A stretch of DNA of 35,281 nt. It comes from Opitutus sp. GAS368 (lineage in GTDB: Bacteria > Verrucomicrobiota > Verrucomicrobiia > Opitutales > Opitutaceae). Below the pieces are notes generated by a model. It was not told the origin of the DNA. It saw nothing but the letters and a program-made list of their open reading frames with translations, and did no database searches. Positions 1 through 35,281 of the stretch are shown one piece after another. Positions within the stretch are counted from its first letter, which is position 1. Each line of letters begins with the position of its first letter. The stretch lies in assembly GCA_945906965.1 (NCBI GenBank), contig CAMDRP010000020.1, positions 1-35,281 on the forward strand. Direction: 5' to 3'. Position numbers and translations under genes: made by a program.

Positions 1-77
1 AAAATGACACCCGCGCGCATTCGCCCACTTTGCTCGCTTCGCTAGGCCTTCGGCGAGCTTAACTCCCGAAGCCCGGC

Positions 78-989
78 TTAAACGTTTACGCCGATTCCGC
101 GCGCCGCGTTGACGCAAAAAATAGCCTCTTTTTCCGCCGCGCTCAAGCCCGCAGCCTCTACTTCGGCGAGCATGCGCGCCATTTCTGGCTCTGCTTCACT
201 TGCAGGATAATTGTTCAAGGGAAAATCCGAACCAAACCAGACGCGATCAGCCCCGACTTTATTGATAAATCGTCGCCACATCGTCGCGTCGTAAAGCAAA
301 GGCGAGGCCGCCGTATCATAAAAAACGCGTTCAAATTCCACCGTAGTAGCATCGCCCAAAGGCTCGCCGCCGCCCCAGTGCGCCAAAACCAACGTCACGT
401 TTGACCACGCACGCGCGAGACGGACGAACTCCTCGCGTGGCGTCTCGATTCGTCCCGGATAAATCGGCCCGCGCGCATCGGTCACGTGTAGATTTATCGG
501 CCAGTTAAATTCCGCCGCACAGGCCAGCACCGCGGAAAACTCAGCGCCGTCCATCGCATAGCCCTGCGCATGAGGCGAGAGTTCGCCGATACCGCAAAGA
601 CCTTCCACACGGGCTCGCCGTAATTCCGCCACCGCTTGATCCGCACCGGCAGCGGGTTGTACTGCAGCAAACGCGCTCAGGCGATCGGGATGACGACGTA
701 CGAGGTCGGCAAAAAAACGATTTTGTAGCGCACAATTTTCCGCCCGTAGCCAATACCAACCGAGCAACACCGCGCGCTCCACCCCCGCTCGATCCATGGT
801 GAGCAAGAGTTCATCCACGGCAGGAAAGCCTTGCACCGGCTGGCCATCTTTGCGGCGTCGCGCGCACATCCGCGCCCAGGGCTCCTCTCCGTGGGCCGCC
901 GCCCAAGCGATCGGAGCCCGGTTGATCTCATCGGGATAAAGGTGGACATGACTGTCGATCACACGCGGCACGGCATGAAACTCGCTCAT
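78..989 (-). CDS. Amidohydrolase_2-family metal-dependent hydrolase
   Basis: A 303-residue TIM-barrel amidohydrolase, probably a cytoplasmic hydrolase or decarboxylase of a small cyclic or carboxylated substrate. The metal-ligand pattern is visible: an HxH pair (H14, H16 in DSHVHLYP), H168 (INLHVTD), H204 (LAHWGGGE) and D255 in FGSDFPL, the usual catalytic aspartate. The length is normal for the family (PF04909-like), and the ATG start directly precedes the conserved N-terminal strand. It is divergent from a purine-type NCS2 permease, with only 41 bases between the two start codons, so the two may share control and perhaps a substrate pathway; that link is inferred. The substrate cannot be read from the sequence. 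Family assignment is firm, function is not. Confidence 0.88.
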   Translation of the reverse strand: MSEFHAVPRVIDSHVHLYPDEINRAPIAWAAAHGEEPWARMCARRRKDGQPVQGFPAVDELLLTMDRAGVERAVLLGWYWLRAENCALQNRFFADLVRRHPDRLSAFAAVQPAAGADQAVAELRRARVEGLCGIGELSPHAQGYAMDGAEFSAVLACAAEFNWPINLHVTDARGPIYPGRIETPREEFVRLARAWSNVTLVLAHWGGGEPLGDATTVEFERVFYDTAASPLLYDATMWRRFINKVGADRVWFGSDFPLNNYPASEAEPEMARMLAEVEAAGLSAAEKEAIFCVNAARGIGVNV

Positions 990-1030
990 TGCCGCGCACG
1001 ATTCAATTTATAAACCTAAAACCAATCCCC

Positions 1031-2368
1031 ATGCTCCAACGTCTCTTCCAACTTGACCGCAATCGCACCACCCCCGGCCGTGAGTTCCAAGCCGGCCTGA
1101 CCACATTTGCCGCGATGGCGTACATACTTGCCGTCAATCCGGCGATTCTCGCCAACGCCGGCATGGACAAGGGCGCGCTCGTCACCGTCACCGCTCTCAC
1201 GGCCGCGCTGGCGACGGCGATCATGGCCTTACTCACAAACTACCCGATCGCGCTGGCGCCGGGCATGGGCATCAACGCTTTTTTCACGTTCACCATCGTC
1301 CTCGGCAAAGGTCTGCCGTGGTCCGAGGCGCTCGGGATGGTTTTCGTCAACGGCCTCATTTTTCTCGCGCTTTCACTGACAGGCATTCGTGAGAAAATTA
1401 TCGCCGCTATACCGCACGCGTTGAAAATTGCGGTCACCTGCGGCATCGGCTTATTCATCGCTTTCATCGGCCTGAAAAACGGTGGCGTGATCGTGGCGAA
1501 TTCGGCGACGTTTGTCGGCGCGGGCGACTTCGCCTCAGGACCGGTTGCGCTCTGTCTGGCGGGTGTATTTTTGACCATCGTCCTCGTGGCCCGCGGCGTC
1601 CCTGGAGCGATTGTGATCAGTATCGCAGTGATCACACTAGTCGGCTTGTTCATCCCTGCGTCCGGTGGAGCGATGGTCACCCAACTCCCGAGCGCATTGA
1701 TCGCTGCGCCGCATTCGCCGGCCCCCGTTTTTTTTAAACTCACGTTTAACTTTCTCACCAATTGGACCGCATTCACGGTCGCGTTGCCTTTAATTTTAAC
1801 GCTTCTGCTCGTCGATATGTTCGACAACATTGGCACGCTCATTGGGGTGACCAAACGCGCCGGATTGTTGGCGGCTGACGGCACCTTGCCCAAAGCCGGA
1901 CGCGCCTTGCTCGCCGACTCGCTCGCGACTATCGCTAGCGCGCTTTTTGGGACCTCGACGGTGGTGAGCTACATCGAATCAGCTTCAGGCGTAGAAGCCG
2001 GAGGCCGCACGGGTCTTACGTCACTGACGACGGCGGGCTTTTTTCTTTTGGCGCTGTTTTTCACGCCCCTGATATTGATTGTGCCCGCGGCGGCCACCGC
2101 ACCTGCGCTCGTCGTGGTGGGTATTTTCATGATGCAGTCGGTCATCGAGATCGACATGACCGATTTCAAGATCGCCGCACCGGCAGTGCTCACCATTTTT
2201 GCCATTCCCCTCACTTTTAGTATCGCGGAAGGCATTGGTCTCGGGCTCATCGCCGCCGCGGTTTTAGCCGTTGGCCTCGGCAAAACCAAGATGCTGACCA
2301 CGCTGGGTTATTTTATCGCGGGCATTTTTTTCCTGCAGTTTTTCAAAATATTTCCCTTTAGCGGCTGA
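1031..2368 (+). CDS. NCS2 family permease (AzgA/PbuG-like purine transporter)
   Basis: A 445-residue inner-membrane permease with about 12-14 hydrophobic segments. Family signatures are present: an APGMGINAFFTFT segment, DMFDNIGTLIGV (NCS2 substrate/proton-site region) and YIESASGVEAGGRTGL, typical of the AzgA/PbuG branch that imports adenine, guanine or hypoxanthine by proton symport. The frame stays open upstream to a TTG at 989, but the family begins at MLQRLFQLDRNRTTPG, so the ATG at 1031 was chosen. The start lies 41 bases from that of the divergent amidohydrolase, which suggests co-regulated purine or pyrimidine salvage or catabolism (inferred). No terminator is obvious; only a loopless palindrome at 2373-2384 follows the stop. 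The exact base transported is unknown. Confidence 0.9.
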   Translation: MLQRLFQLDRNRTTPGREFQAGLTTFAAMAYILAVNPAILANAGMDKGALVTVTALTAALATAIMALLTNYPIALAPGMGINAFFTFTIVLGKGLPWSEALGMVFVNGLIFLALSLTGIREKIIAAIPHALKIAVTCGIGLFIAFIGLKNGGVIVANSATFVGAGDFASGPVALCLAGVFLTIVLVARGVPGAIVISIAVITLVGLFIPASGGAMVTQLPSALIAAPHSPAPVFFKLTFNFLTNWTAFTVALPLILTLLLVDMFDNIGTLIGVTKRAGLLAADGTLPKAGRALLADSLATIASALFGTSTVVSYIESASGVEAGGRTGLTSLTTAGFFLLALFFTPLILIVPAAATAPALVVVGIFMMQSVIEIDMTDFKIAAPAVLTIFAIPLTFSIAEGIGLGLIAAAVLAVGLGKTKMLTTLGYFIAGIFFLQFFKIFPFSG

Positions 2369-2551
2369 TCCGATGAGCGCTCATTTTCTATGTATCCGCC
2401 TCCGTCGGGTCCCCTGACACAGTTATAAGTCATAGGTTTGTTTCAATTTTTTACTGGAGCCTGACTTAGGTTTCGCTCCAATTTGTACGGACTAGCACCA
2501 AGCTCTGTTTATTACGTCCGACTAAACCTACCCCAAAAAAAACACCCTGCT

Positions 2552-5500
2552 ATGATTATGCACAGCTACCGCATATCCCCGATTTCCGCTGTTGCGCGGA
2601 AATTGGTTAAGATCGCCGCTCTCGGCGTTTTCCTGTCATTGGTTCAAGCCTCCCTCGCCCCCAGCGCGCACGCTGCGGATAGTAAAGCCCCGGGCTCGGC
2701 CGCGGGTGTCATCATCGGTACCGTGACCAATAAAGCCACCGGCAACGGACTGATCGGCGCCAAAGTTGAAATCACCGCGCTCAACCTCAGCGCCTTCGTC
2801 GACAACACCGGCCGCTACCTTTTGAACGCGCCCGCCGGCACCCACGATCTAGTCGTCACTTACACGGGCCTCGACACCCAAACGATCACTGTCGTCGTTA
2901 CGGCCGGCCAACCCTCCGTGCGCGACTTCGTCCTAACGAGCTCCGTGATGATGCTTGATGCCTTTAAGGTCGCTAGCGTCAAAGAGGGGCTTTCCTCCGC
3001 GATGACCCAGCAACGCAACGCCGATAACCTCAAGAATATCGCGTCCATGGATTCGCTCTCCGACTTGCCTAATATGAACGCCACCGAGCTCGCCATCCGC
3101 TTGCCGGGCGTGGCTTTTGGCAATCCCGGCGACGAGGTCGTAGAAGTTATCAGCGTCCGCGGCATGGGCGCCGGCATGACCTCCATTAGCATCGATGGCG
3201 GCGGCATGTCGTCATTTAGCGCGCAAAACCGCAACACGCGCATGACCGCGTTCACGGGCAACATGTTCGAATCCCTCGAGCTCACCAAGGGCCAAACCCC
3301 CGACCGCAGCGTCGATTCACTCGGTGGCGGCGTAAATTTCAAAACCAAATCCCCCCTCAATCAGAGCGAGAAACGCCGCATGAGTTACAACTTCACGGCG
3401 CGCCAAGCCCCTTGGTTCACCGAGCAAGTCCCCCTGCGTGAGATGCGCCGCACCCACGCGCTCTTTAACGGTTCCTACATCGAAAAGTTCGCCATTTTCG
3501 GCAGCGACACCGAAAACTTGGCTGTCTCGGTCAACGCTTTCTACAGCGAAAACGCTTTTGGTTTCTTCCGCACCAATCGCGATTACCAGCAAACCAATGC
3601 GCAGCCCGCCTACGTTTGGGATTACCGCACGCAGGACAACTACAACAACCGCATGCAACGCAGCCTGAGCACGAAGTGGGACTACCGCTTCGACCGCAAT
3701 AATCTGCTCAAGCTTAATCTGATTTACAACGACGCCCCCGAGCCGATGCGCCGCCAATATCAGGTCCGCGCTTTCGCCGGTAGCCAGACCACCGTGCCCA
3801 ATGCCACGACCACCGGCGTCGTCCCTGGCTGGACCGAGCGCATCACGACCGTGCGCGCCGTGCCCACCGCCGCCAACGCCACCTCCGGCACGACCGCTCC
3901 TGCCCTGATCGACGTCACCGCCAATCTCATCAACCGCGACCAACGTCTTCGTCACATGGATCTCGGCGGCGAACACCGCTTCGGTCCCTTTGAAGCCGAT
4001 TGGGCCGCACTCTGGAGTCGCACGCGCTACCGCTATCTCGGCGCCGAAGGCAATCTCATCAATCGCATCGGCAACGTCCCCTTCATCGGGCCCAACGGCG
4101 CCGCCGGTTCTGCGACCAACAACGTCGTCGGCCCCAACGGCGAGACCGGCGTAGGCTGGATTCTCGACCGCACCCAGTCCAATCTCTATCCGCGCTTCAT
4201 TCAAAACGGCGGCCTCGATTTCACGAATCCCAACAACTACCGGCCGGCCGTCAACGGCCTCAGCACCCAGTCCGGTAACTTGGACATCGATCAGATCCGC
4301 GAAGCCCGCATCAATTTGAAATATTTGGTGCCGATCAGCGCGTTCACCGCTTACTTAAAGACGGGAGCCTCCGTGCGCGACCACACGGTCGAACTCGAAC
4401 GCCGTAATCGCCGCTGGAGCTACATCGGCACCACCGCCCTCCGCACGGATCCGTCGCTTCTTATGTGGGATACCGTCAAGACCGGCCGCAAGATTCCGCA
4501 ATGGGAAGGCGCAGAGTTTATCCAAAACGGCCAGCCGACCAATCCTACCCTCTGGCAGGAAGATAAATACTTCTACGAAAACAACCGCCGCACGGCCACC
4601 AACAAGGTCAACGAGGTCATCACTGGCTATTACATCATGTCGCAGGGTAAAATCGGCCGCAACGGCTTCCTCTTCGGCGTCCGCCGCGAGATTACCGACA
4701 CGACCGGCGAGGGCCGCCGTCGCTCCCGAGTGCTCACCACCACCGCCCAACAACTCGCCGATCCCGCCGGCTCCGCCGAGAAAGACAGTCTCTATTATAA
4801 GAACGACGGCTCTTACGGACAGAATTTCCCCAGCGTCCACCTCTGGCGGGACCTGACCCCGAATCTAAAGGCCCGCGCCGCTTGGACCACCGGCTTTGGC
4901 CGCCCCACCCTCGCCAACAACGTCGCCGCCCTATCGTTCAACGACACGAATCAATCGGTCACCTTCGGCAATCCCGACCTGAAGCCCACCAAGGCCAAGA
5001 ACTGGGATTTCTCGCTCGAATACTACTTCAACCCCTCCAGCAGTATCACGGTTGGCTGGTTCCACAAGCGTCTCGACGACATCATCGTTTCCAACTTCAA
5101 CATCGGCACCGTCGCCCCTGGCACGGACAACGGCTATGAAGGTGAATTCGTCGGCTACTCAATCCTCTCTAGCTCCAACGCGGGCACGGCCTACACCCAA
5201 GGATGGGAGTTCAGCTACCTCCAGCAGTTCCGCTTCCTCCCCGGCCCCCTTAAGGGACTCCGCCTCAATGCTAACATGTCGCAAATAACAGCCCACGGCG
5301 ACTACGGCATCGTTGGCGCCTACCTCAAGGACAAAGAAGTGAACGGCTTCATTCCCCGCACCGGCAACGTTTCCCTTGCCTGGGATTACAAGAAATTCGG
5401 GGCCTCAATCAGCTACAACTACACCTCTGAAAGCATACGCAACGCCTACAACCTCTCGGCGCCCTCCCGCAACCAATACCTACAGGCCCGCGAACTGGTA

Positions 5501-5665
5501 AACGCCAATATCCGCTACACCATCCGCCCAAGTGTGACGCTCAACTTCGGTGTGCAAAATCTCTTCAACGAGCCACAAATCTATTATCGCGGCGTCAGAG
5601 ACCAACTCGAAACCTTCCTCGTCAACGGCACGACGATTACGGCCGGTCTCGAAGGCCGATTCTAA
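2552..5665 (+). CDS. TonB-dependent outer-membrane receptor with carboxypeptidase-regulatory-like domain
   Basis: About 1037 residues. The order is: a signal peptide (hydrophobic residues 20-38, cleavage expected after the AHA near residue 41); a carboxypeptidase-regulatory-like beta-sandwich (about 53-129, GVIIGTVTNKATG to GRYLLNAPAG); a TonB-box-like LDAFKVASV (135-143); a plug domain (about 150-290, including VISVRGMGAGMTSISIDG); and a 22-strand-type barrel ending in an aromatic residue (EGRF). The protein should import a large ligand using TonB-ExbBD energy. The frame opens at a TTG at 2483; the ATG at 2552 immediately precedes a proper signal peptide, and 2558 is also possible. No glycoside hydrolase, SusD-like or siderophore gene is adjacent, so the ligand is unknown. 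It is monocistronic and has its own terminator. Confidence 0.93.
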   Translation: MIMHSYRISPISAVARKLVKIAALGVFLSLVQASLAPSAHAADSKAPGSAAGVIIGTVTNKATGNGLIGAKVEITALNLSAFVDNTGRYLLNAPAGTHDLVVTYTGLDTQTITVVVTAGQPSVRDFVLTSSVMMLDAFKVASVKEGLSSAMTQQRNADNLKNIASMDSLSDLPNMNATELAIRLPGVAFGNPGDEVVEVISVRGMGAGMTSISIDGGGMSSFSAQNRNTRMTAFTGNMFESLELTKGQTPDRSVDSLGGGVNFKTKSPLNQSEKRRMSYNFTARQAPWFTEQVPLREMRRTHALFNGSYIEKFAIFGSDTENLAVSVNAFYSENAFGFFRTNRDYQQTNAQPAYVWDYRTQDNYNNRMQRSLSTKWDYRFDRNNLLKLNLIYNDAPEPMRRQYQVRAFAGSQTTVPNATTTGVVPGWTERITTVRAVPTAANATSGTTAPALIDVTANLINRDQRLRHMDLGGEHRFGPFEADWAALWSRTRYRYLGAEGNLINRIGNVPFIGPNGAAGSATNNVVGPNGETGVGWILDRTQSNLYPRFIQNGGLDFTNPNNYRPAVNGLSTQSGNLDIDQIREARINLKYLVPISAFTAYLKTGASVRDHTVELERRNRRWSYIGTTALRTDPSLLMWDTVKTGRKIPQWEGAEFIQNGQPTNPTLWQEDKYFYENNRRTATNKVNEVITGYYIMSQGKIGRNGFLFGVRREITDTTGEGRRRSRVLTTTAQQLADPAGSAEKDSLYYKNDGSYGQNFPSVHLWRDLTPNLKARAAWTTGFGRPTLANNVAALSFNDTNQSVTFGNPDLKPTKAKNWDFSLEYYFNPSSSITVGWFHKRLDDIIVSNFNIGTVAPGTDNGYEGEFVGYSILSSSNAGTAYTQGWEFSYLQQFRFLPGPLKGLRLNANMSQITAHGDYGIVGAYLKDKEVNGFIPRTGNVSLAWDYKKFGASISYNYTSESIRNAYNLSAPSRNQYLQARELVNANIRYTIRPSVTLNFGVQNLFNEPQIYYRGVRDQLETFLVNGTTITAGLEGRF

Positions 5666-5702
5666 GATTAAAAAATCGCCAGCCTTAAGGCTGACTCACC
5701 CC

Positions 5703-5731
5703 AAAGCCGCGCCTAAACTGTGCGGCTTTTT
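5703..5731 (+). terminator. Rho-independent terminator after the TonB receptor
   Basis: Inverted repeat aaagccgc (5703-5710) and gcggcttt (5722-5729) with an 11-base loop, followed by a short T run. It lies 38 bases after the receptor stop, between two convergent genes. A smaller palindrome (agccttaaggct, near 5680) precedes it. Confidence 0.75.
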
Positions 5732-5781
5732 GATACACCTATCGCGAGCGCACGCATCAGTCCGAAGAGGTCTGTTGGTGA

Positions 5782-7173
5782 TTACCAACCCAGCCAACCG
5801 CAGATCGCGCGCACTGCCGCCTCCGGTACCAAAGCAGACCAGAGTAACTTCAGGTTCAGAAAAATGATCGTCAACGTGATCAACCAGCCAAGACACTGTA
5901 GCCACCACGCGTTCGTAAATTCGCCCATCTTAGCCCGATCTCCCGTAAAGCGCATCAACGGCCAGCAAGCAAAACCGAGCTGCATACTAAGACAAACCTG
6001 ACTCGCTACGAGCAGTTCAGTACTCTTTTGCTCACCGTAAACGCCGATCACCACAACAGCCGGCACAATCGCAATCGCTCGAGTCACCAATCGACGCAAC
6101 CACGGCCGCAGTCGGATATTCAAAAACCCTTCCATCACGATCTGACCTGCTAGGGTACCGGTGATCGTCGAATTTTGGCCGGAGGCCAGCAAGGCCAAGG
6201 CAAACAACGTGCCGGCAAACGTCACTCCCAGCACACCATCCAAAAGATGATAAGCCTGCTGGATCTCAGCCACCTCACCATGCCCATTACGGTGAAAAGC
6301 CGACGCGGCTAAAACCAAAATTGCTGCGTTAATAAAAAGCGCGAACATCAAAGCGAAGGTCGAATCGATCGTACCAAATTTGATCGCCTCGGCCTTGCCC
6401 TCCGAACTCTGCACAAACCGCCGCGTTTGGATGATCGAGGAGTGCAAATAAAGATTATGCGGCATCACCGTCGCTCCCAAAATACCGATCGCCACATACA
6501 ACATCTCGGAATTGCGCAGAATCTCCAGCCTCGGAATAAAGCCGCTCATCACCCCGCCCATGTCCGGTTTCACGAGGAATAACTCGACCGCAAAACAACC
6601 GCCGATCGTAAGGATCAACGTCACCACCAGCGCTTCCAAGTAGCGAAAGCCCCGATCTTGCAACAGCAAGATCACCATCACATCCAAAACCGTAATCACA
6701 CACCCCCAAATCAAAGGAATCCCAAACAACAGCTGCAGACCAATTGCCGACCCTACCACCTCCGCTAAATCGCAGGCGGCAATCGCCAGCTCACATAAAA
6801 TCCATAAAAACCAAACCACCGGCCGTGGATAATGATCCCGACAGGCCTGCGCCAAATCACGCCCCGTCACCACCCCAAGCTTCAAACACAAATGTTGAAG
6901 TAAAATGGCCATCAAATTTGAGATCATGATGACCGCCAGCAGCGAGTAACCGAATTTAGACCCACCCGCGAGATCCGTCGCCCAATTACCCGGATCCATA
7001 TACCCCACCGCCACCAAAAAACCAGGACCGGAAAAGGCCAAAATTTTCCGCCAAAAACCGGCCCCAACAGGCACATTCACAGTCCGATGCGACTCAGGCA
7101 AACTCGCGCGTCCTGAGCGGCGACGCCAACCGCTTCCTACGTCAACGTCAGAGTCTGAGCGCGACTCACTCAT
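5782..7173 (-). CDS. mntH: Nramp-family Mn2+/Fe2+:H+ symporter (MntH)
   Basis: A 463-residue inner-membrane divalent metal importer. Nramp hallmarks are visible: the metal-binding DPGN in TM1 (D60-N63, in VAVGYMDPGNWATD) and MPH in TM6 (M237-H239, in GATVMPHNLYLHS), plus about 11 hydrophobic helices. The N terminus carries a polar Ser/Arg-rich extension of about 40 residues before TM1. The start is supported by a G-rich Shine-Dalgarno-like sequence (complement of 7184-7189) about ten bases upstream of the ATG. The gene is divergent from a DtxR-family regulator with Mn-type ligands. This is a classical MntR-MntH arrangement, so repression by Mn-loaded MntR from the shared intergenic region is likely. 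Confidence 0.94.
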   Translation of the reverse strand: MSESRSDSDVDVGSGWRRRSGRASLPESHRTVNVPVGAGFWRKILAFSGPGFLVAVGYMDPGNWATDLAGGSKFGYSLLAVIMISNLMAILLQHLCLKLGVVTGRDLAQACRDHYPRPVVWFLWILCELAIAACDLAEVVGSAIGLQLLFGIPLIWGCVITVLDVMVILLLQDRGFRYLEALVVTLILTIGGCFAVELFLVKPDMGGVMSGFIPRLEILRNSEMLYVAIGILGATVMPHNLYLHSSIIQTRRFVQSSEGKAEAIKFGTIDSTFALMFALFINAAILVLAASAFHRNGHGEVAEIQQAYHLLDGVLGVTFAGTLFALALLASGQNSTITGTLAGQIVMEGFLNIRLRPWLRRLVTRAIAIVPAVVVIGVYGEQKSTELLVASQVCLSMQLGFACWPLMRFTGDRAKMGEFTNAWWLQCLGWLITLTIIFLNLKLLWSALVPEAAVRAICGWLGW

Positions 7174-7245
7174 ACTCGGCTACTCCCCCTATTTTCCTGA
7201 ATATTTATTTTTTTGGCATTACTCATAGGATGATGCAATGCGCGC

Positions 7246-7265
7246 TATTTTGAGTAGTCAAAATA
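7246..7265. promoter_or_regulatory. Candidate MntR operator (8-bp inverted repeat)
   Basis: Perfect inverted repeat tattttga-gtag-tcaaaata in the region shared by mntH and mntR. Its position, AT-rich arms and symmetry fit a DtxR-family dimer site controlling both genes. A further 10-bp palindrome, agcctaggct (7284-7293), lies closer to the mntR start and could be a second site. Assignment to MntR is inferred from position. Confidence 0.5.
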
Positions 7266-7309
7266 ATTTACTTGTTGTCTCAAAGCCTAGGCTGGCTCAT
7301 TTTTCTCAA

Positions 7310-7975
7310 ATGCCTAGCAGCACCGTTGAAAATTACCTCAAGCACATCTTGCTGCTTTCAGAGGGGGCCCAGGATCTAGTATCCATGGGCGAACTTGCGG
7401 CGGCGCTCGCCGTTGTCCCTGGCACTGCGACCACCATGATCAAGGCCCTCGCGCGCGAAGGCTACGTCGCCCATCAACCTCGCCAAGGCGTGAGCCTCAC
7501 CCCTTCCGGCCGCACCGTCGCTCTTAGCGTATTACGCAAGCACCGCTTGGTTGAAACGTTTCTAGTCAATGTACTCAAGATGGACTGGGCATCAGTTCAC
7601 GCCGAAGCCGAACAACTCGAGCACGCCATCTCCGACGAGGTCCTCGACCGACTCGATGCCCTGCTCGGCTATCCCGCAACCGATCCACACGGCGATCCGA
7701 TTCCAAGCCGCAAAGGTAAACTCAACTTTCAAGTCTACGCGTCCTTAGCGACCTGCGCCCTTAAACAACCCCTCCGCATCGTGCGCATCACCGAACAGAC
7801 GGCGGAATTCCTGCAATTTGCCGATCAAAACAATCTTCTGCCAGGCTCAACCTTGAGTGTCACAGGTCGCAATTTAACCGCAGGCTTAGCTACCATCAAA
7901 ACTGCCGGCACTCGCGCTCAAGCACTGAGCATCACCGCGGCAGGAAAAATTCTCGTCGAGCCGCTGCGCCGTTGA
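7310..7975 (+). CDS. mntR: DtxR-family metalloregulator, MntR-like
   Basis: About 221 residues: N-terminal winged helix (1-65), dimerisation and metal domain (about 70-145), and a C-terminal SH3/FeoA-like domain (about 153-221). The metal site aligns with DtxR as H78, E82, H97, E101, E104 and H105. The Cys102-equivalent position of DtxR is Glu (E101), as in MntR, which favours manganese. The positions equivalent to B. subtilis MntR D8 and E11 are N8 and K11, so the site is not fully canonical. The frame is open from an ATG at 7238 preceded by AGGA. The family start MPSSTVENYLKH (7310) was preferred because the longer form would bury the operator-like repeat inside the gene. It is divergent from mntH. 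Confidence 0.88.
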   Translation: MPSSTVENYLKHILLLSEGAQDLVSMGELAAALAVVPGTATTMIKALAREGYVAHQPRQGVSLTPSGRTVALSVLRKHRLVETFLVNVLKMDWASVHAEAEQLEHAISDEVLDRLDALLGYPATDPHGDPIPSRKGKLNFQVYASLATCALKQPLRIVRITEQTAEFLQFADQNNLLPGSTLSVTGRNLTAGLATIKTAGTRAQALSITAAGKILVEPLRR

Positions 7976-8042
7976 TTTCCTTAAATTAGCAGGACGAGTT
8001 CCGCCTTGCCGCACTTTGGGCGCAGCCACCACTCTTATAACG

Positions 8043-9737
8043 ATGTCGTCCACTTTTGCCCGCATCGTTTTCGGTTTTACGGCCACTTTTTTTGCCGCAT
8101 TTTTCATTTGGCCGATTTTTCAAATCCTCAAAGGAGGTTTTATCGATGCGGACGGCCACTTTACCCTCGCCTATATCGGCGCCCTGCTCTCCGACCCCAC
8201 CTATCTCGGGGGACTGCGCAATTCTTTCCTGCTCGCCTGCGCCGCGACCACCTTGGCGCTCCTCATCGCTCTGCCGCTCGCCTTCATCAGCGATCGTTTT
8301 CTTTATCCAGGGAAAACCATTTTAGGCTCACTGGTGCTCATCCCGATGATTTTGCCACCCTTCGTCGGAGCCATCGGCATCAAGCAAATCTTCGGTCAAT
8401 ACGGCGCCCTCAACGCCTTACTGGTCAACCTACACCTTCGCCCAACGGGTTGGACCTTTGACTGGTTCGCGGCGAACCAGTTTTGGGGTATCGCTATCGT
8501 CGAAGCTCTCACCCTGTATCCCATCATTTACCTCAATGCCGCCGCGGCTCTCGCCAACATAGATCCCGCGATGGAGGAGGCAGCCGAGAATCTCGGCTGC
8601 ACCGGTTTCCGGCGTTTCTGGAAAATAACCCTACCATTAATTAATCCCGGATTATTTGCCGGCGGGACGATCGTGTTTATCTGGGCGTTCACCGAACTCG
8701 GGACTCCGCTCATTTTTGATTACGCCCAAGTCACCAGCGTGCAGATTTACTACGGACTCAAAGATATTGGCGGCAACCCCTTCCCCTATGCATTGGTCGC
8801 CGTGATGCTCGTGGCCTCGATCTCGCTCTATGCGATCGGCAAAGGCCTCTTCGGTCGATCCGGCCACGCAATGATGGCCAAGGCCACAAGTAGCGGAGGC
8901 CCACGCGCCCTTACTCGCGGCCAAGGCTGGCTCTGTACGACATTATTCGCCGGGGTCACTTTTATCGCAGTACTGCCGCATATGGGTGTCGTTCTAGTGG
9001 CTTTCTCCAAAGATTGGTACGGCAGCGTCGTACCACACAATTACACCCTCGATAATTTTTCCATCGCCCTCGGCCACGATCTCACGGTCCCCGCCATCGC
9101 TAACAGTCTGAAATTCGCCAGCATCTCCACCCTCATCGACATCGTACTCGGTATTGCCATCGCTTATGTTGTCGTACGCACCAAAATACGCGGCCGGCAG
9201 ATCCTTGATTTCCTCTCGATGCTTCCGCTGGCGGTCCCTGGACTCGTATTGGCCTTCGGCTATTTGGCGATGTCACAAGAAGGAAAATTTTTTGAATTCC
9301 TCAATCCAGTCCGCGACCCGACGATTCTTTTGATCATCGCTTATTCAGTCCGTCGTTTACCCTACGTCGTTCGCTCTGCTTCCGCGGGGTTCCAACAGAC
9401 CAGTGAGACGCTTGAGGAAGCGGCCCAAAATCTCGGCTGCCCGCCGCTAAAATCCGTCATCAAAATCACCCTTCCATTAATCGCCGCCAATCTCATCGCG
9501 GGTGGGCTCTTAGCCTTTGCCTTCGCTATGCTCGAAGTCAGCGATTCTCTCATTCTCGCGCAGAAACAAGTTTTCTATCCCATCACCAAAGCGATCATGG
9601 AACTCTTTCAACTACTCGGAGACGGCAAATTCATCGCCAGCGCGCTAGGCGTATGGGCGATGGTATTCCTAGGCGTCACCATCGTAGGCATGAGTCTGAT
9701 GCTTGGCAAAAAACTCGGTGCCATTTTCCGCGTCTGA
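8043..9737 (+). CDS. Fused two-domain ABC transporter permease (iron(III)/FbpB type)
   Basis: A 564-residue inner-membrane protein made of two BPD_transp_1 permease halves. Each half has an EAA loop that contacts the ATPase: EEAAENLGC...KITLPLI (about 178-200) and EEAAQNLGC...KITLPLI (about 456-478). About 12 hydrophobic helices are visible. Length and duplication match FbpB/ThiP-type permeases for ferric iron or thiamine uptake. No ATP-binding or periplasmic binding subunit is encoded nearby, so partners must come from elsewhere. A TTG at 8016 is an alternative start; the ATG at 8043 gives the shorter, usual N terminus. It lies 67 bases after mntR and two bases before the nif3-like gene, which hints at a metal-related transcript, but the substrate is uncertain. 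Confidence 0.88.
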   Translation: MSSTFARIVFGFTATFFAAFFIWPIFQILKGGFIDADGHFTLAYIGALLSDPTYLGGLRNSFLLACAATTLALLIALPLAFISDRFLYPGKTILGSLVLIPMILPPFVGAIGIKQIFGQYGALNALLVNLHLRPTGWTFDWFAANQFWGIAIVEALTLYPIIYLNAAAALANIDPAMEEAAENLGCTGFRRFWKITLPLINPGLFAGGTIVFIWAFTELGTPLIFDYAQVTSVQIYYGLKDIGGNPFPYALVAVMLVASISLYAIGKGLFGRSGHAMMAKATSSGGPRALTRGQGWLCTTLFAGVTFIAVLPHMGVVLVAFSKDWYGSVVPHNYTLDNFSIALGHDLTVPAIANSLKFASISTLIDIVLGIAIAYVVVRTKIRGRQILDFLSMLPLAVPGLVLAFGYLAMSQEGKFFEFLNPVRDPTILLIIAYSVRRLPYVVRSASAGFQQTSETLEEAAQNLGCPPLKSVIKITLPLIAANLIAGGLLAFAFAMLEVSDSLILAQKQVFYPITKAIMELFQLLGDGKFIASALGVWAMVFLGVTIVGMSLMLGKKLGAIFRV

Positions 9738-9739
9738 CT

Positions 9740-10492
9740 ATGCCCACGCTCACTGATCTCGTCGCTTATTGCGACCGCCGCACCCTTCGCACCGCGTACA
9801 AAGACGCTCCCGCTGCGTTTAACGGCCTGCAAGTCGCCAACTCGGGCCGCGTACGTAAAATTGGCGCCGCGGTGGATTCTGGCGTGATCCCATTTCAAAA
9901 AGCTGCCCTCGCGGGCATCGATTTTCTGATCGTGCATCACGGCATGTACTGGGACATGCCCCGGCCACTCACCGGTCCCATTTACGATCGCGTTGCTACG
10001 CTTCTGCGCGCCGATTGCGCACTCTATTCCAGCCACCTTCCGCTCGATGCCCACCCCGAGCTTGGTAACAACGCCCTCATTGCCCGCCAACTCGAGCTCT
10101 CGCCAACCCGCGGCTGGCTCCCCAACGAAGGCGGCAACATCGGCGTCATTGCCTCAAACTCGACCGAGCGAAACCACCTGCGATCTAAACTAGAAGCTCT
10201 ATACCCTCGCGTGATCGCCATCGAATACGGATCACCGACACCCACCGAAATCGCGATTTGCAGCGGTAGCGGTAACAGTGCCCTCGCCTCTCTGGGCGCC
10301 ACGGGTTGCGACACCCTCGTCACTGGCGAACTGCGCGAAGAGCACTTCAACTTTGCCCAAGAAAATCGCCTCAATCTGTACTTGTGCGGGCACTATGCGA
10401 CCGAGGTTCACGCCGTGCAAGCCCTCGCCGCTGAACTCAGCGGCCAGTTCGGTCTACCGTGGGAATTCATCGCCACCGAAAATCCTCTCTAA
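9740..10492 (+). CDS. Nif3-like dinuclear metal center protein (DUF34)
   Basis: A 250-residue member of the NIF3/YbgI family, hexameric cytoplasmic proteins with a two-metal site and unsettled cellular function (sometimes annotated GTP cyclohydrolase 1 type 2). The metal-binding signatures are present: the HHG motif (LIVHHGMYW), SSHLPLDAHP, and the C-terminal CGHYATEVHAVQAL with its H...E ligands. The frame is open further upstream inside the preceding gene. The ATG at 9740, two bases after the permease stop, fits the family N terminus (LTDLVAYCDR) and suggests translational coupling. The short form without the central insert is typical. Family is certain, role is not. Confidence 0.9.
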   Translation: MPTLTDLVAYCDRRTLRTAYKDAPAAFNGLQVANSGRVRKIGAAVDSGVIPFQKAALAGIDFLIVHHGMYWDMPRPLTGPIYDRVATLLRADCALYSSHLPLDAHPELGNNALIARQLELSPTRGWLPNEGGNIGVIASNSTERNHLRSKLEALYPRVIAIEYGSPTPTEIAICSGSGNSALASLGATGCDTLVTGELREEHFNFAQENRLNLYLCGHYATEVHAVQALAAELSGQFGLPWEFIATENPL

Positions 10493-10554
10493 CTTTCGGA
10501 CAAAGCGACCTTGGCAACTGACGCCTAATGTCGTGCATTGCTTCTTTTCCTAAC

Positions 10555-10986
10555 ATGAAACGCATCGCGATTCTCCACGGCCCCAACCTCGACCGCCTCG
10601 GCAAACGCCAACCCGAGATCTACGGTCGGGCCACACTCAAGGACCTTGAAATCTTGATCCGAACCGAAGCGAAAAAACTCGGCTTCACTCCCACCTTTTT
10701 TCAATCCGCCCACGAAGGAGCTCTCGTCGACAAAATCCACGCTCTCACCGATCGCGGCATCGAGGCTTTCATCGTTAACTTTGGCGCCTATTCCCACACC
10801 AGCATCGCGCTGCGCGATGCACTTGCCGCTTCTGATAAGCCCGCAATCGAAGTCCATATTTCTGACATCAAAAAACGCGAAAAATTTCGCCACACATCAA
10901 TGACCGCCGGCGCCTGCCGAGCCATGATTTGCGGCAAAGGCTTTCCCGGCTACGTGGAAGCGCTCCGCAAACTCAACGCGCTCTAA
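10555..10986 (+). CDS. aroQ: 3-dehydroquinate dehydratase, type II
   Basis: A 143-residue dodecameric-type enzyme that converts 3-dehydroquinate to 3-dehydroshikimate in the shikimate pathway. Visible features are HGPNLDRLGKRQPEIYG with the catalytic Tyr (Y23) and the mobile-loop Arg (R18), a QSAHEG segment, GAYSHTSIALRDAL with H81, and EVHISDIKKREKFRHTS with H101 and the following Arg. The ATG at 10528 would add nine residues; MKRIAILHGPN (10555) is the usual start. Two positions are unusual: the common NPGA is NFGA, and the common QSN is QSA. It is probably co-transcribed with the nif3-like gene 62 bases upstream. Confidence 0.93.
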   Translation: MKRIAILHGPNLDRLGKRQPEIYGRATLKDLEILIRTEAKKLGFTPTFFQSAHEGALVDKIHALTDRGIEAFIVNFGAYSHTSIALRDALAASDKPAIEVHISDIKKREKFRHTSMTAGACRAMICGKGFPGYVEALRKLNAL

Positions 10987-11029
10987 CGCTGAGACTTCGG
11001 CCCACCAGTCAGCCCCGATCTTAAGCCCC

Positions 11030-11533
11030 TTGCTCATCGATCCCGCTAAGCCCACCTGGTTCGTCTGCCACGCCAAACCACGCTGCGAAAAAAAATTCGC
11101 CGCTCTCATGGCCGCAGAACGCTTCGAACATTATTTACCCCTCGTCGTCAGCGTCCGACACTACGCCAAAGAGACCAAGAAACACACCAAGCCGCTCTTC
11201 CCGGGTTACGTCTTTGCCTGCGTTCCGTTGGAATTAAAATCGCGCATCTACCAACAGGATCTACTCGCCCGAGCCATTACCGTCACAGACGAAGCGACAT
11301 TTCTCCGCCAACTTGCCGATGTTAAAGCCATTGTCGCCTCGGGCTATCAAATCAGCGTGATGCCCCTGTTCACCAAAGGCCGCCGCGTTAAAATCGTCAG
11401 TGGCCCACTTCATGGCCTCGAAGGTTACGTCGATGACCCCGCTAATCCGCATGGCATCGTCCTCTCGGTCGACGTCCTTCAACAAGGCCTACTCGTAAAA
11501 GTCCCCGTCGAGCATCTCGTCGCGCTTCCCTGA
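11030..11533 (+). CDS. NusG-like specialised transcription elongation/antitermination factor
   Basis: A 167-residue NusG/RfaH/UpxY-superfamily protein. An NGN domain (about 8-110) is shown by PTWFVCHAKPRCEKKFAA, an YLPL segment and KPLFPGYVFA. A KOW motif follows near 113-135 (GRRVKIVSGPLHGLEGYVDD). Such proteins bind the RNA polymerase clamp and alter pausing or termination. Housekeeping nusG normally sits with secE and rplK, which are absent here, so this is probably a paralogue with specific targets (inferred). No ATG precedes the conserved N terminus, so a TTG at 11030 is proposed. It lies 43 bases after aroQ and converges on pgpA with a 25-base gap. No polysaccharide or secondary-metabolite cluster is adjacent to name a target. 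Confidence 0.82.
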   Translation: MLIDPAKPTWFVCHAKPRCEKKFAALMAAERFEHYLPLVVSVRHYAKETKKHTKPLFPGYVFACVPLELKSRIYQQDLLARAITVTDEATFLRQLADVKAIVASGYQISVMPLFTKGRRVKIVSGPLHGLEGYVDDPANPHGIVLSVDVLQQGLLVKVPVEHLVALP

Positions 11534-11558
11534 GTGCAGCGACCCGCCTCGCCTGTTT

Positions 11559-12077
11559 TCAAAGCGCCAACCACAACGCATGTGCGGAGTGCAGCACCCC
11601 GCACGTCACCAACGCCGCCGCTAGATCGTCGACAACGACTCCCCAACCCGCCGGCCAACGTTGCAGCCGTGAAATTCCCAGTGGTTTCACAATATCGAAA
11701 AACCGAAACAACGTGAAGCCTGCGAGCAGGACAACTCCGTTCGAGACGCCGACTGTCAACTCCGACCAGCCGAGAAAACACAGTGGCATCGCCACAAATT
11801 CATCTAAAATAATCTCACCTGGATCCGATCGACCGAGACGAATCTCGGCCTCACCGCAGATTGCAACGGCCAGATAACTCGCGACGGTACTCAACGCCAA
11901 AACCCCGATCGTACCAAGGTTCAAGCCCAGCACTAAAGTAGCGGAATAACCGACCCCGAGCAACGAACCCCAGGTTCCCGGTGCAGGTAAAACGCGCCCC
12001 ACTCCTCCAAGCGTAGCAAAGTTGACCACCCACCACGTAGGCAAAAATCGCGGCCAACTCGGTTGCTGCAAGCGCAT
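11559..12077 (-). CDS. pgpA: Phosphatidylglycerophosphatase A
   Basis: A 172-residue membrane phosphatase that removes the phosphate from phosphatidylglycerol phosphate to give phosphatidylglycerol. PgpA signatures are present: GRVLPAPGTWGSL near the N terminus, DPGEIILDEFVAM with its acidic residues, FRFFDIVKPLGI, and a C-terminal GWGVVVDDLAAAL. Several hydrophobic helices are visible. It starts 22 bases downstream of pgsA on the same strand, so the two consecutive enzymes of phosphatidylglycerol synthesis are almost certainly one operon. It converges with the NusG-like gene. Confidence 0.93.
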   Translation of the reverse strand: MRLQQPSWPRFLPTWWVVNFATLGGVGRVLPAPGTWGSLLGVGYSATLVLGLNLGTIGVLALSTVASYLAVAICGEAEIRLGRSDPGEIILDEFVAMPLCFLGWSELTVGVSNGVVLLAGFTLFRFFDIVKPLGISRLQRWPAGWGVVVDDLAAALVTCGVLHSAHALWLAL

Positions 12078-12099
12078 CAGGGATTCAATTTCGCGCTGC

Positions 12100-12702
12100 T
12101 TAATCTAGCACGACGCGCCCGTGACGCCGAAAATAAGTGAACCCTGAAGTCACCGTGAGCACCGCGGAAAGCGCGAAAAGAAAAAGCCCGAGCATATGCA
12201 CCGCCGTTACCTGCCAACGCGCTTCACCCGAAAATAAATTCGAAAAGTCCTGCTCGAGCATGCGGGCGCCTAACAGCCAACCGATCGCGTTGAGTTGAAT
12301 GAAGGTCTTCACCTTCCCGCCCGCATCAGCTTCGATCACGATACCCTTGGTCGCAGCCACCATGCGCAAACCCGAAACCATAAATTCACGCCCCAAAATA
12401 CAGAGCAACAAGAGCATCCCCGTAATCTTGTAACCCATGAAGTAGCCCGTGCCCGCAACAAACGCGATCATGATACCGAGCACCATCACTTTATCGATCA
12501 CCGCATCCATAAAACGTCCAAACGTGGAGACCGAATTACTCTCACGCGCGATCTTGCCGTCGAGCCAATCCGTGAGCGCGGCCGCGATAAAAAGCCAAAA
12601 CGCGCTCGTCGCGGCCCATTGAAACTCTGCATTCATCAGCGCCACGATCGCAAACATCGCAGGCAAACGGGAAAACGTAAGTATGTTGGGCAACGTGGTC
12701 AT
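12100..12702 (-). CDS. pgsA: CDP-diacylglycerol-glycerol-3-phosphate 3-phosphatidyltransferase
   Basis: A 200-residue inner-membrane CDP-alcohol phosphotransferase that makes phosphatidylglycerol phosphate from CDP-diacylglycerol and glycerol 3-phosphate. The full family motif D-x2-D-G-x2-A-R-x8-G-x3-D-x3-D is intact, running from DWLDGKIAR through GRFMDAVID. The N terminus PNILTFSRL is typical of PgsA rather than cardiolipin or PS synthases. Helices fit a six-TM protein. It is first in a two-gene operon with pgpA and divergent from coaD across about 160 bases that should hold both promoters. Confidence 0.94.
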   Translation of the reverse strand: MTTLPNILTFSRLPAMFAIVALMNAEFQWAATSAFWLFIAAALTDWLDGKIARESNSVSTFGRFMDAVIDKVMVLGIMIAFVAGTGYFMGYKITGMLLLLCILGREFMVSGLRMVAATKGIVIEADAGGKVKTFIQLNAIGWLLGARMLEQDFSNLFSGEARWQVTAVHMLGLFLFALSAVLTVTSGFTYFRRHGRVVLD

Positions 12703-12861
12703 CGCTTAAGCAGTGATGCCAACAACGCACGCAGAGTGCCTGAAATCAATCCTGGAGCGCACCTAACTTCAACTTCCTTGAAATTTATTAGCGAGATGAG
12801 TCGTCATTAAATCAGCATCGCCAGATCCCCCCGAGTTAGAATTCAATTTAGGTACTTCGCT

Positions 12862-13341
12862 ATGCGTCACTGCATCTATCCCGGCACGTTTGACCCCATC
12901 ACCTACGGCCACCTCGACGTTCTCGGGCGCGCCGCGAAACTATTCGATCATGTCACAGTGGCCGTCGCTCAAAACGCCGGCAAAGGCCCGCTCTTCACGG
13001 CCGAGCAACGTCTCGCTATGCTCAGGCCCAATCTCACCCAGTTACCCAACGTCAGCGCTGTTATCTTCGGCGGCTTGCTCGTCGATTTTGCACTCGCCCA
13101 AAAAGCCGATGCCATCATTCGCGGCCTACGCGCGCTCTCTGATTTTGAATTCGAATTCAATATGGCGCTCATGAACCGTCACCTGCAGCCCAAGATTGAG
13201 ACCATCTTCGTCATGCCCAACGAGCAATTCAGCTACACCAGCTCCACCCTCGTTAAACAAGTCGCCAAGTTTGGCGGTGACATCAGCCACTTCGTCCCGG
13301 CCAACGTCGCCGCCGAACTTAAAAAAACCTACGCGCTCTGA
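12862..13341 (+). CDS. coaD: Phosphopantetheine adenylyltransferase
   Basis: A 159-residue enzyme that transfers AMP from ATP to 4'-phosphopantetheine, the penultimate step of coenzyme A synthesis. The nucleotidyltransferase signature is GTFDPITYGHLD with H17 (T/HxGH motif), followed by IIRGLRALSDFEFEFNMALMNR (R87 and R90 region) and YTSSTLVKQ (125-133), the ISSTxxR-like motif. Length is exactly as expected for the bacterial enzyme. It converges with the DEAD-box helicase gene with a 16-base gap and no evident terminator between them. Confidence 0.96.
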   Translation: MRHCIYPGTFDPITYGHLDVLGRAAKLFDHVTVAVAQNAGKGPLFTAEQRLAMLRPNLTQLPNVSAVIFGGLLVDFALAQKADAIIRGLRALSDFEFEFNMALMNRHLQPKIETIFVMPNEQFSYTSSTLVKQVAKFGGDISHFVPANVAAELKKTYAL

Positions 13342-13357
13342 GTAGTAAAAGACTAGA

Positions 13358-14713
13358 TTAGCGCATCCGCCGTCCGACCATCACGCGCTGGGCCCATGGG
13401 AAAAATTCCTTTGGCTCAGGCTCTTTAACAACAAGGCCCGCGGGAATAACGGACTTAGTCTCGAGATTAACCGGCCGAGCCAAACCTGCGGCTTCGCGCA
13501 ATTTATCTTTTTTGCTTTTCCGTTTCCCTTTTATTCCGCCGCCACCCAGGACGAGCGGAACCGGAGGCTCAATTTCAACGGGTTCAAAACCCTCGATCTG
13601 TTCACGCAGGATACCACGGACGTTACGTTTTTCAATGAGCTGAAAATGCGCATGCGTTTCCGCGCTCACAAAACTCACGGCCACGCCATGCGCACCCGCC
13701 CGACCGGTACGTCCGATGCGATGCACATAATCAACGGCCGAACGCGGCAAATCATAATTCACCACGACCGGCAGCTCTTCGATATCAAGCCCACGCGCTG
13801 CTAAATCTGTCGCTATCAGCAGACGAATTCGACCCGCCTTAAAATCGACCAACGCCTGCGTGCGCGCCCCTTGGCTCAATTCGCCGTGCAGAGCCGTCGC
13901 ATCAAGGCCGGCCCGACGCAGCTTGTCCGCGACATGCTCCGTGCCATATTTAGTCGCGACAAAAACGAGCACTCGCGTCCATCCGTTTTCTTCTGTTAAA
14001 TAACGCAGCAACTGGGTTCGCCGCGGTTCATCCACTTCAATCGCACGCTCCTCGATGCGGGGCTCCTCTTTAAGAACAGGCGCCAGTTCGATGATATGCG
14101 GGTCCCGTAATAAAGCATCAGCCAAAGCGGTTACAGCCGGAGAAAATGTCGCCGAAAAGAATAAACTCTGACGCTCAAGCGGCAAACACCTCGTGATGCG
14201 TCCCCATTCTTCCGCAAATCCGAGCGCTAGTAACCGATCAGCCTCATCGAGTACCAACACCGAAACCGCCTGTAGCGAAAGCGCGTTGTGTTCAATCAGA
14301 TCCAACAAGCGCCCTGGCGTCGCCACCAGCACATCCGCTCCACCACCCAAGGCCATCATCTGCGGATTAATTGAAACGCCACCGTAAACCACCAACGTTT
14401 TGATGGGCTCAGGCAAAAATCGACCATAGCGCCGCACGGCTTCCCCCACCTGGGCGGCGAGTTCGCGCGTTGGCACCAAAATCAACGCGCGCACCCAACG
14501 CCCTGGCTCACGCCGTCGTAACGTTAATCCCTGCAAGAGCGGCAACACATATGCAGCAGTCTTGCCTGAGCCCGTCTGGGCTGAGGCGCGCACATCTCCG
14601 CCACTTAAAATCACCGGAATCGCCGCAGCCTGGATAGGCGTAGGGTCCACATAGTTCTTCTCCGCGATGGCACGAAGCAACGGCGCGGAAAGACCAAGTT
14701 GAGAAAACGACAT
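13358..14713 (-). CDS. DEAD-box ATP-dependent RNA helicase (RhlE-like)
   Basis: A 451-residue RNA helicase of superfamily 2. Motifs in order: Q motif (F3, Q28 in PTPIQAAAIP), I AQTGSGKT (45-52), Ia PTRELAAQ (81-88), Ib TPGRLLD (132-138), II DEAD (156-159), III SAT (187-189), V ATDLAARGLD (301-310) and VI HRIGRTGR (331-338). A short basic C-terminal tail (GKRKSKKDKLRE) likely binds RNA. It should act on structured RNA in ribosome assembly or decay; the RhlE subgroup is suggested by overall layout only. It lies 76 bases downstream of the aas-like gene on the same strand. Confidence 0.93.
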   Translation of the reverse strand: MSFSQLGLSAPLLRAIAEKNYVDPTPIQAAAIPVILSGGDVRASAQTGSGKTAAYVLPLLQGLTLRRREPGRWVRALILVPTRELAAQVGEAVRRYGRFLPEPIKTLVVYGGVSINPQMMALGGGADVLVATPGRLLDLIEHNALSLQAVSVLVLDEADRLLALGFAEEWGRITRCLPLERQSLFFSATFSPAVTALADALLRDPHIIELAPVLKEEPRIEERAIEVDEPRRTQLLRYLTEENGWTRVLVFVATKYGTEHVADKLRRAGLDATALHGELSQGARTQALVDFKAGRIRLLIATDLAARGLDIEELPVVVNYDLPRSAVDYVHRIGRTGRAGAHGVAVSFVSAETHAHFQLIEKRNVRGILREQIEGFEPVEIEPPVPLVLGGGGIKGKRKSKKDKLREAAGLARPVNLETKSVIPAGLVVKEPEPKEFFPWAQRVMVGRRMR

Positions 14714-14789
14714 AACTGTGAATGACGCTACCGCGAGACTATGGAAACGTAAAATGAACGACCGCGCGTCGATCGCGTTGCATCAAAAA

Positions 14790-17021
14790 TCAAGCCACGG
14801 CTTCGAGCGCGATACGCCTACACCCCTTCAAGTCCAATTTTCCAGATCCAAGCACCGGGATTTTCTCAACCTGATGAATATGGCGGGGAATCCAAAGGGC
14901 CGCAAAGCCAGCCGCTAAAAGTCGCTCGCGCACCTCCGCGACATCCAGCGCAACCGTCGTCAACACCACCAAAGACTCTCCCTTTGCTGCATCAGGCACG
15001 CCCATCACTACAGCCGCATAGGTTTCCAATTGCTCTAGACCGAAAACTTCCAAGAGCTTTTGCTCGATGGTTCCGTGCGGCACCATCTCGCCTCCAATTT
15101 TAGAAAAACGCGAAAGCCGTCCTTCGATGTAAAGAAAACCTTCCTCGTCAAATCGGCCAAGATCCCCAGTCACAAACCAACCATCACGAAAGGCCGATCG
15201 CGTCTTCTCCTCATCGTTGAGATAACCCGCAAACACATTGGCGCCCCGCAAGAGCACCATACCAGTCGTATCCAGCGGTAATTCAGCCCACGTGTCGGGA
15301 TCTACGATACGCGCACTCATACCAGGCACCAACCGACCGACCGAGCCGTCTCTTCGCCCTTCTTGCGGCTCACTGGTCGTTGTGACCATGGGCGGATGCG
15401 GTTGATTTAAATTCGCCGCCGGCGTTGTCTCGGTGAGACCGTACCCTTGCAAAATATTCAGGTGAAAACGCTCCAGGAAACCGCGCGCTAAATCATCGGT
15501 CAGCTTTTCGGCTCCGGTCACAACCAATGTCAGCGTGCGCAATTCGCCCGGTAGAGCCTTCTTTAGAATCGGCCGAATGAAGGTCGGCGCGCCGATTAAA
15601 GACGTCGCTTTCTCATCCCGGATCGCATCGATAATTTTCCTCGTATCGAGTGGACTCGGCACCGTAACGACCAGACATCCGCGCAAAATCGGATACCAGA
15701 GTGTGGCGGTAAATCCGAAGCTATGAAAAATCGGCAAGCACCCGATTACCGTGCATGTTTCCGGCAAAATGGAGATCGAGGAAATCTGCGTGTAATTCGC
15801 TAAAATGTTTCGATGAGACAGGATAACGCCCTTGGGTTCGCCTGAACTTCCACTCGTAAACAAGAGCCCAGCCTCAGCGAGATCGCCTGTTTTCGGTAAT
15901 CCAAGTAGATCGGCGCACCACTGATTTGGCACTACCCATGCAGCCAGCAACCATGGAGCCATCGCCTTTTTTCCTCCCGCTAGAGCGATCTCGGTCTTTA
16001 GATCTAGTGTGCGATCAAGCCAAGGGAAAGCAGGCAACTTCACGCGCATGGCTTCAGCGCTGATGATGGTGTGTATATCGCCGAGTTTGAAACTCGCCTC
16101 TAAGCTCTCGCGCGATGTGGTAAAATTGAGGTTAACCGGGACCTTACCAGCCGCTAAAATTGCGAGATTGGCGATGAACGCTCCCGCACCCGGTGGCAAC
16201 ACGATCCCCACCCGTTTTTCGACAATCGTCGCACGGATACGTCGAGATAACACCGCTACGGCCGCATAAAGTTGGGCGCACGTAACCTCGCGCCGCTCGG
16301 CCGTCCGATCCACCAACTGCAGTCGCCCTGGCATTTTGGTTAGTGCGCGTATGCTTTCACGCCCCAAATGGCATTTCAAAACCGGACGCTCCTCAAAGGC
16401 CACTCGCCCAAGATCAAGCAACTCCAAGCGAGCCCAACCTACACTCACCCGTTCCGGCGCGGTCGCATGACCAAAAGCGATAAACACCGGCGTAGGTTTC
16501 AATCGCGGCGATTTCCACAAGTACGTATTGCCCGAAAATGAAAAAATCGAACCCCACAAGCCATCGATCGCAGCAGCCACCACGGGTACATTGGCCTGTC
16601 GAGCCATGACTTCGAAACCTCGCTGAATAGCCATCAGCTGACCGGTACGCGAAATATGCCCCTCTGGACACACGCACACGACCTCGCCAGCTTTAAGCGC
16701 AGTCACTGCCGCTTTCATTCCCTGCCGCGGTTGCTCCGAGGAAATTGGAATCGAACCGCTGATGGCAAAAACCCAATCAAAAAATGGGTTTTGTTTCAGG
16801 CCATCATATCCGACAAAATGAATTGGGCGGGGACATCCAAGCTGTAAGACCACGACATCTGCATAAGAAAGGTGGTTCGCAATTAATAAGACGCCGCCTT
16901 GCGCAGGGATATTTTCTTCGCCACTGGTCCGCACTTTATAAAGTGCTCGCGCAATGATTCTCGCGATCAAATCGAGGAAAAACGGCAGACATGATCGACG
17001 TGGCAACATGGGGTATGTCAT
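14790..17021 (-). CDS. aas: Fused acyltransferase / acyl-ACP synthetase (Aas-like)
   Basis: A 743-residue fusion with the architecture of E. coli Aas, which re-acylates lysophospholipids with ACP-activated fatty acids. The N-terminal PlsC-type domain (about 15-200) has the HX4D catalytic motif (H50, D55 in NHLSYAD) and a CPEGHISRTG motif (118-127). The C-terminal AMP-forming ligase (about 225-740) has the P-loop TSGSSGEPKG (389-398), YGLTETTP (527-534), TGD (618-620) and the catalytic lysine K728 in GSGKLD. The usual Arg after PEG in this motif is His (H122). The ATG at 17021 is used; M5 is an alternative. No lplT lysophospholipid flippase is adjacent. Upstream lies a strong palindrome. Symbol given by architecture only. 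Confidence 0.86.
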   Translation of the reverse strand: MTYPMLPRRSCLPFFLDLIARIIARALYKVRTSGEENIPAQGGVLLIANHLSYADVVVLQLGCPRPIHFVGYDGLKQNPFFDWVFAISGSIPISSEQPRQGMKAAVTALKAGEVVCVCPEGHISRTGQLMAIQRGFEVMARQANVPVVAAAIDGLWGSIFSFSGNTYLWKSPRLKPTPVFIAFGHATAPERVSVGWARLELLDLGRVAFEERPVLKCHLGRESIRALTKMPGRLQLVDRTAERREVTCAQLYAAVAVLSRRIRATIVEKRVGIVLPPGAGAFIANLAILAAGKVPVNLNFTTSRESLEASFKLGDIHTIISAEAMRVKLPAFPWLDRTLDLKTEIALAGGKKAMAPWLLAAWVVPNQWCADLLGLPKTGDLAEAGLLFTSGSSGEPKGVILSHRNILANYTQISSISILPETCTVIGCLPIFHSFGFTATLWYPILRGCLVVTVPSPLDTRKIIDAIRDEKATSLIGAPTFIRPILKKALPGELRTLTLVVTGAEKLTDDLARGFLERFHLNILQGYGLTETTPAANLNQPHPPMVTTTSEPQEGRRDGSVGRLVPGMSARIVDPDTWAELPLDTTGMVLLRGANVFAGYLNDEEKTRSAFRDGWFVTGDLGRFDEEGFLYIEGRLSRFSKIGGEMVPHGTIEQKLLEVFGLEQLETYAAVVMGVPDAAKGESLVVLTTVALDVAEVRERLLAAGFAALWIPRHIHQVEKIPVLGSGKLDLKGCRRIALEAVA

Positions 17022-17362
17022 AGACGTGACTTAGTTATGCAAAGACTCCGTTTGCGGATTCAAAACTATTCAGCATAGGAAGTTTTTACTTTTGTCCATC
17101 AAACCAGCCCCCTCCACCTTGATTTCTAAAAAAACTTAAGCGGGTACGCTTGCCGAAGATGCGATTCCCGTCTGAACGCCATTTCTAATCTTCAGCTTCA
17201 ACAATGAACAAGCGTTGTTCATTCGAGGAATATCTGAATTAAGAATTCATGAAATAGATTCAGGCAATATGCTCAATTACCAGGCAACTTCCGCCCCATC
17301 GCGCCCACCTCAAGCGTCTTAAATAACTTGAGTGCTTTCTCCATGAATTTAAACTGCAAACC
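17022..17362. other. 341-base gene-free region upstream of the aas-like gene
   Basis: No convincing coding sequence or tRNA was seen. The stretch is visibly more AT-rich than its surroundings and dense in inverted repeats: 17138-17151 (5-bp arms), 17203-17223 (9-bp arms), 17235-17249 (6-bp arms) and 17309-17332 (6-bp arms, ctcaag/cttgag). It must carry the promoter for the minus-strand aas-like gene and the 3' end of the TOPRIM-like gene transcript. None of the repeats is followed by a convincing T run on the minus strand. Confidence 0.6.
17203..17223. promoter_or_regulatory. Perfect 21-bp palindrome, candidate operator
   Basis: Arms aatgaacaa and ttgttcatt are exact reverse complements with a gcg spacer. 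The site lies about 180 bases upstream of the aas-like start. Size and symmetry are typical of TetR- or LacI-type dimer sites. A second, shorter palindrome (tgaatt-aag-aattca, 17235-17249) is centred 29 bp away. No regulator gene is adjacent, so the cognate protein is unknown. Confidence 0.45.
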
Positions 17363-17998
17363 TTAAAGTTGAGGGGGTGATTTCAAATCTTTCATCAGGG
17401 CCGCAAAACCCGGGAAATCGTATTCCAAGCGACGCAAGTCTCGGCGGTGACGTTCCGTTTCACGCAACGCACATTGTATTTCATGCGGCAGACTCGGTCG
17501 TTCGGTTTGATAGATTCGAAATTTCAATTCAGCTCGAGTGTAGGGGAGACGGCCAGCTTGCTGACCGTTGATCCAAGCGGCTTCACTAACGTCACTGTCC
17601 CGCCCGCAAAGCAACCAGGCCTCAAGGGCGGGTACCGCTACACCCACAACGCGCCGGACCTTCAAGCGACCATGCGCACTGGGAAAACGTTTGCTCGTCT
17701 GTCGGAACACGGCCCGCAGTTGGCACATCCGACAATGCGGATGGTAATATTGCGGGGCTTCATGGGCCTCCGTGTGAACCGGCGAATCATCGGAGTCGCA
17801 CGTTACGACGAGCGTATCGACATCGGTATTGAAATGCAGGTGGCGAATCACCGCTGGCAGCACTTGAATGACATTGGGCCAGCCCCGCGCGCGATAACCC
17901 GCGGGCGCGACCTGTGCAGGCTCACCCAAAATTGCATCCACGAGCACACGCAACACCGCTTCGTCTGCGGGCGATTCGCTGAGCAATGCGACCTTCAT
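17363..17998 (-). CDS. TOPRIM-like protein (DUF4276/RloB-type) paired with an AAA ATPase
   Basis: About 211 residues. The frame extends upstream, but the ATG at 17998 overlaps the ATPase stop as ATGA and starts the conserved core. The pattern resembles a TOPRIM fold: a first strand with an acidic residue (MKVALLSESPADEAVLRVL, E8), a second strand ending in an acidic DSDDS (D68-D71, after DTLVVTC), and a VPALEAWLL segment (122-130, E126) characteristic of DUF4276/RloB-like proteins. TOPRIM domains usually bind Mg2+ for nucleic-acid cleavage. A cysteine/histidine cluster (HPHCRMC, 87-92) is also present. Family assignment comes from motifs only. With the upstream ATPase it resembles OLD-, RloAB-, AbiL- or PARIS-type two-component defence modules, but membership is not shown. 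Confidence 0.7.
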   Translation of the reverse strand: MKVALLSESPADEAVLRVLVDAILGEPAQVAPAGYRARGWPNVIQVLPAVIRHLHFNTDVDTLVVTCDSDDSPVHTEAHEAPQYYHPHCRMCQLRAVFRQTSKRFPSAHGRLKVRRVVGVAVPALEAWLLCGRDSDVSEAAWINGQQAGRLPYTRAELKFRIYQTERPSLPHEIQCALRETERHRRDLRRLEYDFPGFAALMKDLKSPPQL

Positions 17999-18984
17999 CG
18001 TTCCTCCGGCACACCGCCGAGGACACCACTGAACCACATATCACCTAGAGTGCCTTCGCGTAGCAATTCCGGCAAATCAACACGATCTGAAAGCCGTTCA
18101 AACCGGGCTTCATGCCCATGTTTTTGAGTGATCACGACCTCTTCGGGATGATCCCTGAATTGATCCAACATATAGGGTGAATGCGTCGTCGCGATCACCT
18201 GCACGGGCTCGCGTATTTCACCAAAGGATGTCGGATAACTCAGCCGATAGAGCACATCGCGCACTTCGCGGAACATGCGCGGATGAATCCCGCGATCAAT
18301 TTCCTCAATGCAAACGACCGCAGGTGGTACCGGATCAAATGACAACACCAAGAGCCCAAGCAGATAAAAAACGCCTTGGGAAAGATTCTCGGCGCGAACC
18401 GGCTCCCCTGCGCCACCAATACCTAGCGCAAATCGCACGCGACCACCCGAGTCCTCCTCAAAGATTATACCCGAAAATTCGGGCAACAGCCGCAAGAACT
18501 CTGCTTCCAAACGCGCAAACTCCGCCGGCGCGTTACGCTGCCGCGCAGCCAAAACCGCAGGTAGATTCGCGCCGTTGCTAGCGAGGCCGCCGCCCGATGT
18601 GGTCAACGCCGAAGCGGCCATGGCCTCGTGATCAAACGCATAGCTACGCATCGTGCCTAAGCGGGCTTTGATTTCATCCCACTGCACCTGGCTCGGCGAC
18701 TCGACCCGCAACAGATCGCACACGACGTCGCTCGTGCAGCCGAGCCGCGCCGTCACATCGGAGTGCGGCGCAGCGAAAGCGATCGTGATCTCAGGCCCCC
18801 CGACCCGGGTGACGGCCGCGGCCTCACCCAACGGGAGCATGGCGAGCGTCCGTAGCCTTTGGAGCGCCTGAATCAGACTCGTCTTCCCGCTCCCGTTGGC
18901 ACCGATCACGATGTTAAACGGCGACAAGCGGAGGCTCGTGTTGCGGAGAGCCTTGAAATTCCGAAAAGCGACGGAGGCGATCAC
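17995..18984 (-). CDS. AAA_21/OLD-like ABC-type ATPase
   Basis: A 329-residue SMC/RecF-like ATPase. Visible motifs: N-terminal FRNFKALRN strand, Walker A GANGSGKTS (28-36), an ABC-signature-like LSQG (201-204), Walker B VVCIEEID (223-230, E227/E228), switch histidine H268 in TTHSPYML, and a C-terminal MWFSGVLGG typical of AAA_21 proteins. The middle region (about 70-195) is short, without the long coiled coil of SMC proteins. The start is GTG at 18984; no in-frame ATG lies close upstream. Its stop overlaps the ATG of the TOPRIM-like gene, so the two are translationally coupled and probably form a complex. It is divergent from the phytase-like gene across 109 bases. Confidence 0.85.
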   Translation of the reverse strand: MIASVAFRNFKALRNTSLRLSPFNIVIGANGSGKTSLIQALQRLRTLAMLPLGEAAAVTRVGGPEITIAFAAPHSDVTARLGCTSDVVCDLLRVESPSQVQWDEIKARLGTMRSYAFDHEAMAASALTTSGGGLASNGANLPAVLAARQRNAPAEFARLEAEFLRLLPEFSGIIFEEDSGGRVRFALGIGGAGEPVRAENLSQGVFYLLGLLVLSFDPVPPAVVCIEEIDRGIHPRMFREVRDVLYRLSYPTSFGEIREPVQVIATTHSPYMLDQFRDHPEEVVITQKHGHEARFERLSDRVDLPELLREGTLGDMWFSGVLGGVPEER

Positions 18985-19093
18985 TTCACTAATACAACAA
19001 TTCAGCCTCCCGGCCGCCAGCCTACATATTGTGACCTTATCGTCGTTCCAGCGTCACGGATCCGTCACATTATCGAACTACCTTTTGTGCTTC

Positions 19094-20980
19094 ATGCGTC
19101 TACTCCAAATCCTAACTGCTCTCATCATCGCCGCCGGCACTCTCGCCGCGCAGCCCGTGACATCCGTCACGCTCAACGGCCAACACTTCGTCAATCACGG
19201 TCTCGTCGGCGTCGGCCGGATGCCCGCAAATCTGAAAGACAAGTTCGGCGAAACCTTCGGCTCATTCTCGGCCTTCACCTTTCAGCCTGGCTCGTGGCAG
19301 CGTAACGCCAACGGATCCTATTCCGGCACGTTGTTCTCCCAACCCGACCGTGGCTACAACGCGGCGGGCACCACCAATTACGTTTCCCGTTTCAACAAAA
19401 TCACGGTAGCCTTCACGCCCGCTCCGGCTGGCGCCACGACGCAGACGCAGGTCACACTCACGCTCACTGATACGATAAAGCTCACCGAGACCGACGGCAC
19501 ACCGTTCACCTCGCTCGATCCAACCTCCGCCGGCACGGGCACCCGCGCCGGTTTCCCTGCGATGCCGCAAGCCTTCAACGGCCGCCTATCCCTCGATCCC
19601 GAGGGTATCGTCGTAAACGCAGACGGCACAGTGTGGATCAGCGATGAATATGGTCCCTATATTTTTAAATTCTCCGCCGACGGTAAGCTGACCTCAGCGA
19701 TTCGCCCACCCGAGGCCATAGTCCCTAAACGCAACGGGGCCGACTCGTTCGCCTCCAACAATCCCGGTCCTGGTCAATCCGCCCCCACCCCCGCCGATCC
19801 CACCACCGGCCGCCAGAACAACCAAGGCCTCGAAGGGCTCTCGATTTCCCCGGATGGCCGCACCCTCTTCGCCCTCCTCCAATCCGCTGCCCGCCAAGAC
19901 GGAGGCACCGGTGGCTCAGGCCCCCGCCGCTACACCCGCCTGCTCGCCTATGATCTTTCCAGCACAGCCGTCGGGGGTACCCCGGTCCTGCGGGGTGAAT
20001 ATGTCGTGGCTTTACCCACCTATCGCGTCGGCACCGCGACCCGCGTTCCCGCCCAGAGCGAGATGCTCGCGATTAACAGCACCCAATTCCTCGTCCTAGC
20101 CCGCGATGGCAACGGTCGCGGCGTGGCCTCAGCCACATCGCTCTATCGCAACATCCTCGTCTATGACATCAGCGGCGCCACCAACATTGCCGGCACCGTC
20201 TACGACACCACCGCCACCCCCATTGCGCCTGCCGGCGTCCTCGCCTCGGGCCTGGTACCGGCCGCCTCGACGGAGTTTATCGACATGAACAACGCCGCGC
20301 AGCTCGCGAAGTTCGACCTTAATAACGGTCCGGTAGACAACGCCAACACACTGTCCGAAAAGTGGGAGGCTCTATCCCTCGTGCCCGCGCTCGATCCGAC
20401 CGCGCCGAACGATTGGTTTCTCTTCGTCGGCAACGACAACGATTTCATCACGACCAACGGCTTTCAGGACGGGGCCGCCTACGCCGCCGCCTTAGACAAC
20501 GACACGATGATGCTCGTCTATCGGCTCACAATCCCCTCCCGCGTCGTTAATTTCTCGAGCCGCGCCCTGACCGGCTCCGGCGCCGGTGCCCACGTGCTCG
20601 GCTTTGTGGTGAGCGGCGCCAAACCCAAGGATGTCTTGATCCGCGGCGTCGGTCCTGCGTTGGCAAACTTTGGCGTCTCGGGCACTTTAGCGGATCCCTA
20701 TTTGGCCTTATTCAATGCCGCCGGCCAAAACGTATTGGTGAATGGAGACTGGGGCACTCCTGGTTCGGCCCCAGCCGGTATTGCCGCACCCGTACGCACC
20801 TACGCGAGCGCGGTGGAAATCGCCGCAGCCGCAACCCGCGTTGGCGCCTTCGCCCTGACCGCCGGCAGTAAAGATGCCGCCGTGCTCACCCAACTCGATC
20901 CGGGTGCGTACACGGTGCAAGTCTCCGACGCCAGCGGCGCGAGCGGTATTAGCTTGGTCGAAGTCTTCGAACTGCCGTAA
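19094..20980 (+). CDS. Secreted esterase-like/phytase-like beta-propeller protein
   Basis: A 628-residue exported protein. The signal peptide (MRLLQILTALIIAAGTLAAQ) is followed by an 'esterase-like activity of phytase' domain (about 30-480), with DPEGIVVNADGTVWISDEYGPY (168-189) and QGLEGLSISPDGRTLFAL (244-261) as its recognisable repeats. The C-terminal 145 residues (about 484-628) form a separate beta-rich module (GFVVSGAKPKDVLIRGVGPAL), of a kind I associate with secreted verrucomicrobial proteins, possibly for surface attachment. The frame opens at 18896; the ATG at 19094 was chosen because it begins the signal peptide. Enzymatic activity is unproven for much of this family. It is followed by a strong terminator. 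Confidence 0.85.
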   Translation: MRLLQILTALIIAAGTLAAQPVTSVTLNGQHFVNHGLVGVGRMPANLKDKFGETFGSFSAFTFQPGSWQRNANGSYSGTLFSQPDRGYNAAGTTNYVSRFNKITVAFTPAPAGATTQTQVTLTLTDTIKLTETDGTPFTSLDPTSAGTGTRAGFPAMPQAFNGRLSLDPEGIVVNADGTVWISDEYGPYIFKFSADGKLTSAIRPPEAIVPKRNGADSFASNNPGPGQSAPTPADPTTGRQNNQGLEGLSISPDGRTLFALLQSAARQDGGTGGSGPRRYTRLLAYDLSSTAVGGTPVLRGEYVVALPTYRVGTATRVPAQSEMLAINSTQFLVLARDGNGRGVASATSLYRNILVYDISGATNIAGTVYDTTATPIAPAGVLASGLVPAASTEFIDMNNAAQLAKFDLNNGPVDNANTLSEKWEALSLVPALDPTAPNDWFLFVGNDNDFITTNGFQDGAAYAAALDNDTMMLVYRLTIPSRVVNFSSRALTGSGAGAHVLGFVVSGAKPKDVLIRGVGPALANFGVSGTLADPYLALFNAAGQNVLVNGDWGTPGSAPAGIAAPVRTYASAVEIAAAATRVGAFALTAGSKDAAVLTQLDPGAYTVQVSDASGASGISLVEVFELP

Positions 20981-21003
20981 CTTAACTTAAGATTCGCTCA
21001 GCC

Positions 21004-21031
21004 AGCCGTGCATTAACAGCACGGCTTTTTT
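21004..21031 (+). terminator. Rho-independent terminator after the phytase-like gene
   Basis: Perfect 8-bp stem agccgtgc (21004-21011) and gcacggct (21019-21026), 7-base loop, then six Ts. It lies 23 bases after the stop codon and between convergent genes. Confidence 0.88.
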
Positions 21032-21066
21032 GCGCACCCGCGCCAGCCGCGCTCCATGCAAATGCG

Positions 21067-24000
21067 TCACTTACCGCCGAGAAACTTGTTTAGTAAATCG
21101 CCGGCACTGCTCTTTTCGAAAGCGAGCTTCATCAGCACCGATTGCAATTCACTCGTGTTGGGCTGGCCCAGCGTACCTGTGATATTCAGCGGCAGGGAGC
21201 TGGCGAAGTAACCGAGGTCGTCCTTCTTCGTCGCATCGAGCGCGCCCAGAGCCTTGAGTAAATCGCTGGTATGTCCACGGGCTCCGAGCTGAAACTGCAT
21301 CGCGAGCGGCTGCGCGAGCAACTCAGTCTTTGCCTTAGCTGTAATCTTGCCGGTCCCGGCTAAGCGCAATTCCGGCGCAATCAACGTGAAATCCTTCAGC
21401 ACCGTATTAAGCTTGGCGTCACGGGAAACTACCACGTTGAGCTGATCATAGTGAATCACTGAGATCATTTTTGAAATCGAAGCCACGGCTTCAGCCTTGT
21501 TCGCCGCCTCACCGTATTCTTTCCGGCCGCTGACAGCACTCGCCACATTCCCTAAAAAAGCGACCGCGGAGGCTGTCTTACTTGTCGATTCCATTTTGGC
21601 CGCAACATCCGCCGAGAGCGCCCGAAACACCCCCCCCTTGCTAGACAATGTAAAATCACCATGGGCGCGTGCGCCGAGCTCTGGAATCGTTCGTCCTTGG
21701 GCGGCTAATTCACTGCCGATTGTAAATTTTCCCTCGAGGGTCGGAAGTTGGTCTGGATTCAAAGACCGCAAGACAGGGGCTGGATCAAAATTAGTTACAT
21801 CCAATCGGGCCGCGAGCGTGTAGGGTTCAGCCGCGCGCTCCAGGAAAGTGATTCCACCATTGAGCTTCACATCGCTTTCCGCGCCGAGTCCTGCGCGGAG
21901 ACCTTCAAACTTGAGCGCTCCCGCCTCTACGCGTAAAGTACCTCCGACATCAGCCAGTTCAATTTTATCGGCGAAAACCACTTTTTTGAGTGCGAGAGCA
22001 AGTGAACCACTGACTCCGACCCACACAGGTTTCTCGTCCCGCAGCGACGACGACTTTGGGCCAGAAACAGACGGTGCCGTAGGAGTTGCCCCGCCGGCGA
22101 AGGGAGCGACGAGCACTTGTAGATCCTCTAGATGAAGCTCGCCGCTGTTCACGCGTGCGTCGATTGAGAGACCGTTTGACGTCGATCCCAACGTGCCCGC
22201 GATAGTGAGATCCGATTTCCGATCCGCGCGCTTAAAGAGCAAGGGAGCATTCAGCGTAATTTTTCCATCCGCCGAAATATCAGTCCGAACACGCGCCGTG
22301 ATATCGGGCAACGTTTCGACGGTGAGTCTGGGATCGGCCGTTAATCCGACGAGAGCGAGATTCAACTCTACCTCGGTCTTGCCCGCCACCGAAGCGACAA
22401 AGTCCCCGCTCGCGGTTCCGCGCGTCAAACTAAGCGTACCTGCAACCATCGGCTGCACAAGTAACGCAGCAATATTCGCACTCCAAATCCCAGTAGTTTT
22501 GAGCGGTTGGTCACGTCCAGAAAGTTGCCCCGCCTTGGCCGTAATTTTAAGCAACTCGACGTCCGCACTGCGCAACGTGAATGCCGAGACATTCGCCTGC
22601 CAACCCGCTGGCGCGTAATCGATTCCCAAATTCAGAGACACGTCTAAAGCCTGCACGAGCGGCCGACCATTCTGCGCCAAATTTAGTCCCTCGATCGATA
22701 GCGGCGCGCGGGGCCGTAAAGAGAGTCCGCCGTTGTTGGCCGTGGCTGCAAATTCACCTCGGAGGTCGCCACCCGTGAGCTGTATATCTGGTAAAAAGGG
22801 CTGCGCCCAAGCCAAAGGCAAACCGTGCAGTGTTAGCGCGAACAGCTCGCGGATCGGATCCGCGACATTCAGTTCGCCGGTGCGAACGTTGAGTTCAAAC
22901 GGTTGGAGCGAACGCACGGAGACAACCGGACGCTCGCCTTGAATCTCGGCTTGTAGGCGCTCGATTCGGGTAGCTCCACCGCGTTGCGCGAGGTCAAATT
23001 CAGCGCTGAGTCTGATCGCACCGACTGCGGCCAACTCGGGCTTAAGTGCAGTGAGCTGATCGGCGGTACCGGCGAGTCGCCCGCTCGCCTGAATCTTCGC
23101 AAATGCAGTATCAGTTAAAAACTTACCATCGCCTGAAGCCGAGAATGTCGGCAACGCACGACCCAAGGCAAAGGGCGCCAAATCATTGGAGCGCAAATCG
23201 AGCGCCCAAGTGCCTTCCAGGAGGCGATTAGCAACATGCAGCTCGGCATTAAGGCCGATCAGTTTTTGCGCCGGATTGGCGAGCGTAACACGGTAGGATT
23301 CACCGGAGGACGTGCGGGCGGCTTGAACCATCGCGGAAAGTTTTACGCCGGCCGGAAATTGCACGCCCGTAGCGATGGCCGTCGGCTCGATAGCCACTCG
23401 CGCAAAGGTGCGCGGAGTGTCCATGGCCGCCGTTAGAATCGCATTAATAGCGACCTGAGACACCGGGAGCCTTTCGCCCGCAAAGGCTACGGTTAGATCG
23501 AGTGTGAACCGGGCGTCGCGCCCTGATGCGAGCCCACCACCCACAAAGGTGAGGCGCGCGCGTGAAGTAGGTCCATCACCGGGCGCAGACGGGAGTAAAA
23601 TTTCACCTTCCAAGTCCAGTCCCTCGAGCGCGAGATCAACCGGTAATTGGAGTTGCGCAAAAACGCCTTCAAATAACTGAACCGCTGCGGGCAGCGCGGT
23701 TGCAGGATCCGCGGCTATCGCTCTGCTGAGAATGGAGAAGCTCGGTGCGCCCGCACCGGGCAAAATTGCTGGAAAAGAACGAGCAGCTACGGGCGGCAAA
23801 GTGGCTTTCGTCAGATCAAGCGTCCAGCCACGAGCGACCCACTTCGTAATTGAGATTTTATTCGAAAACCCAGCTGCGATGAGAGGCATCTCAATCGACA
23901 GCGCGGGCATCGCGAAAACTGCGCCATTTTGCTCGATCCGCAGCGCCTGCAAGTCCACGCGATCGAGACCGATGCTGACGGAGCCGAGCGTGCCACGCAG

Positions 24001-24132
24001 GCCCGGTTGTGCGGCCATGGCCTTGCGGGCCGCCCAGGTCTGCACGCCGGAGTTAAACGCGAGCATGACGACCACGATCAGGGTCGTGACCAACACCCCG
24101 ACGCTAAGTAATAAAATTCGAACCGGTTTCAT
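21067..24132 (-). CDS. AsmA-like family protein
   Basis: About 1021 residues: one N-terminal membrane helix (about 5-28, RILLLSVGVLVTTLIVVVML) followed by a long periplasmic region of repeated beta-strand motifs, and a C-terminal AsmA-type segment (LNTVLKDFTLIAPELRLAGTG and LPLNITGTLGQP). Such proteins are bridge-like lipid-transfer or envelope-assembly factors between the membranes. The frame opens at a GTG at 24180, but MKPVRILLL (24132) places the helix at the N terminus. It lies 123 bases downstream of the TolC-like gene on the same strand and may be read through from the efflux operon. A direct repeat flanks its start. Family likely, cargo unknown. Confidence 0.8.
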   Translation of the reverse strand: MKPVRILLLSVGVLVTTLIVVVMLAFNSGVQTWAARKAMAAQPGLRGTLGSVSIGLDRVDLQALRIEQNGAVFAMPALSIEMPLIAAGFSNKISITKWVARGWTLDLTKATLPPVAARSFPAILPGAGAPSFSILSRAIAADPATALPAAVQLFEGVFAQLQLPVDLALEGLDLEGEILLPSAPGDGPTSRARLTFVGGGLASGRDARFTLDLTVAFAGERLPVSQVAINAILTAAMDTPRTFARVAIEPTAIATGVQFPAGVKLSAMVQAARTSSGESYRVTLANPAQKLIGLNAELHVANRLLEGTWALDLRSNDLAPFALGRALPTFSASGDGKFLTDTAFAKIQASGRLAGTADQLTALKPELAAVGAIRLSAEFDLAQRGGATRIERLQAEIQGERPVVSVRSLQPFELNVRTGELNVADPIRELFALTLHGLPLAWAQPFLPDIQLTGGDLRGEFAATANNGGLSLRPRAPLSIEGLNLAQNGRPLVQALDVSLNLGIDYAPAGWQANVSAFTLRSADVELLKITAKAGQLSGRDQPLKTTGIWSANIAALLVQPMVAGTLSLTRGTASGDFVASVAGKTEVELNLALVGLTADPRLTVETLPDITARVRTDISADGKITLNAPLLFKRADRKSDLTIAGTLGSTSNGLSIDARVNSGELHLEDLQVLVAPFAGGATPTAPSVSGPKSSSLRDEKPVWVGVSGSLALALKKVVFADKIELADVGGTLRVEAGALKFEGLRAGLGAESDVKLNGGITFLERAAEPYTLAARLDVTNFDPAPVLRSLNPDQLPTLEGKFTIGSELAAQGRTIPELGARAHGDFTLSSKGGVFRALSADVAAKMESTSKTASAVAFLGNVASAVSGRKEYGEAANKAEAVASISKMISVIHYDQLNVVVSRDAKLNTVLKDFTLIAPELRLAGTGKITAKAKTELLAQPLAMQFQLGARGHTSDLLKALGALDATKKDDLGYFASSLPLNITGTLGQPNTSELQSVLMKLAFEKSSAGDLLNKFLGGK

Positions 24133-24135
24133 ACG

Positions 24136-24166
24136 CGAAGAAGAGGACACAATGTCCGAAGAAGAG
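24136..24166. repeat. 10-bp direct repeat flanking a small palindrome
   Basis: cgaagaagag occurs at 24136-24145 and again at 24157-24166, exactly 21 bp apart, about two helical turns. The 11 bases between are a small inverted repeat, gaca-caa-tgtc. The element sits just upstream of the AsmA-like start. It could be a tandem regulator site or chance. Confidence 0.35.
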
Positions 24167-24255
24167 TTGCAAATAACCACCCGCCTTCAACGCCCGCCTC
24201 GGATTATTGCCAGCCCCTAGGAGCCGAAAACCAGCGAGCGCTCGGGCCGAGCTAC

Positions 24256-25575
24256 TTAGTTAACTACGACCGCGTCGGGTTGGCCGATCGCTTTACGTAA
24301 GCGGGCGACCGCGATGTTGTAGCTGTAGTAGGCTTGAATTTGATTAGTGCGGGCCGTCGTGAGATCGACTTGGGATTGGAGCACATCGAGTTGAGTGGCC
24401 GTGCCAGCGCTGTAACGGGCATTAGCAAGGCGCAGGCTTTCTTCGGCTTGAGCCACTACTTTTTGCGACGCATCGGCTAGTTCGGTGGCCTCTTGCAAGG
24501 AGGAGAGCGCACGGCGTACTTCGACGTCGATGAGCAGGCTCGTTTCACCCAGATTCAGGCGGGCTTGTTCAAGGGCAGAGCGAGCTTGGGCAACACGACC
24601 GCTGGTGGCCGCACCGTCGAAGATGTTCCATTGCGATTGGAGGCCGACGAGCCAGCCATCGCGGGAATCACCAAATGAATCCGTTGCCCCTTTGCGTAAT
24701 TGCCAGCCACCGACGGCCGAGAGACTCGGCTGACGATTGGCCTTGGCGGAGGTGATGGACTCCGTGCGAGCGTCGGCGAGCTTGGCCAGACGAGCGAGCT
24801 CGGGCCGACCAGCTCGGGCCGCATCGAGCGCAGTCTGCAGCTCGTAGTTAACGGGAACAAATTCGAGCGTGCCTTCAAAGACGGGGAGTTTCCGTAAGCT
24901 TTCCTGTGCGATGGTCGCGAAACCGAGCACTTGGCGCAGGGCTTCGGCGGCGAGCCGGTAAGCGTTGCGGGCACTGATCAGTGGAACTTGAGCGTTGGCC
25001 AAGGCCACCTCGGCGCGGAGTTTTTCAAAGGCCGATACCGTGCCTGCATCGAAACGATCTGTCACGTTTTTCAACTGTTGGCGCAGCAGTTCGACGTTGG
25101 ATTCTTGAACCTTGATTTTTTCGCGAGCGAGCAGGATGTCGTAAAACTTGATACGCACATCAAGGAGCGCTTCGTTCACAATGCCTTTAAGCTCGAGCAA
25201 GGCCGCCTCGCGCGTGAGCTCGGTGCTTTTGATCGAAGCGCGCACGCCACCACCGGAGTAGAGCGTTTGCGAAGCCGTGAGGCTGAGAGACCAATAGCGA
25301 TCACTGGAGGGCAAGCTCTGGGAAATATCCTTTTCGTTGAGTTGATAGGCGCCGTTAGCCGAGACGTTGGGTATGGAGCGCGCCTTCACTTCTAAGATCA
25401 CGCCCTCCTGCTGTTTGATGCGTTCGCGGGCCTGACGAATGGCGAAATTATTATCGAGCGCGAAGCGCAAAGCCGTGGATAAATCGAGCGTGTCGGGCAC
25501 CTGCGTCGCTGGTGATTGTGCAAATGCGCAGGCGGCAGTGAGCAAAAGAAAGGAGCAGAAACGGTAGGTTTTCAT
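24256..25575 (-). CDS. TolC-family outer-membrane efflux protein
   Basis: A 439-residue outer-membrane channel component with a signal peptide (MKTYRFCSFLLLTAACAFAQ). It has the two-fold OEP repeat pattern of long amphipathic coiled helices: FALDNNFAIRQARERI near the start, and DVEVRRALSSLQEATELADASQ with RLANARYSAGTATQLDVLQSQVDLTTAR near the end. It completes the tripartite pump encoded immediately upstream; its start is 12 bases after the RND gene stop. No lipobox cysteine follows the signal peptide, so it is TolC-like rather than an OprM-type lipoprotein. Confidence 0.93.
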   Translation of the reverse strand: MKTYRFCSFLLLTAACAFAQSPATQVPDTLDLSTALRFALDNNFAIRQARERIKQQEGVILEVKARSIPNVSANGAYQLNEKDISQSLPSSDRYWSLSLTASQTLYSGGGVRASIKSTELTREAALLELKGIVNEALLDVRIKFYDILLAREKIKVQESNVELLRQQLKNVTDRFDAGTVSAFEKLRAEVALANAQVPLISARNAYRLAAEALRQVLGFATIAQESLRKLPVFEGTLEFVPVNYELQTALDAARAGRPELARLAKLADARTESITSAKANRQPSLSAVGGWQLRKGATDSFGDSRDGWLVGLQSQWNIFDGAATSGRVAQARSALEQARLNLGETSLLIDVEVRRALSSLQEATELADASQKVVAQAEESLRLANARYSAGTATQLDVLQSQVDLTTARTNQIQAYYSYNIAVARLRKAIGQPDAVVVN

Positions 25576-25587
25576 AACAAGATAAAA

Positions 25588-28500
25588 TTAATGGTTGAGC
25601 GCGGCCGAGGCGGTAGTCGCGGATGAAAGTTGGCGAACCTTAGCCTGATCGCGGGCGATGAGTATGTAAAAAGCGGGCACAACGTAGAGGGTGAAAATGG
25701 TGCCGACAGCCATGCCGATCACCAGCACCCAGCCAATGCTGTTACGCGCGGCGGCACCTGGACCCGTCACAAAGATCAACATGACATGACCAAAAACGGT
25801 GGCCGCCGAGGTCATTAAAACTGGACGGAGACGCGTCGCGGCCGCGCGCCGGATGGCATCACGTTTGGCGATGCCTTCCTCTTGGAGCGTATTGGCGAAC
25901 TCGACGATCAAGATGCCGTTTTTAGCGATCAAGCCGACCAACGTAATGAGCCCGATCTGCGAATAAATATTGAGCGAGGTTTTCCAAAGAAAAATCGGCA
26001 CGAGTGCGCCCACCAACGCCAGCGGTACAGAACCGAGCAAGATAATAAACGGATCGCGGAAGCTGTTAAATTGCGCCGCCAATACAAGAAAGATCAAGAT
26101 CACAGCGAGCACCGCCGCCCTCCAAAGAGCGTTACCCTCCATGCGCAATTGCCGGGACTGACCACCGTAATCGATGGAGTAGCCGGGCGGCAGAATTTCG
26201 GCGGCCTTGGCCTCGAGTTTCTTGAGCGCCAAATCGATGCTAGGGCCGACGCCCGTAATTTTCACGGAGTTGAGCTGCTGAAAGCGGTTGAGCGAGCGGG
26301 GCTGCACCGTCGAATTCAGCGTGGCAATGGAAGCCAAGGGAATCAATTGCCCACCCGGCCCGCGCACATGGTAATCGAGGAGTTGATCGGCGTTGAGGCG
26401 TTGACCGCGCTCGACCTGAGGAATGACGCGGTAGCTGCGGCCATCGTTGACGAAGCGGTTAACATAACCGCCCCCCAGCATCGAACCGAGATCGCGGGCC
26501 ACATCACTGAGATTAAGTCCCATCGAGGCGACTTTGTCTTTGTCGATTTGTACTTCGACCTGAGGTAAATCAAATTTCAAATCGCTGTCCGCGAAATAAA
26601 ACGTGGGCGCACCGCCGGCTGCATTGGCCTCGGTGTTGGCGTAAATCACCAGTTGGGTCGCGTAGTCCATCATCTCGCGATGATCAGCCGTCGAACGAAT
26701 CACCAACTCGATCGGAAACTGACCGCCCGAGGGCAAGGGTTCGGGCGTGGTCACGATGACATTGAGTCCAGCGACCGTCGCAGCAGGGGCTTGCAGAGCC
26801 TCCTGGATTTGAATGGAAGAACGCTTACGCTCAGACCAGGGCTTTAAAATCACACCTGAAAAACCAAAAGTCGCACCGGTAAGTTGAAAGGAGTTTTCGT
26901 ATTCGGGAATGCTTGTGAACATTTTCTGCACCTGCTCGGCAAACATCACGTTCTGATCGATCGTGGATGTGGGCGAAGGCTGAAGAATGCTAAACACCAC
27001 GCCTTGGTCCTCTTTGGGCGCGAGTTCGCGTTGGGCAAACATGAAGAATGGCACGAGTAACAACGTCAGTAAAACCGCTCCCGTGATCGTCACAGGGACC
27101 CAGCCAAGACTGGCGCCGATCATGCGTTCATAACGATCACGCACTCGGTCAAAAATACGGTTAATCCGGCCGCTCAGTCCGGCTTCTTCGTGGTCATGAT
27201 CCTTGAGTAAGTAAGCGCTCATCATCGGCGAGAGCGTAAGGGCCACAAAACCGGAGACGGCTACCGCGCCTGCGAGCGTCATCGCGAATTCGCGAAACAA
27301 CGCGCCCGTAAGTCCGCCTTGAAACGCGATCGGCGCATAAACGGCCGAGAGCGTAATCGTCATCGAGATCACCGGGCCCACGAGCTCGCGAGCACCGAGA
27401 ATGGCCGCGTCCACCGGCAATTTACCTTCACGGATATGGCGCTCGATATTTTCGACCACCACGATGGCGTCATCGACCACAATACCAACGGCGAGGACGA
27501 TCGCCAGGAGTGTCAGCAGGTTGATCGTGAAGCCAAAGGCCAGCATGAGCACCATCGCACCGACCAGCGAAAGCGGCATCGCTACTATCGGGATCAGCAC
27601 CGAACGTAACGAGCCCATGAAGAGGAAAATCACGAGCATCACGATCACAAGCGTCTCGATCAACGTGCGTAAAATTTCCGTAAGCGCATCGTCGATGTAT
27701 TTTGTGGCGTCGTAGGCGATTTTTACTTTTAGCCCGGCGGGTAAAGCGCGTTCGATTTCGGGCATGGTCGCGCGAACGCGCTTGATGACTTCGACCGTAC
27801 TTTCCGTGGGCAGCACCCAAATGCCCATAAACGTCGCCGTCTGTCCGCCGAAGCGTACTTCGGTGTTATAATCCTCGGCCCCGAGCACGACCTCAGCGAC
27901 GTCGGAGAGACGAATAATGGTGCCGTTGCGTTGGGCGACTACGAGTTTCTTAAACTCGTCCACACTTTTCAAATCCGTGTTGGCCACCAGGCTCACGCTC
28001 AGCATGGAGCCTTTCGTGGCCCCGACGGCCGCGAGGGCGTTGTTGGCCTGGAGCGCCAGACGCACCTCGGCGGGACTGATACCTCGAGCCGCGAGTTGAT
28101 CCGGCTTTAGCCAGATTCGCATCGCGAAGACGCGTCCACCGAGAACATCGGCGCGTTGCACCCCTTTCACGGAGGAAAGTCGTGGCTGCACCATGCGATT
28201 CAGGTAGTCGGTGATCTGATTTTGATCCAGGGAGTCGGAGTAAAAACTCAGATAGGCGGAAGCGAACTGGCTGTCCGATGTCTCAACGTTAATCGTAGGC
28301 GTCTCGGATTCGGGCGGCAGTTCATTGCGCACCTGATCGATCTTGGAGCTGATTTGAGCGAGGGCGGCGTTGGTGTCGTAGTTGAGCCGCAGGTACACCT
28401 TAATCGTGCTGATGCCGGCGCCACTGGTGGATTCGATGTAATCGATGCCGTCAGCACTGGAGATAACGCGCTCCAACTGCGTGGTAATATAGCCGCGCAC

Positions 28501-28683
28501 GGTATCGGCGCTGGCTCCGAAGTAGATCGTCGTTACGTTCACCACGGCACTATCACTGCGCGGATACTGACGCGTATTAAGTTTGGTGTAGGCCACCAAT
28601 CCGACCACCAAAATGACGATGTTCACCACCAGCGCGATGACGGGCTTGCGGATGAACAGGTCGGTAAAACTTTTATTTAACAT
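25588..28683 (-). CDS. RND multidrug efflux transporter (HAE1/AcrB-like)
   Basis: A 1031-residue inner-membrane proton-driven pump with two repeats of TM helices and large periplasmic loops. The N terminus (FTDLFIRKPVIALVVNIVIL) and TM4 with the paired proton-relay aspartates D404/D405 (VGIVVDDAIVVVENIERH) match AcrB D407/D408. The TM10 lysine is in VGLIAKNGILIVEF. Length matches the family (about 1030-1050). It lies in an operon in the order marR, fusion protein, pump, TolC, with gaps of 12-36 bases. Substrates cannot be predicted; drugs, bile-type amphiphiles or solvents are usual for HAE1 pumps. Confidence 0.95.
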   Translation of the reverse strand: MLNKSFTDLFIRKPVIALVVNIVILVVGLVAYTKLNTRQYPRSDSAVVNVTTIYFGASADTVRGYITTQLERVISSADGIDYIESTSGAGISTIKVYLRLNYDTNAALAQISSKIDQVRNELPPESETPTINVETSDSQFASAYLSFYSDSLDQNQITDYLNRMVQPRLSSVKGVQRADVLGGRVFAMRIWLKPDQLAARGISPAEVRLALQANNALAAVGATKGSMLSVSLVANTDLKSVDEFKKLVVAQRNGTIIRLSDVAEVVLGAEDYNTEVRFGGQTATFMGIWVLPTESTVEVIKRVRATMPEIERALPAGLKVKIAYDATKYIDDALTEILRTLIETLVIVMLVIFLFMGSLRSVLIPIVAMPLSLVGAMVLMLAFGFTINLLTLLAIVLAVGIVVDDAIVVVENIERHIREGKLPVDAAILGARELVGPVISMTITLSAVYAPIAFQGGLTGALFREFAMTLAGAVAVSGFVALTLSPMMSAYLLKDHDHEEAGLSGRINRIFDRVRDRYERMIGASLGWVPVTITGAVLLTLLLVPFFMFAQRELAPKEDQGVVFSILQPSPTSTIDQNVMFAEQVQKMFTSIPEYENSFQLTGATFGFSGVILKPWSERKRSSIQIQEALQAPAATVAGLNVIVTTPEPLPSGGQFPIELVIRSTADHREMMDYATQLVIYANTEANAAGGAPTFYFADSDLKFDLPQVEVQIDKDKVASMGLNLSDVARDLGSMLGGGYVNRFVNDGRSYRVIPQVERGQRLNADQLLDYHVRGPGGQLIPLASIATLNSTVQPRSLNRFQQLNSVKITGVGPSIDLALKKLEAKAAEILPPGYSIDYGGQSRQLRMEGNALWRAAVLAVILIFLVLAAQFNSFRDPFIILLGSVPLALVGALVPIFLWKTSLNIYSQIGLITLVGLIAKNGILIVEFANTLQEEGIAKRDAIRRAAATRLRPVLMTSAATVFGHVMLIFVTGPGAAARNSIGWVLVIGMAVGTIFTLYVVPAFYILIARDQAKVRQLSSATTASAALNH

Positions 28684-28712
28684 GGAGATAGCCCTCGGCG
28701 ACGTTGGCGCGA

Positions 28713-29831
28713 TCAGGTATTGTTGGGCTTAGGCGATGAACTGGAGGAAGGTTGGGCGGCATTATTGATCTGCACCGCCGCTCCATTACGTAGTTTGAAA
28801 ATACCGGCCGTGGCCACGAGCTCGCCGAGTTTCACGCCGTCGGTGATGGCGACAAGGTCACCCCGCGTGGCGCCGAGTCTCACGATCTGCTGACGCACGC
28901 CGAGGTAGTCTTTACCGGCGGCGTCTTTCATCTGCTCGACGATAAAAACGGAATTACCGTAAGGCGCATAGGCGATCGCGGTCGCGGGCAAAACCACTTG
29001 GGGCGCGCCCATAGGCAGCTCAATGGCAACTTGGGCAAACATACCAGCGCGTAATTTTTCCTGCGGATTAGCGATTAGCGCCTGCGCAGAAATGTTGCGC
29101 GTGCTGGCGTCGACTTCGGAATTAATCGCCGCGATGACTCCAGGAAACGGCGTCAGATAAGCATCGACGGTTAACGCCACGTTTTGACCGACGTTGAGCT
29201 CGGACAAGTGACGCTGCGGCACATTGAAATTCACATAAATAGGATCGAGTTTCTGCAACGGCACCAACGCTCGACCGCGCGCCACGAACTGGCCGACGTT
29301 CACCAGCCGAATACCTAGGCGACCGTCGAACGGCGCGCGAACTCGCTTGCGCTGGATCGTAGCGCGAAGAGCCGCGACATCGGCCGTGATCTGATCGAGT
29401 TGAGCGGTGGCCGCATCGAGTTCAGCTTTGCTGATGCTATTTTTTACCGAGAGCTCGGTGGCCCGTTCAAGTTGTAATTTAGCGAGAGTCGCGCGCGCTT
29501 CGCTGGAAGCGAGTTGGGCCACTTCGACACTAGTATCCAGTTCGAAGAGGATATCGCCGCTTTTCACGGTGGCGCCATTTTCGACGGCGATCTTGGAGAT
29601 CACCCCATCCGCATCGGCTGAAACGGTGAGTCCCTGCACGGGCGCAAGCGTACCGATAGCGTTCAACACGGGTTGCCACGCGACCGCTTTGGCCTCGTAC
29701 GTCGTGATCGCGCTGGGTGGCTGCGCGTGTGAAATCGAGGACATTTCCTTGATTTGAGCAACTTTGACCGCGCCAAGCGCGATGACGACGACGGCAAAAC
29801 CGGCGAATGCGAGGAGGAATTTCTTAAACAT
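28713..29831 (-). CDS. RND efflux membrane fusion protein (AcrA-like)
   Basis: A 372-residue periplasmic adaptor. An N-terminal helix (KFLLAFAGFAVVVIALGAV) anchors or exports it. A barrel-sandwich/lipoyl hybrid domain follows, split around an alpha-hairpin (VSADADGVISKIAVENGATVKSGD... and RVRAPFDGRLGIRLVNVGQFV). Next come a beta-barrel and a membrane-proximal domain ending in an Asn/Pro/Ser-rich tail. It links the RND pump to the TolC-like channel. The pump gene starts 29 bases downstream and marR ends 36 bases upstream. The ten bases directly before the ATG read ccctccttct in the mRNA sense, the same sense as the 16S anti-Shine-Dalgarno rather than its complement. Confidence 0.93.
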   Translation of the reverse strand: MFKKFLLAFAGFAVVVIALGAVKVAQIKEMSSISHAQPPSAITTYEAKAVAWQPVLNAIGTLAPVQGLTVSADADGVISKIAVENGATVKSGDILFELDTSVEVAQLASSEARATLAKLQLERATELSVKNSISKAELDAATAQLDQITADVAALRATIQRKRVRAPFDGRLGIRLVNVGQFVARGRALVPLQKLDPIYVNFNVPQRHLSELNVGQNVALTVDAYLTPFPGVIAAINSEVDASTRNISAQALIANPQEKLRAGMFAQVAIELPMGAPQVVLPATAIAYAPYGNSVFIVEQMKDAAGKDYLGVRQQIVRLGATRGDLVAITDGVKLGELVATAGIFKLRNGAAVQINNAAQPSSSSSPKPNNT

Positions 29832-29867
29832 AGAAGGAGGGTTAAAAATTTATTTTCGGAGTAAACT

Positions 29868-30452
29868 TCAGGATGACGCCGACAACACCGGTGCCGTTGC
29901 GGTCAACTCGCTGGCCGATTGCAAAATTTTAGTTAGCAACGACACGAGCGTTTTACGCTCCGCTTCTGAAAGCGGAGCCATCAAGCGCGCCATAATCCGA
30001 AAATGCGCGGGCAATAACGCGGCCACAAAAGCATCGGCCTTAGGCGTCAACCGCACCGACATCATGCGACGGTCATCCGGATCCGGCTCGCGCCGCACCA
30101 AACCGTCGCGTTCCAACGTGTCGATCAATCCGGTCATCGTCGCCCGCGTCACCCCCGCGGCATCAGCCAACTCCGCCGGCGTCCGCGGACCCGCCGGGCG
30201 GCACGGATTGTCGGTATCACCCGTGCTCGTGCGCCGCTGCGTGGAATTCCAAAGCAACATCAGCACGCCAAAACGACCTTGGGAAATGGTGTGCTCCGCC
30301 AGATTCCGCTCGGTCACGGAAAACACTTCATCCCCCGCGCGCAACAAGTGCAGATACGCCTCACACGCCGAAGGATCCAACTCCGGAAATACCTTCGCGC
30401 CTTCGAGTAAACACTCGTAGCGCGGGAGATCTTTGAGGAGGAGAAGGGGCAT
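29868..30452 (-). CDS. MarR-family transcriptional regulator of the efflux operon
   Basis: A 194-residue MarR/EmrR-type regulator. The winged helix spans about 55-140, with the recognition region TPAELADAAGVTRATMTGLI (91-110) and the wing REPDPDDRRMMSVRLT (121-136), whose DPDDRR is the family's DNA-contacting signature. The N terminus is about 35 residues longer than minimal MarR. As the first gene of the efflux operon it probably represses itself and the pump, releasing on binding a small aromatic ligand; this is the known family behaviour. A matching palindrome lies 35-52 bases upstream of its start. Confidence 0.92.
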   Translation of the reverse strand: MPLLLLKDLPRYECLLEGAKVFPELDPSACEAYLHLLRAGDEVFSVTERNLAEHTISQGRFGVLMLLWNSTQRRTSTGDTDNPCRPAGPRTPAELADAAGVTRATMTGLIDTLERDGLVRREPDPDDRRMMSVRLTPKADAFVAALLPAHFRIMARLMAPLSEAERKTLVSLLTKILQSASELTATAPVLSASS

Positions 30453-30486
30453 GGCTGAAGGTTTCAGGAACTAGTCAGGAAGCAGA

Positions 30487-30504
30487 TAGTTAGGCGGCTA
30501 ACTA
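30487..30504. promoter_or_regulatory. Candidate MarR operator
   Basis: Perfect inverted repeat tagttag-gcgg-ctaacta directly upstream of the marR gene. Arm length, spacing and TAGTTAG-type sequence fit MarR-family dimer sites. Auto-repression of the efflux operon is inferred from position. Confidence 0.6.
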
Positions 30505-30597
30505 AAAAAGCAAACGTTTCGCTACGAAAAAACTAAAACAACTGTACGGGGGACAACCGCCTTTGTATTTTGCGCGAGGTAGCGCGACCAAAAGCAG

Positions 30598-30629
30598 AAA
30601 AAAAGCCCGCCCTGTTAAAGGCGGGCTTT
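30598..30629 (-). terminator. Rho-independent terminator after transketolase
   Basis: Stem aaagcccgcc (30602-30611) and ggcgggcttt (30620-30629), followed in minus-strand sense by a T run (complement of the A run 30598-30604). It lies 24 bases past the transketolase stop and separates it from marR. Confidence 0.88.
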
Positions 30630-30652
30630 GAGAAAATCCAAAGTGGCTGAGC

Positions 30653-32641
30653 TTACAAACCCCGCGCGGCGGCGACCACTGCGGCCGTCGTGATGCCCAG
30701 TTCCGCGTAAACCTGCGGCGCGGGAGCACTAATGCCGAAGCGGTCGATGCCGACAACCTTGCCATCCAGTCCGACGTATTTGCGCCAGAGACCACTCACG
30801 CCGGCTTCGACCGCTACGCGGGCACGACACGACGGCGGCAAAATACTGTCGCGGTATTCCGCCGATTGGCGGTCAAAGCGTTCGCAGCACGGCATCGAAA
30901 CCACACGTGTACCGGCACCCAGTTCCTTGGCGGCGGCCAACGCGAGATGGAGCTCGCTGCCCGTGGACAACAGAAGGTGCGTGAGCGGAGCCGTTTCTTG
31001 AAGAGCGACGTAGCCGCCCTTCAAAACGCCGGCGCGCCGGATGTGCGGTGGAATGTCGTTCAACACGGGAACGGCTTGGCGAGAGAGCGCGATCAAGGTC
31101 GGCCCATCCATACGCTCGAGGGCGGCAGCATAAGCGCCGGCCGTTTCTTCGGGATCGCCTGGGCGAATGACGTCAAGATTAGGAATCAAGCGCAGCGAGG
31201 AAATCGTCTCGACCGGCTGGTGCGTCGGGCCGTCTTCGCCCACGCCGATGGAATCGTGCGTGTAGATATAAAGCACGGGCAACTTCGCCAGTGCCGCGAT
31301 GCGCATCGACGGACGCGAGTAATCGGCGAACACCAAAAAGGTCGCGATGCTGGGGCGGAAAATGCCGTCGTAAGCGACGCCGTTAGCGATCGCCGCCATG
31401 CCGTGTTCGCGAATACCGAAGCGAATATTGCGTCCGCCGCGGTTGGCGGGATCGAAGTCAGACGTGCCGTTGATGAGATTGAGCGTCGAGCCGTAGAGAT
31501 CGGCGCTACCACCGATCAGCAACGGGAGTTCGGTCGCGATTGGTTGGAGCACATCGCGGCCAGCCGCGCGCGTGCCGCCGAGTTTGACGTCGGGGGCGAA
31601 GAGCGGCGTTTTCTCAAGCAGATGTGCCGCGCTTGGAGCGACCGAGGCCGTATCGAGGAGTGCGGACTTCTCCGGATTAGCCGCACGCCAAGCTTTGAGG
31701 GTCTTGTGCCACTTGTTGGAAGTGCGGATAAGGCGAGCTTTGTGATTGGCGAAATAAGCGCGGACGTCGTCGCTAACGTAGAAATGATCAGCAGGCAAAC
31801 CGAGCGAGGCGCGGGCCGTGTCGGAGAATTTCGCCCCACCCTCGCCGTGGCCTTTGGCGGTGCCTTGGACCTCGGCGATACCTTTACCGATGATCGTCTT
31901 GGCGATGATGAGTTGAGGTTTTTCAGACTTGGATTTTTTGGCCTTGTTGTAGGCCTTCAGCACGACCGCGAGATCGTGGCCGTCGATAATTTGCACGTCC
32001 CAGCCGATCGCCTTAAAGCGCTGCGCGGTGTTTTCGCTCTGCGTCTTATTCGCCATCGCGTCGAGGGTGACGTCGTTGGAGTCATAGATGAGAATCAAGT
32101 TATCGAGCTTCTGATGGCCGGCGAAAGAAACCGCTTCCATCGCGACACCTTCCTGCATGCAGCCGTCGCCGGCGAGACATACGACGTGATAATCAAAAAT
32201 CGTGTGCTCCGCGGTGTTGAAACGCGCGGCCGCCATCTTGCCAGACAACGCCATACCGACGGCGTTACCGATGCCTTGGCCGAGCGGGCCCGTGGTGCAC
32301 TCGACACCCGGGGTCTCGTGGAATTCAGGATGTCCGGGCGTGGTGCTGTGCAGCGCGCGGAATTTTTTCACCTGCTCGATCGGCAGATCGTAGCCACTTA
32401 GATGGAGCCAACCGTAAAGAAACATCGAACCATGGCCGGCCGAGAGGATGAAACGGTCACGGTTGAGCCAACGCGGGCGGTCCGGATTGTGTACGAGCGC
32501 GTGGCCGTATAGAACGGCGCCGATCTCGGCCGCGCCCAATGGCAGACCGAGGTGACCCGACGAACAGGCGTGAATTGCGTCGATGGCGAGGCCTCGCGCT
32601 TGGTTGGCGGCTTTGGCAAGAAGGTGAGTTTGAAGCGTCAT
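30653..32641 (-). CDS. tkt: Transketolase
   Basis: A 662-residue thiamine-diphosphate enzyme that transfers two-carbon units between sugar phosphates in the non-oxidative pentose phosphate pathway. Features: [19 protein letters not shown] with H30; [11 protein letters not shown] (67-77, H70); TGPLGQG (117-123); the ThDP/Mg motif GDGCMQEG (158-165) closing with YDSND; IIGKG and GHGEGG; and the cofactor-activating Glu in [11 protein letters not shown] transketolase-type C-terminal domain is present ([16 protein letters not shown]). The length is normal. It is monocistronic, with terminators on both sides. Confidence 0.96.
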
Positions 32642-32703
32642 GTTTAAACGAAGAATGATCTAACCTAGAGTCCCGCTTGGCGGGCAATTGATTTTCTGGG
32701 CAT

Positions 32704-32732
32704 AAAAAAGCGAGCCCCGCGAGGCTCGCTTT
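32704..32732 (-). terminator. Rho-independent terminator after rplS
   Basis: Stem aaagcgagcc (32707-32716) and ggctcgcttt (32723-32732), 6-base loop, with a T run in minus-strand sense (complement of 32704-32709). It ends the rpsP-trmD-rplS unit. Confidence 0.88.
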
Positions 32733-32761
32733 GATCAAAAAACATCGTCCTGAGGAACGAT

Positions 32762-33154
32762 TTAGCTGGCTGCAACCGGGGCAGCCGCAGCGGCGACCGG
32801 GGTGCGGAATTCGCGTTCCTTGACGGAAACAGCGGCCTTACCCGTGCGACCGCGCAGGTAGTAAAGACGGGAACGCATGACCTCGGACTCGCGTTCCACT
32901 TCAACTTTATCGATGTTGGGGGAGTTCACGGGGAACACGCGCTCGACACCTTCGCCGTAGCTGATGCGACGGACGGTGAACGTCTCGTGGATGCCGGCGC
33001 CTTTGCGGGCGATGACAATACCGGAATAAATCTGGATGCGCTCTTTGTCGCCTTCACGGACCTTCGTGTGGACGCGGACACCGTCACCGACTTTAAACGG
33101 CGTGATGTCTTTTTTCACCTGAGAGGCGGTGATCTGGCTGATGATCGGATTCAT
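32762..33154 (-). CDS. rplS: 50S ribosomal protein L19
   Basis: A 130-residue bL19 of the large subunit at the 30S-50S interface. Family segments are clear: FKVGDGVRVHTKVREGDKER, IQIYSGIVIARKGAG, ETFTVRRISYGEGVERVFP and LYYLRGRTGKA. The C-terminal tail is Ala-rich (APVAAS), slightly longer than usual. It starts nine bases after the trmD stop, so the two are translationally linked, and it is the last gene before a terminator. Confidence 0.97.
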   Translation of the reverse strand: MNPIISQITASQVKKDITPFKVGDGVRVHTKVREGDKERIQIYSGIVIARKGAGIHETFTVRRISYGEGVERVFPVNSPNIDKVEVERESEVMRSRLYYLRGRTGKAAVSVKEREFRTPVAAAAAPVAAS

Positions 33155-33163
33155 GCTTTGAGT

Positions 33164-33835
33164 TTAGTTGAGTAAATCGGGTCGGACGGAAGAGGTTTTT
33201 TCGACTTGTCGCGCGTGCCGCCATTTTTCGATTTCGGCATGGTTACCAGAGAGTAAAACTTCTGGTACGGACATGCCCCGGAATTCGGCGGGACGCGTGT
33301 ATTGAGGAAAGTCGAGCAACATGTTGGTGAAGGATTCGTGCGTCAACGACTTTTCCTCACCCAACACACCGGGGATAAATCGGGCTAGCGCATCGAGCAC
33401 CACCGCTGCGGCTAAAGTCCCATTCGTCAGTACATAATCACCGATGCTGATCTCCTGATCGATCACGCCATCACGGATGCGTTGATCGATACCTTCATAG
33501 TGGCCGCTCAAAAAAACGAGGTGTTTTTGGCGCGAAAGATCCAAAGCGAGGGCCGGCGACAAGGGAATCCCGTCCGGCGTGAGATAAATGCGGCGGCAGC
33601 CCGGAGTTTGCAACTGCTCGATTGCGGCGAAAACCGGCTCCGGCTTGAGCACCATGCCAGCGCCGCCGCCGAAGGGGCGATCATCGGCGGTCCGATGTTT
33701 ATCCGTCGTCCATTTACGCAGATCGTGCACATCCACCGCCAAATGACCGGCTTCGATCCCGCGCCCCAAGATGCTCTCGGTCAAAAAACCATCGAGCATC
33801 CGCGGGAAAAGCGTGATGATGTCGATCCGTAGCAT
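33164..33835 (-). CDS. trmD: tRNA (guanine-N1)-methyltransferase
   Basis: A 223-residue SPOUT methyltransferase that makes m1G37 in tRNAs and so prevents frameshifting. Signatures are the N-terminal IDIITLFPRMLDGF, FGGGAGMVLKPEPV, the knot region LSGHYEGIDQR and SIGDYVLTNGTLAAAVVLDA, and the C-terminal PQYTRPAEFRGMSVPEVLLSGNHAEI. It is somewhat shorter than the 240-250 residues of many homologues. The usual LSGGE in the knot reads LTNGT. It lies in rpsP-trmD-rplS, but rimM, normally between rpsP and trmD, is absent and replaced by a terminator-like hairpin. Confidence 0.96.
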   Translation of the reverse strand: MLRIDIITLFPRMLDGFLTESILGRGIEAGHLAVDVHDLRKWTTDKHRTADDRPFGGGAGMVLKPEPVFAAIEQLQTPGCRRIYLTPDGIPLSPALALDLSRQKHLVFLSGHYEGIDQRIRDGVIDQEISIGDYVLTNGTLAAAVVLDALARFIPGVLGEEKSLTHESFTNMLLDFPQYTRPAEFRGMSVPEVLLSGNHAEIEKWRHARQVEKTSSVRPDLLN

Positions 33836-33852
33836 GGGGTTAAAAGGGGCTA

Positions 33853-33888
33853 AAAATAAAAATCGCCCAAACCTTGCGGTCGGGCGAC
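33853..33888 (-). terminator. Terminator or attenuator between rpsP and trmD
   Basis: In minus-strand sense, tcgccc-gacc pairs with ggtt-gggcga (one bulge, one GU) around a GCAA tetraloop (complement of 33864-33888). A T-rich run follows (complement of 33853-33863). It may lower expression of trmD-rplS relative to rpsP. In other bacteria rpsP and rplS products are made in excess of TrmD, so partial termination here would be notable. Confidence 0.65.
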
Positions 33889-33913
33889 TTAGAGTGATGA
33901 CGTTGGTCGCCGA

Positions 33914-34180
33914 TTACGAGGCGGCAACTTCCGCGGGAGCCGCGCGACGAGCGCGCTTGATCATGGCATGGAGGGTGTCCGTGGGCTTGGCGCCTTTGCC
34001 GACCCAGTAGTCGACGCGGTCAAGCTTCACCTTGAAACCGTTGGCCTTAGCGCGGGGATCGTAGGTGCCGATCGTTTCGACCGGGTCGCCATCGCGGCGG
34101 GAACGGGCTTCGGCCACAACAACGCGGTAATGCGGTTGGTGAATAGCGCCGATGCGGGTGAGACGGATTTTGAGAGCCAT
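33914..34180 (-). CDS. rpsP: 30S ribosomal protein S16
   Basis: An 88-residue bS16 of the small subunit. The start MALKIRLTRIGAIHQPHYRVVVAEARSR and the following ETIGTYDPRA and RVDYWVGKGAKPTDT match the family. The C-terminal Ala-rich end (AAPAEVAAS) is variable in the family. It is first in the rpsP-trmD-rplS unit and divergent from ychF, with 103 bases between the start codons holding both promoters. Confidence 0.97.
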   Translation of the reverse strand: MALKIRLTRIGAIHQPHYRVVVAEARSRRDGDPVETIGTYDPRAKANGFKVKLDRVDYWVGKGAKPTDTLHAMIKRARRAAPAEVAAS

Positions 34181-34283
34181 GACGATAAGTTTGCGGATCA
34201 GTTCTTAGTTGAAAAGCGGAAGAAAAGACGCGGCCACAATCAGCTTGTCAAGCCCCTACTCCCGCCGCTGTGTTCCCGTTCTT

Positions 34284-35281
34284 ATGCTCAAAGCTGGCAT
34301 CGTCGGTCTGCCCAACGTCGGCAAGTCCACTCTTTTTAACGCGCTCACTCGTTCCCGCAAGGCCGAGGCTGCCAACTACCCTTTTTGCACGATCGATCCC
34401 AACGTCGGCGTCGTCGTGGTGCCGGATGAACGGGCCTACGTCCTGCAAAAAATCGCCAAGACCAACGTCGTCGTGCCTGCCGCCATCGAGTTCGTCGACA
34501 TCGCCGGCCTCGTTGCCGGTGCCAGCAAAGGCGAAGGCCTAGGCAACCAATTTCTCGCCACCATCCGCGAAGTCGACGCCATCGTCCAGGTCGTGCGTTG
34601 CTTTGAAGACGACGACATCATTCACACGATGGGCGGCGTCGATCCCGTCCGTGACATCGAGGTGATCACCACCGAGCTCGTGCTCGCCGATTTAGATGCC
34701 GTCACCAAGCGCATCGATAAGACTCAGAAAAAAGCCAAGTCTGGCGACAAAGAAGCCATCGCCGAAATAGCGTTGCTCGAAAAACTTTCCCCGCACCTCA
34801 ACTCCGGCAAGACCGCCAACACCTTCCCAGCCACCCCAGAAGAAGTGGCGATGATGAAGTTGTTTCAATTACTCACCGCGAAGCCCGTGCTCTTCGCCTG
34901 CAACGTCGCCGAGAGCGACCTGGCCACAGCCGAAGCCAACCCATTCGTTAAACAAGTAGCCGAATTTGTCCGCACCCATCACGACGCCGCCTACGTGCCG
35001 ATCAGCGCCAAAATCGAGTCCGAGCTCATTGATTTGCCCGCCGACGAAGCCAAAGCGTTCCTCAAAGACCTCGGAGTCGATGACTCCGGCGTCTCCGCCC
35101 TCATCAAAGGCACGTACAACTTGCTCGGCTTGATGACCTATTTCACCGCCGGTGAAAAAGAAGTACGTTGCTGGACGATCGTCAAAGGCTGGAAAGCGCC
35201 GCAAGCCGCCGGCGTCATTCACACCGACTTCGAAAAAGGCTTCATTAAAGCCGAAATCGTTTCTTATCACGATCTCACCAC
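34284..35281 (+). CDS. ychF: Redox-regulated ribosome-binding ATPase YchF (partial, runs off the end)
   Basis: The first 332 codons of an OBG-family P-loop protein; the gene continues past the window. The G1 motif GLPNVGKS (8-15) is followed by [12 protein letters not shown] (switch I), [22 protein letters not shown] (G3) and CNVAE in place of NKxD, the change that gives YchF ATP specificity. The start of the TGS domain ([18 protein letters not shown]) is visible near the end. The family binds 70S ribosomes and affects translation and stress responses. ATG at 34284; no clear Shine-Dalgarno. Confidence 0.95.

Follow-up and report, generated by a model that had tools for sequence, protein, structure and literature searches.

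A pair of overlapping genes, A and B, in a 35,281-nucleotide stretch of DNA from Opitutus sp. GAS368 (contig CAMDRP010000020.1; hereafter the window) raises the question of whether an ATPase coupled to a TOPRIM-like protein is a mobile anti-phage system, a resident guard of the genome, or a module in the service of the host chromosome. Machines that combine an OLD-type ATPase with TOPRIM are usually read as phage defense. An earlier note, made from the sequence alone, had followed that reading and left room for a housekeeping repair pair.

Gene organization and coupling

A and B are a real pair of overlapping genes on the minus strand (Table 1). In most A homologues, too, the aligned start codon is GTG. 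In the window, the TGA of A and the ATG of B share the sequence ATGA, as the earlier note had observed, and the GGAGG 4 nt upstream of the ATG was read directly from the sequence. The 4-nt overlap recurs in 34 of 46 homologous pairs; the spacing is −1 to +160 nt in another 11 (measured to the first aligned codon of B), and one pair lies on a truncated contig, where the spacing is unreadable. A scan of positions 16950–19200 found no sigma-70 promoter and four terminator-like sites where 2.7 were expected; one of these sites (17138–17151) is located between B and the acyltransferase gene. This neighboring gene serves as a syntenic anchor and is not proposed as part of the A-B machine. One gene beyond it, and not directly downstream of B, is a DEAD-box gene (13358–14713). 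A Pfam scan of the 10 neighboring window proteins found no integrase or defense family, in agreement with the earlier note.

Table 1. Positions of the two genes, their sequence elements and the flanking anchor genes in the window.
Feature	Position	Strand	Description
Gene A	17995..18984	-	329-aa ABC/OLD-type ATPase (AAA_21); GTG start at 18984
Gene B	17363..17998	-	211-aa TOPRIM-like putative nuclease; ATG at 17998
Coupling site	17995..18007	-	GGAGG, spacer of 4 nt, ATGA in which the stop of A overlaps the start of B
Zinc-like insert (codons 75–92 of B)	17723..17776	-	invariant H75-x3-H79 ... C89-x2-C92, directly after the DxD strand
Syntenic anchor, downstream neighbor of B	14790..17021	-	acyltransferase + AMP-binding (acyl-ACP synthetase-like) gene
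Syntenic anchor, upstream of A	21067..24180	-	1037-aa protein, no Pfam match at 1e-5

Protein A

Families, residues and fold all identify A as an ABC/OLD-type ATPase. The motif set named in the earlier note is correct and consists of the Walker A GANGSGKTS (residues 28–36), the signature LSQG (201–204), the Walker B EE (227–228) and H268. It is conserved across 75 homologues, including one partial sequence of 216 aa, with K34 kept in 74, G204 in 75, E227 in 74, H234 in 75 and H268 in 71. Additionally, a conserved motif, LGDxWxSGxLGGVP (313–326), is found near the C-terminus, and residues 41–200 are the most variable part of the protein.

Of the profiles that the earlier note had suggested searching, AAA_21 matches A above the Pfam cut-off (8.9e-26), and DUF4435 gives no match to B. 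The best PADLOC match of A is HEC-01A (6.2e-36, with the best stretch covering residues 96–324 only); several HEC-01A models match, as do the AriA models (2.2e-26), mad3 (7.6e-18) and AbiLi. The HEC-01A and AriA models also match all 37 A homologues scanned, and a RecF model matches the N-terminus of A (4.5e-8). The AlphaFold model of A (pLDDT 91.9) is similar to PtuA (Z 18.6), to SMC/Rad50 heads, and to AriA (Z 16.2) and TsOLD (Z 15.7).

Purifying selection acts on both proteins, with dN/dS of 0.04–0.23 for A (19 homologue pairs, of which 18 were compared and 17 were computable) and 0.00–0.16 for B (computable in 17 of 19 pairs, the rest being saturated). In a mosaic stretch of A, dS rises with dN, such that ordinary recombination explains the mosaicism without diversifying selection, which is not claimed here.

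Protein B

B contains the TOPRIM residues E8-x3-D12, G39, D68-x-D70 and E126. The acidic positions and the cysteine-histidine cluster described in the earlier note are present (D68-S-D-D71 and HPHCRMC at residues 86–92), and E8, D12, G39, D68, D70, H75, H79, C89, C92, G119 and E126 are kept in all 76 homologues (75 distinct sequences of 208–232 aa). Both length and active site are intact in all 76 copies read. H75, H79, C89 and C92 form a zinc-like set, and their pattern suggests that they may bind zinc.

In the confident model of B (pLDDT 89.0), E8 follows strand 2–6, G39 comes after strand 29–32, D68-x-D70 comes after strand 62–67, and E126 is located in the helix following strand 116–121. 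E8 and D68 are also present in all four Planctomycetota relatives, in which position 70 is Asp in one, Asn in two and an alignment gap in one. The relative with the gap still reads DSD. The order of the TOPRIM motifs is the same as in the Burkholderia pseudomallei OLD nuclease (BpOLD), in which E400 and D455 are assigned to metal A and E508 to metal B, with E404, D457 and T506 acting via waters, and in which substituting these residues singly gave no visible effect (PMC6755086); E126 of B is in a helix, as is E508.

The evidence from fold is weaker. The fold list of B is headed by a tie of lumazine synthase with the functionally uncharacterized protein PH0156 (both Z 7.3), and no match reaches Z 8. 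The OLD TOPRIM structures 6nk8 (Z 6.4 over 158 residues) and 6p74 (Z 5.8 over 132) are on this list, where unrelated folds score similarly; all of its matches are middling. AriB and RNase M5 are absent from it, although a structural likeness of B to either may still exist. Foldseek searches with B against the PDB and viral models returned nothing at E ≤ 0.001. Pfam and NCBIfam gave B zero matches, and the other family members have only weak, scattered Pfam matches (best 0.03). A sequence search of the PDB with B found NDRG2 alone, with E-values of 1.5 or higher, and the same search with the B profile found nothing. The residue pattern speaks more strongly than the fold for the assignment of B as TOPRIM-like, and B is predicted to cut DNA or RNA.

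Relationship to known systems

HEC-01 is a system in PADLOC, with HEC standing for Hma-embedded candidate (PMC12988326). Direct comparison of B with HEC-01B models gave an E-value of 0.002 over residues 1–78 (0.00022 for the best B homologue). In a comparison of profiles, residues 1–131 of B align with nine HEC-01B proteins (probability 87, E 3.8e-6), and 20 of 20 column-shuffled controls stayed at a probability of 1.0 or below. The alignment takes in the E, DxD and LEAW motifs, and one Planctomycetota relative bridges B and HEC-01B (HEC-01B match 1.3e-5). This profile comparison points to a distant relationship between B and HEC-01B. The pair also resembles HEC-01 in having abutting genes in the order ATPase then B, and the GDMW of A has a counterpart in the C-terminal G-x-LW of eight of the nine HEC-01A proteins read. 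However, the H/H/C/C set of B was not seen in the nine aligned HEC-01B proteins, A is shorter than the HEC-01A proteins of those systems (329 aa versus 392–428 aa), and A-B, unlike HEC-01, keeps one main chromosomal place. No embedding in an Hma or other defense locus was found around A-B, and the 109 neighbor proteins scanned gave no match to an Hma model at 1e-10. In the open literature searched, HEC-01 is mentioned in two papers on phage defense, PMC12988326 and PMC12724379, in the latter only as one of the systems that a strain from the gut carries; no functional study of HEC-01 was among the papers listed, and nothing was found on defense systems of Opitutaceae or Verrucomicrobiota.

PARIS (AriA-AriB), a proposed class 4 OLD system (PMC10568477), is likewise a split ABC ATPase and TOPRIM nuclease, and its AriA is close to A in both models and structure. 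For the PARIS-like coupling of an ABC/OLD ATPase to a TOPRIM-like protein that the earlier note had put forward, families and residues give support, and the fold gives weaker support. B differs from AriB in its zinc-like set, and no AriB or DUF4435 model matches it in PADLOC, Pfam or NCBIfam. In PARIS, activation comes from an anti-restriction protein and leads to tRNA cleavage. The OLD nucleases of class 1 (TsOLD) and class 2 (BpOLD, GajA) share the ATPase fold and the TOPRIM metal-binding residue pattern, but are one fusion where A-B is two proteins, and A-B lacks a helicase gene directly downstream of B. Mad3-Mad4 of MADS is similar through the mad3 match of A; mad4 is matched weakly by 4 of 43 B homologues (best 0.0065), and no other MADS gene is found among the 10 window neighbors by Pfam.

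Distribution, synteny and inheritance

The A-B family is nearly confined to one family of Verrucomicrobiota, judging by record titles the Opitutaceae. B was found in 127 of 200 Opitutaceae genomes, with a single match in 126 of these 127, and in 22 of 288 genomes sampled across Verrucomicrobiota, all 22 of which are Opitutaceae. It is sporadic in a Planctomycetota sample (5 of 294 genomes). No relative of A-B was matched among 72,556 plasmid and 50,697 phage records, and none was confirmed among the viral contigs of the collection searched.

The acyltransferase/AMP-binding gene lies within 6 kb of the pair in 67 of 76 loci. Genera are coherent in quick trees of both A and B, and vertical inheritance was judged from these genus labels and the tree of the anchor gene rather than a species tree. 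Across genera, the distances of B and the anchor correlate moderately (r 0.38, n 64, shuffled maximum 0.206), and the nearest other-genus neighbor in B has a median rank of 4 in the anchor distances, with single genomes ranking up to 61; transfer between genera may occasionally occur. Two deep-branching members, those of genomes G025 and G060, lack the anchor gene as a neighbor (the G060 contig is short) and may be separate acquisitions. A-B seems to be inherited mainly by vertical descent, and its mostly fixed place and inheritance suggest a guard that stays in its lineage and does not travel.

The two genes are lost together, repeatedly. A is present in 8 of 8 B-bearing genomes searched and in none of 22 B-lacking ones at E ≤ 1e-30, and the B match is absent from 50 of 147 near-complete Opitutaceae genomes. 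Clean absences of the pair recur within genera, and in 7 of the 12 empty sites inspected, the genes for the 1037-aa protein and the acyltransferase are direct neighbors. Nine presence/absence changes were counted on a FastTree tree, at least eight of them forced by starred branches (long branches were flagged for G073, G024, G069 and G087). Absence is weakly clustered on this tree, a number of changes this low having arisen in 3 of 500 shuffles. The earlier note had held that homologues at a fixed syntenic place in all relatives, without presence/absence variation, would refute its reading. The fixed place was largely found; the lack of variation was not, because many genomes show a clean absence of the pair.

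Defense-gene neighborhood

The neighborhoods of 68 homologous loci contain 545 coding-like ORFs, 306 of which have no homologue among the window genes; these 306 form 168 clusters. In 159 of the clusters the representative is 180 aa or longer, and 109 of these representatives were scanned with PADLOC. Fourteen models were matched at 1e-10, mad2 by three proteins and 13 by one each (CARF/RtcR types, MzaA, mad3, mad8, Csa3, two SIR2-Argonaute models, pAgo and PycC). At most 16 of the 109 neighbor proteins matched, and several models probably share one protein. The mad3 match may be a divergent copy of A that slipped through the filter, and a mild enrichment of defense genes near the loci may exist. 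The enrichment in defense islands that the earlier note had proposed to look for is not clearly apparent, and a defense-island reading of the loci was rejected.

Possible function

The gene structure and coupling computed here, together with the families and invariant residues, the synteny, and the pattern of inheritance and paired loss, are consistent with the following model. A and B would form a complex and act as one machine, in which A, dimerizing in the manner of an ABC ATPase, holds B or brings it into position. B would be a two-metal TOPRIM nuclease with an extra zinc-like element that may shape the substrate site. A signal, perhaps sensed via the variable middle region of A (about residues 40–200), would together with ATP turnover release or orient B, which would then cut nucleic acid, either DNA or tRNA. 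The likeliest role would be that of a resident, chromosomally inherited genome-guarding module, innate and probably directed against mobile elements. We give roughly an even chance to this reading of A-B as an ATP-gated TOPRIM nuclease machine and resident genome guard, belonging to a zinc-bearing, mainly vertical branch related to HEC-01 rather than to a travelling cassette.

The pair resembles bacterial anti-virus systems, and its reading as a candidate anti-phage system is partly supported, with machinery that is HEC-01/OLD-like but resident; the role may lie either in immunity or in maintenance. The anti-phage claim of the earlier note draws support from the nearest families, which are candidate or known defense proteins, and from the dispensability of the pair. 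Set against a guarding role are the one main place, the genus-coherent trees, and the absence of mobile-element relatives from the collections searched and of a clear defense neighborhood, all of which are unusual for defense systems. The middling fold matches of B also count against the model.

A precedent for another role is the Sulfolobales OLD clade U11 (Cran1), whose phylogeny agrees with that of the species, which resisted deletion and which gave no antiviral effect in the assays tried (PMC12796447); Cran1 is an archaeal cell-cycle protein, a single ATPase-nickase. A-B is likewise a lineage-restricted, mainly vertically inherited OLD-type machine with no clear defense neighborhood, but it is split, bacterial and often absent, whereas Cran1 is single, archaeal and resisted deletion. 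Somewhat speculatively, A-B could be a bacterial counterpart of Cran1, an ancestor-inherited, split, zinc-bearing OLD-type machine for a non-immune chromosomal task or a chromosome-tied innate immune one. If so, A-B would establish a class of split OLD enzymes that are resident in a lineage and stand apart from PARIS.

A genome-maintenance or cell-cycle module, in which the same ATP-gated TOPRIM machine serves the host chromosome in nick processing, chromatin or division control, is possible but rather unlikely. Purifying selection, intact copies, a single match per genome and a neighborhood neither mobile nor clearly defensive fit such a module, as do the main place, the coherent trees and the U11 precedent (PMC12796447); its clean absences within genera and the defense affiliations of its nearest families do not.

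It is improbable that A-B is an ordinary HEC-01 cassette that spreads horizontally and is common in Opitutaceae by chance. The HEC-01A match of A, the weak HEC-01B match of B, the displaced pairs of G025 and G060, the sporadic Planctomycetota relatives and the moderate across-genus concordance would fit such spread, but most loci share one anchor, both trees are genus-coherent, no plasmid, phage or viral relative was found in the collections searched, and the HEC-01B model PDLC04202 matched nothing at E 0.001 in the window's genome.

A toxin-antitoxin-like pair, with B as a tRNA- or DNA-cutting toxin and A as its antidote and activator, kept by addiction, is slightly less credible still. The genes are coupled and absent together, and there are precedents in AriB of PARIS, a TOPRIM tRNase (PMC12409363), and in WonAB, whose overproduced nuclease is toxic only with the ATPase present (PMC12137116); however, A-B is resident, mainly vertical and not on the plasmids searched, and the recurrent clean absence of both genes does not suggest addiction.

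The least probable reading, a RecF/RecR-like repair pair replacing or doubling RecFR, is suggested by the anatomy of an ATPase without a long coiled coil and a small zinc-bearing TOPRIM protein and by the RecF model match of A (RecR is a zinc and TOPRIM protein of about 200 aa), but substitution is rejected because the window's genome retains its own RecR (C67, 1.2e-64) and RecF (C31, 1.0e-90), both over cut-off, as do 31 and 29 of 34 relatives, respectively, including pair-less genomes such as G020; moreover, NCBIfam gives B no match, and its putative zinc ligands are inside the TOPRIM part, after DxD, whereas the zinc finger of RecR precedes TOPRIM.

A-B allows a direct test of whether OLD-type machines settle into host service, since it keeps one main place and all catalytic residues and follows genera, yet many relatives show a clean absence. 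In five genera (g2, g16, g20, g25 and g58), genomes that carry the pair and genomes with an empty site occur naturally side by side and provide ready-made comparisons.

Gene pair and the ATPase

The pair consists of an ABC/OLD-type ATPase gene (A) and a gene for a TOPRIM-like putative nuclease (B), which share an ATGA overlap on the minus strand; GGAGG lies 4 nt upstream of the B start. All motif residues listed for the two proteins in an earlier note were found, with correct numbering.

Features of the window at and around the A–B pair
Feature	Position	Strand	Description
Anchor gene	14790–17021	minus	acyltransferase/AMP-binding; downstream neighbour of B
B	17363–17998	minus	211 aa
A	17995–18984	minus	329 aa, GTG start
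Phytase-like gene	19094–20980		divergent; between A and the upstream neighbour
Upstream neighbour	21067–24180	minus	1037 aa

A matches AAA_21 of Pfam (8.9e-26). Its top PADLOC model is HEC-01A (6.2e-36), one of the Hma-embedded candidates (PMC12988326; Hma is described in PMC8565338), followed among 132 matches by PDC-M07A, AriA (2.2e-26), mad3, AbiLi, Old and PtuA; the HEC-01A and AriA models matched all 37 A homologues scanned. The AlphaFold model of A (pLDDT 91.9) most resembles retron/Septu PtuA (Z 18.6), with SMC and Rad50 heads at Z about 16–17, AriA at 16.2 and TsOLD at 15.7. The variable portion of the homologue alignment spans residues 41–200, and a C-terminal LGDxWxSGxLGGVP is almost fully kept across 75 homologues; a related G-x-LW element ends 8 of the 9 HEC-01A proteins read.

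The TOPRIM-like protein

No family was found for B in Pfam or NCBIfam. Invariant across 76 homologues (75 distinct), which represent 33 genera, are E8, D12, E13, G39, D68, D70, H75, H79, H86, C89, C92, G119, E126 and W128. At the sequence level, these residues fit the TOPRIM pattern as outlined in PMC6755086, in which Glu, Gly and DxD follow strands 1, 2 and 3, respectively. The same account assigns second-metal action in BpOLD to E404 and E508, which correspond, if matched by order, to D12 and E126 of B. In the AlphaFold model (pLDDT 89.0), E8 follows strand 2–6, G39 strand 29–32 and D68 strand 62–67. Two OLD TOPRIM chains, 6nk8 at Z 6.4 over and above 6p74 at Z 5.8, were matched amid unrelated alpha/beta folds, the widest match was PH0156 (2p62, Z 7.3 over 167 residues), and no structure in the comparison reached Z 8; as a likeness between a model and the OLD TOPRIM chains, this is only supportive.

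Immediately C-terminal to the DxD lie the invariant H75-x3-H79 and C89-x2-C92, which may bind zinc. Four relatives from Planctomycetota vary in these ligands, with all four kept in loci L100 and L103, three in L101 and none in L102; because of this variation, the TOPRIM core counts as more constrained than the zinc-like set. The L102 protein (9563–10174) also carries Asn at the second DxD position.

The window's B matches HEC-01B directly at 0.002; the HEC-01B model PDLC04202 is matched at E ≤ 1 by 22 of 43 homologues, the best of them reaching 0.00022. Nine HEC-01B proteins taken from other members of Verrucomicrobiota aligned with a 43-row profile of B at E 7.4e-5 (prob 62) and with an 80-row profile including the Planctomycetota relatives at E 3.8e-6 (prob 87), with prob ≤ 1.0 in all 20 column shuffles of the latter. 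In L103, the B relative matches HEC-01B at 1.3e-5 and its ATPase matches HEC-01A at 1.7e-48. Based on these direct, profile and L103 matches, the B and HEC-01B families look homologous, with B at the edge of the HEC-01B models' reach.

Distribution and chromosomal location

B is present in 25 of 57 relatives (10/13 in the genus, 15/24 in other genera of Opitutaceae) and in none of the 20 from other families of the order. In a family sample of 200 it was found in 127 genomes (97 of the 147 near-complete) and 37 of 49 genera, with one match per genome; the sole double entry is, by query range, one gene in two pieces on two contigs. All 22 positives in a phylum-wide sample of 288 belong to the same family, and five of 294 genomes sampled from Planctomycetota carry B, one by a short partial match. 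A genome-contig search returned 33 loci, 32 titled Opitutae-type or Verrucomicrobia and one Planctomycetaceae. No B relatives were found in the plasmid and phage collections searched, and none of 24 viral-contig stretches matching a peptide pattern was confirmed.

Location was compared in 76 loci: the window, seven named contigs of its genus and 68 stretches from B-bearing genomes of the family sample, with long contigs favoured and spread over genera. A and B share one stretch in 75. The exception is genome G149, where they lie on separate contigs (L136 and L197), which may be a true split or an artefact of assembly. In 67 of the 76 loci, and in 29 of 33 genera, the anchor gene stands no more than 6 kb away from B; it is on the same strand in 64 loci and within 600 bp in 36. 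The nine loci without it include the two deepest branches, G025 and G060, perhaps separate acquisitions; some of these stretches, such as that of G060, stop at contig ends. The G025 and G060 members (L156 and L167, the latter on a short contig) share a long branch.

Many loci show the row RND efflux genes, upstream neighbour, A–B, acyltransferase gene. The upstream neighbour has no Pfam match at 1e-5 and is syntenic in many loci, though less conserved than its neighbours. In the window and in genus relatives G009, G001, G005, G008 and G010, the divergent phytase-like gene separates A from the upstream neighbour. G002 and G006 lack this gene, and there the distance from A to the upstream neighbour is about 100 bp. 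Extra genes stand between B and the acyltransferase gene in L124 (9861–12079) and L129 (11069–16669; both in oriented-locus coordinates), and also in L136: one is related to the MarR-like regulator of the window, and the others belong to two more families common to genera g25 and g2.

Inheritance, loss and selection

In the A and B trees alike, 13 of 15 listed genera with at least two members can be set apart from the rest by cutting a single branch; the exceptions, each requiring two changes, are g4 and g61 in the B tree and g57 and g59 in the A tree. For all groups jointly, the count of changes is the minimum, which none of 200 shuffles reached in either tree. Distances of B and the anchor gene correlate moderately across genera (r 0.38; shuffled maximum 0.206), leaving room for occasional transfer.

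At E ≤ 1e-30, A was found in all eight B-bearing genomes searched and in none of 22 B-lacking ones, of which 18 have an anchor-gene match at 1e-60, several partial or distant. Three B-lacking assemblies of the window's genus are uninformative, because they are 79–86% complete and contain little or none of the anchor gene. In seven of 12 empty loci read, the upstream neighbour (about 1000 aa) adjoins the anchor gene, its stop lying 83–245 bp (six loci) or 628 bp (one) from the first aligned anchor codon; it was not recognised in the other five. No A or B remnants were detected in the 12 (E ≤ 1e-3, every fourth homologue as query). On the anchor-gene tree (65 present, 12 absent), pair presence requires nine changes, at least eight by starred branches, versus 11.4–11.5 on average for shuffled labels, and both states occur within g2, g16, g20, g25 and g58. 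Change counts alone cannot separate loss from gain; since the A and B trees are genus-coherent, loss is favoured, and we read the pattern as a single old acquisition followed by repeated clean deletion.

Of 19 pairs, 18 were compared for A, and the 17 that yielded a dN/dS ratio gave 0.04–0.23; for B, 17 of the 19 yielded ratios, of 0.00–0.16. A is mosaic among close relatives (L021, L022 and L023), with the adjacent B 93–95% identical to the window's. Compared with G002 and G006, about 150 first codons of A show 49–73% nucleotide identity per 25-codon block, rising beyond codon 175 to 84–92% (G002) and 80–88% (G006); with G009, the drop (59–83%) sits after codon 175. Recombination explains this most simply, and since the phytase-like gene is also missing in G002 and G006, a single recombined tract may account for both.

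Functional implications

The machine is of a kind already known: A and B very probably form an ATP-gated TOPRIM nuclease, and what is new is a lineage-resident, putatively zinc-bearing variant of the split OLD/HEC-01 type. Known relatives with an ATPase plus nuclease layout serve immunity: AriB, the TOPRIM protein of PARIS, cleaves tRNA (PMC12409363), and WonAB pairs an ABC ATPase with an unrelated nuclease (PMC12137116). The chromosomal OLD gene ybjD of E. coli gives anti-phage phenotypes on induction, its Toprim domain being dispensable (PMC13261556). With these immune relatives, the dispensability of A–B and the precedent of Cran1 point to a resident genome guard, immune service having about an even chance. 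Maintenance service is a lesser possibility, immunity being somewhat likelier. Cran1, an OLD enzyme of Sulfolobales, has a cell-cycle role and a tree that tracks the species tree, and the assays performed on it revealed no effect against viruses (PMC12796447); A–B shares its vertical, lineage-restricted OLD-type pattern but differs in being dispensable.
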